Origin: Candidatus Saccharimonadota bacterium
GTDB lineage: Bacteria > Patescibacteriota > Saccharimonadia > Saccharimonadales > UBA10212
Reading direction: 5' to 3'
NCBI GenBank assembly: GCA_016187125.1
Contig: JACPKF010000004.1
Coordinates: 23,868-78,933 of the forward strand
Length of the DNA: 55,066 nt
Part shown: piece after piece, positions 1-55,066 of the stretch
Layout of the letters: each line of letters begins with the position of its first letter
Position numbering within the stretch: position 1 is the stretch's first letter
Notes under the pieces: generated by a model
Databases searched by the model: none
Told to the model about the DNA's origin: nothing
Seen by the model: the letters and a program-made list of their open reading frames with translations, nothing else
Program-made: the position numbers and the translations under genes

Positions 1-22
1 TCTTTTAGAAGACGAAGCCGTT

Positions 23-937
23 TCAGGCGCCGACTTTATCCTTGCGCGGCCGTTGCTTAGCATTTTGTTCGACGTATTCAATAATCTTCTCGGCCACGTT
101 ACGGCCGGTAACTTGTTCGATCCCAAAACCCGGACTGGAGTTTACCTCCAAAACCAGCGGTCCGCGTTTACTGCGCATAAGATCAACCCCGCAAATCGAA
201 AGACCCATAGCCCGGGCAGCTTTGACGGCTACCTTTCTTTCTTCATCCGTTAACTTGATTGAAGAACCCTCCCCTCCTTGATGAAGATTGGAACGAAATT
301 CATCAACACTTAAGTTCTGGCGTTTCATACTGGCCACAACTTTGCCGCCGACTACAAAAGCTCGCATATCAGTACCGGCAGATTCCTCAACATACTCTTG
401 GAGTAAGATGTTAGTACCTTCCTGGTCCATCAGGTAAAAGGATTGAATTACAGATTTTGCGGCCTTTTTGGTTTCTGCCAAAACCACCCCTCGGCCATGC
501 GTACCACTAGCCAGTTTGATAATGATCGGCGGACCATTGAGTTCCTCCATTAAGCGGTCAATATCACCGGCACCACGCGAGAAAATCGTTTTAGGCACAC
601 CGACTCCAGCTCGGGCCAGTAGTTGCATAGCCCGCAGTTTATCGCGTGAGCGGACTATGGCAATCGAACTAGCCGTGCTAAAAACTCCTTGCATCTCAAA
701 CTGACGGACAATGGCTGTACCATAACGAGTGTACGAAGAAGCAATCCGCGGAATTATGGCGTCAAAGCCCTCTAGGGTTTTGTCCTTATAGATTACTATC
801 GGATTATTGGCCTGAATTCTGGCCTCGCAAAGCCCATAGTTAATAATGCGAACTTCATGGCCTCGCTTTAGAGCCTCCTCTTTTATACGCTTAGTGGAGT
901 AGTTACCAGGACCTTTAGATAAAATCGCTATTTTCAT
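23..937 (-). CDS. rimK: RimK-like ATP-grasp ligase (ribosomal protein S6 glutamate ligase family)
   Basis: ATP-grasp motifs (PPIIIKLASGTHGRGV, EVNSSPGFGIE). The track start at 952 is a GTG; the likely start is the ATG at 937 (MKIAILSKGPG). Confidence 0.88.
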   Translation of the reverse strand: MKIAILSKGPGNYSTKRIKEEALKRGHEVRIINYGLCEARIQANNPIVIYKDKTLEGFDAIIPRIASSYTRYGTAIVRQFEMQGVFSTASSIAIVRSRDKLRAMQLLARAGVGVPKTIFSRGAGDIDRLMEELNGPPIIIKLASGTHGRGVVLAETKKAAKSVIQSFYLMDQEGTNILLQEYVEESAGTDMRAFVVGGKVVASMKRQNLSVDEFRSNLHQGGEGSSIKLTDEERKVAVKAARAMGLSICGVDLMRSKRGPLVLEVNSSPGFGIEQVTGRNVAEKIIEYVEQNAKQRPRKDKVGA

Positions 938-941
938 CCCG

Positions 942-1046
942 TTAGAACCCACTTACCTTCCGTACTATAATTAACGTCTGAACACGTGGGCATGCTTCAA
1001 GACACATATCAACATTGTAAGTTCTTTGGGTTCTAACGGGATTCAT
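942..1046 (-). CDS. Leader ORF MNPVRTQRTYNVDMCLEACPRVQTLIIVRKVSGF*, 5 nt before the rimK ATG
   Basis: Hand translation; same MNPVR start and F-TAA-CGGG-ATG ending as leaders at 14929 and 29397; below the ORF-track length cutoff. Confidence 0.6.
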   Translation of the reverse strand: MNPVRTQRTYNVDMCLEACPRVQTLIIVRKVSGF

Positions 1047-1050
1047 TTAA

Positions 1051-1530
1051 TTACTTACTCGCCTTTAAATGTGATCTAAGTCTCGAGCTGCGGATCTTTT
1101 CTTCTAGCTTAAGCGGTTGGCCTTTTTTAACATCGACTATAAATTTACCGCGTAATATATTACGGCCGATAAGTATAGGGTATACCTGTTGCGACCTATC
1201 GGCCAGGGTAAAAGAAGCTCTTATTTTTTTACCTTCAATTTTGATCAGAAACCTTACTTTGTACCGGGTTTGAATTGCTCCCATCGAACTAGCCACGGCG
1301 GTCTTGGAATAAGACCGTTTTATAATTTTTTTCTTCTGGTAAAACGGGCTTGTTCTACCAAAGAAATTGAAGGTTAGTCTGCTCTCTTCGTCAATTCTTA
1401 AGTTGGACACCCAGATAGTCGATGTTTTAGCCCCCGTATCAATGCGAGCCGGTATATTCAAAACATCTAGAGTTGGAAAACTTATTTTCTCAACCCGTCC
1501 AATTAATTTTCTTGGCCTGCGCTTGTTCAT
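1051..1530 (-). CDS. RimK-associated ATP-dependent zinc protease-like protein (retropepsin-like fold)
   Basis: IPARIDTGAKTSTIW motif and adjacency to rimK. Confidence 0.7.
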   Translation of the reverse strand: MNKRRPRKLIGRVEKISFPTLDVLNIPARIDTGAKTSTIWVSNLRIDEESRLTFNFFGRTSPFYQKKKIIKRSYSKTAVASSMGAIQTRYKVRFLIKIEGKKIRASFTLADRSQQVYPILIGRNILRGKFIVDVKKGQPLKLEEKIRSSRLRSHLKASK

Positions 1531-1695
1531 TTCGCGTTATTTTTAACATTTTTTGTATCTTTAATCAAGTTAAAGTCCTCCCGCAGAGTTATTCATAACA
1601 GTGGTCGGTTAATTTCCGGAATGGGTCACGCGGCTATAAGCCAGCCAAACAAAAAATGCCAAAATAACTATTAACATTATTATCATCGGTATAAA

Positions 1696-1766
1696 CCCAG
1701 CACTTAGCGCCGAGTGCTTCGCGTATATCCGCTTACGGCGGATAATCTCGGAGACTAAGTGCTGGG
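1696..1766. repeat. Nested inverted-repeat element, copy 1
   Basis: CCCAGCACTTAG...CTAAGTGCTGGG outer arms with inner ATCCGC...GCGGAT hairpin; near copy at 15849..15917. Confidence 0.75.
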
Positions 1767-1841
1767 TAGAGCCGGTTTGGTTTTTGGTTCGCAAGTTCAT
1801 CCAAGCTTTATTGTACCGCCCCAGTAAGTAAACACAACCTT

Positions 1842-1871
1842 TTGACTCAATGCAGCGTTTTATGCTATAAT
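1842..1871 (+). promoter_or_regulatory. Sigma-70-like promoter TTGACT-N18-TATAAT
   Basis: -10 hexamer ends 8 nt before the ATG at 1880, so the transcript may be leaderless. Confidence 0.6.
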
Positions 1872-1879
1872 ATGCTACT

Positions 1880-2530
1880 ATGAATGCGTTTAGAGTTGAT
1901 GGAGACGGTTTGCCGACAAAGGGCATTGCCAATGAGACTGGCGTAGCCCCGATTGTCTTGCTGGATAGGGAAACTTGGCGTAATTCTGCCGAAACGGCCT
2001 TTAAGACCGCCCAAGCAACCGGCCAGCCGCTAAGTCTGTTATTTATAGATCTCAATCATTTTAAAGACGTCAACGACACTTTGGGGCATAGTGTAGGTGA
2101 CGAGGTTCTTGGTGAGATACAAACATTAGTTAAACTGCTTGAAGGCAAGCTGCGCATTAGGGATACGGCTGAAAGGCCCAAGGAAGATCGGGATCAGCTG
2201 TCCGTTAATCCAATAAAGCCTCCTGACTCCACCTATTTGCAGGACCATGGTATTGATCCCAAGCTTTTCGCCATAGAGGGCGGCCGCATAGGCGGAGACG
2301 AGTTCGCTTTAATCTGTAAAGCAGACAAAGCAGGAGCAAAATCAGTAGCCCAGCGTTTGCTTCTTGCAAAAGCCGACCAAGCTATGTATGAAGATAAGCG
2401 GGACCAGCTGCCGCCTCTGACTAAGGAGCAGGAACAGTTCTTGCTAGATATTGAGGCTGGTCTAAAAGACCATAACATCCGTTTGCGAGATGTCGGTAGA
2501 TATTTGCTCTTATTAGCCAATAAGGCTTAG
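1880..2530 (+). CDS. GGDEF-domain protein
   Basis: [24 protein letters not shown] ... [18 protein letters not shown] ... ADQAMYEDK. Confidence 0.8.
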
Positions 2531-3708
2531 CGCCAAAGGCTTTTTTTGCCACCGGCTTGAAATTCTTCCAGCAGCTGGATTTGTTCCTTGCTAAGTTTAG
2601 TCGGTGTATCCACCAAAATTGTCACGATATGGGCGCCACGTTTACCCTGAGCGGAGTCGAAGGGGCCAGAGCCTTTTAAGTGTGGTACACCATGGTCGGA
2701 CAATTTAAAGTCGCTGCCGCTTTGGGTGCCGGCTGGCACTTTCATTCGTACCGGGCCATCAACTGTTTCTACATCTATTTCGGTACCCAAGGCTGCCTCT
2801 ACCATGCCGACGTTTTCGCTAGACAATATAAGCTCGCCCTCGCGGGTGAATTTTTTGTGCGGCCGGACCCTAATATTTACGTATAAATCGCCCTTGGGAC
2901 CACCCTCGATAGCTTCGCCGTGTTCACGCAGGCGGATTACGGCGCCGTCGTCAATGCCGGCCGGAACTTTAAGTTTAACGGTTTGACTTTTGCGCTGGGT
3001 GCCTTTGCCGTGGCAGACTGTGCAGGACTTCTCGGCAATTTTGCCCCTACCCTTGCATTTTGGACAAACAGCGGCTTGTTGGATATTGCCAAAAACCGTC
3101 CGCATGACGTTAGTGATCTGGCCGCTGCCTTTGCACTGGTCGCAGGTTTTTAATTCGTAGCCCGGTTCCACGGTGGTGCCTTGGCAGTGCTCGCAACTGT
3201 CTTCCAGATTCAATCTAAGATCAACCTCGGTGCCAAAAACGGCATTCTCAAAAGAGATTTCTACGGTCGTCTCGACGTCGCTGCCACGCCGTTGAGCTTT
3301 GCGAAATCCTGAGCCTGTCGAAGGACCGCCAAAAAAATTACCAAATATGTCACCAAGTCCCAGATCGCCAAAATCAAAACGAAACTCTTGTTTACCCTGA
3401 GCGGAGTCAAAGGGCCCTGTTCCACCAAAACCTCCGCCATAGGCGGAAAAGGGGTTACCGTCGCTAGCGGCGCTGCTGCCAACACCGGCATGGCCGAACT
3501 GGTCGTAGCGTTTACGCTTTTCGGTGTCTTTTAAAACTTCGTAAGCCTCATTGATTTCCTTAAAGCTTTCTTCGTTGCCCCCACGATCCGGATGATGTTC
3601 TACGGCCAGCCGGCGGTAAGCTTTTTTAAGCTCGTCGGCACTAGCGGATCTACCGACTCCCAAAATCTCATAATAATCCTTCTTAGCCACCACAAAGCCC
3701 TCGAGCAC
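2527..3708 (-). CDS. dnaJ: Chaperone DnaJ
   Basis: J domain ([34 protein letters not shown]), four CxxCxGxG-type motifs, C-terminal domain. True start probably at [11 protein letters not shown]. Confidence 0.95.
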
Positions 3709-4120
3709 TTCTGCGCCAAAACACAGCAGTTACAACCTCATTAATAACTTGTATATCTTTGTTGGAGAATTCTCGTGAAGTTGCCCTGTTAAATCTGCCT
3801 GGCCCGGGCCCATTTTTTGCTTGATTGGCAGGATCAAACGCATCCCAAGTATAGTGAACTGGTCTATCCGCATTCTTGCCGGTCGCCGAAGAGCGTACTC
3901 TTGTGTAGAAAAAACTTGTCGTTCCTGGCTGAGCTGTATGTCTCAGACAAATTACACGTCCGTCTTCCAGCAGTTCAACAACTTCACGATTACCATAATC
4001 GGATGGTTCGTCTTGTAAAACATCCAGGATAACAAAACTTAAGGGGGCGAGAGTTCTGAGGGATCGGTCACTGTTTGCCAGTACATCTTCGGTTTTAACA
4101 TCTGGGTGATGCTTAGGCAT
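3683..4120 (-). CDS. Hypothetical protein in the chaperone cluster
   Basis: 145-aa ORF overlapping the dnaJ start region. Confidence 0.5.
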
Positions 4121-4155
4121 TTTTTAGCTTACCTTCTAGCCACAATTGGCAATAA

Positions 4156-4455
4156 TTATTCATGCTTGTGCCACATGAAATTGTCTATTAATTCTTGAAC
4201 GATCGCTCTCGAATCAAAAATAAGCTGACTTGTTACACCACTAGGAGTTCTTTCCCCTAAAACCGCGACAACGTAATCCCCAGATCTTAATTCTGACGTA
4301 TGCCTATATCCAGATGGTACACGCGATAATGCAGTTTCCGAGCGGGCAAGCATCTCAAGAATGTAAGGGACCTGGGTTTCATCAAAACCATAATCTACCC
4401 CCGCTGACTGTAAAAATATACCTGCTCTCTCAAGCTGCTGCTCAGTCGGTTTCAT
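4156..4455 (-). CDS. Hypothetical protein in the chaperone cluster
   Basis: 99-aa ORF; start overlaps stop of the upstream ORF. Confidence 0.5.
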   Translation of the reverse strand: MKPTEQQLERAGIFLQSAGVDYGFDETQVPYILEMLARSETALSRVPSGYRHTSELRSGDYVVAVLGERTPSGVTSQLIFDSRAIVQELIDNFMWHKHE

Positions 4456-4778
4456 TGCCGGCCAATCATGCCTTTGGGATCCGGTACAGCTTCGAGCGTT
4501 ACAAGTTCTGCCAGCCCAAGCGGCGCTTGTCGCTTTGGCGAACCAACCTGATCAGTTTCGTATGGCCTATACTCCTCTGAAGAGTGGTCTCCCAGTCCGG
4601 GAGGTTGGTAACCGTGCTCAGCGGCCATGTAGGCAATGCCTGCAAGAAAAGGCTCAGCGTTTGTCCGGTCAACCGGCCATCGGCCTCGGCTGATGGCTAC
4701 GCCTTTCATGAACTCCTCTGCCGTTGGTCTTGGGGCACCTTCTAATCCGGGCATTTTATTTATCCTTCTTATCATCAT
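4452..4778 (-). CDS. Hypothetical protein, paralog of 5039..5332
   Basis: Shared MPGLEGAPRPTAEEFMK(G/S)VAISRGR...NAEPFLAGIAYMAAEHGYQPP. Confidence 0.7.
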   Translation of the reverse strand: MMIRRINKMPGLEGAPRPTAEEFMKGVAISRGRWPVDRTNAEPFLAGIAYMAAEHGYQPPGLGDHSSEEYRPYETDQVGSPKRQAPLGLAELVTLEAVPDPKGMIGRQ

Positions 4779-4879
4779 TATTAACTACTTCGCCCACCGT
4801 CGCTAATCCGGCCTTCGTAGCCGAAGTTACTTCGGCGGAGTAGGCAGCTATGGCGGCCTTCGGTTGTTGAATTATTAGA

Positions 4880-5035
4880 CTATTCCTTTTCATTGGATTC
4901 AACAACCTTGCCTTCGATGAACTTCTTGTCTTTAACCACATAAACCGACTGGGCATATTTGATGCCTATTTTAACTCCCGCGGCCAGAGCAACTGCGGGA
5001 AGTAGCACATAGCGCAAAAAACTTGCCGGCTTCAT
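4880..5035 (-). CDS. Short single-TM protein MKPASFLRYVLLPAVALAAGVKIGIKYAQSVYVVKDKKFIEGKVVESNEKE*
   Basis: Hand translation; not in ORF track; begins 3 nt after the stop of 5039..5332; hydrophobic N-terminus. Confidence 0.55.
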   Translation of the reverse strand: MKPASFLRYVLLPAVALAAGVKIGIKYAQSVYVVKDKKFIEGKVVESNEKE

Positions 5036-5038
5036 TAC

Positions 5039-5332
5039 TTAGCCAATCATGTCTTTGGGGTCCGGTACAGCTTCAGGCGTCGGAAGTTCTGGTAGCCTAA
5101 GCGACGCTCGTTGGTTTAGCAAACTAACCAGATCGGTTCCGAATGACCTATATTCCTCTGAAGAGCGGTCTCCAAGTTCGGGAGGTTGGTAACCGTGCTC
5201 AGCGGCCATGTAGGCAATACCTGCAAGAAAAGGCTCAGCGTTTGTTTCGTCAATCTTCCGGCCTCGGCTGATGGCTACGCTTTTCATGAACTCCTCTGCC
5301 GTTGGTCTTGGGGCACCTTCTAATCCGGGCAT
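5039..5332 (-). CDS. Hypothetical protein, paralog of 4452..4778, directly after dnaK
   Basis: As above. Confidence 0.7.
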   Translation of the reverse strand: MPGLEGAPRPTAEEFMKSVAISRGRKIDETNAEPFLAGIAYMAAEHGYQPPELGDRSSEEYRSFGTDLVSLLNQRASLRLPELPTPEAVPDPKDMIG

Positions 5333-5333
5333 T

Positions 5334-7337
5334 TTATTTATCCTTCTTATCAGAATCTACAACCTCGCCTTCGACCGGCTCGTCCTTCGAAGACCCTGAG
5401 CCTGTCGAACGGGTGTCTTTTTTACCGGATTTCTTATCACTGCTTGACTCGCCATCCTTCGCCTTGCTTCCACCTTCGCCTGCTTCATCCCCCTTCGCTG
5501 AAGCTTCGGAGGACTCGTCCGCTTTTGCGGACTCGTACATTTTGGCGCCGATGGGCATGATCTTCTCACTCAAATCTTTGGCGGCTTTTTCTACTTCTTC
5601 TTTATCGGTCGCTTCCAGATGGGTCTTGGCCTCGTCAATCGCCTCTTGAAGAGTCTTCAAGTCTTCTTCGGATAGTTTGTCTTTGTACTCAGTCTTCATC
5701 TTTTCGGCTTGGTATACGGAGTTGTCCAGCTGGTTTTTGACTTCGGCCGCTTCGCGCTTTTTGCGATCTTCTTCGGCGTGAGTCTCGGCTTCTTTGGCGG
5801 CTTTTTCTACCTCGGCTTTATCTAAATTACCGCTGCCGGAAATTGTAATGCTTTGTTCTTTGCCGGTGCCTTTGTCTTTAGCCGACACATTTAAAATACC
5901 GTTGGCATCGATATTAAAAGTGACTTCGATTTGCGGCACGCCGCGCGGCGCCGGTGGAATGCCGTCCAGCACAAACCGGCCCAGGCTTTTGTTGTCGGCG
6001 GACATTTCACGCTCGCCCTGCAGCACATGAATCTCCACGCTGTTTTGATTATCGGCCGCCGTCGAAAACGTTTCGTTCTTAGAAGTAGGGATGGTGGTAT
6101 TGCGCTCAATCAGTTTGGTTGTCACGCTTCCCAGAGTTTCAATACCTAAAGATAGAGGTGTCACATCAAGCAGCAACACATCTTTAACATCGCCTTGCAG
6201 AACGCCGGCTTGAATAGCCGCGCCAATGGCTACGACTTCGTCCGGATTAACTCCTTTAAGCGGCTCTTTGCCAAAAACTGATTTTACTTTATCAATCACT
6301 GCCGGCATGCGAGTCATGCCACCCACCAGCACGATTTCGTCGATGTTTTTGGCATCAAGCTTGGCGTCTTTGAGGGCTTTTTTGACGGGCTCGGCGGTTT
6401 TATCTATCAGGTCTTGAACTAGCTCCACCAACTTGGCGCGGGTCAGTTTATATTCAAAATGCTTGGGACCTTCGGCGTCGGCTGTCAAAAACGGCAAGTT
6501 AATATCGGCAACTTCGGTGGTTGACAGTTCTTTCTTGGCCTTTTCGGCTTCTTCTTTAAGACGCTGCATAGCCGCTTTGTCATCCTTAACGTCAATACCG
6601 GACTGGTTTTTAAACTGGTCCACAAAGTGGTTGACGATTCTAAGATCAAAATCTTCGCCGCCTAGATGGGTGTCGCCATTGGTAGAAAGCACTTCAAAGA
6701 CGCTTTCGCCAAGTTGCAGAATGGATAGGTCAAAGGTGCCGCCGCCAAGGTCAAAAACGGCAATTTTTTCTTCCTTGCCTTTGTCCAGGCCGTAGGCTAA
6801 AGCGGCCGCCGTTGGCTCGTTGATAATGCGTTTGACTTCCAGCCCGGCAATCTTACCGGCGTCTTTAGTGGCTTGGCGCTGGCTGTCATCAAAGTAGGCC
6901 GGCACGGTAATTACGGCCTCGGTTACCGGCTCGCCCAAGAACTTTTCGGCGTCGGCTTTGAGTTTAGATAAAATCATGCCGCTAACTTCTTCGGGGCTGT
7001 AATCTTTACCAGCCATTTCGACTTTTACGCCTCCGGCGGCTGCCGGACCGGCTTTGACTATTTTGTAGGGCATTAATTTGATGTCTCGTTGGACTTCCTC
7101 ATCCGTAAATTTGCGGCCAATCAGACGCTTGACACCAAAAATGGTGTTGGTTGGGTTAGTTACCCGCTGGCGGTTAGCCACTTGTCCGACCAAACGCTCA
7201 CCATTTTTATTGATAGCTACCACGCTTGGCGTGGTGCGGTTGCCTTCGCTGTTGGCGATAATTTCCGGTTTACCGGCCTGCATCACGGCCATCGCCGAAT
7301 TTGTAGTACCGAGGTCGATCCCAATTATCTTACCCAT
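5334..7337 (-). CDS. dnaK: Chaperone DnaK (Hsp70)
   Basis: [30 protein letters not shown]-type motif, full length 667 aa. Confidence 0.97.
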
Positions 7338-7410
7338 TTAATACCTCCTTTAGTTGTTCTTTACCCCGAGCTTGTCGAGGGGCTAAATCTATGCCTATAA
7401 TTTTTCCCAT
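7330..7410 (-). CDS. Leader [29 protein letters not shown] overlapping the dnaK start
   Basis: Hand translation of revcomp 7330-7410; SD-like AGGAAGG upstream; stop TAA lies within ATGGGTAAG of dnaK. Confidence 0.55.
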
Positions 7411-7422
7411 GCTACTTCCTTC

Positions 7423-7668
7423 CTAATATATATTTTTCGTGTTAGTCCGTCCTTCTCCATTTGGATCAGGTCTACCGGGTATAGTGCCATATAGTCCACC
7501 TCTTGCGACCTCGCCAGTTAAGACTTCTTCAGCCATAGGGGCCCACGGATGACCCATTGGAGTAAAGTTGCTCCTCACTCCGCCTGTTACATATCGCCCT
7601 AATTCTTGTTCCAGCTCTTTCCGAGTTTTTCGTATTGATTCAGGAAAACCATCTTGTACTTCTGTCAT
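7423..7668 (-). CDS. Hypothetical protein in the chaperone cluster
   Basis: 81-aa ORF between grpE and dnaK. Confidence 0.5.
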   Translation of the reverse strand: MTEVQDGFPESIRKTRKELEQELGRYVTGGVRSNFTPMGHPWAPMAEEVLTGEVARGGLYGTIPGRPDPNGEGRTNTKNIY

Positions 7669-7691
7669 ATCATTTCTCCTCTTTCTTTACT

Positions 7692-7976
7692 TTAACCACT
7701 GTGTGTTCTTCTTCGGTTTCGTTCGAGCAACTCTTGAGCTCGCCGGCGCTCGACAAAATCTCTTAACTCGGAAAAATCACCGGTATGTCCTGCTTCAGAA
7801 ACCCTTAGCCTGCTTTCAAGTTCTTCTGGGAAAATTATTGGTTCGAATATAGCCCTATAGAATCCTGCAATAACCTTTCTGCCAATAAGGTTCAGGGTTT
7901 TAGTTCTTTCAGGGGTTTCTGATATTCTGATTATCTTTCTATCATGAAAATCCACCTCAATAACCTGTCTGCCCAT
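7692..7976 (-). CDS. Hypothetical protein in the chaperone cluster
   Basis: 94-aa ORF directly after grpE. Confidence 0.55.
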   Translation of the reverse strand: MGRQVIEVDFHDRKIIRISETPERTKTLNLIGRKVIAGFYRAIFEPIIFPEELESRLRVSEAGHTGDFSELRDFVERRRAQELLERNRRRTHSG

Positions 7977-7978
7977 AT

Positions 7979-8437
7979 CTAACCTTTCCTTACTTTAACC
8001 ATGGCGGGACGAACAACTTCGCTGCCGATTTTGTAGCCTGCTTGCAATTCTTCACTGACAACCTCACGTTCTCCGTCACCGTCCTCCATATGCACCGCTT
8101 CATGCAAACGCGGATCAAACCGCTGACCCACGGTTTTTATCCGCTCCAGCCCGAGCTGATTAAAGGCTGCCTCAAACTGCTTAATAACGCTTTGAACTCC
8201 CTTAAGATAATCGTGATCTTTCAGGTCATTCGGCGCGTGCACCAGGGCTCGTTCCAAGCTATCAATTGCCGGCAAAAGCTCGCGCAAAATTATTACTTTG
8301 TAAAAATTGCCCAGTTTTGCCGTGTCTTCTTCTGTGCGACGGCGAATATTAATTGCGTCGGCCCGCTCCCGCCGCAGTGCCTCTGTGAGTTCGGCAATTT
8401 GTTGCTGCAAGTTTTGAATTGTTGGTTTTTTAGTCAT
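7979..8437 (-). CDS. grpE: Nucleotide exchange factor GrpE
   Basis: LLPAIDSLERALVH, FDPRLHEAVHMEDGDGE, VVSEELQAGYKIGSEVVRPAMVKVRKG. Confidence 0.92.
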   Translation of the reverse strand: MTKKPTIQNLQQQIAELTEALRRERADAINIRRRTEEDTAKLGNFYKVIILRELLPAIDSLERALVHAPNDLKDHDYLKGVQSVIKQFEAAFNQLGLERIKTVGQRFDPRLHEAVHMEDGDGEREVVSEELQAGYKIGSEVVRPAMVKVRKG

Positions 8438-8718
8438 TTTACAGTTCTTTCTTCGCCAGTTGTTTCGTTATTTATAGTTCTAAGACACGCCCTAAGACCC
8501 CAGCTCGATATAACCCTGGCCTCATGCTCAGATAACCCGCTTTGCTTTAGCCGACCTTCAATTCCTAAAGTCGCCTCTGTTACACCAAAACGAGCAATAA
8601 AAGAATCATCAGAACCACCAACAAAAGCTTCTTCCCAGCGAGTTCTAGCATACTGAAAACCTTGCAGTCTTAAACTAGACATAAATTGTATTCTCCAAGG
8701 TTTTACCGGCGCGGCCAA
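8434..8718 (-). CDS. Hypothetical protein between hrcA and grpE
   Basis: Overlaps the hrcA 3' end and, by 4 nt, the grpE start. Confidence 0.45.
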   Translation of the reverse strand: MAAPVKPWRIQFMSSLRLQGFQYARTRWEEAFVGGSDDSFIARFGVTEATLGIEGRLKQSGLSEHEARVISSWGLRACLRTINNETTGEERTVK

Positions 8719-9379
8719 CTAGCGCCATGACATCGCGGTAGCTTTGGCGGGTAGGGCCCAAAACACCAATATAACTGCGGTCAGAAAACGGGCTTTTGAA
8801 GCGGCTAATAATAAGTGAGCAGCCGGCACTGCCGCCAATCGGATTTTCCTGCCCGATATAGACAGATAGTGGTTTATTGGGAGCGGTTTCTAGGAGCCAT
8901 GGCTCTAGGTTGTCCAGAAGCCTGGCAACCTCCTGGACTTGGCCGGGGTGAATAAATTCCGGCTGGCCGAATAGATTAGACAAACCACTCATATAAAGCT
9001 GTTCGCCGATTGTTGCTAAGCCTAAGTTACGAGTTAGCTCCACAAGCGTATCCACGGCGTTGCGGATAGTTTGTTCCGGCAGTCCGCCGCCGGCCACTCT
9101 AGCCGTTAAGGCTCGATCGGCGGCTCTGGGCTTTGATTTAATATCAGCGTCCGACAATTGATTCACATAGTGGCGGTAGCCTTTGTCGGTTGGTATCCGG
9201 CCGGCACTGGTATGAGGCTGCTCGATGTAGCCCTCGCGCTCCAGCTCAGCCATTTCTGATCTGATAGTGGCGCTAGACACACCAAAAACCTTAGCCAGAA
9301 GACTGCTGCCCACCGGGCTGGCGACTTCGGCGTATTGTTCAACTATAGCTTGTAAGATTTTGGATTGTCGGTCAGTCAC
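8675..9379 (-). CDS. hrcA: Heat-inducible transcription repressor HrcA
   Basis: MTDRQSKILQAIVEQYAEVASPVGSSLLAK...SSATIRSEMAELEREGYIEQPHTSAGRIPTDKGYRHYV; GTG start with AAAGGAG SD. Confidence 0.93.
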   Translation of the reverse strand: MTDRQSKILQAIVEQYAEVASPVGSSLLAKVFGVSSATIRSEMAELEREGYIEQPHTSAGRIPTDKGYRHYVNQLSDADIKSKPRAADRALTARVAGGGLPEQTIRNAVDTLVELTRNLGLATIGEQLYMSGLSNLFGQPEFIHPGQVQEVARLLDNLEPWLLETAPNKPLSVYIGQENPIGGSAGCSLIISRFKSPFSDRSYIGVLGPTRQSYRDVMALVGRAGKTLENTIYV

Positions 9380-9395
9380 TGCGTTATTAGCTCCT

Positions 9396-9422
9396 TTTGT
9401 GATAGGTTTAACCTATCACAAA
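9396..9422. repeat. Perfect 27-nt palindrome TTTGTGATAGGTT-T-AACCTATCACAAA next to the hrcA SD
   Basis: Read directly; 13-bp arms. Confidence 0.85.
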
Positions 9423-9449
9423 TTGGCACTTACTAATTTATAGTGCTAG
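9423..9449. promoter_or_regulatory. Degenerate second CIRCE operator TTGGCACTT-N9-TAGTGCTAG
   Basis: Same spacing as the CIRCE consensus TTAGCACTC-N9-GAGTGCTAA. Confidence 0.6.
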
Positions 9450-9459
9450 TTTAATAGAA

Positions 9460-9486
9460 TTAGCACTCGCATGTCAAGAGTGCCAA
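9460..9486. promoter_or_regulatory. CIRCE operator TTAGCACTC-N9-GAGTGCCAA (HrcA site)
   Basis: One mismatch to the CIRCE consensus, upstream of hrcA. Confidence 0.92.
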
Positions 9487-9524
9487 GACGCACCTTTGGT
9501 GCTCAATTGACAGTTTTCATTTTT

Positions 9525-9595
9525 CCCCGACACCAAATCTTGAAACTCCGTAATCCGCCGCAGGCGGACTACTCCGCTCTGGATTTAGTACGGGG
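9525..9595. repeat. Nested inverted repeat (CCCCG.../...CGGGG with inner TCCGCCGCAGGCGGA)
   Basis: Outer arms CCCCGACACCAAATC and GATTTAGTACGGGG pair imperfectly; resembles 22643..22718. Confidence 0.55.
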
Positions 9596-9710
9596 CAAGC
9601 AATTATCAATGATTTATCATTTATTAGATTGACTGCTACAAGGATTATCCTTGTAGCACTTGTAGCATTAACCACTTATGCTCCTGTTTAACACGTGTTA
9701 AGAGCGCTAG

Positions 9711-10271
9711 TTAAAACCCAGCCGCTTTTTCTACCGCGGCCACTGCCACTTTGGGGCGGTTGTAAGGATTAATTATCAAGTGATCGAAATGACTTTGATA
9801 AGTTAGCTCCTCTTTGGCTAGCTCGAGGCGGGCTTGGATCAATACTTCAGTCTCGGTCGCCCGTTTACGAAACTGTTGTTCTAAAGCTTCCCATTTGTCT
9901 GGTAATAGACAGACTGTAATCGCTTTAGGCCACACTTTTTTTATAGCTAGGGCTCCCCTAACATCCTTGCGCATAATGATATTTTTTCCAGTTCTTTGCA
10001 TTCTTTCAACCGGTTCTTTAAGCGTGCCATAGAGCTGTCCGGTCGTCTCAACCCATTCCAAAAATTCGCCAGATTTAACTTTTTTTTCAAAAGTCGGCCG
10101 GTCAACAAAATAGTAGTCCAGCCCCTCAATTTCACCGGCCCGCATTGGTCTGGTGGTCACCGATGGTAGCTCGAGCCAATCTGGATGTATTTTTAAAAAC
10201 ATTCTGACGATAGTATCTTTCCCGACCCCGGCAGAAGGCCCAGAAATAATCACCAACTTCCCTTTATTCAT
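9711..10271 (-). CDS. gmk: Guanylate kinase
   Basis: LVIISGPSAGVGKDTIV, SVTTRPMRAGEIEGLDYYFV, FLEWVETTGQLYGTL. Confidence 0.85.
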   Translation of the reverse strand: MNKGKLVIISGPSAGVGKDTIVRMFLKIHPDWLELPSVTTRPMRAGEIEGLDYYFVDRPTFEKKVKSGEFLEWVETTGQLYGTLKEPVERMQRTGKNIIMRKDVRGALAIKKVWPKAITVCLLPDKWEALEQQFRKRATETEVLIQARLELAKEELTYQSHFDHLIINPYNRPKVAVAAVEKAAGF

Positions 10272-10987
10272 TCTGTTTCGGGTTTTTTATCTAATAATTT
10301 TAGCAACTGCTGGTAATTATCCTCAGCCGTTTGTCTAGCCAAAGCTTGATCGTCCGGCTGGGAGCCTTTGGCTACTTGTAGTAGTCGCTTGGCGGCCTTG
10401 TCTATGGTGTCATTTAAAACAAAGGCAATTTCCGAATCAGATAAAGCGAACTCGTGAGACACTTTGGCTTCTTCGAGCCGGCCCTGTATCTGCTCAGCGG
10501 TCCATTGACTGGCTTCAGACTGTTTTTTTAACCACTCTTGCCAGTGCTCAAAACTATCGGGTACTATAAAAGCCGCTTTAAAAAATTTAAGCGGCAGTTT
10601 TCTAAATTTTCTGACACCGGCTGGCACCAGAGCCATAACCGAAATACCGCTTGGCGGAAAACTACTAAGCCGAGTGGCGTAAAGATCACCATTGGGCCCG
10701 ATTATTACATCAACCAGCTCGCCACTTTTTAGATCGGAAAGAATTTCGTCTTCTGCCCTGAACAAATAATCAATGTCCGGCCGTTCACCGTAGCGCGGCC
10801 TCCGGGTAGTTTCCCCTACCACTAGCCGAATTTCTGACTCCGATCGGTTCAGGGCCTGAGCAATTACGGTTTTGCCGGTACCACTCGGCCCCACAGTTGC
10901 CAGCAACCTAACTTGTGATATAGCCTGTAAGACTAAAAGGTTAGGCTGATAATTATCGACTAAATTTTGCAGCTGATCGTCTATCAT
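10268..10987 (-). CDS. Second guanylate-kinase-like P-loop protein
   Basis: LATVGPSGTGKTVIAQ, GETTRRPRYGERPDIDYLF; stop/start overlap with gmk. Confidence 0.65.
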   Translation of the reverse strand: MIDDQLQNLVDNYQPNLLVLQAISQVRLLATVGPSGTGKTVIAQALNRSESEIRLVVGETTRRPRYGERPDIDYLFRAEDEILSDLKSGELVDVIIGPNGDLYATRLSSFPPSGISVMALVPAGVRKFRKLPLKFFKAAFIVPDSFEHWQEWLKKQSEASQWTAEQIQGRLEEAKVSHEFALSDSEIAFVLNDTIDKAAKRLLQVAKGSQPDDQALARQTAEDNYQQLLKLLDKKPETE

Positions 10988-11001
10988 TACTTTTCAGATT
11001 A

Positions 11002-11262
11002 TCACAACTTTTTGTATAGACTGCCGGTAAGGATAAGAAGTAAAAGGCCAGCTCCTAAAAGCAGGAATGGGTGGTTGGCAAAAAAAGTTATTTTGTCGAT
11101 TATGCGCTCAAAACCGTAAAAAGTGGCTACCAGCCCAAAGGCTCCCAGCAAAGTGAACAGCAGTGGAAAACGGCCGAAGGCACTGTCGCGATGCTGAGCC
11201 AGTTTATCCACCACCGGCTTAGGTGCCTCTACTACGGTTTTTGGGTCAAGTGGCAATTTCAT
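11002..11262 (-). CDS. Small membrane protein
   Basis: 86 aa with two hydrophobic segments; 3 nt from lepA. Confidence 0.6.
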   Translation of the reverse strand: MKLPLDPKTVVEAPKPVVDKLAQHRDSAFGRFPLLFTLLGAFGLVATFYGFERIIDKITFFANHPFLLLGAGLLLLILTGSLYKKL

Positions 11263-11264
11263 AA

Positions 11265-13241
11265 TTAATCCCTCCTTAACAATACACTAAAGGCTTCTGA
11301 GGGAATGTCAATTTTGCCGAAGCGTTTCAGGCGCTGCTTGCCTTTCTTTTGCTTGGCCAAAACTTTCTTTTTGCGGCTGACATCACCGCCGTAGAGTCCT
11401 GTAGTTACATCTTTGCGGAAGGCACTGATATCTTCCCGGGCGATAAATTTTCCGCCGATGGCGGCTTGCAGGCTAACTTTAAATTGCTGACGGGGAATAA
11501 CTTGTTTAAGCTTTTCTACCGTTCGGCGCCCGACTCGTTCGGCCTCAGATTTGTGAACCATCATGCTAAGCGCTTCTATCCTCTCGCCAGCGACATAAAA
11601 ATCCAGCCGCGTGAGCTCCCCGGCCCGGTAATCGGCCAGTTCGTAACTAAACGAACCGTAGCCGGAAGTTATACTTTTGAGCTGGTCGTAAAAATCGGTG
11701 ATTAAATTGGCCAGTGGCGCCTCGAAATCTATGATGGCCAACCCCGCCGTTTTATCAGACATTACATAGCTTATACTTTTTTGAGTACCACGAGAGTTAA
11801 TTATTAACTGCAGGACTGCACCAACAAAAACGGCTGGGCAAACGATATCACCTTTGATCCATGGTTCGCGAATTTCTAAGACGGTGGAGGTATCGGGCAA
11901 ATCAGCCGCCGATTTTATGTCAATTGAGCCACCACTTGTTAGACTAACTTGGTAGTCAGTTGAAGGATTGGTGACAATCAAATCCAGATTGTATTCACGC
12001 TCCAGGCGCTCGCGGACAATATCCATATGCAGCAGCCCCAGAAAACCAAGGCGGAGGCCGAAGCCCAGCACCGGCGAATTTTCTGGCGTAAATTGCAGCG
12101 AAGAATCACTAAGGCTAAGTTTTTCTACCGCATCTTTAAGCTCCTGGTACTGCTCGTTGCTACTGGGGAAGAAGCCGGCATAGACAAACGGATGCACCTC
12201 CTTATATCCTTTAAGTGGTGTAGCTTCCATATCTGATAAATGAACATTATTGTTCACGATCGTGAAATTCGTTGGATGTTTTTGTGTGGTGACGGTGTCG
12301 CCGACTTTAGCTTCGCGGGCCGACTTTAGATTAGTCACAACATAGCCAATCTCCCCAGTCGCCAGTTTGGCGACTGGTTTCATGTCGGGATTTAAATAGC
12401 CGACATTTAGTGCCACTGCGTGAGCACCAGTAGCTATCATTTTGATTGAATCCTGTTTGGAAATTTGGCCGTCAACCAGCCGCACATATAAAATAACTCC
12501 TCTATGGTCGTCGAAGTAGCTATCAAAAATCAGCGCCCGGGTCGGCGCCTCGGCCTTGCCCGATGGCGGCGGCACATCGGAAACAACTCGCTCCAAGACT
12601 TGGTCTATGCCCTCGCCAGTTTTGGCACTGATTAGTAAAATATCTTCTTTTTTGCAGCCCAGCAGTTTTACAACTTCTTGGCTAACACGCCCGACATCAG
12701 CTGCTGGCAAATCAATTTTGTTAAGCACCGGGATAATTTTAAGGTCAGCGGCTAAGGCCAGATAAATATTTGACAGGGTTTGAGCTTGCACGCCTTGGCT
12801 GGCGTCAACCACCAAAATGGCACCCTCCACGGCTTCCAGACTGCGGCTGACCTCGTAACTGAAGTCCACATGCCCTGGAGTATCTATCAAGTTGAGTTCA
12901 TACTCAACTTGATCCGTTATCTTTTTACCGTTTACCGTTTTCCATGCGTTTTCCGTTGTCCGTTTACCGTTTTCCTCGGCTAATAGATCATGGTTAATGG
13001 TTAATGCATTGTGAACTGTTAATGGTGAATGGTAAATGTTTGCCCGGTACTTTATTCTTACCGGAGCAAGCTTAATGGTAATGCCGCGTTCTCGCTCTAG
13101 ATCCATTCTGTCTAGGATCTGAGCTTTCATATGGCGTTTTTCAACTGTGCCTGTCAATTCCAACAAGCGATCCGCCAAAGTCGATTTACCATGGTCAATA
13201 TGAGCGATTATGCAGAAATTTCTAATATGTCCCTGATCCAT
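11265..13241 (-). CDS. lepA: Elongation factor 4 (LepA) with an in-frame repeat-derived insertion
   Basis: HIRNFCIIAHIDHGKSTLADRLLE, ERGITIKLAPVR, LIDTPGHVDFSYEVSRSLEA, LEPA C-terminus. Confidence 0.95.
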   Translation of the reverse strand: MDQGHIRNFCIIAHIDHGKSTLADRLLELTGTVEKRHMKAQILDRMDLERERGITIKLAPVRIKYRANIYHSPLTVHNALTINHDLLAEENGKRTTENAWKTVNGKKITDQVEYELNLIDTPGHVDFSYEVSRSLEAVEGAILVVDASQGVQAQTLSNIYLALAADLKIIPVLNKIDLPAADVGRVSQEVVKLLGCKKEDILLISAKTGEGIDQVLERVVSDVPPPSGKAEAPTRALIFDSYFDDHRGVILYVRLVDGQISKQDSIKMIATGAHAVALNVGYLNPDMKPVAKLATGEIGYVVTNLKSAREAKVGDTVTTQKHPTNFTIVNNNVHLSDMEATPLKGYKEVHPFVYAGFFPSSNEQYQELKDAVEKLSLSDSSLQFTPENSPVLGFGLRLGFLGLLHMDIVRERLEREYNLDLIVTNPSTDYQVSLTSGGSIDIKSAADLPDTSTVLEIREPWIKGDIVCPAVFVGAVLQLIINSRGTQKSISYVMSDKTAGLAIIDFEAPLANLITDFYDQLKSITSGYGSFSYELADYRAGELTRLDFYVAGERIEALSMMVHKSEAERVGRRTVEKLKQVIPRQQFKVSLQAAIGGKFIAREDISAFRKDVTTGLYGGDVSRKKKVLAKQKKGKQRLKRFGKIDIPSEAFSVLLRRD

Positions 13242-13334
13242 GACCCTTAATTATAACAGAGGCGCAACAGGTATAACGTATTTGGTATGATGTATAAAAA
13301 CTATACCTAATACCTGATACTCCATACCGGATAC

Positions 13335-14924
13335 CTACTGGATTTTGATAGGTTTGAGGGCAATTTGTTTGATCTTTTTAGCAATCGGTTGGGCCTCTTC
13401 CAGCCCGAACATCGAAGACACTATAAAATGAACTACAAACGTCGGCAAAACTATAGCTACCAGCTTAGCTCCCAAAACGCTAAAGCCGCGATCGGTACTG
13501 ACAAGCGGTACCAGCGACACCATAATATAAGTCGTTAAAACGGTAAAACCGGTAACTGACAAAGTCCTGCCCACGCCACTCCAAAACTCTACGCCAAATA
13601 GTTTATGGTCTCGCCAGACCATAATAATAAGCAGCAGAAAGACTTCGAAAGCCGCCACAATTGACTGAGCCAAAGCCAGTCCAATTAAGCCGTAGGCGCT
13701 CGGTCTGGCCAGCGTGAAGACCAAGTAGACGTTTAGGCCGATGGCGAACAGCGAAACAAATAGCGGTGTTTTAGTATCTTTTTGGGCGTAAAAGTAGCGC
13801 GAAATGATGGCGTACAGAGTTCTAAAGATAATGGCACCGACTAAAAAGCCCAAAATTAAGGCAATTTCCGGCGCAATATTCTTAAAAATTAACCGGGCAA
13901 AGTAAGCGCGGCCAAAGTAAGCTACCACTCCAACCGGTAAAATAATCCAAATCATGGCCCGCAGAACCATCAAGAAGTCTTTCCGGAATAAATCCGGCCG
14001 ACCTTGGGCTAAGCGATCATTAAGCCTAGGAAAAGCTGCCGTAGCAATTGTCGTACCAATAAGTAATATTGGCACCAGATGCAGCATGTAAGCATTTTCA
14101 TAAAAAGTGATTGAACCTCTACCAAGCACACTGGCCCGATTAGTCTCCACGATACTGTTAATAGAGTCAATGCCTTGATCAATGGAACGTGGCGGCAGAT
14201 TTTTTAAGATGTGCCTAAAGTCCGGACTGCGCAGATTGAAGGTCGGCATATAACGAAAGCCCAAACCACCCAAGCCCAGGAGTACTATCAGAAGCTGCAA
14301 AATTGCTCCAGCCAAGGCTCCAACTCCTAGCCCTACTATGCCGAGACTATCTTTAAAAATATAGACGCTGGCAATGATGCAAACGTTATAAATAATCGGC
14401 CCCAGCGCAAAGAAGAAGAAACGGCCGAAAGTTTGCTGCAAAGATGTTAAAATTCCCGAAATCGTGAATAGCAACGGGTTGAGCGCAACAATCCGCATAA
14501 TGGTTACGGCGTCGTGCATTTGATCGGGGCCAAGATTATTACCGACCACCAGTCTTAGTAAGGGTTCGGTAAAAACTAGCAGGACAACACCAACAACCCC
14601 CATAATAATGCCCAGCAAATTGAGTAGGCCAGAGGTTATTTGCCAGGCTGATTTTTTATCGCCAGCGTGGAGTTTGTCGGCTAAAAAGGGCATAAAGGCC
14701 ACGCCCAGAGCCCCGGCAGCAATGGTATAGAAAAAGAAGTCGGGAATTTTGAAGGCCGCAAAATAGGCATCGGTTGTAATATGGCCCGGGCTATTGAAAT
14801 TACCATTGATAACCTGCGTTCGGATAAAACCAAGTAGCTGGCCGAATAAAGATGCCGCTACCAGCAGGGCCGCGGCACCACTAAGAGAAATACGTTGGTT
14901 AGCCCGGTTTAGCCATCGATTCAT
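13335..14924 (-). CDS. murJ: Lipid II flippase MurJ/MviN
   Basis: About 14 TM segments; GQLLGFIRTQVINGNF, AYFAAFKIPDFFFYTIAAGALGVAFMPFL. Confidence 0.88.
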   Translation of the reverse strand: MNRWLNRANQRISLSGAAALLVAASLFGQLLGFIRTQVINGNFNSPGHITTDAYFAAFKIPDFFFYTIAAGALGVAFMPFLADKLHAGDKKSAWQITSGLLNLLGIIMGVVGVVLLVFTEPLLRLVVGNNLGPDQMHDAVTIMRIVALNPLLFTISGILTSLQQTFGRFFFFALGPIIYNVCIIASVYIFKDSLGIVGLGVGALAGAILQLLIVLLGLGGLGFRYMPTFNLRSPDFRHILKNLPPRSIDQGIDSINSIVETNRASVLGRGSITFYENAYMLHLVPILLIGTTIATAAFPRLNDRLAQGRPDLFRKDFLMVLRAMIWIILPVGVVAYFGRAYFARLIFKNIAPEIALILGFLVGAIIFRTLYAIISRYFYAQKDTKTPLFVSLFAIGLNVYLVFTLARPSAYGLIGLALAQSIVAAFEVFLLLIIMVWRDHKLFGVEFWSGVGRTLSVTGFTVLTTYIMVSLVPLVSTDRGFSVLGAKLVAIVLPTFVVHFIVSSMFGLEEAQPIAKKIKQIALKPIKIQ

Positions 14925-14928
14925 CCCG

Positions 14929-15036
14929 TTAGAACCTCACCCTTGGCTTATAAAAATAATTTAACGTTGGATATCTGGAACAACTCCCACGTAAATTTAA
15001 GATGAAAGTTGCAGGCTGAGGTCTAACGGGATTCAT
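14929..15036 (-). CDS. Leader ORF MNPVRPQPATFILNLRGSCSRYPTLNYFYKPRVRF*, 4 nt before the murJ ATG
   Basis: Hand translation; 35-aa homolog of the leader at 29397..29504. Confidence 0.7.
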   Translation of the reverse strand: MNPVRPQPATFILNLRGSCSRYPTLNYFYKPRVRF

Positions 15037-15254
15037 ACTGCCCCAAATTATAAACTAGGTTCCGGCAAAATACCTGAGTAGTTTGAAGTCTTGCACGTAT
15101 TTCGCACTTAGCCATTGATGACAGATTGCAGCTCGAGCGAGCGAAAGCTTTCAATCCGAGGGAAGCATAACCATAGTTATGTTGAGTGAGGAATGAAAGC
15201 TTGTAGCCGTTCAGCTGTGATCTGGGGTGATGGAAAAGTGCCTTAGTCAAAATG

Positions 15255-15281
15255 AAAGCACCCGCCTAAGGCGGGTGCTTT
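15255..15281. terminator. Hairpin AAAGCACCCGCCTAAGGCGGGTGCTTT
   Basis: Perfect stem with terminal T/A run. Confidence 0.6.
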
Positions 15282-15327
15282 ACAGTCCGCCTTCGCCAGT
15301 TGGCGAATGGCGGATTAAATATCTTAT

Positions 15328-15525
15328 TTATTTGCGCTTTAGAGTCAGAAACCCGTTGCGTGGGTTTTCGTTGACGACTCGATCACTGGGTAGATCGGTT
15401 CCAGTGTCTTTGCGATCGTCTTTACTAAAGTAATAAATTGTCTGTGACTTACCACCTCGAAGTGTTACATTCTTAGAATTTAAGTAGTATGTAACGCCCT
15501 TACTGTTAGTGTGCTTGTAGGCCAT
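15328..15525 (-). CDS. Small conserved-looking protein MAYKHTNSKGVTYYLNSK...
   Basis: SD AAGGAGAG upstream; TTGACA-N18-TATGTT promoter-like upstream. Confidence 0.65.
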   Translation of the reverse strand: MAYKHTNSKGVTYYLNSKNVTLRGGKSQTIYYFSKDDRKDTGTDLPSDRVVNENPRNGFLTLKRK

Positions 15526-15593
15526 TGCAATTTCCCTCTCTCCTTAGGTTACTAATGTACCCCTAACATACTCTGTTAGCTTTTCACTTGTCA

Positions 15594-15668
15594 ACCCCGT
15601 AGTAAGCTTTCGTGAGTATCCACCCCTGGTGGACAGCATGGCAACAACACGAAAGTCTACTACAGGGT
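15594..15668. repeat. Nested inverted repeat ACCCCGTAGTAAGCTTTCGTG...CACGAAAGTCTACTACAGGGT
   Basis: Near relative at 22643..22718; inner TCCACC...GGTGGA hairpin. Confidence 0.7.
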
Positions 15669-15848
15669 CAACCCTCCGACTAAAAAAAATTTTCCAATTT
15701 TTTCGCTCAGGGTTGATACTGAGCAGAGTTTACCTCTGTCGAATGTACCAAGGAGTTTTTTATCCGAGGGCTCACATTAAAAAATTGCCGGCCGGTGTTT
15801 TCTCAGCATTTTATAAGCAAAGATGGATAATTTATGGTTAGGGTTCGC

Positions 15849-15917
15849 CCAGCACTTAGATCCGAGTGCTTCGCAGATATCCGCTTAAGTGGATAGTCTC
15901 GGATCTAAGTGCTGGGC
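15849..15917. repeat. Nested inverted-repeat element, copy 2
   Basis: CCCAGCACTTAGATCCGAG...CTCGGATCTAAGTGCTGGG; same architecture as 1696..1766. Confidence 0.8.
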
Positions 15918-15981
15918 TTGAACGACAAAACGCTTATGAGTTATCATAGGTGAAGGAATTAACTTAAGGGCGGTTAAAACT

Positions 15982-16599
15982 ATGGATTTCACTTCCGAAG
16001 AAAGGAATAAAATGCAACCAAATTCTCAACCAAGCAGCGGCCCAATCGGCCACGGTGTGGGACATCAGCATCCCCCCTCAAAAAAGCGATTAAGTTTTGG
16101 AGCTCGAACTATCAGATTTGAACTCTTTACAGTTATAGTGGGCAGCGCGCTGCTGCTAGCAGCCGTATCGCTCTACCTAGCATTTAGCACTAACACCGGC
16201 GGGGGCGAATCAAGGCAAATTAACACCAAAGAGTACCAAGCTCTGTTCCTTAATAACGGCCAGGTTTACTTTGGCAGACTTATTACTCTAAACGATAAAT
16301 ACGTGGTCATTACCAAAATCTTTTACATAGAGAATAGTTCCCAAACTACGCCAAATCAACAAACAACTTCTAACAACTATAATCTCCGCAAACTAGGCAC
16401 GAATGAGCTGCATGCTCCGGAAGACAAGATGGTAATCAATAAAGACCAGATAACTTTTTGGGAGAATCTAAAAGACTCAAGTCAAGTAGTCACCAAAATT
16501 AACGAATACTATAAAAACCCTAGCGGTTCTAGCTCTAACACTACGCAGCCGTCTACAACTACGCCAAGTACTTCAACTACGCCAAGTACTACTCGCTAG
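15982..16599 (+). CDS. Hypothetical membrane-anchored protein
   Basis: One TM segment, Ser/Thr/Pro-rich C-terminus. Confidence 0.6.
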   Translation: MDFTSEERNKMQPNSQPSSGPIGHGVGHQHPPSKKRLSFGARTIRFELFTVIVGSALLLAAVSLYLAFSTNTGGGESRQINTKEYQALFLNNGQVYFGRLITLNDKYVVITKIFYIENSSQTTPNQQTTSNNYNLRKLGTNELHAPEDKMVINKDQITFWENLKDSSQVVTKINEYYKNPSGSSSNTTQPSTTTPSTSTTPSTTR

Positions 16600-16621
16600 C
16601 TTTAGGCTATCTGAACTGATA

Positions 16622-16655
16622 ACTAGGCCGCCCGTTACGGGCGGCCTAGTTTTTG
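16622..16655. terminator. Bidirectional terminator between convergent genes
   Basis: AACTAGGCCGCCCGTTACGGGCGGCCTAGTTTTT. Confidence 0.8.
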
Positions 16656-17249
16656 TCTTATGGAGCTTAAGATAAACCCGGCGAACGCTAGACCACTAAC
16701 AACTAAACTCCAGCCGGCCAAATCGGGCGACCAAGAAGGACTTATAAAATCAAATTGATATAGTCCGGCCGGAACTAGGGCTGGACCAGATTTAACCCCG
16801 TGAGTCGAAACGTAATTTTGGACGCAGGGGACCCGAGTAGTTCCATAAAAAGCCTGATCTACCGATTGGCAATAGCTTTGGGCATCTGTATAAATTTGTG
16901 CATTGGCAGTATCAATTTTGGCTCGCTCGGCGTCATATAGACGCGCATATGTGTACTTTAGCTGAATTGGCGGTTTGATGGCATTGCCGCCGCTAGATAG
17001 ATTAGTATTCATATGTCCGTAGACATATTGCCTCAGACTATTAAGCGCACCGTTGACGTCGCCGCCATTCTTATCGGCTGCATAGACAGCCTCACGCAGC
17101 TTGACCATGGTTTGGTTATTGTGCCGCAGCGTGTAAATCGCCACTACTCCACTGATAATAAACAGGACTAGAAAAACTTGATACGGCACTCGCCAGAACT
17201 TGGCAGTTTTCATCTTCTTTATTATGTTATGCTCGGGCTCACACGTCAA
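16635..17249 (-). CDS. Hypothetical membrane protein
   Basis: 204 aa, TM segments at both ends. Confidence 0.6.
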   Translation of the reverse strand: MTCEPEHNIIKKMKTAKFWRVPYQVFLVLFIISGVVAIYTLRHNNQTMVKLREAVYAADKNGGDVNGALNSLRQYVYGHMNTNLSSGGNAIKPPIQLKYTYARLYDAERAKIDTANAQIYTDAQSYCQSVDQAFYGTTRVPCVQNYVSTHGVKSGPALVPAGLYQFDFISPSWSPDLAGWSLVVSGLAFAGFILSSIRQKLGRP

Positions 17250-17257
17250 AACCCTAA

Positions 17258-17348
17258 CCTGACTCTCAAAACCTACTAATTTAAGCTATAACAAAAATCA
17301 GCGATCGCTGATTTTTGTTACGCATACTGTAGGGTTTTGAGAGTCAGG
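17258..17348. repeat. Inverted repeat (19-20 nt arms) enclosing a perfect 32-nt palindrome
   Basis: CCTGACTCTCAAAACCTAC ... GTAGGGTTTTGAGAGTCAGG; inner TAACAAAAATCAGCGATCGCTGATTTTTGTTA 17289..17320. Confidence 0.8.
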
Positions 17349-17639
17349 TAACGCTATGCTGTAATCTAATTAAATAGAAGTACCTGGAGAGAGTCTTAGT
17401 TTAAACGAAGAACCCAAAGCATGCGCCGAGTTTCTGACTACAATCTTATTGCCAGACCTAATTAGGACCTTAGAAGACGCTCCTAGGCAATTAGAGTTAG
17501 GCAGAAGAGCTACGAGCTCAACCTGAGGCATGGCTGCACTCTCAATCTAGCAGATGGCTAACTGAAGTCACACGAGAGAGCTTTAGACCTCTAACAAAAC
17601 TGCATGCAGCTTTACGCTTTACGCTTTACGCTATTTAGT

Positions 17640-19013
17640 ATGCACATCTTCTTTTCTGGTATTGGGGGAACTGGAATTGGACCGCTGGCGCTGATTGCCA
17701 AGCAAGCCGGCTACGAAGTTAGCGGTTCGGATTCCCAGGACAGCCAATATCTCAAATACTTAACCCACGCACTAAAACTTGACGCTCCGCAATCCGATTA
17801 CCGACTGCTCCACTCAGGTTTTAGTGCGGGGCAAGCAAGTCAAGGCAGCATCCATGTCGGCCAGTCGGCTGAAAAACTAGCCGAAGTCCATGCCCGCAGG
17901 CCGATTGACTGGTTTGTTTACAGCTCTGCTTTACCCAAAACTGATCCTAACCACCCAGAACTTGCTTATGTCATCGAAAATGGTATCCGGGCCAGCAAAC
18001 GCGACGAGTTTTTGAATGAAATCCTCTCCGAGAAAAATCTAAAACTCATTGCCATTGCCGGCACTCACGGCAAAACTACTACCACGGCTATGGCTATTTG
18101 GCTGTTCAAACAACTCGGCGTGCCGGTTACTTATTCTGTGGGCACCAAAATCAGCTTTGGCAAAATGGGCCAGTATGAACCCGGCAGCCAGTATTTTATA
18201 TACGAAGCTGACGAATATGACCGCAACTTTTTGGCTTTTCATCCCTATATGAGCTTGATAACCGGTCTTGATTGGGACCATCCGGATATTTACCCGACTC
18301 GTGAGGAATACTACAAAGCGTTCAAAGATTTTATTAGCCAAAGCGCCTGGACAGTCTTGTGGCAAGAAGATGCCGACAAGCTTGCCTTGGCGCCGGCCAA
18401 AAATAGAATGGTCCTAAACGACAAAGATCAAGACATTGATAAGTTTAAGTTAGCTGGTTTGGTCAACCGCCAAAACGCTTGGTTGACAGCTAAGGCTATG
18501 TTCGAAGTCGTTGATAAGCCGCTGGAACAGCTTATTGAAATACTAAATAAATTCCCGGGCCTATACCGCCGCTTTGAAGAGCTAGCCCCAAACATCTACA
18601 GCGACTATGCCCACACGCCCGGTAAGATCCGTGGCGCTTTGCAACTGGCCCAAGAAGTCGCCGGCGACAACGTCGTCGTTATCTATGAAGGGCTGCATAA
18701 TTTGCGGCAGCACTTTATCAAAGACCAGCTTAAGAATCTTTTTGACGATGTTAAACAGCTTTACATTGTTCCGACTTACTTGGCCCGCGAGGATCCTAAG
18801 TTGCCGACGCTGTCGCCAGACGATATTAAGGACTTGCTCAGCAAAAAGGCTCAGACGAAGGCCAGCGCCGCGGCGCTTGATGAAGATTTGAAACAAAAAA
18901 TAATCCAGCACACGGCCCAAGGCGACACCGTGCTTTGTTTGAGCGCCGGCGGCGCTGGCGGCCTGGATGAATGGCTGCGCCGACAATTTGCCTCGACTTC
19001 TATTTTGACTTAA
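17640..19013 (+). CDS. murC: Mur ligase, UDP-N-acetylmuramate--L-alanine ligase-like
   Basis: MHIFFSGIGGTGIGPLALIAKQAGYEVSGSD, IAIAGTHGKTTTTAMA; start at ATG 17640 rather than the track start. Confidence 0.8.
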   Translation: MHIFFSGIGGTGIGPLALIAKQAGYEVSGSDSQDSQYLKYLTHALKLDAPQSDYRLLHSGFSAGQASQGSIHVGQSAEKLAEVHARRPIDWFVYSSALPKTDPNHPELAYVIENGIRASKRDEFLNEILSEKNLKLIAIAGTHGKTTTTAMAIWLFKQLGVPVTYSVGTKISFGKMGQYEPGSQYFIYEADEYDRNFLAFHPYMSLITGLDWDHPDIYPTREEYYKAFKDFISQSAWTVLWQEDADKLALAPAKNRMVLNDKDQDIDKFKLAGLVNRQNAWLTAKAMFEVVDKPLEQLIEILNKFPGLYRRFEELAPNIYSDYAHTPGKIRGALQLAQEVAGDNVVVIYEGLHNLRQHFIKDQLKNLFDDVKQLYIVPTYLAREDPKLPTLSPDDIKDLLSKKAQTKASAAALDEDLKQKIIQHTAQGDTVLCLSAGGAGGLDEWLRRQFASTSILT

Positions 19014-19030
19014 TTACTTATCTGTAAACA

Positions 19031-19107
19031 GGGGAATAAATTCAGCGAGCCTACTTCGCCGTAGTAGCGCTTGGGCTACGAAGGCTGAATCGCTGAATTT
19101 ATTCCCA
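19031..19107. terminator. Terminator/repeat hairpin between convergent genes
   Basis: GGGAATAAATTCAGCG...CGCTGAATTTATTCCC, 16-bp perfect arms. Confidence 0.65.
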
Positions 19108-19135
19108 CAGCTATAGAGCTTTGAGAGTCAAATAG

Positions 19136-19543
19136 TTAAGAAGCGCTGAAGGCAAAAAAAGCGGCTACCGCTAAGGCTACTGCCACCAGACTAGCCGTTG
19201 TAATGACCAGAAGTGGGCTAGACTTGGTAGCAGTTTTGGCTGGCCTGAGTGATGGCGGAGTTTTTTGTGCCGGTTTAAGTGAACCACCGATCTTCTTTGT
19301 CAGGGGTTTAGGCTGGGGCTGCGCAGCAGGCTGGGATTGATCGGCAGCCACCATACTTTCGGTAGCTGGTTGTTCAACTGGTATATTTTCAACAATTTCG
19401 GCTTTTACCCCTTGCTGAGGGGGAGCCGAAGCCGGCCCGGGTTCGGGTGACGGAGTTGGTGGTACGGTTGCCTTTGGCGCGGAGTTATCTGGTTCCATTG
19501 CCAAAATTTTAGCACGAAGCCTGAGCATAATGCATAAACACAA
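19136..19543 (-). CDS. Hypothetical Pro/Ala-rich protein with C-terminal TM segment
   Basis: Low-complexity N-terminus, hydrophobic C-terminus. Confidence 0.5.
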   Translation of the reverse strand: MCLCIMLRLRAKILAMEPDNSAPKATVPPTPSPEPGPASAPPQQGVKAEIVENIPVEQPATESMVAADQSQPAAQPQPKPLTKKIGGSLKPAQKTPPSLRPAKTATKSSPLLVITTASLVAVALAVAAFFAFSAS

Positions 19544-19582
19544 CAGAAAATCATTCTAATATTCTTAAGAATATTAGAATGA

Positions 19583-20248
19583 GTGAAAGATAGATTAGTC
19601 TGGTTTAATGGAAGGATGCCTTTTGCAGCTCAGCTAGTTAAAGCCAAGACTCACTTGTCGGCTAACGATCCGGTTTTAGCAGGAGTTATTAAAATCTATG
19701 GACTGGTTGAGCTCAAGCCGCACGGCAACCATTATAAGCAACTGCTGGGTAGTATCATTGGCCAACAATTGAGCGTTAAGGTTGCTAGTAGTATAAGAGC
19801 GCGAGTGTTTGATCATTTTGGCGGCAACCCTACGCCCCAGCAGCTGTTGTCGGCAGACAGCGATGCTCTGCGAGGACTTGGACTTAGCCGCGCCAAAGTT
19901 AGTTATGTTAAGGATTTGGCGGAGCATATTGCCAGTAAGCGATTAGACATGAGCCAGGTTAGCACTCTACCAGACGAGGAGTTAACCCAGCAACTAGTGG
20001 CCGTCAAAGGCCTTGGGCAGTGGAGTGCCCAGATGTTTATGATTTTTGGCCTCGGCCGGTTAAATGTGCTGCCAGTTGGCGATCTTGGCATCCGCCGAGC
20101 CGCCATGAATCTTTATAGCCTGCGCCAGCTGCCCGACCCGGAGACACTTTCAAAATTGTCCAAGCACGGGTATTGGGAACCTTATAATTCAGTCGCCGCC
20201 CTGTATCTTTGGAAGTCTCTAGATAATGCACCGGACCTTACTGGTTAA
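19583..20248 (+). CDS. HhH-GPD DNA glycosylase (AlkA-like 3-methyladenine DNA glycosylase)
   Basis: IIGQQLSVKVASSI..., LPDEELTQQLVAVKGLGQWSAQMFMIFGLGRLNVLPVGDLGI. Confidence 0.85.
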   Translation: MKDRLVWFNGRMPFAAQLVKAKTHLSANDPVLAGVIKIYGLVELKPHGNHYKQLLGSIIGQQLSVKVASSIRARVFDHFGGNPTPQQLLSADSDALRGLGLSRAKVSYVKDLAEHIASKRLDMSQVSTLPDEELTQQLVAVKGLGQWSAQMFMIFGLGRLNVLPVGDLGIRRAAMNLYSLRQLPDPETLSKLSKHGYWEPYNSVAALYLWKSLDNAPDLTG

Positions 20249-20813
20249 TCTTAACGGATCCCTGACGCAGGATTTCTAATTTGCCGCCGGTTAATTTAAC
20301 AATCGTAGACGGTGCGGCGATTATTTCTCCGGCGTCAATGTAAAAATCTAATTTATCGCCAAAATATTTTTCGGCCTTCTTACTTGACACAGCTGGCGGT
20401 TGGCCGTCCGGGTTAGCGCTGGTACTAATTAGTGGGCCTACTTTATTTATTAAATCCCTCAGCTCTTTAGGCTTTGGCAAACGGACAGCTAAGCTGCCAA
20501 AGCCTTGGTGTAGCCACTTCGGAGTCTTCGGAGCGTCGAAAACTATAGTTAAAGGACCAGGCCAATATTTGGTTATCAGCTCTAAACTAAGCTCCTTTAT
20601 TCCTAGGTCTTTAAGTTGCCAAATATTGGAAATCAAAATTATAAACGGTTTGTTTTGGGTTCGGCCCTTTAGTGCTTGCAGTTTTTTAACAGCTGTTTTA
20701 TCCAGCGCCCGAGCTGAAAGTCCATAAATAGTATCAGACGGTATAAAACCCACACCGCCATTTTTAAGCAGCTCGACTACTTTATCGTCAAACTTTTGGG
20801 TCAAATAGCTCAC
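20238..20813 (-). CDS. tsaC: L-threonylcarbamoyladenylate synthase (Sua5/YciO/YrdC)
   Basis: GGVGFIPSDTIYGLSARALD, KGRTQNKPFIILIS, STSANPDGQPP. Confidence 0.88.
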   Translation of the reverse strand: MSYLTQKFDDKVVELLKNGGVGFIPSDTIYGLSARALDKTAVKKLQALKGRTQNKPFIILISNIWQLKDLGIKELSLELITKYWPGPLTIVFDAPKTPKWLHQGFGSLAVRLPKPKELRDLINKVGPLISTSANPDGQPPAVSSKKAEKYFGDKLDFYIDAGEIIAAPSTIVKLTGGKLEILRQGSVKINQ

Positions 20814-20820
20814 TAGCTAA

Positions 20821-22668
20821 TTATAGGCCGCCGTAGCCGCCACTAATATACCTAGGGTAGTACCTCGTCGTGTTATGGTAATCTGCGATCTTTAAGAGTT
20901 CAGACTCTTTCTTAATCCCGGCTCTGGGCAGAATATAAAGCTCGCTGCTCTTTTTAGAAATTAGTAGATAATCGTCACTGAACCAGCCATAAACCTGGTA
21001 TTCATCACTCAGAGTAGCAACTGTTTTGCCGTTTTGGTCGGCTTGACTGCCTAGCACCAGCACTTTTTTGCCGTCGCGCATTTCCATCCATATAGCATCG
21101 TTACCCACGGGTGACTGTATATAAGTAGGAGACGAATCACGGTATTTATTAAATACATCGGATAAATCATCGCGGCTAGTGATCTTACCATTTACATATG
21201 CATAGTAGTTGGTAGATTCTCCTTGGTAATTCCCATAGTTATAAACAACTTGGTAATAAATTTGCTGCGCTGTGTTCTGAATGGAGGCAAAATAGATAGA
21301 GCCATTCTCCGGTGCCTGGTAATTGAATGTCTTAAGAGTTTGGGCTCCCGAACCAGTAGCGCTGATGATGTAGATAGCCGCCTGTCGTCCATTTAATGCC
21401 CCCGGGTTGGAGTAGTCACTGGACCAACCTTTTACATAAATCACATTTTTGTCAATCAGGTATACCTGCCCGTACTCATATGATTCACGCGCATAGTCGG
21501 TGTCGTTTGTCCCCTCACCTTTTGTCTGATCCAGCAAAATTATTTGCTTAGTCTGGATATTGTAGACTTTAAGAGCTTGAGCCTTGGGTTGCCACAGTTG
21601 GTAGCCAATGCGGTCGACTTGGTAGACAAAGTTGTTATCGCTCCAGCCGGTTAAAGCAAATGTGGCGTTGCCTTCGTCAATAGCTGTAGTTTGATCGGTG
21701 GCTGTTTCAATTATGTAAAGCTTAGCCAGGTCCGAATCCCGGCGTGAAAGTAGCGCCAAATATTTCCAATCGCGGGAAGCCAGCATCGCTGTACCGCTGT
21801 CATCCTCCTTGCCTGTTCCGGCCAGAACTATCTTGCGATCGCTGCCATCAAGGTTGGCTTTAACAACGTCAATTTTGCCACTGAGTTTGGAAAGAAAATA
21901 GATTTTGCCGGCCGGCGTCAGATTATATTTATTGTCTTTGATGGTTTTGTCGCTGATTTCGATCACCACTCCGGAGTCGTTGTAGCCATCGCTGCTCAGA
22001 TTAGCCTGCGATGATGCTATACCGACGGGCAAAACAATCGTGGCGCTGCCGTCCTTATCAGTTTTAGCTTCGACATCCAGCACCTTGATTTTTACGTCAC
22101 CGACTTTTTGGTGACTAATAGTGTTAGAAACCACAACCTTTACCTGGCGCCCAGTGGCTGTAAAAGCCACAGTGGCTGGATTTTTTTGACTAAGAATTGG
22201 TACAACTACATCCGCCTGTCGATCGGCGTAATATTTTTTGGTTATTGACAGCCTATGATGGCCGACAGCTAGACGCAGGACAGCTTTGCCATTACCATCG
22301 GTTTGAACACTCAGGCTACCGCCCTTGAGCGTCGCGTCGCTAACTGGGGTGTTAGCCGTGGCGTCCATAACTTGCAGCGTGAAGTTCTTGGCTAACGCTA
22401 GTCCAGCTAATTTGTAACGGCTCGAAGGAATTGCAAAAATTATCAGCAGCAAAATGGCAACCGTGATTGGAATAGACTTTTTCTTATCGCCTAAGTACCA
22501 ACTTTTAAAACGCCGCAGGCGCGAGCCGCCCTTATCGGGTTCTGGCGCTTCGATGCTTTCTTTGGGCAAAGACAATTCGACTCCATCTTCAGGTGTCTGA
22601 TCCGGGGTTTCGGTTCGTTGCTTTTCTTCGGTCATCATTTTTACCCCGTAGTGAGCTTTCGCGACCAT
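20821..22668 (-). CDS. Membrane-anchored protein with Ig/carboxypeptidase-like repeats and a TolB-like C-terminal region
   Basis: TM segment; DATANTPVSDATLKGGSLSVQTDGNGKAVL; true start probably ATGATGACCGAAG near 22638. Confidence 0.55.
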   Translation of the reverse strand: MVAKAHYGVKMMTEEKQRTETPDQTPEDGVELSLPKESIEAPEPDKGGSRLRRFKSWYLGDKKKSIPITVAILLLIIFAIPSSRYKLAGLALAKNFTLQVMDATANTPVSDATLKGGSLSVQTDGNGKAVLRLAVGHHRLSITKKYYADRQADVVVPILSQKNPATVAFTATGRQVKVVVSNTISHQKVGDVKIKVLDVEAKTDKDGSATIVLPVGIASSQANLSSDGYNDSGVVIEISDKTIKDNKYNLTPAGKIYFLSKLSGKIDVVKANLDGSDRKIVLAGTGKEDDSGTAMLASRDWKYLALLSRRDSDLAKLYIIETATDQTTAIDEGNATFALTGWSDNNFVYQVDRIGYQLWQPKAQALKVYNIQTKQIILLDQTKGEGTNDTDYARESYEYGQVYLIDKNVIYVKGWSSDYSNPGALNGRQAAIYIISATGSGAQTLKTFNYQAPENGSIYFASIQNTAQQIYYQVVYNYGNYQGESTNYYAYVNGKITSRDDLSDVFNKYRDSSPTYIQSPVGNDAIWMEMRDGKKVLVLGSQADQNGKTVATLSDEYQVYGWFSDDYLLISKKSSELYILPRAGIKKESELLKIADYHNTTRYYPRYISGGYGGL

Positions 22669-22718
22669 CCGCCTAGGCGGATGTTATTGCGTAGCAATGC
22701 GAAAATCTACCACGGGAT
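22643..22718. repeat. Nested inverted repeat overlapping the leader of 20821..22668
   Basis: ACCCCGTAGTGAGCTTTCGC...GCGAAAATCTACCACGGGAT; inner ATCCGCCTAGGCGGAT. Confidence 0.7.
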
Positions 22719-22779
22719 TTAAGTTAAACTATAGGGTTTTCGCCCCAGTTTGCCAACCCAGTAGTGAACTTTTAAGATT

Positions 22780-23709
22780 TTAGTGCTGGGTTTCTTTTTC
22801 GATTCTACCGTCACGCATGTAAATAATGCGCTTGGCATGTTTAGCAACGTCCGGGTTGTGGGTGACGATAATGAATGTCTGGCCTTTTTTGTTAAGGCTG
22901 AGTACTAGCTTCATAACTTCCTGAGTCATCTTACTATCTAGTTCCCCCGTCAGCTCATCGCCAAAAACGATGGCCGGGTTGTTGACAATGGAGCGGGCAA
23001 TGGCTACGCGCTGGCGTTGCCCACCAGATAGTTCGTTGGCGTCGTGGTTTAACCGGTCGCCTAAGCCGACGCGTTCCAGGGCTTTACGAGCGATGTCTTT
23101 GCGTCTGCGTAAATGGATACCGGCGTATTTTAGCGGCAGCATGACATTTTCCAGGGCTGTCAGTGTTGGTATCAAATTAAAGGATTGGAAAACAAAGCCC
23201 AGTTCGCGGCTGCGGATTTCCGGCAGTTCATGCCGCCGGATACTGGTAACTCCTCTGCCCTGCAGATAAATTTCGCCGGCTGTTGGTTCATCCAGCAAGC
23301 CCAGCATATTAACGAGCGTTGATTTGCCACTGCCAGACGGACCCATGATGGCTACCAGTTCGCCCTTTTGGATTGCCAGGCTGACATTATTCAAGGCGTG
23401 TACTACGTCGCCGCGGTCGCGGCGGCGCTTTTTAAGCGTCTTGCCGGTGGCCACATGGTAGCTTGCCTCAAACTTATCGGCCGCAAAAAATGTCTGAGCT
23501 TGGTTAAGTTTTTTCCTTATTTGCTTGGTTAATTCAGAGTTGCCCTTGGCTGCCAGTTTCTCATACTTTTTCTGCAATTTATGAATGGCTTTCTGAGCCT
23601 TCTGCGCATTTTTACGTTTGCCTAGAACATAGGTCTTGGTAACGTTGTTAAGCTGCAGTACCGACTCAGCCATTAAGAACTGCCTCCAGCAGCATTTACC
23701 ATTAGCCAT
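22780..23709 (-). CDS. ABC transporter ATP-binding protein (MacB/LolD type)
   Basis: GPSGSGKSTLVNMLGLLD, ELSGGQRQRVAIARSIVNNP; coiled-coil-like insertion near the N-terminus. Confidence 0.88.
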   Translation of the reverse strand: MANGKCCWRQFLMAESVLQLNNVTKTYVLGKRKNAQKAQKAIHKLQKKYEKLAAKGNSELTKQIRKKLNQAQTFFAADKFEASYHVATGKTLKKRRRDRGDVVHALNNVSLAIQKGELVAIMGPSGSGKSTLVNMLGLLDEPTAGEIYLQGRGVTSIRRHELPEIRSRELGFVFQSFNLIPTLTALENVMLPLKYAGIHLRRRKDIARKALERVGLGDRLNHDANELSGGQRQRVAIARSIVNNPAIVFGDELTGELDSKMTQEVMKLVLSLNKKGQTFIIVTHNPDVAKHAKRIIYMRDGRIEKETQH

Positions 23710-23812
23710 TTACTATTTCCCATGCATTTACCATTAGCCATTAACCATAAGGAATGGATAGCGGTAAACGGATAACGCACTGTGAACGGTGAATGGTAAA
23801 CGGTGAAAGCAT
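23700..23812. repeat. Degenerate heptamer array (TTACCAT/GGTAAAC units, quasi-inverted)
   Basis: CATTTACCATTAGCCATTAACCAT ... GGTGAATGGTAAACGGTG; related arrays in lepA and at the window end. Confidence 0.65.
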
Positions 23813-23815
23813 TCA

Positions 23816-24982
23816 TTATTCTTCTCTTATTGCCTTGACGATATTAATTTTGACGGCGTGATAAGCCGGATAAAAGCCGGCCAAAACTCCCAGGATCACC
23901 GAAAAACCGATAGCAAAAAAACTAATTCGGCCGGACAGCAGGAATATTTGGTTGCCGCTGTTTTCGGTCGCTTTGTTAATCAGCAGAACTGTTATGGCGC
24001 CTAGGCCCCAGCCCAGCAACCCGCCGAATAGGCCAATCAACCCGGCTTCGGTTAGATACTCGCCTAAAATATTGCGGGTACGGGCGCCGACGGCTTTTTT
24101 GATACCGATTTCGCGAGTCCGCTCGCTAATGCTCATAGTCATGGTATTGATGACGCTCAAGCCACCAACAATCAGCGAAATCAGGGCCACGCCAAACAAT
24201 ATGGCATTAAAAATGGCAGTGGCACTGGCAATCTGGTCCTGAAAAGCTTTTGGCCCATTAGCTTTAACATTCGGCACCTCTTTATTAATTTTTTCGGCTA
24301 ATTTGTCAGGGTCAACGCCCGGTTTTACATAGACCGTGAAGCCGTTGACTACATCTTCCGGCCCAGTGGCAGCCCGCACGATTTCCGGCAGCTCGCCGTA
24401 GTAAATTTTCTGGGCGCCAACTAGCGTCATCAATACTTCGTTGTCCGGCGCCGTCAAGGTCTTATTCATAATGCCAACAACTTCGTAATTTTGGCCGCGA
24501 ACTTTAACCTTCCCGCCAACTTTGGCATTTAATTTTTTAACTAGGTCCGAACCAATTGTGACTTTTCCGTCCTCACCGTCGCGCAGAGCCCGACCGTCGC
24601 TATAGGTGATTTTGAAAGTCTCATATCTTGCGGCAACACCTATTTCAAAACCGCTGATGCTGGCCGGCGGGCCGAAGCTAACAGCATCGAATTTCTCGGT
24701 CAGACTTGTAAAAACAGTACCCGAAACGGCCGCCACACCGTCAACTTTTTCAATTTGTGGTCTTTTATGAATATCTAGCGGTGCCGAAATGAATAGCGAA
24801 TCACTGCCGCTGATGATGACTTTATCCCCGTAATATTTAGTGCCGCCGCTAACCAGCAAACTGATCTTTTCGGCCATACTGCCCATGACGGTAAAAGCGA
24901 ATATGCCAATGGTAATACCAAAGATAGTTAGCAAGGTGCGCGTCTTGCGCCGGAACATGTTTCTCAGAATCTCGGTTATCAC
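23816..24982 (-). CDS. ABC transporter permease (MacB/FtsX family)
   Basis: TRTLLTIFGITIGIFAFTVMGSMAE..., SERTREIGIKKAVGARTRNILGEYLTEAGLIGLFGG. Confidence 0.88.
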   Translation of the reverse strand: MITEILRNMFRRKTRTLLTIFGITIGIFAFTVMGSMAEKISLLVSGGTKYYGDKVIISGSDSLFISAPLDIHKRPQIEKVDGVAAVSGTVFTSLTEKFDAVSFGPPASISGFEIGVAARYETFKITYSDGRALRDGEDGKVTIGSDLVKKLNAKVGGKVKVRGQNYEVVGIMNKTLTAPDNEVLMTLVGAQKIYYGELPEIVRAATGPEDVVNGFTVYVKPGVDPDKLAEKINKEVPNVKANGPKAFQDQIASATAIFNAILFGVALISLIVGGLSVINTMTMSISERTREIGIKKAVGARTRNILGEYLTEAGLIGLFGGLLGWGLGAITVLLINKATENSGNQIFLLSGRISFFAIGFSVILGVLAGFYPAYHAVKINIVKAIREE

Positions 24983-25083
24983 TATTGCTCCCTAATTATT
25001 TTGCGGATAGCTCACTAGTATCTTCCTACCTCTAGACAACATTTAATTTCATCTTACCACCCCGGTAGACTATTTTCTAAATA

Positions 25084-25113
25084 AATGAGGCCCTAAGGAG
25101 TAGGCCTCATTTA
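25084..25113. terminator. Hairpin AAATGAGGCCCTAAGGAGTAGGCCTCATTT
   Basis: Stem-loop visible in sequence. Confidence 0.5.
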
Positions 25114-25161
25114 TTTGCTCAGCGTGTTAATATAGATTTGCGCGGCGCTAACTCGAAAGAG

Positions 25162-25695
25162 TTAGCGCTCGTTTTTTGCCAGCTCGTTATTTATAGCTTC
25201 GGCAATTTTTCTGGCGTGGTCAAAAGACACCCCGACACTGGCTACAACATTAGCCGTGTTGCTGCCGGCCATATGCTGGCCAAACTGCAGCGTTACGCCA
25301 TTTTCGGTCGACACAATGGCCGCGATATCGCTATATAGCGTTTGTACGCGGGCCGGATCAATCGTAAAACTCATCTGCTGGTTTTGATCCTTTGAGCTTT
25401 TTTTGGTTGCCATAGAAACTATCCTTTCTAATTCGCTCTTACTTATACGCTGAGTGGTGACAAAGCCGCCGGCTCGTCCGCTTAAATTCCAAAGCAAAAG
25501 TGCCCTTGGCTCGTCTAATTCTAGAGCATCGATGATAGCCTGAAGTTGCTCTTGGGTGGGCCTGACATGGCCATTTTCGATCTTAGATAGTAGCGTGCTA
25601 TCAATGCCCATAGTCTCGGCTAGTCCTGCTTGAGAAAGGTTAAGGAGAACCCTTGCTTGCTTTACCTTATCCCCCAATTGCTTTAAATCTTGCAT
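25162..25695 (-). CDS. XRE-family HTH transcriptional regulator
   Basis: LGDKVKQARVLLNLSQAGLAETMGIDSTLLSKIENGHVRPTQEQL. Confidence 0.85.
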   Translation of the reverse strand: MQDLKQLGDKVKQARVLLNLSQAGLAETMGIDSTLLSKIENGHVRPTQEQLQAIIDALELDEPRALLLWNLSGRAGGFVTTQRISKSELERIVSMATKKSSKDQNQQMSFTIDPARVQTLYSDIAAIVSTENGVTLQFGQHMAGSNTANVVASVGVSFDHARKIAEAINNELAKNER

Positions 25696-25771
25696 TACAT
25701 CTGCTCCACCAGATAATATGGACTAACTTGAAAAATACTTCAACGTTTTATTAACAACGCTTAGACTTGAC

Positions 25772-26353
25772 CTAGTTTCTAACTTTTCGAACTAGCTCCT
25801 TTTTAATCGCTTCGATGTATTTTGGATTAGCCACGTCGTGTTTTACCCCATTCATTAAAATAAGTTTGCTATTTTTTATTCTTTTGTGCGCTTCATTGAC
25901 TCGATAATTTAGTTCTTTGCCTTCTTTAGAGCCTACAAAGATTGTAGTCGGACATTTTATCTTTACTGACAGTGATACCATCGATAGCCTTCTAAAATTT
26001 TCTGTTCTTCTCTTGCCTGTACGTTTGAGCCACCAGGTTTTCAGTGACGGGATGTCTTCCGCAAAATATGGTGAGAGCGAAAATAGCAGAAGTCTCTTTG
26101 GGTTTATATATTCTGAAGCAAGAACCAGTGAAGTCATTGCACCCCAAGAAAAGCCAGACAAAAGTGAATTCTCTAATTCCCTTTTAGAAATTTTTGATTT
26201 TACTTGTTCAACCCAATCGTTAATAGTCTTATATCGCCAATCGATTGTCACAAAATGTGGCTCATACCCAAACTGTTTATACATATTAAGTACCGCCTGG
26301 TAGTTGCGAGACTTTAGATCCTCCCCACTCCCCGGAATCAAATACGCCTTCAT
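25772..26353 (-). CDS. Alpha/beta-hydrolase-like protein
   Basis: AYLIPGSGEDLKSRNYQ, LLSGFSWGAMTSLVLAS (nucleophile elbow GFSWG). Confidence 0.6.
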   Translation of the reverse strand: MKAYLIPGSGEDLKSRNYQAVLNMYKQFGYEPHFVTIDWRYKTINDWVEQVKSKISKRELENSLLSGFSWGAMTSLVLASEYINPKRLLLFSLSPYFAEDIPSLKTWWLKRTGKRRTENFRRLSMVSLSVKIKCPTTIFVGSKEGKELNYRVNEAHKRIKNSKLILMNGVKHDVANPKYIEAIKKELVRKVRN

Positions 26354-26355
26354 GC

Positions 26356-27669
26356 TTAGGGACTTAGCCTATTGATATCCCTCGGGAATAGAGTAGCTTC
26401 TTTAACGTTGTTGAGCCCTATGATTTTCTCGGTTATCCGCTCTAGGCCCATAGCGAAACCGCCGTGCGGCGGCAGGCCGTATTTAAAGGCCTGCAAGTAA
26501 TATTTAAAGCCTGGGTGCTCCGGGTCGCCACCAGCTTTTTGCTTAAGCTGTTTGATTAACTGGTCATATCGATGCTCGCGCATACTACCAGTAGAAATTT
26601 CTACTCCCCGGAAAATAAGATCAAAGCGCTCGGCAAGTTCTGAATTTTTTTCGTTAACCTTATGATAGAACTTAGCTTCGGCTGCCGGCCACTCAGTAAC
26701 AAAGACGGCTTCGCTACCAAGATTCTTTTTAGCATATTCACAGATCCATTTTTCTTCGTCTGGGCGCAGATCATTTTCGCCTACCGAGTTCTCGCCAGTG
26801 GCTTTTGAATATTTTTCGTGGATTTCAGCCATTGTTAGAACTGGAATTTTAGCCGGCAAAACCGGTTTGGAGGCTTGCCACATTTTTAGCTCGTCTGGGC
26901 GATTCTTCCAGACATCATCAACTACACTGCGCAGCATATCTCCAGCAATTTGCATTAATTCCTCAAATCCTACAAAACCAAGTTCTACATCCAAATGAAT
27001 AAACTCAGTCATATGGCGAGTAGTAGCACTGGGTTCGGCGCGGTAGGTTGGATTGATTTCAAACACCCGCTCGAACACGCCTACCATGATCTGCTTATAA
27101 AACTGGGCACTTTGGGCTAGAGTAGCTTCTTTACCAAAATAATCGAGCTTGAAGACTTCTGCTCCGCCCTCCGTAGCACCGGGTAGCAATTTTGGCGAGT
27201 TGAATTCTGTAAAGCTATTGGCGCGGAAGTATTGGCGCATAGCTTCTTTAACTTCAGCTTGGACTTTAAAAATCGCTTGTTCTTGTAGGTTTCTTAGACC
27301 GATAGTGCGATTGTCTAGTAAAGTGTCTAAGTTCTCGGGCTTGTGAGAAAGAGGCTTGTCAATTTCTACCGGCGATTCGTCAGTGACTGGCACCATGACG
27401 CTGATTTTTGGTTGGCGGATTTCGGCGCCGCCGGGAGCCCGTTCTTCGCTGTAAACTTTGCCGCTAATTTCCAAAACCGTGCCAATTTGCAGGCCGCGCA
27501 GCTTTTCGACTTCGGCCTCATCCTCGACCACAATTTGGGTCAGGCCGCCGCGGTCCCGCAGGACAATAAAGTTAAGACCGCCAAGCAGCCGTTTTTTGTG
27601 CAGCCAGCCTTGCGCCGTCACTTCTTTGCCGGCATGTGAAATCACATCCCGTGATAAAATTCTTCCCAT
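26356..27669 (-). CDS. aspS: Aspartyl-tRNA(Asp/Asn) synthetase
   Basis: OB-fold N-terminus, FTEFNSPKLLPGATEGGAEVF, AFKYGLPPHGGFAMGLERITEKIIG; start likely MGRILSRDVI. Confidence 0.9.
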   Translation of the reverse strand: MGRILSRDVISHAGKEVTAQGWLHKKRLLGGLNFIVLRDRGGLTQIVVEDEAEVEKLRGLQIGTVLEISGKVYSEERAPGGAEIRQPKISVMVPVTDESPVEIDKPLSHKPENLDTLLDNRTIGLRNLQEQAIFKVQAEVKEAMRQYFRANSFTEFNSPKLLPGATEGGAEVFKLDYFGKEATLAQSAQFYKQIMVGVFERVFEINPTYRAEPSATTRHMTEFIHLDVELGFVGFEELMQIAGDMLRSVVDDVWKNRPDELKMWQASKPVLPAKIPVLTMAEIHEKYSKATGENSVGENDLRPDEEKWICEYAKKNLGSEAVFVTEWPAAEAKFYHKVNEKNSELAERFDLIFRGVEISTGSMREHRYDQLIKQLKQKAGGDPEHPGFKYYLQAFKYGLPPHGGFAMGLERITEKIIGLNNVKEATLFPRDINRLSP

Positions 27670-27731
27670 CGGTGTTAGTTTATCATTTTTTAGACAAATA
27701 CATGACAATGCACTTCTTTACTTGACTCCCG

Positions 27732-27771
27732 CTATTGCGTTTTTTGCCTGATCAGGCAAAAAACGCAATAG
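27732..27771. promoter_or_regulatory. Perfect 40-nt palindrome CTATTGCGTTTTTTGCCTGATCAGGCAAAAAACGCAATAG
   Basis: Between aspS and the PaaX/Cas2-like gene; partner at 28301..28340. Confidence 0.85.
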
Positions 27772-27772
27772 G

Positions 27773-28261
27773 TCACTTCGGATAATGTCTAACGGATTCG
27801 TACACCTGGACATGGTCACTGATTCCCATTTCATTAACTACTTCTACTACGCCATCACGCAGATCTTTACCGGTTACCCAGACGCTTTTTTGGACTTGTT
27901 TGAAGTTCCATTCTTTAAGAACTTGGCGGAACGTACGCCTGGTGTCAATCCGATCTTCTGGGATATCAAAAATAACCATAAGATTCACGTTACCCTTGAG
28001 TTCTGTGGCCACAAATGGCGCTATTTTGCGCCGGCCTTTTTCGGTCAGCTTAACCAAATTGTTCTTTTGCTTGATCAACCCTTGCTGCTGAGCCCGCCAA
28101 TATGCGCCTTTAAGCGCAGCTTGTTTATAGCGGGAGGCTTTTTCAAGCTCCCGAAAAAACAGGCTTGGTTTGTAGGCCAGTAATAAATTAGGCTTGGAAT
28201 AAGGTATTAATCCAACAAGTACATAAACTAGTGGTGAACGTTCTCTTAGCGGTTTCTTCAT
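27773..28261 (-). CDS. PaaX-like/Cas2-like-fold regulator with N-terminal winged-helix-like region
   Basis: ALKGAYWRAQQQGLIKQKNNLVKLTEKGRRKI (wHTH-like) then NLMVIFDIPEDRIDTRRTFRQVLKEWNFKQVQKSVWV (Cas2/PaaX-C-like). Confidence 0.65.
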   Translation of the reverse strand: MKKPLRERSPLVYVLVGLIPYSKPNLLLAYKPSLFFRELEKASRYKQAALKGAYWRAQQQGLIKQKNNLVKLTEKGRRKIAPFVATELKGNVNLMVIFDIPEDRIDTRRTFRQVLKEWNFKQVQKSVWVTGKDLRDGVVEVVNEMGISDHVQVYESVRHYPK

Positions 28262-28300
28262 GAGCTTTGCCTTCTAGCCCACCACTATCTCGATAATCAA

Positions 28301-28340
28301 TTATTGCATATGCTGCCTGATCAGGCAAAAAACGCAATAG
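28301..28340. promoter_or_regulatory. Second copy of the 40-nt palindrome, one arm diverged
   Basis: TTATTGCATATGCTGCCTGATCAGGCAAAAAACGCAATAG; 26 nt identical to the copy at 27732. Confidence 0.8.
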
Positions 28341-28372
28341 ATTGTTCCTGATCTGTCATTGATGATTCTTCG

Positions 28373-29392
28373 TTACTTGGCTTTGATGTATTCGCTACGA
28401 CTCTGTGAGTCGTGGCCAGCGACAGCCTTTAGATCGTGGTAGTTATCGAAGTCATCGGTAATTTTTTGGCCCAAAATTTGCTCGAGCACGTTCTCTAAAG
28501 TTAAAACTCCCACAACTTCCTCGAAGTTGTTGACCACCACTAGCAAGTGCTGCTGGGATTTTAAGAAGGCATCGAGGGCTTGATGCAAAGTGTGTGATTC
28601 GCCGATAAAATGGACGCCGCCAATCATTATGTCGCGGACTGTGCCAGATTTTTCCAGGTTTTTTAACAAGTCTTTAATATAAAGAGCGCCAACAACTTCC
28701 AGATCTTGTAGCTTAGCAGCATCTTTTACCACTGGAAAATGAACGTGGCCGGTTTTATGCAGCTCGTCCATTAGCGTCGGCCCGATGGATTCGTCGGCTG
28801 CCAGCCATCTGACTTCTTTGGCCGGAGTCATGACCCGGCCGACTTTTTTATCGGCGAAACCTAGAGCGCCCTTGGCGATTTTGAGTTCACTAGCAGTGAT
28901 TCGGTTGTCTAGCTGAGAGGTCTGCCGCTCCAGTAGCTCTAGCAAGTCTTCTTTTTCATAAATCCTGCTATGGATTTTAGGCTGGTCAAAAAGCTTAGCT
29001 ACCCGAACTAATGCCGGCTGCAGAAAATCTACGACAGGCAAAATTATTGATGCAATAGCGCCGGAAGCTTGCCATAGCCAACTGCCCGGCCGAATTGTAA
29101 ACTTATCGTCTAAGAGCAGCCAGCTGGTAACTAATATAAAGACCGCTACCAGCCAACCCGAGATACTAGCCGCCAGTAGCAGTAAGACTGCGGCTGAAGT
29201 CGTACCGAGCACCAAGATAATGATTTTAAGTGAAGTTTGAAAGGCCAGCAATTTATAAAGAGCTTGAGTGTGTCTATTGCCACTTCTCGCCCGCCGGCGA
29301 AGTTCAGCCAGCGGTATGGTCTTAGAAACTTTAAAAAGCAAAATACACTTCGCTAGCACTACTGCCAAAAGTAATATGCCTATGGTTTTCAT
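28373..29392 (-). CDS. CNNM/CorC-type transporter-like protein with CBS domains
   Basis: VGRVMTPAKEVRWLAADESIGPTLMDELHKTGHVHFPVVKD, EEVVGVLTLENVLEQILGQKITDDFD. Confidence 0.82.
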   Translation of the reverse strand: MKTIGILLLAVVLAKCILLFKVSKTIPLAELRRRARSGNRHTQALYKLLAFQTSLKIIILVLGTTSAAVLLLLAASISGWLVAVFILVTSWLLLDDKFTIRPGSWLWQASGAIASIILPVVDFLQPALVRVAKLFDQPKIHSRIYEKEDLLELLERQTSQLDNRITASELKIAKGALGFADKKVGRVMTPAKEVRWLAADESIGPTLMDELHKTGHVHFPVVKDAAKLQDLEVVGALYIKDLLKNLEKSGTVRDIMIGGVHFIGESHTLHQALDAFLKSQQHLLVVVNNFEEVVGVLTLENVLEQILGQKITDDFDNYHDLKAVAGHDSQSRSEYIKAK

Positions 29393-29396
29393 CCCG

Positions 29397-29504
29397 TTAG
29401 AACCTCACCCTTGGCTTATAAAATTTGCTTGTCATGGGCAATTTGAAGCAGCTCCAACGCAAAGTTAGTGTGAAAGTTGCAGGCTGAAGTCTAACGGGAT
29501 TCAT
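29397..29504 (-). CDS. Leader ORF MNPVRLQPATFTLTLRWSCFKLPMTSKFYKPRVRF*, 4 nt before the CNNM-like ATG
   Basis: Hand translation; homologous to 14929..15036. Confidence 0.7.
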   Translation of the reverse strand: MNPVRLQPATFTLTLRWSCFKLPMTSKFYKPRVRF

Positions 29505-29672
29505 CGGCTCTTTAATCTTAACAGAGTAAAGTGCTAAAAAGCGGGGTATGAGATAATAAGTATCTACTCACCAGACTGAGTGATCAGTGGCAGCATAACC
29601 TCAAAGAATGAAGGGATAAGTAGATTGCATAATAATCAAATATTATGTTATAATAACTAAAAGTAGGTAGCT

Positions 29673-30356
29673 ATGGATAAACGCTTTCTAACAATTCTAG
29701 CCGCAATAGTCGTCATTTTTGGCAGCATATTTATCTTTAGCCAGCGCTCCAGTAACAGCTCTGGTGGCAGCACGCTAGGCAGCCAGACCCAGTTGACCAA
29801 CCATGTTAGGGGTCAAGGCCAAAAAGGGGTTACATTAGTTGAATATGGCGATTTTCAGTGTAGTGCATGTTTTAGTTTCGAACCGGTTATTAAGGAAGTT
29901 GTCGAAAAATATTCTAACGATATATATTTCCAATTCCGCAATCTACCTTTGGTTCAACTACATCCCAACGCCTTCGCAGCAGCCCGCGCCGCTGAAGCCG
30001 CTAGCCTTCAAAACAAATATTGGGAAATGCATGATATACTCTATGATTCCTCCAATTGGCAAACTTGGACGAATTCCGTTAACGCGCGCATCCTTTTTGA
30101 TTCATACGCTCAAAAGCTCGGCTTGAATATGGAACAGTTCAAGCAAGATTACGGAAGCAGTAAAGTCAATGATGCTATTAATGCTGACCTTGCCGAGTTT
30201 AAAAAAACCAGGCAGCCAATGTCCACGCCAACTTTTTTCTTAAATGGCACATATCTAGATACCTCTAAGCTAACAGATCAAAACAATCGGCCATCGTTTG
30301 AAAAGTTCAAAGTCGTGCTCGACGCCGAAATTGCCAAAGAACCATCCCGGCAGTAA
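29673..30356 (+). CDS. DsbA-family thioredoxin-fold protein, membrane anchored
   Basis: TLVEYGDFQCSACFSFEPVIKEVV (CSAC), PTFFLNGTYLD; TATAAT -10 upstream. Confidence 0.85.
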   Translation: MDKRFLTILAAIVVIFGSIFIFSQRSSNSSGGSTLGSQTQLTNHVRGQGQKGVTLVEYGDFQCSACFSFEPVIKEVVEKYSNDIYFQFRNLPLVQLHPNAFAAARAAEAASLQNKYWEMHDILYDSSNWQTWTNSVNARILFDSYAQKLGLNMEQFKQDYGSSKVNDAINADLAEFKKTRQPMSTPTFFLNGTYLDTSKLTDQNNRPSFEKFKVVLDAEIAKEPSRQ

Positions 30357-30629
30357 GCCTTTGATAGCATTATGTTCTGTAGTCTATAGCTAGTAGACTA
30401 AAAAATCGTGCCAGTTCTGACGGGCAACACTGACTCTAATTTTGCGTTGTCTTGAAGACCTAAATACCACCTTAATAGGCATTGTTTGTTTTCCTCCCCG
30501 TTTTTATTTGTAACCTTGGTCCTCCCAAAGCAACAACTGACCACAAGCTTATAAAAATTAGGGTGGCAGGTCAAGCCAAAAAAGTTTACGATAAGCGTTA
30601 GGATAAAGAGAATTCAGATTTCTAACGGA

Positions 30630-32000
30630 ATGAGCCAAAAGCCGCTAATGAAAAAGATTACCGAAACACCAGCTACCGCTTTGAGTAGTTCTATTAAAAA
30701 AACCGAACAAGTGGTGCGTGAACTGCCCTCGTCCAAACCAATTAAAAAAACCAAAGAATACTGGAATGTGTTGGGCCCAGGTCTGACTACCGGCGCCAGT
30801 GATGATGACCCCTCTGGTATCGCCACCTACTCGCAAACCGGCGCTCAATATGGATTTCAACTGCTTTGGCTGTCAGTTGTTACTTTTCCGTTGATGGCAG
30901 TTGTCCAGGAAATGTGCGCCCGCATTGGCCTGGTAACCGGACGCGGGCTGGCCGGTAATATTCGGCAGCATTTTTCTAGAAAAGTTCTATATATTTGTAC
31001 CTTACTCCTGTTCGGGGCTAACGCTTTTAACATCGGAGCCGATCTTGGAGCCATGGCCAAGGCTGTCCAATTACTCAGACCAAGCTTCAACTATAGTCTT
31101 TTGGTTATAGCGTTTGTGATTGTGATGCTGCTTATGCAAATATTTATGCCCTATGCCCGCTATGCCAAATATCTAAAGTGGTTGGCTATGGTGCTGCTGG
31201 CTTATGTGGCCTCGGCGCTGCTGGCCAATCTTAATTGGGGCGACGTGCTGCGGCACACCATCTCGCCATCAATCCACTTCACCAAAGATCAGTTACTACT
31301 GATCTGCGCCATTTTAGGCACCACAATTTCTCCATATTTGTTTTTTTGGCAAACATCTCAAGAAGTCGAAAATCAGATTCTTGAAGGCAAAACCACGGTG
31401 GCTTCGCGCCAAGGCAGCGATAAGACGGCCGTACACAGTATGCGGGTGGATGTCTGGAGCGGTATGCTGCTTTCTAATATTGTGATGTTCTTTATAATCG
31501 CCGCCAGCGGCGCTTTATTGTTCACTCAGGGAATAACTAATATTGATAGCGCCGCGGCAGCGGCTGAAGCCTTGCGGCCGGTAGCCGGTAATGCTACTTA
31601 TTTCCTGTTCGCTGTCGGCATTATCGGCACTGGACTGCTGGCTATTCCGGTCTTGGCCGGCAGTAGTAGTTACGCAGTAAGCGAGAGTTTTAAATGGCGC
31701 GAAGGTTTGTACCGCAAGTTTCGCCAAGCTCATGCCTTTTATGGCGTACTAGTTGTTTCGATGCTGATTGGTCTAGGAATAAACTTTATAGGCATTGATC
31801 CGATCAAAGCCCTAATTTACTCGGCCATAGCCAACGGCATAGTCGCGCCGGTGGTTCTAGCTTTGATTGTTGTTATTAGCAGCAATCAGCGGATCATGGG
31901 CGACTGGGTTAACAGACGTCTTACCACCTTCATGGGCTGGGCGATAACCGGGCTTATGGCAGTTGCCGGGCTAGCTGCCATTTTCGCAGTTTTTATATAG
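30630..32000 (+). CDS. NRAMP-family divalent metal transporter
   Basis: LGPGLTTGASDDDPSGIATYSQTGAQYG and about 11 TM segments. Confidence 0.88.
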   Translation: MSQKPLMKKITETPATALSSSIKKTEQVVRELPSSKPIKKTKEYWNVLGPGLTTGASDDDPSGIATYSQTGAQYGFQLLWLSVVTFPLMAVVQEMCARIGLVTGRGLAGNIRQHFSRKVLYICTLLLFGANAFNIGADLGAMAKAVQLLRPSFNYSLLVIAFVIVMLLMQIFMPYARYAKYLKWLAMVLLAYVASALLANLNWGDVLRHTISPSIHFTKDQLLLICAILGTTISPYLFFWQTSQEVENQILEGKTTVASRQGSDKTAVHSMRVDVWSGMLLSNIVMFFIIAASGALLFTQGITNIDSAAAAAEALRPVAGNATYFLFAVGIIGTGLLAIPVLAGSSSYAVSESFKWREGLYRKFRQAHAFYGVLVVSMLIGLGINFIGIDPIKALIYSAIANGIVAPVVLALIVVISSNQRIMGDWVNRRLTTFMGWAITGLMAVAGLAAIFAVFI

Positions 32001-32018
32001 AACGCCGGCTACGGTTTA

Positions 32019-32147
32019 CCCACGCACCAGAAAGCCTCGAACTTTAGTTCGGGGCTGAATGCCAGTTCTGGCTTTTAAGTGCGGGGTTCCACGCTCCGAA
32101 AGCCGTAAGCCTGAAGCCACGGACTTTAGTCCGTGGAGCGCTTCACA
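32019..32147 (+). ncRNA. HEARO/omega-RNA-like structured element, copy A
   Basis: CCACGCAC..CAGAAAGCC..(CGAACTTTAGTTCG)..TTCTGGCTTTTAAGTGCGGGGTTCC..GTAAGCCTGAAGCC-ACGGACTTTAGTCCGT-GG; same architecture as copy B. Confidence 0.45.
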
Positions 32148-34621
32148 AATTTATGTACTTCAGCCGTTAAATAAACAGACACGCCAGTAATTGCCAGTCC
32201 CGACAGTAAATGCCCGAGCTCAACTGACTGGACGCCAAAGATATTTTTAAGCGGGCTAAACATGGCCAGTGCCTGCGCAGTGGCGGCCAGCGCCAACCCA
32301 ACCAGCAATTTGTAGTTTGGATAAAACAGGCGCCTTATCAACGATTGTCTTTCGCTTCTGGCGTTGAAAGCGTTTACCCATTGGGCGAAAACCAGCATGG
32401 CGAAGGCTATCGTCTGAGCATATTCACTCGAGTAGCCGGCCTGGATCAAGAAAGCAAAAACTCCTAAAATACTAGCTGACATGGCAATACCTACCAGCAC
32501 GATACGGGTCAGTATCAGCCGGTCCAATATTGGCGCTCTAGGGTGGCGCGGTGGCCGATTCATATGGTCAGCCTCGGGCGGTTCCAGGCCAAGTGGGATA
32601 ACTAAAGCCGTATCGGTGACTAAATTAATCCATAGGATCATGATAGCCGTCACTGGTAGGGGCAAGCCTGCCGCTAGGGCGCCGATAATAGTTAATACTT
32701 CTCCTAATGTGGTAGCCAAAAGGTAAAACAGCATCTTGCGGATATTGTCGTAGATGATGCGGCCTTCGCTGATGGCTCTGACGATTGAGGCGAAATTGTT
32801 ATCGAGCAAGATGATATCCCCGGCGTCTTTGGCGATATCACTGCCGCCGGCCATGGCGATACCAACATTGGCATTAACTAGTGCCGGTACGTCATTAACG
32901 CCGTCGCCGGTCATAGCGGTTATCTCGGACCGTTTCAAAGCGCTTAAGATATTAAACTTTTGATTTGGTAATATCCGGGCAAAGACGGTCTTTTGTTTGA
33001 CGTAAGGCACAAGTTCTTCTTCAGTCGCTGGTAGTTCACTGCCTTGCACAACCTGTTCTTTGTGCGGGCTAATATTAAGCAGCCGGCCTATATGAAAAGC
33101 CGTGTCAAAGTGGTCGCCGGTTATCATTTTGACTGATACGCCAGCAGCTTGAGCCGCCGCGATGGCCGGTTGCGACTCCGGTCTGAGTTCATCAGCAAAG
33201 GCTAACAGGCCCTGCAATTTCCAGGGCAGACTCTGCAGATTGTCTAGATTTTCCGGGGTAGAATCTACCTCAGCGCTAGCCAAAGCAATTACCCGGAAGC
33301 CTTTGGCTACCAGACTTCTGAGTTGATTCTCGGCACCGTCGGTGTCGGTACCACTAAGCCGGCAGAGATTCAGCAGATGCTCGGGCGCGCCTTTTAGATA
33401 CATGGTCTTTTTGCCACCATTGTTCCAAAGCGCGCCACTGGCTCTTTGTTGTTGGTTGAAAGGATATTTTTTTATTAAGGAAGTTGGGGCCGAAAAATCC
33501 TTCTGGGCAAATCTTTTTATAGCTTTATCAAATGGTTCCAGAACATTTTCATCACCCAGCGCGTGGTAGCTTACTTGGCTCAGGTTAATATCTTGACTTG
33601 GAGTCCAGGCGGCGGCAATCTCTAGTCGGTTTTTGGTCAGTGTGCCGGTTTTATCAACAGCCACCACGGTTATTAAACCAAGGTTCTCAATGGCATCGGT
33701 TGAACGAACTAGGGCGTTGTATTTAGCCATCCGGCGCATACCCAGCACCAAAACAATAGTCATGGCAATCGGTAAATCTTCAGGAATAGCCGAGACGCTA
33801 AAAGATAGCACAAAGCGCAGAGCTTCGTTAAGCTCAATACCCCGGGCTAAGCTAAGCCCGAACACGGCCACAGCCAGTATGGCCAGCACCTTGATCAACT
33901 TGCTGACTATGGCGTCAATCTTCTGCTGCACAGGGCTTTTAGGCTCAGGTCTGATAGCTAGTTTGGCTATGGCCCCAAACTCGGTATGGGAACCGGTGGT
34001 AGTAACCATCGCCCGGCCTGCTCCGGACAGGACATAGGTGCCGCTAAAGACCATATTGTCCCGCTCATACAGCTGCTTCGGCGCGGATAAGATACTAACG
34101 GCCTTTTTTACTGGCAGCGACTCACCGGTCAGGGCTGCCTCGTCCATAAAAAGATTGTCCTGATGTATCAGTCGGGCATCGGCCGGGATTTTTTGACCCT
34201 CGCCTAGGATAATCACATCGCCAGGCACCAGCAGCCGCGAAGATATATTTACAATCTGACCATCTCGCAGTACTTGAACAATTTGCTCGGAATGCTTCTT
34301 CAAGCTTTTAATAACACGGTTGGTAGCCTGTTGCTGGCTGTAATAAATTGCCATATTAATGGCTATAATTACCGCTATGATAGTCCCGTCAAGCTGCTTG
34401 CCGCTGATAAAACTTATGGCCGCTGCGGCGAGTAAGAGCATAATGAAGATACTTTTAAAGGGCTCCAGCAGTTTCTTCCAAAAAGCCAGCTTTTTTTGGG
34501 GCAGTTCGTTATAGCCATACTGGCTAAGACGGTGGCTAGCTTGTTCGCTACTTAGGCCGGCTTCGCTTGAACCGAGGCTGTGAAAAAGTTCAGCTAAATT
34601 TAAGGTGTGCCATAGCTGCAT
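32126..34621 (-). CDS. P-type cation-transporting ATPase (Ca2+/Na+-type)
   Basis: VVAVDKTGTLTKNR, MITGDHFDTA, AMTGDGVNDVPAL. Confidence 0.95.
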   Translation of the reverse strand: MQLWHTLNLAELFHSLGSSEAGLSSEQASHRLSQYGYNELPQKKLAFWKKLLEPFKSIFIMLLLAAAAISFISGKQLDGTIIAVIIAINMAIYYSQQQATNRVIKSLKKHSEQIVQVLRDGQIVNISSRLLVPGDVIILGEGQKIPADARLIHQDNLFMDEAALTGESLPVKKAVSILSAPKQLYERDNMVFSGTYVLSGAGRAMVTTTGSHTEFGAIAKLAIRPEPKSPVQQKIDAIVSKLIKVLAILAVAVFGLSLARGIELNEALRFVLSFSVSAIPEDLPIAMTIVLVLGMRRMAKYNALVRSTDAIENLGLITVVAVDKTGTLTKNRLEIAAAWTPSQDINLSQVSYHALGDENVLEPFDKAIKRFAQKDFSAPTSLIKKYPFNQQQRASGALWNNGGKKTMYLKGAPEHLLNLCRLSGTDTDGAENQLRSLVAKGFRVIALASAEVDSTPENLDNLQSLPWKLQGLLAFADELRPESQPAIAAAQAAGVSVKMITGDHFDTAFHIGRLLNISPHKEQVVQGSELPATEEELVPYVKQKTVFARILPNQKFNILSALKRSEITAMTGDGVNDVPALVNANVGIAMAGGSDIAKDAGDIILLDNNFASIVRAISEGRIIYDNIRKMLFYLLATTLGEVLTIIGALAAGLPLPVTAIMILWINLVTDTALVIPLGLEPPEADHMNRPPRHPRAPILDRLILTRIVLVGIAMSASILGVFAFLIQAGYSSEYAQTIAFAMLVFAQWVNAFNARSERQSLIRRLFYPNYKLLVGLALAATAQALAMFSPLKNIFGVQSVELGHLLSGLAITGVSVYLTAEVHKFVKRSTD

Positions 34622-34622
34622 G

Positions 34623-35186
34623 TCAGACCAGCCTTGCGAAACTAACTACAAGAAAAATCCCAGTGGCATTTAAGACAAGCGATAGTAAAAAGAACTGCCA
34701 GCGCCTGATTTTTGACAATCCCAGTATGCCAACACCTACTTCATCCGGAAATGGCGAAGCAATGATAAAAGCTCCAAAAACCGGCAACATCCAGGCAAAG
34801 TATGGGCTTCGATACAGAATCCGGATATACGGCCTGCCATGTTTCATAAATGACGGCCGTAGCTCAACAAATATTTTGTCCTTAAGATATTTAAAAATGA
34901 TGTAGTCGCCTACCATGGCCCCAAGGCCGGCTAAGATGGCAATTTCTAAAGGATGCAAGCTGTCTGCCAGATGGTATAAGATTACGGCCGCGGGAGCGAC
35001 AGTAAACGTTGATACGAAAAAGGTACCAGCTATGAAAGCGCCGACATAGCCGAGAGTTCCAACTTGCCTGATAAGGTTATCGACCTGCGGTGTTTTGACT
35101 AGGAAAAAAAAGACAACTAAGCTGAGAACTAGGAGTGTTGTGTTTTTATAGTGCCACCGCTTCCATTTAAAATGGTTAAGCTTCAT
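34623..35186 (-). CDS. Small multi-pass membrane protein, possibly VTT/DedA-like
   Basis: Several TM segments; GAMVGDYIIFKYLKDK. Confidence 0.5.
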   Translation of the reverse strand: MKLNHFKWKRWHYKNTTLLVLSLVVFFFLVKTPQVDNLIRQVGTLGYVGAFIAGTFFVSTFTVAPAAVILYHLADSLHPLEIAILAGLGAMVGDYIIFKYLKDKIFVELRPSFMKHGRPYIRILYRSPYFAWMLPVFGAFIIASPFPDEVGVGILGLSKIRRWQFFLLSLVLNATGIFLVVSFARLV

Positions 35187-35263
35187 TTCTCGATTATCTC
35201 ATAGTCCGATTACCAGAAGTTAACCCCTGTTCTCCATAATGCTAATGCTGTAATCTATATGGA

Positions 35264-37024
35264 GTGGAGAATACATTTTCAGGTCTGAGTTTAATCATCG
35301 TCATCGGCGCGGTAGTGGCACTAATTATGCGTGTTATTGGTCAGCCCCTAATCATCGGCCACATTCTGACTGGTATTATTGTCGGGCCGGCCATTCTGCA
35401 TGTGGCTAAATCGCCCGATACTCTAACCATCTTTTCTGATCTCGGCATAGCACTGCTACTCTTTATCATCGGACTTGGCTTAAACCCGAGAGTTGTTAAA
35501 GAGGTAGGTAAAACTGCCGCCTTAGTCGGCACCATCCAAGTCGGGGTTACTATGTTATTTGGCTGGCTAGCCGGCCAAGCCTTTGGGCTAGGTACTAACG
35601 AAAGTCTATTCTTGGGTGCTAGTCTGGCCTTTTCTAGTACCATAATTGTCTTAAAGCTTTTGAGCGATAAAAAGGAACAGGGCCGATTGTACGGCAAAAT
35701 TGCCATTGGCGTGTTGCTGGTGCAGGACATTATCGCTATTGCTCTGGTGGTTATAACTTCGGCTAGTGAGCAACATTCTTTGATGTTGGGCTCCTTGCTG
35801 TCTCTGAGCCTTAAAGCGACAGTTGTCGGCTGGATGATATATATTATCAGTTACAAGGTTTTACCTCACTTTGGCAGAGTGATTGCTGGCAGCCAGGAAT
35901 TTCTATTTTTGTTTGCCATAGCTTGGGGACTCGGCAGTGCGACCTTATTTTCTAAAATCGGCCTATCTAGTCAGATTGGCGCTCTGGTGGCCGGGATTTG
36001 CCTAGCGCCTCTACCCTACGCTCAAGAAATTGCGGCTCGCCTTAGACCCTTGCGCGACTTTTTCCTAATAGTCTTTTTTATATCCCTTGGTTCCAACTTA
36101 GGCTTTGCCAGCATAAGCTCTATGCTTAGCTTAATCATAGTAGCGGTTATCATTGCCGTCATACTAAAACCCCTAGTGGCTATGGCGGTTATGGGTTTCT
36201 TGGGTTACACCAAACGGACTAGCTTTAAAGTTAGTGTGGCCCTGGCTCAAGTTAGCGAGTTTTCTATAGTCTTGATAATACTTGGGCACAGCAAGGGTTT
36301 AATTGACGCAAATGTCGTCTCTACCATAATTTTTATAACACTTCTAACAATTGCCGCCTCGACCTACATGATTACCTTTAGTGACAAGTTGTTTAGTGTT
36401 TTTGAACGCCACCTGAACATGTTTGAGAGACGCAAGGCCCATGGCGAGGTAATGCCTGAAGGCCGTCATGAATTAGTCTTGTTCGGTTACCAGCGCGGCG
36501 GCCATGAATTTGTAAATTTGTTCCGCCAGCTCAAGAAAAAATACGTAGTCATTGACTATGACCCAGAGGTTATAGATACTCTTGAGCACAATAAAATTAA
36601 TTACCTGTACGGTGACGCTACAGATACAGAGCTGCTGGAAGAAGCTGGTTTAGAACATGCCCGCTTAGTTGTTTCTACTATTCCGGACTTTGAAGTTAAT
36701 CTATCAATTTTAGAATTTCTGGAACATAAAAACCCTCGAGCAGTAGCTATTATGCATACCGATCACCCTGATGAGGCCGCTAAGCTTTACGAAGCCGGTG
36801 CCAGTTATGTAATTCTGCCCCACTACATTGGCAGCGAAAAAGTAAGCAGTTTTATTAGCAAATCAGGCCTGACTAAACACGCTTTCAAGCGGCAGCGAAC
36901 TAAACATTTGGAATACTTAGAAAAACATTATGGCGCCTTAGAAAAACCGTTGAATGAGGGAAAGAAAAAGCTAGGCCAAACGATTGTCAAAAACATGGCA
37001 GCTCTGACAAAAGCCAAGATCTAG
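35264..37024 (+). CDS. CPA2-type cation/proton antiporter with C-terminal TrkA-N domain (Kef/YbaL-like)
   Basis: About 12 TM segments; ELVLFGYQRGGHEFVNLFRQLKKKYVVIDYDPEVIDTL...YLYGDATDTELLEEAGL. Confidence 0.88.
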   Translation: MENTFSGLSLIIVIGAVVALIMRVIGQPLIIGHILTGIIVGPAILHVAKSPDTLTIFSDLGIALLLFIIGLGLNPRVVKEVGKTAALVGTIQVGVTMLFGWLAGQAFGLGTNESLFLGASLAFSSTIIVLKLLSDKKEQGRLYGKIAIGVLLVQDIIAIALVVITSASEQHSLMLGSLLSLSLKATVVGWMIYIISYKVLPHFGRVIAGSQEFLFLFAIAWGLGSATLFSKIGLSSQIGALVAGICLAPLPYAQEIAARLRPLRDFFLIVFFISLGSNLGFASISSMLSLIIVAVIIAVILKPLVAMAVMGFLGYTKRTSFKVSVALAQVSEFSIVLIILGHSKGLIDANVVSTIIFITLLTIAASTYMITFSDKLFSVFERHLNMFERRKAHGEVMPEGRHELVLFGYQRGGHEFVNLFRQLKKKYVVIDYDPEVIDTLEHNKINYLYGDATDTELLEEAGLEHARLVVSTIPDFEVNLSILEFLEHKNPRAVAIMHTDHPDEAAKLYEAGASYVILPHYIGSEKVSSFISKSGLTKHAFKRQRTKHLEYLEKHYGALEKPLNEGKKKLGQTIVKNMAALTKAKI

Positions 37025-37046
37025 ACTTTGCCAAGTTAATGTTTCT

Positions 37047-37088
37047 GTTACAAAATTTACGCGACCTGGGTAAATTTTGTAACAGTTA
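37047..37088. terminator. Hairpin CTGTTACAAAATTTAC...GTAAATTTTGTAACAG
   Basis: 16-bp stem between convergent genes. Confidence 0.7.
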
Positions 37089-37136
37089 ATCGGCAATTAA
37101 TTTCACCTCAAGCTTTATCAAGAAACCCAAGGGCTA

Positions 37137-38276
37137 TTAGTCATGTATGATTTTTGTGCAGCCGCAGCTGCCGCTAATACGCCTCCCACTCCCAGTCTTG
37201 GTCACGCGGGTTTTAACATTTTTGGCGTGGCACCCGGGACATTCTTTGGAGACAAATTCGCAGTCTTCCTCGGAGGCTTGATTGCCATAGCCAGCCAGCC
37301 GCAACTGACTTTCGATTGAACCATCAAGAAGGCCGTTAGAACGCAGCGTAACACCGCAAGCACTGAAAGACATGCCCATTTGATAAGCCCGAAATCCATC
37401 TATCTCAAGCTCTCTGTGAAGGACGGCGAGCTCAGTTGTTGTCAGACGCGGCATTATGTCAGTTGTTCCCTCTTGGTGCGCCTTGAAACGTTTCTGCATA
37501 GTCGCTGACATCTTGTACATCATTGTGTCGTTGAACCAGCCGAGGCTCTGTAGCCTGACACATTCTTCGATCAAGTCATGTTGCTGGCAGACAAAGTCGT
37601 AAGTGTTGCGGTAGTCGGTCGGACGGCGGCCGGCGTACCATTGTCCCCCAAATTGGGCAGTTAGACTTTGGTCGTAGATGCCGGTTAGTTTATCTGTTAA
37701 AAAGGCTTGATCCTGCTCCGTTAAATCAGCACGAATACGTTGGCCGAGAAGTTCACCGGCTTCAGGCTCAATACCAAAATAGGCATATATAGCTTCCATG
37801 CCCTGGCGGTTTGAACCATCCAGGCTTTGTGAGCTGATAGATATCATATGGCCATCTGGTGCACGGGATAGGACACGCAGCATGGTTTGTTGGCGCCTAA
37901 CGTTATAGCCGCCGACGTCTTCTTCTGCGCTCAAAAGCTCCGGCGGAAAATCCGATACAACGATCATCGTGTTAGGCCCTTTGCCCTGTGCCATTTCAAC
38001 GAGTTCATGAAACTCGTATCGCTCTAGACCACGCCGGCGTTTTTCAAACCGCAAATTAGGATTTAGCTCGGCTATTTTTTCTGCTTCGTCAAGCGACTTC
38101 TTGGTAACCTCATCCATACCGCGGCCATCTTCACCAATTAAATCATAGCCATTAAACCGCAATTCAAAATCGGTACGCATGTTGCCATCAACCAGCTCGG
38201 CGAATTGAGTTTTCAGGTCGTATCGAAATTCTTGTTCGCGCTGCCTCTGAATTTCAGAAGAGACTAGTGTTTCCAA
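37137..38276 (-). CDS. Uncharacterised protein with C-terminal Cys-rich zinc-ribbon-like motif
   Basis: C-terminus ECPGCHAKNVKTRVTKTGSGRRISGSCGCTKI. Start proposed at TTG 38276 (SD AAGGGG) rather than the track start 38357. Confidence 0.6.
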   Translation of the reverse strand: METLVSSEIQRQREQEFRYDLKTQFAELVDGNMRTDFELRFNGYDLIGEDGRGMDEVTKKSLDEAEKIAELNPNLRFEKRRRGLERYEFHELVEMAQGKGPNTMIVVSDFPPELLSAEEDVGGYNVRRQQTMLRVLSRAPDGHMISISSQSLDGSNRQGMEAIYAYFGIEPEAGELLGQRIRADLTEQDQAFLTDKLTGIYDQSLTAQFGGQWYAGRRPTDYRNTYDFVCQQHDLIEECVRLQSLGWFNDTMMYKMSATMQKRFKAHQEGTTDIMPRLTTTELAVLHRELEIDGFRAYQMGMSFSACGVTLRSNGLLDGSIESQLRLAGYGNQASEEDCEFVSKECPGCHAKNVKTRVTKTGSGRRISGSCGCTKIIHD

Positions 38277-38283
38277 AAAAATA

Positions 38284-38304
38284 CCCCTTGCCCAAAGCAA
38301 GAGG
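38284..38304 (-). promoter_or_regulatory. SD-sequestering or terminator-like hairpin CCTCTTGC-TTTGG-GCAAGGGG followed by TATTTTTTT
   Basis: 8-bp stem with two G-U pairs, containing the proposed SD AAGGGG, then a T7 run. Confidence 0.5.
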
Positions 38305-38340
38305 TCAAATGTCCAAAAAACTGACTCTCCTGCTCGGGAG

Positions 38341-38373
38341 CCCCACCCAATTTTCATCGAAAATTGGGTGGGG
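38341..38373 (-). promoter_or_regulatory. 15-bp perfect hairpin CCCCACCCAATTTTC-GAT-GAAAATTGGGTGGGG after the putative aptamer
   Basis: Read directly. Confidence 0.75.
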
Positions 38374-38375
38374 TA

Positions 38376-38482
38376 AAGCTGTATCGGACTCTCCTCTCAC
38401 CTTTCGACAGGCTCAAGGTAAACCGTTGCGGCACAGTCCTCGATTCACACGAGGTTCCAGCCAGCCTGCCGGTAGGCAGGCA
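38376..38482 (-). ncRNA. Cobalamin-riboswitch-like aptamer
   Basis: GGAA-CCTCGTGTGAATCGAGG-ACTGTGCCGCAACGGT ... GAGAGTCCGATAC, in the order of the cobalamin riboswitch core (P3 hairpin, CCGCAACxGU, B12-box-like AGUCxGAUAC). Confidence 0.7.
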
Positions 38483-38565
38483 ACTTAATTTATTAAAGTA
38501 AGTCAATCTTAACACAAGCTGTCGCCCAAAAACGTAGTATTTTTGGCTCCGGATTAGGATTCGAG

Positions 38566-39081
38566 TTATTTTGCTCTTCTAGCTTGCCGAGCAGCCTGGG
38601 CCTTCTTGATATTTGCCCTTTGGGCTTGACGTTGAGCCGGAGTCGGCTTTTTTGCTTCGGGTATGTTACGGCGATCTTTTGCCCTAAATATATCGCCGCC
38701 TACATGTATTGGTTTAGTGCCTAAATTTTCTAGTAGTTGTTTGGCGTCCTCATCGTCAGACACCAGTGTATTGCCTTCTTTATGGGCTTTGTCTTTGCTG
38801 ACCAGCCAAGCTTGAGTGGCCCAGGAACCACTTGAGCGATGACCAGCCAGTCTCTCCAAACCACCGGTCTTACCTACGTCCTGGACACGGAAACTGACAA
38901 ACTCTTCTTTCGGCCGGACCACAATTCGATAGTAATCGCCAGTGCCTTTAGTGCCTGGTTTGGACCGCTGGCGGCCAGCTGGCTGGCGAAGCGCTCGCTG
39001 CCGGCTTGACATACTTTTCCATTTGGCTTGAGCTTTTTTTATATTGGCTCTAGCCGCCTTAATCTGTTTGGCTGTTGCCAT
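38566..39081 (-). CDS. Conserved-looking basic protein with repeated ARANIKKAQA motifs at both ends
   Basis: RANIKKAQA near N- and C-termini; 171 aa. Confidence 0.55.
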   Translation of the reverse strand: MATAKQIKAARANIKKAQAKWKSMSSRQRALRQPAGRQRSKPGTKGTGDYYRIVVRPKEEFVSFRVQDVGKTGGLERLAGHRSSGSWATQAWLVSKDKAHKEGNTLVSDDEDAKQLLENLGTKPIHVGGDIFRAKDRRNIPEAKKPTPAQRQAQRANIKKAQAARQARRAK

Positions 39082-39217
39082 GGCTTTCTCCCTCCATTTT
39101 ATTTAATCTTGTGTAATAATCAGGAATTTCCTTAAGCCGTACGCCGGCAACTTTGCTCCAGCCCGCGCTGATTTGGTCGCCAATTTTTCTGCTATCTTCG
39201 GGGTTTAAATTATTCAT
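39059..39217 (-). CDS. Short ORF MNNLNPEDSRKIGDQISAGWSKVAGVRLKEIPDYYTRLNKMEGESHGNSQTD*
   Basis: Hand translation; TAATG overlap with the SDR stop and overlap with the start of 38566..39081. Confidence 0.4.
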   Translation of the reverse strand: MNNLNPEDSRKIGDQISAGWSKVAGVRLKEIPDYYTRLNKMEGESHGNSQTD

Positions 39218-40020
39218 TAGCTTAACAAAGCTCCGCCGTCAACAACGATTTGACTGCCTGTCATGTAGCTGGCCATATCACTGGCTAGAAATAACACTGT
39301 TTTGCCGATTTCATCCGGCTCGCCCATGCGGTGCATCGGGATTTTAGCTAAAAAAGCGTCCATCACGGCTTTCATATCAACGCCTGGCTGGGCTGGGCTC
39401 TGCATTTTGGCTACTCCGGGTGTAGCGATACCGCCCGGCGCAATAGCATTGACCCAAATCTTGTGACTTGCCAATTCCAGTGCCACATTTTTAGTAAACC
39501 CCCAAAGCCCGTGCTTGGAAGCGTCATAATGAGCCAGTCCAACCATCGAAGGATGCAGCGCGTCGATTGAAGTGATATTGATAATTTTGCCTCCGTGGCC
39601 CTGGCTGATCATCTGCTCGGAGGCGTACTTGGTACAAAGATAAGCACCGTGTAAGTTAATGTCTAGGACTTTTTTGAAATCTTCATTAGCCATATCGTGC
39701 AGCGACTTAGCTGGATAAATACCGGCGTTATTGACCAAGATATCCAGACTAGCAAATTGGCCAACGGTAGTCTGGATCAATTTATTGACATCGTCGGCGC
39801 TCGATACATCAACATGAACGGCCAGCGCCGAACCTGCCCGCTTGGCGTTAAGCTCATCGGCCGCGGTTTTGGCGGCGGGGTCGTCTACATCAGCAATTAT
39901 TACGCTGGCACCGGCTTCATGCAAACGATCGGCTATGCCCTTCCCTATACCCACAGCTCCACCTGTCACCACGGCGGTTTTGTTGGCTAAATTAAGGAGT
40001 TCATTGATTGGTATAGGCAT
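39217..40020 (-). CDS. Short-chain dehydrogenase/reductase
   Basis: VVTGGAVGIGKGIADRL, LVNNAGIYP, YDASKHGLWGFTK. Confidence 0.9.
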   Translation of the reverse strand: MPIPINELLNLANKTAVVTGGAVGIGKGIADRLHEAGASVIIADVDDPAAKTAADELNAKRAGSALAVHVDVSSADDVNKLIQTTVGQFASLDILVNNAGIYPAKSLHDMANEDFKKVLDINLHGAYLCTKYASEQMISQGHGGKIINITSIDALHPSMVGLAHYDASKHGLWGFTKNVALELASHKIWVNAIAPGGIATPGVAKMQSPAQPGVDMKAVMDAFLAKIPMHRMGEPDEIGKTVLFLASDMASYMTGSQIVVDGGALLS

Positions 40021-40075
40021 AAGCTAAATTGTAAAATTTTTATCCGGCTGTTCTTGGCAAAAAGCTATGGCCGTC

Positions 40076-40579
40076 TTATTTTTTCTGAGTACTTTCGAAG
40101 TTGAGAACTTTCCATTTACCATCTTCTTTTTGCAGGTTAATCGTTACCACGTAGGTAACGCCGTCAGTGCCTTTGATTTCATATACCACTTTGCCAGTGC
40201 CGGCTTTGCCGGTTTCACCGCTGGCTTCTTTGCTGGTCATATTTGTCTTGGCATTTAAGATCGGCCCGGCCTGATCAACTATTGTTTTAAACTTGTCCTT
40301 ATCAGTCGCCGCAACTGCTTCTTTAGTCAGTAAGCTATAAGCGGCATCGGCGTTCTTACTTTGGACATCCTTTAGAAATTGGTTGCTGACCTTAGCCACT
40401 CCGCTGGTGGCCACATTAACAATTATGAATAGCGCTACTAACACTACGGCTACCACGGCTGCGATTTTTCGCCAAAGCGGCCACTTTTTTTTGTTTTTAA
40501 CGGTTTTTTGATCCGTGCTTGTCTCGGTCTTTAGATCGTTCCCGTCCTCATCCATTACTCCTGTCCTCCTTCTGTTCAT
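40076..40579 (-). CDS. Membrane-anchored hypothetical protein (DUF4878-like)
   Basis: TM segment then KVSNQFLKDVQSKNADAAYSLLT. Confidence 0.55.
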   Translation of the reverse strand: MNRRRTGVMDEDGNDLKTETSTDQKTVKNKKKWPLWRKIAAVVAVVLVALFIIVNVATSGVAKVSNQFLKDVQSKNADAAYSLLTKEAVAATDKDKFKTIVDQAGPILNAKTNMTSKEASGETGKAGTGKVVYEIKGTDGVTYVVTINLQKEDGKWKVLNFESTQKK

Positions 40580-40639
40580 ACTACCACATCTGGTTCATTA
40601 TACGGCTGATCTGAGTCTAAGGTAGCTTATTTGAGACAG

Positions 40640-42412
40640 TTATTTATAAAGACTGATGTTGCCGCTGGCTGAGCCGGCTGAGCCAGACACGCTGTATGAA
40701 AGCGCCATTCGGCCCTCAGAAATTGAACCTTTAATACTGCCCGACGCCGAGTAACTTTTACCCTCCAGCGAGCCGCTGGCACTGACACGGCCCGACACAT
40801 GGCCATCCTCACTCACTGTGCCAGAAATTGAAATACTCATATAAAAGGATGTGCCCTCAACGGATTGACGGTAACTGCCGCTGCCGCTCATGGAGCTACC
40901 AGAAACGTCAACGCTAGCGCTGGCAATACCGGTAGCGGCACTGCCACTGCCCGAATAAGTACCATCGTAGCTGGGTTTGGGTATTTCTTGAGCTGGGGTC
41001 TGGGCAGCTGGCGTGGGGGTAGACGAAGCCGGCGCCGTATATGGCGTAAACAAGCCGGGCACGTTTTGAGCGATCAAAGCAATTGGTATGCCATTAGCGT
41101 CAAGCTTTACCATCGGCAAGGTCTGGTTGATTTGACTGGGGTCGGTGGTATTTAGACCGATTGTAGAAGGGCCGGGCTCCTGGAAAAGCTTGGCAATGTC
41201 TGTGGTTTTGTCACCTGCCCAGCTGGTCCAGTCATAAAGCGTCTGCATATTGCCAACGCCATTTTCTTTCAGGTTATCGGCGACTTTTTTAACTTCATCG
41301 CCCTTGGCCATAAATTTCTTTATCGAATCAAAACTCAACTTACCATCTTTACCGCTCATTGACTCTTTGATCTTGGCAAAATTAGAAAGAGCCTTGCCTA
41401 AATCCTTGATACTAATGAGGGTGTTGGCGACTTTTAAAAACGCCGCGTCTTTGGCCTTGGTGAAAGCAGCGCCGGTTTCTTTGCTGAATAGGCCTAGATC
41501 GGCACCGGAGGAACCAACATCAAGCACCAAATTAGCGCCGGCAAACGATGTAGTAATGATATTGACAGCGTTAGCCAGTTTTTGGGCGCTGCCCAGAAGC
41601 GCCAGCTCGCTGGCGCCAGTATAAAGCCCGCCGACGAACAGAGCGATGTTACTACCAGTGGCTATAGCAGTGGCCGCCTTACTGCCGCTGTCAGCCATAC
41701 CGGCGTAACTGGCGGCGTTGGTCGACCATTGGTTATAAAAGTTATCAACGATAGCTTTGGCGTGTGTGATGTCGGTATTAAACAGTTTGGCAGCAGTTTT
41801 TATTCTTTGCCCCGCCGGTGCTACATCAACGGCCTTGAGCTTGTCCATATACTCTTGATCCTTTTTAATGTCCTCGCGGTGTTTATAAAACTCTTTGTAG
41901 GCCGGGTCCAGCGCGTAAGCTTTCGACACCAACCAGCTACCGCTATCAGAAAGCTTTGGCTCAGCATAGTTCGGTATAGCGGCCGCCACAGCGTCGAAGT
42001 TTTGGCTGGCAGCCTGCGCCGTTTTCCATTTATCCTTAACCGTCTGACCAAGTTTGAGCCAATCATCGTACGACATTTCACTGGGATTGGCCCTCAGCCA
42101 AGCATCACTGTAAACTTGAGCTTCGGCGTACTTAATAGATGTGTCGGCCAGCGCCCCTTCAAACATCTGGCCGTAAATCACGTCTTGGCTGGTGCTAGGT
42201 TTAGTCAAGACTTTGGAGTTGTTACTAGCACCAAGGTTAAGCACACCGATTGCTACAAAAATCAGCAATGACAAAACGGCAAAGCTGCCGCCAACCAGAC
42301 TTTTTTTGGTTCTGCTTTTAAAAATTCTCTGGAAAGCTGTTGGCTTTACAAAGCCGACGATCGCTAAAATCAAGCTGATAAGCAGTAGTGCTACTAACGC
42401 TATATCCATCAC
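40640..42412 (-). CDS. Large hypothetical membrane/secreted protein with Gly/Ser-rich beta C-terminus
   Basis: N-terminal TM segments; SGSGSAATGIASASVDVSGSSMSGSGSY. Confidence 0.6.
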   Translation of the reverse strand: MMDIALVALLLISLILAIVGFVKPTAFQRIFKSRTKKSLVGGSFAVLSLLIFVAIGVLNLGASNNSKVLTKPSTSQDVIYGQMFEGALADTSIKYAEAQVYSDAWLRANPSEMSYDDWLKLGQTVKDKWKTAQAASQNFDAVAAAIPNYAEPKLSDSGSWLVSKAYALDPAYKEFYKHREDIKKDQEYMDKLKAVDVAPAGQRIKTAAKLFNTDITHAKAIVDNFYNQWSTNAASYAGMADSGSKAATAIATGSNIALFVGGLYTGASELALLGSAQKLANAVNIITTSFAGANLVLDVGSSGADLGLFSKETGAAFTKAKDAAFLKVANTLISIKDLGKALSNFAKIKESMSGKDGKLSFDSIKKFMAKGDEVKKVADNLKENGVGNMQTLYDWTSWAGDKTTDIAKLFQEPGPSTIGLNTTDPSQINQTLPMVKLDANGIPIALIAQNVPGLFTPYTAPASSTPTPAAQTPAQEIPKPSYDGTYSGSGSAATGIASASVDVSGSSMSGSGSYRQSVEGTSFYMSISISGTVSEDGHVSGRVSASGSLEGKSYSASGSIKGSISEGRMALSYSVSGSAGSASGNISLYK

Positions 42413-42507
42413 GTTTCCTAAAAATTGATTTTGGCCCTCTATGGGATTTATGTCAATCTCGTGGTAGATTGTGTTTAGTATTAATTATGGGTTGGGAGGA
42501 GAGGATC

Positions 42508-43227
42508 ATGAATAAGTTTATTAATAAATATAAACCTTGGCTGCTAGTAGCCCTGGTTATTGTCGTGGCCGGTGGTGTCTGGCTGGCTACCAAAAGTGAC
42601 AACACCACGACTAAAACGAGTGTAAACAAAGAGCTCCAAGACAAATGTAAAACTGAAGTCAACGATGATACATTTTGTAAGTTCGTCGGCAGTTTCGGTA
42701 ACGCCGGTGATTACAAGGTCAGCGTTAACTCTACCGCTCCAGAGGGAACTTCAGTCCTAGAACTAGCCAATGACAGCCAAGGCAATAGCTCCATGGTGGC
42801 TAAACAAAATGGCCAAGAACAAGCTAACATTATTGTCTTTAGCAGCACTACTTACTCCAAAGACTACAGCGATGGCAAGTGGTTCAAGTATAGTTCCAGT
42901 GACAGTAGCAAACCAACGACGCTGGACTTGAAAAAAGAGTTCGCCAAAGGCGACTTTAAGGGCGACAACGGCCAAAAATTAGAATACAAAAAGATTACCA
43001 CCGAAAAATGCGGAAAATTGAGTTGCTACAAATATCAAATCGTAGACCCCCAAAAGACCAGCCAAGAGGGTTTTATCTGGTTTGACACAAAGGACTATTT
43101 GCTACGACGCGTCACGGTCAAAGAAGGCACTACCAATGCCGACATGAGTCTTAGCTACTCATCAGTTAGCATTAGCGCGCCTTCTCCAACCAAGGATGAT
43201 CCGTCGGCCGATTCGCTAAGCCAGTAA
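42508..43227 (+). CDS. Secreted/membrane-anchored hypothetical protein
   Basis: Start MNKFINKYKPWLLVALVIVVAGGVWLA after SD GGAGGAGAGG. Confidence 0.6.
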   Translation: MNKFINKYKPWLLVALVIVVAGGVWLATKSDNTTTKTSVNKELQDKCKTEVNDDTFCKFVGSFGNAGDYKVSVNSTAPEGTSVLELANDSQGNSSMVAKQNGQEQANIIVFSSTTYSKDYSDGKWFKYSSSDSSKPTTLDLKKEFAKGDFKGDNGQKLEYKKITTEKCGKLSCYKYQIVDPQKTSQEGFIWFDTKDYLLRRVTVKEGTTNADMSLSYSSVSISAPSPTKDDPSADSLSQ

Positions 43228-43329
43228 AGTCTCGTCAGTTATATCGGTCATAGAACGCGATCGCTACTTTTGGGCGCCCTATTTGGTTTACCATGAACGA
43301 AGTCGAATGGCTCCTCGTGGTGATAGAAG

Positions 43330-44730
43330 TCAGAACAAAGTAGTCTGCTGATCTGAGCGCAGCGCTTGGCGATCTTCATCGCTAAACACATGCACGGTCC
43401 CATACTGACCGTCGTACCCAGGCTCTATATGGAGCTGGCCGCTGCGTACGCGCTTGATGGCTTCGGCGATGATCGGACTGCTGGCTGACTCAATAGTCTC
43501 TGGCGGTGCGTCCAGTAATATTTCCAGCTCGTTGCCTAAAGCTTCTAATAACCTCTCATACTGCGACAGAACTTTTTGGGTTCCAACTTTCACGCCTAGG
43601 GCTTCGGCAATGATTTCTTCTAGCGGCACTAGCGACCAATAATCAGGCGCCCCGGCCGGCTTAAAGTTTTCAGCCCGATCAGCTAGTTTTTCAACCCGAG
43701 ACAAAACACCAACCGTCACCCGGCGGCCACAGACCGGACAGATAGCCTTATTTTTCTTAGTTTCTGTCGGGCTGAAGCGAACTTGATGGGCGCTGTGGCC
43801 GTCGTAATGATACTTACCTTCCTCGGGGAAAAATTCGATTGTGCCAATGAGTCTCGTCTCAACATCCTCGCGCTGGCTTGCCCTGGCTGGAGCGCCACGC
43901 CGTAGGGCCTTGCCTATACCAACGTAGCTAAGCTCCCCGTCAAATTTGGTAGCTTCACGGGCTATTTTGGAGGCCGAGTGAGCGTCGGAGCTAGAAATCA
44001 GAGCTACATTATCCAGCCCGCTTAGTCGCCAGTTCATTGGCGGATCACTAGACAATCCTGTTTCAATTGCCAAAATCCTTGGTGTTAATTCGCCGTAACA
44101 TTCTTCAAGACTGTCAAAACCAGACATCGAGCCGAAAATACTAAACCATGGTGTCCAAGCATGAGCCGGAATCACCAAAGCTTGAGGATGAGTGGCAATC
44201 GCTATTTCGGCAACCTGCTTAGCGCTAAGACCGACAATCGGCCGGCCATCGCTGGCCAGTTTGGCACCACGGGCCTCCAGGCGGCGGTTGAAATCGTCAG
44301 CGGCTTCCAGCGTGGGCAACATGATAAGTGTATGAACCCGGCGGCCCTGCCCGGCTTGCTGATAAATACTGGAGATTTCTACGCTTAGTATAAATCGCGT
44401 ACTAGCGTTATCGGCTGCGTCTTTTAAAACAAAAAGTCCCGGCTCCGGTGCAGCAGTCAGTTGCTGGTTAATTTCACCGAACCACTGCGGATGTGTAAAG
44501 TCACCGGTGCCAAGTACGGTGATACCCTTTTTTCGGGCATACTCGTCGAGTAGTGGCAGGGTTAGATTTTTGGAAGTAGCTCGGGCAAAGCGCGAGTGGA
44601 TATGAAAGTCAGCGTAATAAACCACGCTTTTATTGTAAGACAAATAGCGTCCGCTTTGGCTCCGCTTGTCGGTCAAGAACCCCTTAGAGGGATAAAGAAA
44701 AGTGAGGCACAACCCAAGCCACTGTCCCAT
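43330..44730 (-). CDS. PHP-domain protein, Endonuclease Q-like
   Basis: YYADFHIHSRFARATSKNLTLPLLDEYARKKGITVLGTGDFTHPQW, CPVCGRRVTVGVLSRVEKLADR. N-terminus probably over-extended in the track. Confidence 0.75.
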   Translation of the reverse strand: MGQWLGLCLTFLYPSKGFLTDKRSQSGRYLSYNKSVVYYADFHIHSRFARATSKNLTLPLLDEYARKKGITVLGTGDFTHPQWFGEINQQLTAAPEPGLFVLKDAADNASTRFILSVEISSIYQQAGQGRRVHTLIMLPTLEAADDFNRRLEARGAKLASDGRPIVGLSAKQVAEIAIATHPQALVIPAHAWTPWFSIFGSMSGFDSLEECYGELTPRILAIETGLSSDPPMNWRLSGLDNVALISSSDAHSASKIAREATKFDGELSYVGIGKALRRGAPARASQREDVETRLIGTIEFFPEEGKYHYDGHSAHQVRFSPTETKKNKAICPVCGRRVTVGVLSRVEKLADRAENFKPAGAPDYWSLVPLEEIIAEALGVKVGTQKVLSQYERLLEALGNELEILLDAPPETIESASSPIIAEAIKRVRSGQLHIEPGYDGQYGTVHVFSDEDRQALRSDQQTTLF

Positions 44731-44796
44731 TTTTATGAGTTTTACACCTTAAAACGGGACAAATTAACAGTCGCCGCTCTTAAAAGAAATCTGTAG

Positions 44797-45144
44797 CTAC
44801 TCAACCATGTTCTGAACAGCTTTGACGGACTTTGCCAGTATGCGTGGAGGTGCTTTCTCAATAAATACAGCATTCCGAGTGATGTAATCCACGCTCCTAA
44901 CTTGAAATGGCAGTATGGCTCCAGTGGTTTTAGTACCCGTAAGAACTATTTCAAACGGTAAACCAATAGCTTTGCTGGTTATAGGCATAATAACAGCCAG
45001 TCGTGTGTGTTCTGCCATCTCTTTGTACGACAAGACAATAACCGGCCTTCTACCCGACTGCTCATGACCGACTCTAGGATCAAGTATCATCCAAGCAATA
45101 TCGCCACGATCAGGGATGTATTTACTTTGAGTAGTCATCATCAA
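44797..45144 (-). CDS. mazF: MazF/PemK-type toxin
   Basis: YIPDRGDIAWMILDPRVGHEQSGRRPVIVLSYKEMAEHTRLAVIMPIT; VRSVDYITRN. Confidence 0.88.
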   Translation of the reverse strand: MMMTTQSKYIPDRGDIAWMILDPRVGHEQSGRRPVIVLSYKEMAEHTRLAVIMPITSKAIGLPFEIVLTGTKTTGAILPFQVRSVDYITRNAVFIEKAPPRILAKSVKAVQNMVE

Positions 45145-45391
45145 TTATCTCAGCCCCGACATCCGGGCCCCAATCCACCAGAGGATGAATGCTCTCAGGA
45201 GTTACGCCTTTAAGCATAGCTTCGAGGGTGAAGCTGTTATCTTCATCGACTGGGGTTAAAATAATAGACCGGCCTTTGAGACTTATGTCTAGGGTTTGGT
45301 TGGGTTTAAGGCGAGCTGCCTCTACTACCTTCTTGGGTAAGCGAACACCGGCGCTATTGCCCCATTTTTGTAAATTTTGTGTGATGTTCAT
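45122..45391 (-). CDS. mazE: MazE/AbrB-type antitoxin
   Basis: MNITQNLQKWGNSAGVRLPKKVVEAARL. Confidence 0.88.
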   Translation of the reverse strand: MNITQNLQKWGNSAGVRLPKKVVEAARLKPNQTLDISLKGRSIILTPVDEDNSFTLEAMLKGVTPESIHPLVDWGPDVGAEIIDDDYSK

Positions 45392-45643
45392 AGTTAACTC
45401 CTTTATTTATATATACAAGTATATACAATGGAATGGTAAAAGTAAATCATAAAAAGTCCTTCGACTTCTTCGACTCATTCCATTCGCTCAGAACTTACGG
45501 TGCGCTCAGGACATTCAACTCGGCCGTAGTAACTCTGGATCAGAAGTTCGCAGATACGTATAGGGATCGAATGAATTTCATAACGATTTAAGAACCCGGT
45601 CGGGTTTTGCACTGTCCAATCGCTGTATAGGCTTTCGGTCAGT

Positions 45644-45928
45644 TTAAGCTGCTTGATTTCGTATTATCTGACGCAGTGTCACTTTGCCTTTGGTTGTTTT
45701 ATAGTACCTTTCGCGCCTAATGGCATCAAGTTTGGAGAGATGCCCTTCGAAATATACAAGTTCAACGGGTAAGCGTTTGGCTGTAGAGGTATTTTTGCCT
45801 TGACTATGCTCAGCGATCCGCCGGTTTAGATCATTGGTCGAACCAATGTAAAACTTACTGTCTTGGATTGATAATAAAACATATACGTACCAGAAAGTAT
45901 CCATAGGAAAATTATAGCCCCAAACCAC
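45644..45928 (-). CDS. GIY-YIG nuclease domain protein
   Basis: YVYVLLSIQDSKFYIGSTNDLNRRIAEH; start likely MDTFWYVYVLL. Confidence 0.85.
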   Translation of the reverse strand: MVWGYNFPMDTFWYVYVLLSIQDSKFYIGSTNDLNRRIAEHSQGKNTSTAKRLPVELVYFEGHLSKLDAIRRERYYKTTKGKVTLRQIIRNQAA

Positions 45929-46008
45929 TCTCTACGTTCAGGTTTAGGGCATGAACTATTCGCTTTACGATATGGCGTTGCCATGAACTTGAGCGAAGCG
46001 AATAGTTC

Positions 46009-46025
46009 ATGGCTCCGGAGGCCGG
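46009..46025. repeat. 17-bp copy of the tRNA-Asn 3' end (ATGGCTCCGGAGGCCGG)
   Basis: Identical to 46161..46177. Confidence 0.8.
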
Positions 46026-46161
46026 GTGAGCGCACATCTGCGGATCATGCTCGAAGTAAACTTCTGCGCGTGACCACTTGATGACCGAACCTCCGGTTCG
46101 AAATTCGCAGTCTGCGAATTCATACAAAAAAACCCGACCGCAAGGGTCAGGCATTTTTGTA

Positions 46162-46236
46162 TGGCTCCGGAGGCCGGACTCGAACCGGCAACCATTCGAT
46201 TAACAGTCGAATGCTCTACCATTGAGCTACTCCGGA
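46162..46236 (-). tRNA. tRNA-Asn (GTT) with encoded CCA
   Basis: TCCGGAGTAGCTCAATGGTAGAGCATTCGACTGTTAATCGAATGGTTGCCGGTTCGAGTCCGGCCTCCGGAGCCA folds as a cloverleaf. Confidence 0.95.
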
Positions 46237-46466
46237 ATGGCGCCTTCAGCTTATGAGACAAAACCGCTGGTTTTTTCTCATCGCCCAGTCGGCAAAGCCG
46301 CCCCTAACGGGCAAGCTGGGCTGCTCTTTTTCCTCCAAACAAAGCAAGGTAAAGAACAGATTGATTATAGGGGAGAGACTGGACTAGCGTCAAACTAAGC
46401 TAGGGATCTAAGGATATTATACCGGCTGCAACTTCCCCGTGGCACTTTTGATAGTGCTTATTTTTA

Positions 46467-46555
46467 TCCACGCACTGAAAAGACCACGGGTGTCAACCCG
46501 TAGATTAATGGTCTTTTAGTGCGGGATTCCGCTCCCTGGTGTAAGCCTATGCTGA
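46467..46555 (+). ncRNA. HEARO/omega-RNA-like structured element, copy B
   Basis: CCACGCACTGAAAAGACC-(ACGGGTGTCAACCCGT)-AGATTAATGGTCTTTTAGTGCGGGATTCCGCTCCCTGGTGTAAGCCTATGCTGAA. Confidence 0.45.
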
Positions 46556-46605
46556 AAGATATTTCGAGCTCGGGGAGCTTCATTTTTGGTGATATACTTA
46601 AATCA

Positions 46606-46860
46606 ATGGAACCCCGATTTAGTGGACCTGTGAGTCCCGTGAATCCCCAGCCAATGCCGCTAGCGACGGCAATGCAGCCCCTACCAAAACGTCGCAAGTG
46701 GTTAGCTATTTTGGTTTCACTAATTCTTATATTAGCCGCTGGGGCCGGCGTTTATTTTTGGCAGCAGCAGAAAATTAACGATCTAAACAATCAGATTATG
46801 ACATTGAAAGCTGATAACTATCAGTTACGTTATGAGCTTACGGATCTTCGCAGATTCTAG
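46606..46860 (+). CDS. Small membrane protein with coiled-coil-like C-terminus
   Basis: MEPRFSGPVSPVNP..., TM segment, KINDLNNQIMTLKADNYQLRYEL; TATACT 7 nt before the ATG. Confidence 0.6.
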   Translation: MEPRFSGPVSPVNPQPMPLATAMQPLPKRRKWLAILVSLILILAAGAGVYFWQQQKINDLNNQIMTLKADNYQLRYELTDLRRF

Positions 46861-47041
46861 TAATTCTTCCTAATCTCCTCTCGCGCAACATTGTGCGACT
46901 CGCCAGTCCTGCATTTTTGGGCCTGTATGGTTGGGGGCCATTTTAGGATCTTTTGTTATAGTATGTCTATATTTTCATTATTGAGTTTGAGATGTGAAAG
47001 GTCCGTCCTTTCACATTGGCTGCGGGAAGGAACAGCAAAGC

Positions 47042-47527
47042 ATGAGATATTACGAAGCTAATCAAAACTACGTTGTTATTTTGGCCAAGGGCGAGGAGCT
47101 GATGGACTGTCTGCGGCAGTTCGCTCGGGAATCCGGTGTATCGGCGGCTTGGCTCCAAGGTATCGGCGCCGCGCTAGAGGCAGAGGTTGGTTATTATCAC
47201 CTGGACAGCCAAAGCTACCAATGGAAAGCCTTTAGCGGCCCGCTGGAAATTACCAATTTGCAAGGTAATATTGTTAACCTCTTCGAGCCTGAGCGGCCTC
47301 AGAGCCGAAGGCCTGAGCCTGTCGAACGGGTCAAAAAACAGGGAGAGCCGGCCTTGCATGTACACGTGACAATGGCTAACGATACCTACGGTTGCATCGG
47401 CGGCCACGTCAAGAAGTTGACTGTTTCTGCCACCTGTGAAATATTCGTCCAAAAAATTAATCTGGCGCTAACCCGCCAGCGTGACACGGCCGTGGGACTC
47501 GAGCTGCTGCAGCCGGCCAGTGAATAA
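47042..47527 (+). CDS. PPC/DUF296 domain protein
   Basis: MRYYEANQNYVVILAKGEELMDCLRQFARESGV..., LHVHVTMANDTYGCIGGHV; SD GGAAGGA before ATG 47042. Confidence 0.75.
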   Translation: MRYYEANQNYVVILAKGEELMDCLRQFARESGVSAAWLQGIGAALEAEVGYYHLDSQSYQWKAFSGPLEITNLQGNIVNLFEPERPQSRRPEPVERVKKQGEPALHVHVTMANDTYGCIGGHVKKLTVSATCEIFVQKINLALTRQRDTAVGLELLQPASE

Positions 47528-47699
47528 TCTAGATCGCAAGAAAAAATTAATTTTTTAAGCAACCTATTGATACCTTAAGTCGACAGGGTTAAGAAGTTGT
47601 TCCGCACATTTCTAAACCTAAGCAGATATTTGACTTTAAAAACGTTGGGTAGATAATATTAGCCATCAACTATTAATCTCAAACAAAGAGGATTTTATT

Positions 47700-48008
47700 A
47701 TGTCATCATCACCAGAAGCCATTGATCCACCAAATAATGGGCATGCCAAGCCAGATACGAAATGGGGAGTTCCAGGCTATGTTTTTAGTCTTGAAACCGA
47801 TGACTTAGAAGGGGATGGAGTTCTAGTTGAAAAATATTTAAGAAGGAGTGGGCAGCCCGTGCGAGCCGGTGGTGGAGTTCTTGCAGACAGACACTATGCC
47901 AAGCCTCATGTCGAATATGTAATTGATCAACCCGAACTATCTCCGAGAGCTAGGGAAAGACTTATTAAACACGGTCATCATCTAATTAGAGGTGAGCTAC
48001 AAGACTAG
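47700..48008 (+). CDS. Hypothetical protein
   Basis: 102-aa ORF with SD AAAGAGGA. Confidence 0.5.
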   Translation: MSSSPEAIDPPNNGHAKPDTKWGVPGYVFSLETDDLEGDGVLVEKYLRRSGQPVRAGGGVLADRHYAKPHVEYVIDQPELSPRARERLIKHGHHLIRGELQD

Positions 48009-48012
48009 AACG

Positions 48013-48870
48013 CTAGTGAGCTGAATGGGCTATCAAGATAACGGTTAGCCCGATGGTGGCCAGACCGGTAGCTATGATTTTTTGTTTTAAGTAGTTGCGC
48101 TCGCCCAGCAAGACTATACCAAGCAAGACAATCAGAATAACGCTAAGGCTCGATATATAAACCGACAGGCTGACAGCCGTGCCTACCACAAGTGCTAGTT
48201 GTATGCCATAGGCCGAGACTGCTCGCAGCACCATCATCAAGCTAAATTCGTAAGTAGCAAAAGACCTAAGCTCTAATCTTTGTTGCCGAAAGGCTAACAT
48301 TGCCCACATAACCAGCGCGCTAGTTATCATCACCAACGGCGCGTACTGCATGTAGCCAACGTCTCTGATCAATATTTTCTCGATCGCGGCTAAAAAGCTA
48401 ATTACTATGGCTGCCGCGATACCCCAACGCAGCCCAAGAGTTGTAAGCTGCCTACTACCCTTTTGCCTGACACTCACAACCGCCAAAAAAATCAGCAGGC
48501 CGCCCAGTATTTGTAGAGGGATTAGCTTTTCTCCTACAAAGATTATGCCCAGAATGGTAGTAATAATTATCCGTAAATTGAATAAAACAGAATAAACGCT
48601 GGCTTCCAGATATTGCAGGGCTTTAACACTGGTAATATTAAAAACCACGGCCAAAGCTATAGCCCCCGACGCGTAAATTAAAGTTTTGGCATCGTAGGCG
48701 GCCAGGTTAATGGGCTTAAAGGCCATGACAAAGATTAGTGGGACGGCAACGGCTGTTTGCATCAACGTAGCTAGAGTTAGCGGGTCGGCCTTTTGCAGAA
48801 GCGAGCGTCTGAGTAAGAGGTTATAACCTGTAATACCTACCAAATGAAAGCCCAAGAAAACCAGCCACAT
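48013..48870 (-). CDS. EamA/DMT-family transporter
   Basis: About 10 TM segments; IFVGEKLIPLQILGGLLIFLAV and VILLGIVLLGERNYLKQKIIATGLATIGL repeats. Confidence 0.8.
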   Translation of the reverse strand: MWLVFLGFHLVGITGYNLLLRRSLLQKADPLTLATLMQTAVAVPLIFVMAFKPINLAAYDAKTLIYASGAIALAVVFNITSVKALQYLEASVYSVLFNLRIIITTILGIIFVGEKLIPLQILGGLLIFLAVVSVRQKGSRQLTTLGLRWGIAAAIVISFLAAIEKILIRDVGYMQYAPLVMITSALVMWAMLAFRQQRLELRSFATYEFSLMMVLRAVSAYGIQLALVVGTAVSLSVYISSLSVILIVLLGIVLLGERNYLKQKIIATGLATIGLTVILIAHSAH

Positions 48871-48985
48871 AAACTTAAGTGTACACCCCTTGATTTAGTC
48901 ACCTGACCTATATACACTTTTTTAACCAATTCGTAATCTCTGATTGAAGTTAAAACTTCTGATTAACTTATGGTAAACTTGGGTT

Positions 48986-49234
48986 ATGGTAATTCAAAAT
49001 ATTTCGACTAAAGAACTGCGCGAACAGCTGCCGAAGGTCCGCGCTGGGCTCGCCCGCGGCGACCATTTCCTCTTGATCTACCGTTCTAGGCCAATTGCCC
49101 GCTTAGAGCCTGTGGAACAGAGATCTTTAACGGGCAGCCGTGTCCGAGGCGGGGGCCTGCGCTTGCAAGCCAATTCTAAACAAAGACTGACGCCCGAGTA
49201 CCTCAAAAAACTTGCCAGCCAGCGCTATGAATAA
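48986..49234 (+). CDS. Phd/RelB-type antitoxin (VapB-like)
   Basis: NISTKELREQLPKVRAGLARGDHFLLIYRSRPIARLEPV; start overlaps with PIN toxin ORF downstream. Confidence 0.75.
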   Translation: MVIQNISTKELREQLPKVRAGLARGDHFLLIYRSRPIARLEPVEQRSLTGSRVRGGGLRLQANSKQRLTPEYLKKLASQRYE

Positions 49235-49652
49235 ACCGGCATCAGTCTTCCTTGATGCCAACGTGCTGATTTATTTTCTCGATGAAACTGCCAGGCAACA
49301 CACCGTAACAATCTCTAACTTGCAAAATCTAGTTGATAAGCAGGCACAATTATATACATCACACCATGTTATTGAAGAAGTGTTATTTATCGTAAGCAAA
49401 CTGGCAAGCTCTAAAGCTGTAGTTACTGTGGCCATCAAACAAATAGCCAAACTGCCAGGGCTGTTATTAGTTGAGCCGGCGACCGACCTTCAATTTGCGC
49501 TAAGATACGTGGAACTTTGGCAAAAAACAAGCTTAGGGATTAATGATGCCTTACTTCTGCAACTAATTATTGACGGTAGTATAGGCCAGATTTTCAGTTT
49601 TGACGCCGCACTACTGCGCCAGGCAAAAAAGTTCGGTATCCAGGCAGCATAA
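49227..49652 (+). CDS. PIN-domain toxin (VapC-like)
   Basis: VFLDANVLIYFLDETARQ, GINDALLLQLIIDGSIGQIFSFDAALL. Confidence 0.85.
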   Translation: MNKPASVFLDANVLIYFLDETARQHTVTISNLQNLVDKQAQLYTSHHVIEEVLFIVSKLASSKAVVTVAIKQIAKLPGLLLVEPATDLQFALRYVELWQKTSLGINDALLLQLIIDGSIGQIFSFDAALLRQAKKFGIQAA

Positions 49653-49932
49653 AACGGTTGTCGTATCTATTTACATACTCTATGAGGTTTTGAAATAAGT
49701 GCGTGGGTTATAACAATTTAAGCGCTCAAGAAGAAGCCGATCAACCAGCCAATAGTAGTGCCTCAAGCTGAGAGCCAGCTGAACGTGGTTTATATAACTG
49801 TGGATAACATTTGTAATATGCCGCGGAATTAGAGATAGTGTAAGTTAAGCATTAATCAAGACAAAGGAGGGCCTATAGCAACTTAAGCAAACTTCGATCA
49901 ACGCAAATCATATAAATTTAAAGGAGAAATGA

Positions 49933-52809
49933 ATGTTACGTAAATTACGTGATATAGCAGTGATAGGAGCTTTGCTGACCCTGCTAATAGGGCCTTCTGC
50001 AGCCTATGCAGCTGCTACTCTTTCAGGAGCTACGTTGGACTTCGGTCAAGGCGGCTCCAAGATCTGGGATGATGGAGATCTAAAGATCTCGACCGACAAC
50101 TTCCTATATCTTGGCGGTCCTTCATTGACTTATGTTTCCAACGCCCTTGAGGTGCACGGTGCTATTCGTGTAGGCAATGCCTTCACAGGCGCCTTCAACG
50201 GCTCCCAGATCTACGATGATGGCGCATTGCGCATCCAAGGCAACACGTCTGGCGGTACTGTCATAAGCGGTGCTGTTCAGTTTACTGGTACAGTTACGGG
50301 CTTGCCCGCAGCTGCCGGTTCCGTTGCTTTGACCCCAACCACTGCTCAGACAATTTTGCCGAGTACTAACACTGTTCCTTTGACAGTTCAGCTGGTATCT
50401 GGTGGCAACACCAATATTTTGAACTTGAACAGCGCTGCTGGCACAACCGTCTTTAGTGTGGGCTCAACTGGTAACACAGCTGTTTCCGGCACTTTGACAG
50501 TCACCAATGACGCTACCTTCGCAGGAAACGTCACACTAGGTGATGCCGCTGCTGACACGATCACCTTCACTGGTACGCCAACCTTCGGTACAGTCGCTGC
50601 TACAACTGTCACAGCCGTTACATATAATGGCACGGCTGTGGGCACAAATGGTGTACTATTCAACAACCTCACCACTGGTAACATCACCGTCGGTGGTGTC
50701 CAGACCACAGGTACGATTACCATCGGTGCCGCCGCTGCCCAAACTGGCAACGTCGTCATTAACGGTGGCATAACTGGTGGTGCGAACACCTTGTTCAATA
50801 ACTCCACGACTTCAACCATCGCCATTGGCGGTGCCTTGACAACCGGAACATTGACACTCGGTAACGCTGCCGGTACTGGCGCCGTAGTTCTTAGTGGTGG
50901 TACAACCGCTGCTAACACCCTGTTTGCTAATGTCACAACTGGTACCATTACACTTGGTGCTGGTTTAACCGGTGGTGCCTTTACCCTTGGTGCGGCTGCT
51001 AACACCGCTGCGACCGTACTTAATGGTGGTACAACCGCTGCTAACACCATATTCGCTGGAACTACAACTGGTTCCATTACCCTTGGCGCTGGTTTGACAA
51101 CTGGTAACTTGACACTCGGTAACGCTGCGGCCACGACTAGCCAAACCATCATCAACGGTGGTTTAAGCACTACAACGGCTGCGCCTAACCAATTGTTCCC
51201 CAACGTTACTACTGGTAACTTGTCAATCGGACAAGGCCTGACAACCGGTGGCATCTGGATTGGCGGTGGCGTAATTGCCGCTGGCGTAATCAATGTTGCT
51301 AACGGTACAGTCGCTGGTGCTGCCAATGCTGGAGCCCAGACAGTCAATATTGCTGGCGCTTTGGCCACAGGTGCAAATACCGTCAACATCGCATCTGGCG
51401 CTGGTACGGGTAACACTGTTAATGTTGCAAGCGGTGTCAACACCGGCACTGATACCATAAACTTAGGAAGTGGTAACGGTGCAACTAAGACCGTTAACAT
51501 TGCCACTGGTGTAACAACCACGGCAACTAATGTTAATGTCGCAACTGGTGCAGCCGCTGCCACGGTTACCATCGGTAACGTCACTGGCGCAACTGCCGTT
51601 AACATCAACACTGGTACGGGTGCTTCAACCTTTGCCACAACCGGCGCTGGTACCTTAGTTGTCGGTGGTGCCGCAAGCACAGGTGCACTGACTTTTGGTG
51701 CAAGCACAGGTGCTGGCCAAACGGTTAACATCGGCACTGGTGCTTCAACTGGTGCAGACATTGTTAACATTGGTACTGGTACAGCCACAACCTCTAAGAC
51801 GGTTAACATTGCTACTGGTGCCATTTCGACAGTCAACATTGGTACCGGCGCCTTTGCCAATACTCTCAATATTGGTACGGGTAACACTACCGGTGTAGTC
51901 ACATTTGGTGCTACTGCCGCTACTGGTAACACGATCATCCGTGGTACTCAGACAACTGGTACAAATGCTCTGTTTGACAACACCACAACCGCTAACACCA
52001 CATTCTTGAACGGTGTCACAACTGGTACCATCACCATCGCTGGTGCTTTGACTACCGGTACCTACACGGTTGGTACAGCTACCGCTACTGGAACCACCAC
52101 TTACCGTGGTACTCAGACAACTGGCGTGAACGCACTGTTTGACAACACCACAACCGCTAACACCACATTCTTGAACGGTGTCACAACTGGTAACATTACC
52201 ATCGCTGGTGCTTTGACGACTGGTGTCTACACGGTTGGTACAGCTGCCGCTACTGGCAACACTGTTTACCGTGGTACTCAAACAACTGGTACAAACTCAC
52301 TGTTTGACAACACCACAACCGCTAACACCACGATGTTTGCTGGTGTCACAACTGGTACCATCACCATCGCTGGTGCTGTGACGACTGGTAACATCGCTAT
52401 TGGCAACGCAGGCGCCAACGGAAACACAGTCACCATTAACTCTGGTTCCACTACAACTGGACGAGTTATCTTGGCTGGTAGTGGTCAGTTAGACTTCAAT
52501 GGTACGGCTCCTGCTGCCCCAGCCGCAACTGGCGCAGGTACAGGTACCATCATCGCTAACTCGACTGACGCTGTAGGACAGATTGGTGTTGACTCACAGG
52601 TACTTAACACTGCCCTGGTCTTGACCTTCAGCCACACCTACACGGTGGCTCCTCTTTGTGTAATCGCAGGTGCGGATGCCGGTGCTGCCACAGCAATTGG
52701 TAGTGCAGCCGGGGTCATTGTTACCTCGGATGCAACCACCATGACCTTGACCTACACAGGTGTTGCTTCTGCCAAGACGTTCAACTACCACTGCTTCAAA
52801 GCTACATAG
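49933..52809 (+). CDS. Large secreted repetitive (Gly/Thr/Ala-rich, beta-repeat) surface protein
   Basis: Signal-peptide-like N-terminus; repeats such as NTTTANTTFLNGVTTG(T/N)ITIAGALTTG; SD AAAGGAG. Confidence 0.85.
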   Translation: MLRKLRDIAVIGALLTLLIGPSAAYAAATLSGATLDFGQGGSKIWDDGDLKISTDNFLYLGGPSLTYVSNALEVHGAIRVGNAFTGAFNGSQIYDDGALRIQGNTSGGTVISGAVQFTGTVTGLPAAAGSVALTPTTAQTILPSTNTVPLTVQLVSGGNTNILNLNSAAGTTVFSVGSTGNTAVSGTLTVTNDATFAGNVTLGDAAADTITFTGTPTFGTVAATTVTAVTYNGTAVGTNGVLFNNLTTGNITVGGVQTTGTITIGAAAAQTGNVVINGGITGGANTLFNNSTTSTIAIGGALTTGTLTLGNAAGTGAVVLSGGTTAANTLFANVTTGTITLGAGLTGGAFTLGAAANTAATVLNGGTTAANTIFAGTTTGSITLGAGLTTGNLTLGNAAATTSQTIINGGLSTTTAAPNQLFPNVTTGNLSIGQGLTTGGIWIGGGVIAAGVINVANGTVAGAANAGAQTVNIAGALATGANTVNIASGAGTGNTVNVASGVNTGTDTINLGSGNGATKTVNIATGVTTTATNVNVATGAAAATVTIGNVTGATAVNINTGTGASTFATTGAGTLVVGGAASTGALTFGASTGAGQTVNIGTGASTGADIVNIGTGTATTSKTVNIATGAISTVNIGTGAFANTLNIGTGNTTGVVTFGATAATGNTIIRGTQTTGTNALFDNTTTANTTFLNGVTTGTITIAGALTTGTYTVGTATATGTTTYRGTQTTGVNALFDNTTTANTTFLNGVTTGNITIAGALTTGVYTVGTAAATGNTVYRGTQTTGTNSLFDNTTTANTTMFAGVTTGTITIAGAVTTGNIAIGNAGANGNTVTINSGSTTTGRVILAGSGQLDFNGTAPAAPAATGAGTGTIIANSTDAVGQIGVDSQVLNTALVLTFSHTYTVAPLCVIAGADAGAATAIGSAAGVIVTSDATTMTLTYTGVASAKTFNYHCFKAT
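51941..52435 (+). repeat. Near-identical 165-bp (55-codon) tandem units
   Basis: GTGGTACTCAGACAACTGG recurs at 51941, 52106 and (one mismatch) 52271. Confidence 0.8.
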
Positions 52810-52970
52810 GATTAGTTGATGCTGTTTCGCTAGCTAGACTAGAAACCGGGTCGCTCCCAGTTCTGAAAACTACGAGCAGTAAGTCCAAAAACAGGTCTCT
52901 TTCGAGGCCTGTTTTTGCTAGTCTATGAAAAGATTAAAGTCTGAAAGTGTTTCTGATATAGTATTTGGAT

Positions 52971-53876
52971 ATGAAATTAGCTCGCGCCCCCCGCAAAATT
53001 TATCTGCCGCTTTTAGGTCTAGCGTTAGTTTTGGCGGTCGGGCTTGCCTACAGGGAGGTCTGGCATAAGCCGGCCAAGCCGGCTGTGGTAGAGGCAAAAT
53101 ACGTTAGTTTTACTGGTAACTACCTTTTTACTATTCCGGCTAAATACACTGCCAACGGCACAGCCATACCTGATGTTGCGCTGGTATACCCAAAGGCATC
53201 ATCCCTCCAAGACGGGCAGAGTCTTAATGACCTGTATGCAAACGGCGCTGTCGCTGTCCAGCCAATCAGGGAACTCAAAAATGACGACCCCCAAGCATTT
53301 AATGCCTATGTTACGGGCGTATTGGCGGCTGAGCTGAGGAAGACCTTTAAGGCAGCGACTGATCTACGCCCCGCCAAGCAGAAAGGGGTTGATGCGGTTG
53401 AAGTTTCTGCCTTAGGGGGAGCCGGCAAGGTTTTTAGAATAAACTACGCAATTGACTTAGCCCAGCCGGTACTTGTGGTGGCCCAAGACCGTAGCGATGC
53501 TTTTAAAGCCGTTGGTTCTTCTATGGAAGATCTTATGAAGAGCAACTTGAAAACTGACATAGACCAGGCCGCCCAGGCCGCAAAGGAAACTGCACAAGGA
53601 CTCAAAGACCAAAAGATTAAGGAGTTAAGAAAAAACGCCTCGTCCGGATTTAAGAAAAAGACGACCGAGGTGCAGCTGGCTGATACTCTTCAAAAGTCGA
53701 GCCAGTATTTCCAGCGGCCAATTAGCATTGTCGGCGGTTTGTACAACGGCGAATTTTTTATTGCTCAACTTGTTTTTGAAGTAAAAGCGGCGGGCGACCA
53801 ACCTGTGCCAGGGGTAGTATCACTACATAAAGAAGGCAAAACCTGGAAACTTGACGACCTACAGTTGCCTAAATAG
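52971..53876 (+). CDS. Secreted/membrane-anchored hypothetical protein, paralog of 53982..54890
   Basis: Shared layout: TM, Y(L/V)F(T/K)IP..Y, S..PKAF..YV.G, QS..Y....I.I.GG.Y..GEF. Confidence 0.65.
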   Translation: MKLARAPRKIYLPLLGLALVLAVGLAYREVWHKPAKPAVVEAKYVSFTGNYLFTIPAKYTANGTAIPDVALVYPKASSLQDGQSLNDLYANGAVAVQPIRELKNDDPQAFNAYVTGVLAAELRKTFKAATDLRPAKQKGVDAVEVSALGGAGKVFRINYAIDLAQPVLVVAQDRSDAFKAVGSSMEDLMKSNLKTDIDQAAQAAKETAQGLKDQKIKELRKNASSGFKKKTTEVQLADTLQKSSQYFQRPISIVGGLYNGEFFIAQLVFEVKAAGDQPVPGVVSLHKEGKTWKLDDLQLPK

Positions 53877-53981
53877 CTTGGAAAAAAACTAATTTTCTCA
53901 GCTAGCCCTCAGGATAAATAGGTAGAATAGGGTCAACCTAAGCTTGAAGGAAACAATAAATTATATGGTAAACTATCTGCT

Positions 53982-54890
53982 ATGATTAAAAAACTTACTT
54001 CACTATCGCACAAAACACTGTTTCTATTTCTAGTTATTATAATAGCTATAGGGGCAGTTTTTTATGTATCCGCCAACAAAGCAAAGCCAATTGCCACAAG
54101 CGGGTTACCCGAGTATCTCAACCTTGGCAACAGCTATGTTTTTAAAATTCCCAAAAACTATAGCGTCGACGCCCAATCTGTACCGGGCGCGGAACTAATC
54201 TATTCTACTCCGATAACTGCCAAAACCGTGGATGACATTTATAATCAAAGTGGCATAGCCGCCCAACCACTAGCTTTGACCGACCATAGTCCCAAGGCCT
54301 TCAAGGATTACGTTAATGGCACTTATTTGTCCGACTTAAAGAAAAACCTTTCTACGAACGATGTTGAGGTCAAATTTGGCAAAACCAACGGCTCGGACAA
54401 TGTCAAGATAACCGTCAGGAAAGATGGCAAGCAAATAAGATATATTTATCTAAAAGGTGGCCAGCATCCGGTGGCAGTTTTAGCCAAAACCGAAACAGAT
54501 AACTTCAAAGTGATTGAGCAAACAATAAATGATGTCGAAAATAGCGATCTTGAAAATGAAACCGATGGTATAAAAAAGTCAATCCAAAACAATATCCAAC
54601 TGGCTAAAGACCAAAAAGCCCAGGAACTATATGCCGGTGCTGCGCCAGCCCTGCGCGCACAAATAACTCAAGACACGCTGGCCTCGGGCCTAAAAAGCGC
54701 TTCTTCATATCTGGCCCAAAACATTGCCGTTAGCGGCGGTAGTTATAGTGCAGGCGAATTTTCGGCCGCACTGCGCTTTACTCCGGTGGGCCAGGACAAT
54801 CCTCAACCGACCTTCGGAGCCATAGCCCTAAAAAAAATTGACGGCCAATGGAAACTCCAAGCCCTGTCACTGCCAACACCGAAGCAATAA
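53982..54890 (+). CDS. Secreted/membrane-anchored hypothetical protein, paralog of 52971..53876
   Basis: As above; TAAACT 7 nt before the ATG. Confidence 0.65.
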   Translation: MIKKLTSLSHKTLFLFLVIIIAIGAVFYVSANKAKPIATSGLPEYLNLGNSYVFKIPKNYSVDAQSVPGAELIYSTPITAKTVDDIYNQSGIAAQPLALTDHSPKAFKDYVNGTYLSDLKKNLSTNDVEVKFGKTNGSDNVKITVRKDGKQIRYIYLKGGQHPVAVLAKTETDNFKVIEQTINDVENSDLENETDGIKKSIQNNIQLAKDQKAQELYAGAAPALRAQITQDTLASGLKSASSYLAQNIAVSGGSYSAGEFSAALRFTPVGQDNPQPTFGAIALKKIDGQWKLQALSLPTPKQ

Positions 54891-54914
54891 AATGCTGAGC
54901 GCTTTCCATGAACC

Positions 54915-54960
54915 CTTCACCATTCACCCTTCACCATGCATTGACCATTTACCATTAACT
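54915..54960. repeat. Degenerate heptamer array (CCTTCACCATTCACCCTTCACCATGCATTGACCATTTACCATTAAC)
   Basis: Same units as 23700..23812 and the lepA insertion. Confidence 0.65.
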
Positions 54961-55066
54961 ATGATGTAAAGCATGAGCAATTTCATATTTTACACTGTCT
55001 GTTTACAATGCTTATCATGTCCGATAAGTTCTTAGCACTTGATATACGAACGGTAAACTTTAGCAG

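Follow-up and report, generated by a model that had tools for sequence, protein, structure and literature searches.

MITE-like elements in the start codons of Saccharibacteria genes, with GIY-YIG nuclease genes as their probable mobilising partners

The window, by which we mean the whole stretch of 55,066 nucleotides that was analysed, comes from a Candidatus Saccharimonadota genome of 828 kb in nine contigs. On its minus strand, murJ is preceded by a short open reading frame (ORF; MNPVR...KPRVRF) that runs from an ATG at 15036-15034 to a TAA at 14931-14929, just ahead of the murJ ATG (14924-14922). A sequence-only reading had described this ORF as a leader with a homologue before a CNNM gene; we located both as described, and the genes behind them are indeed MurJ (PF03023, E 2e-61) and, by Pfam and NCBIfam, a CBS/CorC-like protein. 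Beyond that reading, we found direct repeats at both ends, a third and more distant copy in the window (1046-942, class B, before rimK) and about 26 copies in the genome. The features concerned are these:

13335..14924, minus strand: murJ, lipid II flippase, the host gene (PF03023, E 2.3e-61; TIGR01695)
14924..15031, minus strand: class-A element before murJ, very probably mobile, 108 bp, with terminal inverted repeats TCCCGTTAGA ... TCTAACGGGA
14925-15030, minus strand: CCC..GGG core of this element, 106 bp
15032..15036, minus strand: left copy of the target-site duplication, ATGAA, the original start codon and now the start of the leader ORF
14920..14924, minus strand: right copy of the duplication, ATGAA, the start codon of murJ (assigned in part from relatives with an empty site)
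14929..15036, minus strand: bridging ORF of 35 codons, MNPVRPQPATFILNLRGSCSRYPTLNYFYKPRVRF and a stop, the stop lying 4 nt before the murJ ATG
15047..15052, minus strand: TATAAT, a −10-like box 10 nt before the leader ATG, suggesting a leaderless or short-leader promoter
29392..29499, minus strand: second class-A element, in the start codon of the CNNM/CBS-domain gene (28373-29392)
29397..29504, minus strand: its bridging ORF, MNPVRLQPATFTLTLRWSCFKLPMTSKFYKPRVRF and a stop, with the CNNM/CBS gene ATG at 29392
937..1041, minus strand: class-B element in the start codon of a RimK-like ligase gene (23-937, with 937 as the likely true start)
942..1046, minus strand: its bridging ORF of 34 amino acids, MNPVRTQRTYNVDMCLEACPRVQTLIIVRKVSGF and a stop, before the RimK-family ligase

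Read on the minus strand, the murJ start region is ATGAA-TCCCGTTAGACCTCA ... TGAGGTTCTAACGGGA-TGAATCG (hyphens mark the element boundaries), in which the second ATG is the murJ start. The element is bounded by direct repeats (ATGAA-TCCCGTTAGA...TCTAACGGGA-TGAA), and the A of the right-hand ATGAA doubles as its last base. Its flanking arms pair, as had been proposed (fold of −41.6 kcal/mol, z −5.1), and so do the inner arms CCTCA/TGAGG. The TATAAT reported upstream of the leader ATG is present at 15052-15047, at a spacing of 10 nt and not 11. The murJ and CNNM copies share the 27-mer AAGCCAAGGGTGAGGTTCTAACGGGAT, with two occurrences against none in 100 shuffles. The short bridging peptides belong to no family in Pfam or NCBIfam, and a scan of the window with the Rfam 15 covariance models at gathering score returned one tRNA and no match for the elements.

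Start codons as insertion sites

A search for paired arms finds 21 copies in the host genome and 0-14 in relatives of the same family. Loci fetched from 16 related Saccharibacteria genomes gave 95 raw paired-arm hits, 86 of them with a start codon at both ends; the host genome holds 26 of these 86, and copy number ranges from 0 to about 26 inside one family. The remaining hits are mostly antisense or nested re-detections (L013, L059 and L065) and decayed ends; three have a start codon only on the right-hand side (L020, L035 and an arrangement nested at L013), and one copy (L117) has a GTG start and a mutated arm. The cores fall into size classes: A (106 nt), A' (109), B (103-104), C (98-101), D (about 63-77) and a full-length form of about 272-275 nt. 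One locus (L011) has a class-B element with an extra insert of about 87 nt and a bridge still open over 63 codons, and at two others (L013 and L038) the start of a gene, presumably rpmJ (ribosomal protein L36), carries CCCGTTAGA hairpins in nested or tandem arrangement. Across the phylum the strict pattern ATGRRTCCCGTTAGAG occurs in 7 of 145 genomes, a patchy and not a universal distribution, and the exact sequence ATGAATCCCGTTAGAGA is absent from viral contigs, giving no hint of phage carriage at that stringency.

The element ends span about 10 bp (TCCCGTTAGA/TCTAACGGGA). Arm positions 3-9 are invariant and paired in 63 of 63 elements, although the search pattern itself demanded these positions; pairing at positions 1-2 and 11-14 was not imposed by the search, and the inner positions 11-14 pair through several combinations (C-G, T-A, T-G and A-T). 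These varied inner pairs, together with the z-score of the murJ fold, would fit a stem that is opened by a translating ribosome.

Target-site duplications of 4-5 bp (ATGRR) flank the elements, each inserted precisely at the downstream gene's start codon, and are present in 58 of 63 elements (full four-base match) and in 79 of the 86. When the two RTGNN flanks of each element are compared, NN matches in 59 of 63, against a mean of 21 and a maximum of 35 for shuffled partners; it is AA, GA, AG or GG, and TA once. A GTG on the left is usually accompanied by an ATG on the right, which is what an element that contributes the terminal A would produce.

Relatives with empty sites are found for two genes. 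The murJ start is filled in G000 and in G011 (TTTATAATTTAGCCAGG-ATGAAT-element), and empty in G005 and in G003, which belongs to the genus of G011 (TTTATACTTTCAGGCAGG-ATGAACCG). Likewise, ychF carries a GIY-YIG-encoding element in G283 (CTCTGTTAGTATATATGT-ATGAG-element) and is empty in G247 of the same genus (CTCTGTTAGTATATATGT-ATGACTTTATC), whose upstream flank is near-identical. Furthermore, the same gene start can hold different classes in different genomes (B at L019 and A at L099; A at L003 and B at L095), indicating that a given start codon was entered independently more than once. The best evidence of recent movement is a pair of elements (L316 and L317) that are 98.9% identical, lie on one contig and have unrelated flanks. 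The sequence-only reading had weighed its leader against mobile copies with no link to downstream genes: mobile copies are indeed what the duplications and empty sites indicate, whereas the link to downstream genes holds, because practically all copies are inserted at the start codon of a gene.

This position is not what insertion confined to the gaps between genes would give. In a census of RTGRR sites in the window, based on crude ORF calling with ORFs of at least 90 codons taken as genes, 106 intergenic sites were not gene starts and 23 gene starts fitted RTGRR (23/129, about 18%). As so few of the intergenic or start sites are gene starts, gap-confined insertions should mostly miss start codons, and the observed elements do not; nor does selection against insertion within genes explain the pattern, since insertions at intergenic sites should do no harm. 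A TATAAT-like box (at most one mismatch) lies 4-20 nt upstream of 48 of the 86 insertion sites, compared with 12 of 86 in an adjacent control stretch, and an AGGAG-type sequence precedes only 7 of the 86. With −10-like boxes common and AGGAG rare, many insertions appear to lie at the 5' ends of genes that are probably leaderless or have short leaders, although the closeness of −10 boxes is correlative and may be no more than a general feature of genes in this lineage. Interrupted starts in the host genome include those of murJ, the rimK-like gene, the CNNM/CBS gene, thrS, cysS, gatC, yraN, ftsH, recO and a response regulator; as essential genes are among them, their expression must survive insertion.

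A full-length form with a GIY-YIG gene

Elements of about 272 nt with the same ends and duplications contain a single gene, a GIY-YIG nuclease of 93 amino acids read from the start codon of the host gene (for example, MSPVRAGFTYVYVLRSLKDG...LALTG and a stop). The protein matches Pfam GIY-YIG (PF01541, E 5.7e-16), its invariant columns include Y10, Y12, Y23, R31, H37, E69 and N83, and the closest solved structures by sequence are of the UPF0213/YhbQ type (PDB 1zg2 and 1ywl, E 2.7e-6). We scanned one genome per species and took the best 80 relatives. These are mostly from Patescibacteria (Saccharibacteria, and many lineages labelled Parcubacteria or Microgenomates); some lie in metagenome-assembled genomes labelled Omnitrophota, Planctomycetota and Syntrophaceae, for which binning errors are possible. 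Inverted ends of the CCCGTTAGAG type, among them coordinated variants (for example, CCCGTACGA/TCGTACGGG), are present in nearly all of the best 80. Of the GIY-YIG loci, 36 have start codons on either side, and in 26 of these the ORF begins at the host ATG and ends in an ATGA overlap with the host gene; the form is seen at L202-L207, among other loci.

Whether this nuclease moves the elements bears on how they are to be classified. On one account, which we regard as unlikely, the elements are mobile but the GIY-YIG gene is either cargo or only a homing function acting through double-strand breaks, and an unrelated host or transposon enzyme does the moving. GIY-YIG enzymes are generally known as homing or restriction nucleases, and we know of none that acts as an integrase or transposase; moreover, the host genome has many short copies and no full-length one. 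Against this account, GIY-YIG is the sole gene of the full-length elements, no DDE, HUH, serine or tyrosine recombinase gene was found between their ends, the end type is shared by nearly all of the best 80 relatives, and the longer elements found at loci whose left arm lacked a partner were all GIY-YIG elements. These observations make GIY-YIG the probable mobilising enzyme of the family. In the host genome we found no full-length GIY-YIG element with CCCGTTAGA ends, and the intact single-domain genes inspected there are without these ends, so that mobilisation in this genome would be past or in trans. One such gene lies in the window (45647-45895, minus strand), about 270 nt from a tRNA gene (46165-46236), and further intact single-domain GIY-YIG genes lie on C3 and C6.

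The GIY-YIG form also occupies positions other than start codons. In two genomes (L283 and L299) it sits at a stop codon with TAAA duplicated, between genes that we take to be pgk and tpiA. At three loci (L309, L316 and L317) it lies in type IV pilin-like genes, exactly at G^FTLIE and in frame with the mature pilin; judging from the frame, which enters the pilin as ...LTG-FTLIE, prepilin peptidase cutting after the Gly could restore a normal pilin. Elsewhere, a GIY-YIG gene adjoins the 5' end of the RNase P RNA gene within an inverted repeat, CACATAACATTA/TAATGTTATGTG (L180, G011:C3), and another leads straight into a tRNA gene, presumably for tRNA-Glu (L194, G013:C29). At L196 and L198, GIY-YIG genes precede a gene start with other inverted ends (about CCGCCAAACTTTTTT / AAAAAAGTTTAGGCGG) and possibly represent a second family of the same kind.

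Frames that bridge into the host gene

We define a bridge as a frame that is open from the left start codon to a stop 4 nt before the host ATG (TAA-CGGG-ATG) or to an ATGA overlap. In the gene sense it is open in 56 of 63 elements, compared with 12 of 63 in antisense (p 7e-16) and 10.0 +/- 2.9 for shuffled interiors. The larger set has a terminating bridge in 72 of 86 elements, three clean in-frame N-terminal fusions and 11 frames that are not clean bridges. As the class-A copies share common ancestry, their 21 open frames out of 21 are not 21 independent events, and copies reversed with respect to the gene provide a cleaner test: among eight reversed class-B copies the gene-sense frame is open in six and encodes an unrelated peptide, whereas the element-forward frame, kept in 21 of 24 forward copies, is closed in all eight.

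The amino acids themselves behave differently. Across the 21 class-A copies, the leader frame has a dN/dS of 0.64, compared with 0.48 and 0.81 for the remaining sense frames and 0.57-0.75 in antisense, which gives no sign of purifying selection on the bridge amino acids in this class, and codon-position entropies are flat. As dN/dS in the leader frame is no lower than in the control frames, selection acts on a translatable bridge and not on the peptide, and it is incidental which amino acids the short copies encode. Of the earlier proposal that both peptide and stem are under selection, what survives is selection for translation of the frame; that the leader evolves like a protein is contradicted by the control frames, the flat entropies and the unrelated peptides of the reversed copies.

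A regulatory leader peptide, causing arrest or attenuation and conserved with its RNA stem before a regulon, might still be suggested by the likeness of the class-A peptides (PQPATF...KPRVRF), the stable stem and the copies before orthologous genes (murJ and CNNM) in several genomes. This reading is nevertheless highly improbable: several size classes, as well as the reversed copies, encode unrelated peptides, the sites show duplications and empty counterparts, and one gene start (L019 and L099) carries class B in one genome and class A in another. The dN/dS control frames and the reversed copies lead us to reject a leader or arrest peptide. A riboswitch-like structured RNA regulator spread by duplication, with the ORF incidental, would draw on the arm-arm pairing with its several pair types at inner positions (10-14) and on the fold z-score, but we give it hardly any credence either, given interiors that are unrelated between classes, a strongly kept gene-sense frame that an RNA-only element would not need, and ATGRR duplications that insertion accounts for, and a known RNA family was rejected for want of any Rfam match.

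Proposed mechanism and known systems

Inverted ends, a duplication, the start-codon position, a rebuilt ATG, the open bridge, empty sites and a GIY-YIG form with the same ends can all be read from the sequences themselves, and our preferred interpretation, which we hold with high confidence, is that the murJ leader is a MITE-like start-codon element with a bridging ORF, whose GIY-YIG relatives are its probable mobiliser. An element would insert at an RTGRR start codon and duplicate TGNN, and its terminal A would rebuild the ATG of the host gene, in line with the ends, duplications and position observed. The original promoter and start codon would then drive the bridging ORF inside the element, with its stop 4 nt before the rebuilt start (TAA CGGG ATG) or overlapping it (ATGA). 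Ribosomes would presumably reach the host gene by termination-reinitiation, melting the arm-arm stem, which may render translational coupling obligatory. The GIY-YIG nuclease, in turn, would make a staggered cut and move the short copies as well as itself, acting in cis or in trans.

With somewhat less confidence, we consider it likely that these elements are a distinct kind in bacteria: a minimal GIY-YIG nuclease transposon and its miniatures, which home to translationally silent positions (start and stop codons and the prepilin site), rebuild the signal that they interrupt, express the nuclease from the start codon of the host gene and rely on a bridging frame, in place of splicing, to maintain expression of that gene. 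Our search, which covered open-access papers, found no published description of such elements, and the family is new in this sense. If correct, this would mean a mobile element that is built on a GIY-YIG nuclease, has no known transposase, is targeted to start codons and persists in essential genes (thrS, cysS, gatC, murJ and ftsH) without splicing. The family would also account for many of the small GIY-YIG genes of Patescibacteria and for short hypothetical ORFs starting with MNPVR, and it would offer a naturally occurring test of translational coupling in a setting where most gene starts have no Shine-Dalgarno sequence.

Several known systems share part of this behaviour. Rickettsia palindromic elements (RPEs) are short palindromic repeats that encode peptides and lie in coding genes in a manner compatible with translation (PMC10969869). 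The start-codon elements are likewise palindromic, peptide-encoding and compatible with translation; RPEs, however, lie in frame within ORFs, whereas the start-codon elements have a duplication, a frame that usually stops short of the rebuilt start and a form that encodes a nuclease. An RPE-type in-frame insertion inside an ORF was seen once, at L106 (66 nt, seven codons into the gene near position 124, adding 22 residues), against the 72 of 86 with a terminating start-codon bridge. From its sequence alone, we take the product of the L106 gene to be ribosomal protein S2 (rpsB). To our knowledge, no enzyme has been assigned to RPEs.

Bacterial MITEs are short, with terminal inverted repeats, target-site duplications, many copies and no enzyme of their own (PMC10969869, PMC2229807). 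The start-codon elements share the inverted repeats, the duplications, empty sites (murJ and ychF) and the many copies, but known MITEs derive from transposase-bearing insertion sequences and are not confined to start codons, whereas the partner here is a GIY-YIG gene. The closest solved relatives by sequence, the single-domain UPF0213/YhbQ proteins, are not known to us as parts of mobile elements.

Free-standing GIY-YIG homing endonuclease genes, as in phage T4 (PMC2988022), resemble the full-length elements in being small selfish GIY-YIG genes at conserved gene positions. The start-codon elements differ from them in their many ectopic sites, terminal inverted repeats, duplications and non-autonomous derivatives. 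In general, homing copies a gene to its allelic site and involves neither a duplication nor inverted ends. Finally, rRNA genes of Patescibacteria (CPR) have been described with GIY-YIG insertions that match no group I or II intron and were deemed to fall outside homing; the passages considered here do not mention inverted ends, duplications or start-codon sites (PMC11270868). Those insertions may be the same kind of element, and the family described here is a candidate explanation for intron-less GIY-YIG insertions in Patescibacteria rRNA genes.

Follow-up and report, generated by a model that had tools for sequence, protein, structure and literature searches.

The stretch of DNA analysed here (55,066 nucleotides, the window) carries a small open reading frame beginning MNPVR directly ahead of a gene for a CNNM/CorC-like protein, and frames with the same beginning precede two further genes. 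This raises the question of why a RimK-like ATP-grasp ligase, the lipid II flippase MurJ and a CBS-domain protein should share such a leader. A preliminary description had offered two answers, a global translational control keyed to the peptide or a mobile element that targets start codons. Start codons are about the worst site for a DNA insertion, and the genomes of Patescibacteria are famous for streamlining. It is nevertheless well supported that the "MNPVR leader" is no leader-peptide gene and is a palindromic mobile DNA element of ~108 bp that inserts exactly into start codons. The fuller reading, which we consider very likely, is that of a GIY-YIG-encoded, start-codon-targeting palindromic element with MITE-like derivatives that are kept harmless by translational coupling. 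The features concerned are as follows.

29392..29499, minus strand: element copy at the CNNM/CBS gene, 108 bp, 106-bp class, ends TCCCGTTAGA...TCTAACGGGA
29500..29503, minus strand: upstream copy of the TGAA duplication, within the original start codon ATGAA (29500-29504)
29388..29391, minus strand: downstream copy of the TGAA duplication, within the restored start codon of the CNNM/CBS gene
29397..29504, minus strand: leader frame MNPVR...FYKPRVRF*, 35 aa, beginning at the original start codon
28373..29392, minus strand: host gene, CBS-domain (CNNM/CorC-like) protein, 339 aa, Pfam CBS 3.5e-11
14924..15031, minus strand: element copy at murJ, 108 bp, 106-bp class, TGAA duplicated at 15032-15035 and 14920-14923
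13335..14924, minus strand: host gene, lipid II flippase MurJ, 529 aa, Pfam MurJ 2.3e-61
937..1041, minus strand: element copy at the rimK-like gene, 105 bp, 103-bp class, TGAA duplicated at 1042-1045 and 933-936
23..937, minus strand: host gene, RimK-like ATP-grasp ligase, 304 aa from the restored ATG, Pfam RimK 1.9e-56

The frame at 29397-29504 (-) encodes MNPVRLQPATFTLTLRWSCFKLPMTSKFYKPRVRF*, and exactly 4 nt (CGGG) separate its TAA from the ATG of the gene at 28373-29392 (-), as had been described; the element's terminal A is base 1 of that ATG. The Pfam matches agree with three unrelated host genes. The claim that all three carry the same leader holds for the murJ and CNNM copies, which form one subfamily with 106 bp between the outermost CCC and GGG. 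It fails for the rimK copy, which belongs to a different subfamily (103 bp between the same points) and has only the ends in common with the other two, encoding MNPVR and the final TAA. The window has six exact occurrences of TCTAACGGGAT, which form three inverted pairs; with at most one mismatch there are seven, against 0.59 expected.

A lone right end with one mismatch (TCTAACGGAATGAG) lies at 30621-30632 (+), right where an Nramp-family gene (30630-32000) starts. It has no left partner and is perhaps a decayed copy.

The ends are terminal inverted repeats of 10 bp (TCCCGTTAGA/TCTAACGGGA), inverted ends being one of the marks of a MITE. A flank-blind search for paired ends in the 828-kb genome of the window found 18 copies of 91-106 bp, and the reversed control found none; counting shorter, longer and slightly decayed ones, the genome has ~30 copies in several length classes. 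Nine of the 16 genomes of the same family contain copies, 56 in all in the flank-blind scan. The same ends are found across the Patescibacteria, in Nomura-, Kaiser-, Yanofsky-, Harrison-, Doudna- and Saccharibacteria and others.

Insertion duplicates the target TGRR. On the two sides the bases after TG are identical in 158 of 176 copies, where shuffling gives 74 on average and at most 89. Of 12 copies with GTG as the upstream start, 11 have ATG downstream; the terminal A is therefore the element's own, and the duplication is TGRR (4 bp). Empty orthologous sites are clean, so that target duplication and empty sites, two further marks of a MITE, are both present. A filled and an empty site occur within one genus at the ortholog of the CNNM gene, where G001 reads ...gtgtaaaataagagttgATGAAT[104 bp]ATGAAGCTTTTGTTTGT and G002 reads ...gtgtaaaataagagttgATGAAGCTTTTGTTTGT. 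This gene has orthologs in all 16 family genomes, and the window's insertion is also present in G015 and absent from G013 and G014. The murJ site is filled in G000 and G015 only and empty in 13 orthologs with a comparable start, a count that leaves out G002, whose match begins at query residue 126 so that the gene start is not comparable. The rimK site is filled in the window's genome only, with 13 orthologs empty. Comparison with orthologs that lack the leader is a check that the preliminary description had proposed.

G015 (L384, L399) has both the murJ and the CNNM insertions in common with the window's genome, and its congeners G013 and G014 lack them. This pattern may reflect exchange between lineages or differential loss.

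The short copies have longer relatives. Twenty-one distinct elements of 261-283 bp are bounded by the same terminal inverted repeats and contain one gene each, encoding a GIY-YIG protein. When 379 genomes of the phylum were scanned, blind to content, for these ends at a distance of 255-285 bp, 18 intervals were obtained, most with a GIY-YIG ORF, and other loci were added to reach 21. The domain scores 57.6 and 61.2 bits against a Pfam cut-off of 22.6, and the motif is intact, with the catalytic residues Y, YTG, R, H and E conserved. In the tree, the proteins from between the repeats form one clade (support 91/88) together with five that lack the ends, and the clade label requires 4 changes on the tree compared with 16.7 when shuffled. 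In some of these elements the ORF starts at the hijacked start codon (MNPVR...), and in others at an internal ATG. The ORFs that use the hijacked start have a C-terminus, ...KRFLALTG*, encoded by the right end, and their TGA overlaps the restored ATGA. Several of the GIY-YIG elements have no matching target duplication. Among the short copies, 17 of 131 have the right end of the GIY-YIG element beyond the repeat, where 0.2 would be expected, and such a common right end is expected of internal-deletion derivatives. The MITE-like copies would thus have a partner with the same ends that encodes a putative GIY-YIG nuclease instead of a known transposase.

Inverted repeats with a short target duplication are typical of transposase-driven MITEs. 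The family has both, and could have been moved by an ordinary transposase encoded elsewhere, in which case the GIY-YIG ORF would be a passenger, or else a homing gene of independent origin that had acquired the ends. It would fit this explanation that the window's genome, with its ~30 copies, has no GIY-YIG gene bounded by the repeats, although the copies there may also be relics or have moved in trans. Against it, GIY-YIG is the sole gene seen between these ends, in more than 10 families of the phylum and from one protein clade, and no larger element with a transposase was present in the fetched stretches, the systematic search covering intervals up to 400 bp. An ordinary transposase is a serious alternative but the less probable one, and the GIY-YIG protein is the favoured enzyme, even though we know of no mechanism for transposition by a GIY-YIG enzyme with a 4-bp duplication.

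Two other GIY-YIG genes were observed. One, at 45644-45928 (-) of the window, is a stand-alone nuclease gene without these ends and is one of six GIY-YIG matches in the genome. The other (L212 ~1450-1790, G002:C29) lies between direct repeats, GCCGTTAGACGATGGGG on both sides; the repeat is possibly tRNA-derived, and the arrangement suggests a second kind of GIY-YIG insertion.

Placement is nearly exclusive to start codons. In the flank-blind family scan, 54 of the 56 element pairs lie at a start codon, with RTGRRT directly ahead of the left end, and the preliminary description had named copies mostly away from start codons as what would speak against its proposal. These statistics rest on the family scan because the query of the collection scan contained the right-hand start codon. 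All copies use TGRR, whereas only 147 of 343 genes have RR after the start codon, which shows a target preference. Random insertion followed by purging of all other copies would make start codons mere survivors. Copies elsewhere in genes would indeed be deleterious, and the open frames described below imply that selection acts after insertion. However, intergenic copies away from starts should then survive and outnumber the rest, in conflict with both the 54 of 56 and the universal use of TGRR. Survival after random insertion is accordingly improbable, and insertion aimed at start codons is preferred.

TATAAT-like boxes lie ahead of 35 of 71 filled starts, often 10-16 nt before the original start. 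They precede 7 of 16 filled starts compared with 91 of 343 background genes, a weak enrichment over background starts that were chosen crudely, and promoter-linked targeting of insertion is weakly supported. Shine-Dalgarno (SD) motifs are rare at filled starts (15/71 and 9/104). Together with the nearby TATAAT-like boxes, whose enrichment over other genes is weak, this suggests leaderless or nearly leaderless mRNAs. The literature on leaderless genes in these bacteria was uninformative.

Three loci from different Patescibacteria (L228, L241, L276) have the left flank ACTTGT in place of RTGRRT, which may be an upstream sequence that is conserved or the mark of a chimeric left end. In L304 a 102-bp copy at 6361-6475, with GTTTA on both sides, lies directly upstream of another copy at ATGAGT. 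Its target is near rather than at a start codon, and the duplication is 5 bp.

Besides the three genes of the window, 26 further host genes of its genome were scanned. They include class I and II tRNA synthetases, gatC, recO, ftsH, the beta and gamma chains of ATP synthase, murB, glycosyltransferases, a sortase, a response regulator and unknowns. No functional theme was found among these target genes, the window's three included. Many of the targets, such as cysS, ftsH, recO, murB and ATP synthase beta, are presumably essential, judging from their known functions.

The ends of the copy fold as RNA into a long hairpin (-36.9 kcal/mol, z -2.65) with the restored start codon within the stem. In most classes the 2-4 bp just inside the fixed ends covary strongly, in one example with 81 double-changed cells compared with a shuffled mean of 31 and a maximum of 46; the 106-bp class has too little variation at these inner pairs to show covariation. 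The covariation indicates that a folded strand, or a palindrome kept by repair, is important beyond the sequence of the ends. The covered start codon and the covarying stem would also suit a cis-regulatory RNA hairpin, riboswitch-like or acting on translation, that is native to these genes and kept for regulation. This is quite unlikely in view of the target duplications, the presence of copies in one genome and their absence in close relatives, the lack of a gene theme and the lack of an Rfam match, and the covariation is equally compatible with a folded DNA substrate or repair of the palindrome. A mobile palindrome remains the preferred reading.

Two other structural candidates were set aside. 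The Rfam search of the window matched only a tRNA, which argues against a known structured RNA. In the 113-120-bp class, excess pairing past the first 12 pairs was patchy, and no claim is made for an inner second stem.

The frame that runs through the insert stays open as far as the restored start codon much more often than chance would allow. When translation begins at the original start, no stop interrupts 35 of the 36 Saccharibacterial copies with a length of 1 mod 3, where shuffling leaves 7.3 open on average and 14 at most. For a length of 2 mod 3 the figure is 12 of 15 (shuffled 3.1, maximum 8). The same copies are mostly closed in the other frames or on the other strand. Of 66 Saccharibacterial copies of suitable length, 60 have a leader frame that stops at the restored start: in 43 of 45 the TAA is 4 nt ahead of the restored ATG, and in 17 of 21 the two overlap as ATGA. 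Across the phylum more widely a smaller excess is seen than in Saccharibacteria, with 21 of 46 leaders open compared with 6.0 when shuffled and 13 of 34 compared with 4.6. Fewer than half of the leaders outside Saccharibacteria are open (22/47 and 13/35), and none is open among the 23 copies in which an open frame would produce a protein fusion. The 106-bp class by itself is only suggestive, since a neutral simulation left 12.7 of 19 copies stop-free on average and 19 at maximum. The case for frame constraint rests on all classes together, and because the copies are related the sample is effectively smaller than it seems.

The peptide itself shows no such constraint. The leader frame of the 106-bp class has a pN/pS of 0.90, which is not below the values of the other frames (0.61-0.90), and the Cys at residue 19, thought earlier to be conserved, is present in about 12 of 19 relatives. 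Selection thus appears to act on translatability and not on peptide sequence, which leaves little room for a regulatory leader peptide or for the nascent-chain sensing through Cys19 that had been suggested. Control of many genes by a nascent peptide that senses something through MNPVR, Cys19 and a basic aromatic C-terminus would account for the open frame and the constant spacing to the gene start, but it is hardly credible given the lack of purifying selection, the unrelated peptides of other subfamilies, one of which (not the 106-bp class) is inserted in either orientation, the absence of a gene theme and the origin of MNPVR from the target duplication and the inverted repeat.

The start-codon element may work as follows. 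Insertion into RTGRR duplicates the 4 bp TGRR, and the element's terminal A rebuilds an ATG ahead of the downstream copy, so that original and restored start codons are both present. Essential host genes would keep working because the start codon is duplicated. The short copies (59-124 bp) are non-autonomous. The autonomous form is likely to be the ~280-bp relatives, whose single-domain GIY-YIG endonuclease is often expressed from the hijacked start. At an occupied gene, ribosomes recruited by the initiation signal that the host had from the outset would translate the short frame through the insert, to a stop 4 nt before the restored ATG or to the ATGA overlap. A ribosome on the leader would then melt the hairpin masking the restored start and re-initiate on the real gene, and such translational coupling is the probable cause of the open frame. 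The family is known from sequence comparison, which gave its copies, ends, duplication, placement, empty sites and frame constraint as well as the association and clade of the GIY-YIG proteins. We infer that the GIY-YIG protein catalyses movement of the element, and also the way in which start codons are recognised.

The family is a new kind of palindromic element, specific for start codons and with one form that encodes a GIY-YIG protein; no earlier description of it was found in the open-licence papers searched. The chances are about even that it represents a class of mobile element not described before and counting among the smallest that are autonomous. In this class a GIY-YIG protein of ~90 residues with a single domain would be the whole machinery, recognising folded palindromic ends, inserting into start codons, borrowing the initiation signal of its target and handing translation back. 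The family accounts for a set of "MNPVR" mini-ORFs in Patescibacteria. If the mechanism is true, start-codon duplication and translational coupling make gene starts a safe haven for a mobile element, and the protein is a candidate minimal transposition enzyme and possibly a tool for adding DNA at gene starts while the gene is not killed.

Several known systems have partial resemblance. Like bacterial MITEs, the copies are short, encode no enzyme, have inverted ends and a target-site duplication, and occur as multiple copies in several subfamilies; they differ in start-codon specificity, in frame constraint and in having a GIY-YIG-coding relative instead of one with a known transposase. Integron attC sites are imperfectly palindromic, 60-140 bp long, and combine conserved outer boxes with inner stems that vary in sequence but stay paired. 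The present elements share this plan of palindrome, outer boxes and inner stem, but the order of the boxes is reversed (GTTAGA...TCTAAC vs ..AAC ... GTT..), and the copies are dispersed at gene starts with target duplications. Free-standing and intron-borne GIY-YIG homing endonucleases likewise have a small GIY-YIG enzyme as the sole gene of the element, but they home to one allele, whereas the present elements have inverted ends, a 4-bp duplication and many unrelated sites. Tsy transposons are site-specific and encode a GIY-YIG nuclease, but they use tyrosine recombinases and the nuclease is dispensable (PMC10293859); here GIY-YIG is the only gene. Rickettsia palindromic elements (RPEs) are palindromic repeats of ~100-150 bp that are compatible with translation in many unrelated host genes, and no nuclease-coding form is named (PMC10969869). 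Both families are thus short palindromic repeats compatible with translation of unrelated hosts. RPEs, however, are in-frame fusions within ORFs, while the present elements lie at start codons, duplicate them and have a frame that ends at the restored start. Fusions to the host protein account for only 2 of 71 Saccharibacterial copies, and the family is set apart by placement.

Some individual copies are of separate interest. At L089 ~8030-8153 (G000:C6:63031-63153) copies are nested or in tandem, with several ends in a row and one element inside the ATGA of another, and similar compound copies occur in L086 (190 bp) and L098. A few copies lie in records labelled Omnitrophota, Planctomycetes and Desulfobacterales (L243, L252, L266, L270), which may be real spread past Patescibacteria or misbinned contigs. 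A copy in a contig of a viral collection with phage-like genes (L430 3735-3828, IMGVR_UViG_3300029811_000060) lies at a gene start as ATGAAT[element]ATGAAC, with an SD-like motif upstream, and points to a possible route between hosts.

Follow-up and report, generated by a model that had tools for sequence, protein, structure and literature searches.

The window, a stretch of 55,066 nucleotides of Candidatus Saccharimonadota DNA, contains an element that, as classified by sequence, is a real and class-wide cobalamin-type riboswitch. It precedes a gene without recognized family, hereafter gene X. The explanation we consider best, and hold with high confidence, is a corrinoid riboswitch of the RF00174 type with a reduced aptamer and a repressing expression platform, X most likely serving B12 acquisition or sparing. 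This explanation rests on the RNA family, covariation, conservation of the locus, alternation of the genes under the switch, and co-occurrence with the ribonucleotide reductase NrdJ, and from these we infer the ligand, the sign of control, and the role of X.

Results

Identification of the riboswitch and organization of the locus

The initial annotation had described a cobalamin-riboswitch-like aptamer on the minus strand, and this identification is borne out by the RF00174 match, by covariation, and by orthologous elements in relatives. All minus-strand elements quoted there are present, positions 38503–38262 reading exactly as given. It had also proposed a search with Rfam cobalamin models: in a permissive scan of 801 bases, the whole RF00174 model matches at 38503–38360 (minus strand) with 29.8 bits and E 1.2e-5, yet this is 1.7 bits under the Rfam gathering score of 31.5. 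Because of this score, the default Rfam scan at the gathering threshold missed the element and reported only a tRNA. Genome-wide, the E-value is 3e-6, and this is the sole match with E<1 in the 828,455-base genome; a reduced genome, as had been supposed (0.83 Mb). PyrR, anti-hemB, and other weak leader matches of the permissive scan were discarded as chance terminator-like matches.

The leader and the gene comprise the following features, all on the minus strand:

38464–38481, minus: P2-like hairpin GCCTGCC-TACC-GGCAGGC directly 5' of P3, identified from the sequence; none was seen in relatives whose leaders were inspected
38378–38462, minus: cobalamin aptamer core (P3–P6 and J6/3), identified by the RF00174 match and by covariation of P3, P4, P6, and alignment columns 28–45
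38461–38458 and 38381–38378, minus: P3 (GCTG/CAGC)
38454–38438, minus: P4
38437–38422, minus: P5/L5/P6
38399–38419, minus: lone hairpin ACCTT..AAGGT in place of class-I P7–P11
38389–38382, minus: J6/3
38341–38373, minus: 15-bp perfect hairpin, a spacer from P3 to P13
38327–38340, minus: P13 hairpin CTCC-CGAGCA-GGAG, with a stem covarying in relatives
38295–38335, minus: predicted antiterminator, nine pairs between 38335–38327 (GAGCAGGAG) and 38303–38295 (CTCTTGCTT)
38275–38305, minus: intrinsic-terminator-like hairpin (38305–38283) and U-run (38282–38275)
37137–38276, minus: gene X, 379 amino acids, with TTG start at 38276 directly after the U-run; a single gene, convergent with a Kef-type antiporter gene
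37158–37241, minus: zinc ribbon at the C-terminus of X (C346, C349, C371, C373)

A hairpin burying the Shine–Dalgarno (SD) sequence or terminating transcription, followed by a TTG-started gene, had been predicted, and both are found: the region 38305–38275 reads CCTCTTGC..GCAAGGGG-TATTTTTTT, the SD sequence AAGGGG (38289–38284) lies within the 3' arm of the terminator hairpin, and the TTG is at 38276. The alternative ATG start at 38357, present in the list of open reading frames, was rejected, as it lies inside the spacer hairpin, and it is the TTG that fits the spacing in relatives.

Distribution among relatives

In the family to which the window belongs, RF00174 yields one match each in 13 out of 16 genomes, own genome included; in two more (G001 and G002), the element upstream of X was recognized by eye, so that 15 out of 16 family genomes carry the switch, and the only one where no element was found, G006, is incomplete. 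In the 13 family loci examined, without exception, the switch and its downstream gene adjoin the convergent Kef-type antiporter gene, and in most of them this downstream gene is X.

In the class Candidatus Saccharibacteria, at least 115 out of 392 genomes have a match at E≤0.01, nearly all of them exactly one; this count is a lower bound, stricter filters losing even the match in the window. The Rfam cut-off is exceeded in 35 class relatives. The resemblance to cobalamin riboswitches is thus far beyond chance, because relatives carry the element and its structure covaries.

A three-part DNA pattern (core, J6/3, and L13) was found in 76 named contigs, mostly of Candidatus Saccharibacteria, and in a few contigs labeled in their records as Doudnabacteria, Gottesmanbacteria, Kerfeldbacteria, Nomurabacteria, Microgenomates, and, once, Anaerolineales. 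In the latter contig (JADGEO010000047.1), the pattern precedes a gene for a reductive dehalogenase-like protein with a twin-arginine signal; the contig may genuinely derive from Chloroflexota or may have been misbinned. Viral contigs contain no exact match to the pattern, and hence the idea that the switch came from a phage is unsupported.

Aptamer structure and covariation

Covariation was assessed in an alignment of 64 distinct sequences, from which the variable P7 region had been cut out. In helices P3, P4, P6, and P13, 235 cells are changed on both sides, compared to 73 in shuffles; 95.8% of cells are paired vs. 79.2% in shuffled alignments, and the covariation score reaches 0.464, compared to 0.140 for the shuffles and at most 0.113 for slid controls. 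Pairing is seen in 99.7% of cells in P4, 100% in P6, and 98.8% in P3, the value for P3, like that for P13, being inflated because complementarity was one of the criteria by which P3 partners and P13 hairpins had been selected. It played no part in the choice of P4, P6, and an additional pair, columns 28 and 45. The latter columns (approximately 38437 and 38388 in the window) connect the base before CUG of L5 with J6/3 and contain A–U or G–C in 62 out of 64 sequences and G–U in two; the two positions probably pair with each other in the tertiary structure of the aptamer.

Hardly any variation is seen in the core, J6/3, and L5, all of which fit the cobalamin consensus, and a corrinoid is very likely the ligand. 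The P13 loop (38336–38331) could pair with L5 (UGCCG) if one A is bulged, and in all 64 sequences L5 and L13 (CG-A-GCA) have five complementary pairs plus one bulged base. Since the paired bases never vary, this kissing pair gains no support from covariation; we infer it from complementarity and the homologous mechanism. In one locus outside the alignment (L033), the bulge of L13 differs (CGTAGCA), and CG and GCA are retained.

The P7–P11 peripheral domain marks class-I cobalamin riboswitches, that is, the large ones binding AdoCbl. In the studied relatives, between about 4 and 147 nt are found in its place, and the full domain is absent from the window, which has one short hairpin, and from several relatives, which have about 4 nt, and therefore the element is not filed as class I.

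Expression platform

The 15-bp perfect hairpin noted in the initial annotation does exist (38373–38341), but it was rejected as the switching element, as it is absent from the other family members whose leaders were inspected; the annotation had overlooked P13 and its loop. The conserved switching element is the P13/L13 hairpin. In most leaders, P13 is followed by a hairpin with a U-rich tail, with the start codon usually 4–8 nt past the hairpin, and an SD-like run is present in the 3' arm of the terminator hairpin in 40 out of 49 leaders. The terminator 5' arm pairs with the 3' strand of its own P13 at -8.3 kcal/mol, whereas shuffles give -5.8 kcal/mol (Fisher p 2e-12), and in 36 out of 49 leaders, the own P13 strand pairs with this arm better than strands of other P13 classes. 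In the window, folding in the absence of ligand is predicted to reach its minimum with the extended antiterminator, at -21.9 kcal/mol, vs. -18.9 kcal/mol for P13 with the terminator, and a kissing loop could close this gap of 3 kcal/mol.

These observations suggest the following mechanism. When a corrinoid is bound, L5 (UGCCG) would kiss L13 (CG[A]GCA) and stabilize P13; with P13 stable, the terminator (38305–38283) would fold, stopping transcription and burying the SD sequence. Without the corrinoid, the 3' strand of P13 would pair with the terminator 5' arm, so that transcription would proceed and the TTG at 38276 would be exposed. Hence, the switch is most likely a repressing one, acting both on termination and on the SD sequence, and, given this repressing layout, X would be produced at B12 scarcity and switched off when B12 is bound.

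Two further elements recur in the leaders of G003, G004, G014, G015, and some others. One is TTAACAA, close to where the transcript presumably begins; the other is a CTTGTTAAG-type hairpin located after P13 and before the terminator, possibly a spacer hairpin or a site of long-range pairing.

Gene X and its replacements

The downstream gene had been noted as lacking a recognized function, and indeed no family of Pfam or NCBIfam matches X over the curated cut-off; the Cys-rich C-terminus is the zinc ribbon, variable among relatives. The homolog search proposed for 37137–38276 revealed a family in relatives and no known protein family: 68 out of 87 distinct downstream ORFs form one BLAST-linked family, X, whose subfamilies are linked by profile comparison (probabilities 98.8% and 95.8%). 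Comparison of X with Pfam, NCBIfam, and PDB sequences yields only zinc-ribbon noise, and there is no known B12 protein that X resembles. Two structure predictions (mean pLDDT 83.9 and 84.5) have much of the order of elements in common; no clear match of the fold was found by Foldseek against PDB and BFVD or by VIA-align, residues 31–211 giving at best Z 5.6 with a PAS-like fold (rmsd 3.1–3.9 over 84–115 residues), and the second subfamily Z<4. No transmembrane segment was found in X. The mean pairwise identity is about 28% for X, compared to 56% for the neighboring Kef protein and 72% for Nramp, all three approximate values from end-gap-free alignments. By these comparisons, X is an undescribed, fast-evolving family of predicted soluble proteins.

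In ten loci, the gene directly after the switch encodes a DUF4430 protein, in several of them followed by a DUF6580 gene. The C-terminal region of transcobalamins carries DUF4430 (PMC4350170). In two genomes, G011 and G012, the DUF4430/DUF6580 pair occupies the usual locus of X beside the Kef gene, and X was not found in these genomes. The pair and X thus share the same riboswitch and, in G011 and G012, the same locus, whereas the proteins differ: membrane or signal segments are present in those of the DUF4430 and DUF6580 families, and X is soluble, carries a zinc ribbon, and has no visible sequence similarity to either.

Two side observations concern the content of this locus. In G151, visual inspection revealed a short DUF4430-like 5' ORF, MSRPTHFTNIKIASLLG.. 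(MSRPT..), between the switch and X, apparently what is left of a gene that has been replaced. In G013 and G003, the place of X is taken by an acidic protein of 529–559 amino acids with a conserved C-terminal segment GTHEIIKK.., for which no relation to X was detected.

B12 dependence and NrdJ

The large subunit of ribonucleotide reductase (PF02867) is encoded in all 16 family genomes, normally once. In the own genome, it scores 1386 bits with NF005122 (cut-off 859) and 599 bits with TIGR02504 (cut-off 400), and so, by profile assignment, it is the B12-dependent NrdJ. The search for other B12-related proteins in these 16 genomes covered the FecCD/BtuC permease, the PduO-type adenosyltransferase (PF01923), and the B12-binding domain (PF02310): no permease scored over the cut-off, and the other two are absent.

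Of 157 class genomes, 45 contain the core pattern and 60 have an NrdJ that scores over the cut-off: both are found in 43 genomes, only the switch in two, only NrdJ in 17, and neither in 95. Thus, NrdJ accompanies the switch in 43 out of 45 genomes, compared to 17 out of 112 genomes lacking the switch. The Fisher p-value is 4e-22 for genomes, 3e-10 with genera as units, and 0.15, not significant, with families as units; related genomes not being independent, the p-values overstate the association. In genus g23, three genomes without NrdJ also lack the switch, which is present in three out of five genomes with NrdJ.

Individual genomes deserve mention. In G072, one of those with the switch only, the nrdJ match is in two pieces. 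G091, 98% complete, has the switch with X downstream and no NrdJ match, and presents a test case for the role of X. In contig QKAA01000077.1 (L185), a 374-aa ORF under the switch is followed by an NrdR-like gene and then an NrdJ-like gene.

Discussion

Role of X and alternative explanations

Regulation by the switch, alternation with transcobalamin-like genes, and NrdJ tie X to B12, and its probable role lies in supplying or sparing B12, where it would stand in for the DUF4430/DUF6580 pair. A bolder version, which we regard as doubtful, is that X is a new B12-acquisition factor, a soluble, fast-evolving, single-copy protein produced at B12 starvation and taking the corrinoid from the host bacterium or acting on the latter, in organisms whose DNA synthesis depends on B12 and which lack the usual families of importers; X and the DUF4430/DUF6580 carriers would have replaced one another under one conserved switch. 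X might instead be a regulator or partner of NrdJ, made at low cofactor and protecting dNTP synthesis, with no part in B12 uptake. The strong co-occurrence of the riboswitch with NrdJ, the lack of any other B12-binding protein (PF02310) in the family, and the ORF of L185 directly preceding the nrdR- and nrdJ-like genes speak for such a partner; however, a partner of a conserved enzyme should change slowly, whereas X retains far less identity than Kef, and X is absent where DUF4430/DUF6580 are present although the reductase is there. We regard this explanation as tentative and rather unlikely.

Other alternatives concern the switch itself. The reduced aptamer, the sub-threshold Rfam score, and the downstream gene outside known families might suggest a cobalamin aptamer re-specialized for a non-corrinoid ligand, which we consider very improbable, as the near-invariant core, J6/3, and L5 fit the cobalamin consensus, some relatives score over the cut-off, ten loci have a transcobalamin-like gene after the switch, and NrdJ co-occurs with it. 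Activation of X by the corrinoid is improbable too: activating corrinoid riboswitches do exist, one cobT riboswitch being an example (PMC10653944), but here P13 and the terminator are separate and compatible, and pairing of the P13 3' strand with the terminator 5' arm is a repressing layout. Finally, the score below the gathering threshold is all that would speak for a chance resemblance or a decaying pseudo-riboswitch, which can practically be dismissed in view of class-wide conservation, covariation, and the fixed spacing to the start codon.

The preferred reading, a repressing corrinoid riboswitch, provides a testable gene-control circuit for a group with reduced genomes, and an undescribed protein family tied to B12 via its regulation. 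Many switch-bearing Saccharibacteria would need B12 for DNA synthesis, and X or DUF4430/DUF6580 are the first candidates for how those with NrdJ obtain it. In the literature available to us, no paper was found that connects cobalamin riboswitches to Saccharibacteria, to Patescibacteria, or to the candidate phyla radiation. Riboswitches have been named promising tools for Patescibacteria genetics (PMC11665869), and a leader that naturally responds to B12 could be used there to control genes.

Comparison with known systems

The element resembles RF00174 in the order of the P3–P6 core, CCGCAAC, J6/3, and the potential for L5–L13 kissing; it differs in that P1 and P2 are not evident in the family leaders inspected and that of P7–P11 only one hairpin or about 4 nt is left. 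The env8HyCbl riboswitch, as cited in PMC10653944, has a kissing loop with a bulge in L13, like the one proposed here; it is described there as a translational switch, whereas the U-run here suggests termination as well. In the activating cobT riboswitch, the 3' strand of P13 is shared with the terminator (PMC10653944), whereas here the two are separate.

The closest parallel in the switching layout is the metE riboswitch of Priestia megaterium, for which the P13/antiterminator logic has been demonstrated genetically, by mutation (PMC10653944): the parallel comprises the L5–L13 kissing loop, putative here, P13, and the 3' strand of P13 as an antiterminator, here a predicted one, against the 5' arm of the terminator. 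L5 of metE is UCCCG (PMC10653944), whereas here L5 is UGCCG and L13 has a bulged A; moreover, compared to metE, the 3' arm of the terminator here also holds the SD sequence beside the start codon, and the target gene belongs to no known family.
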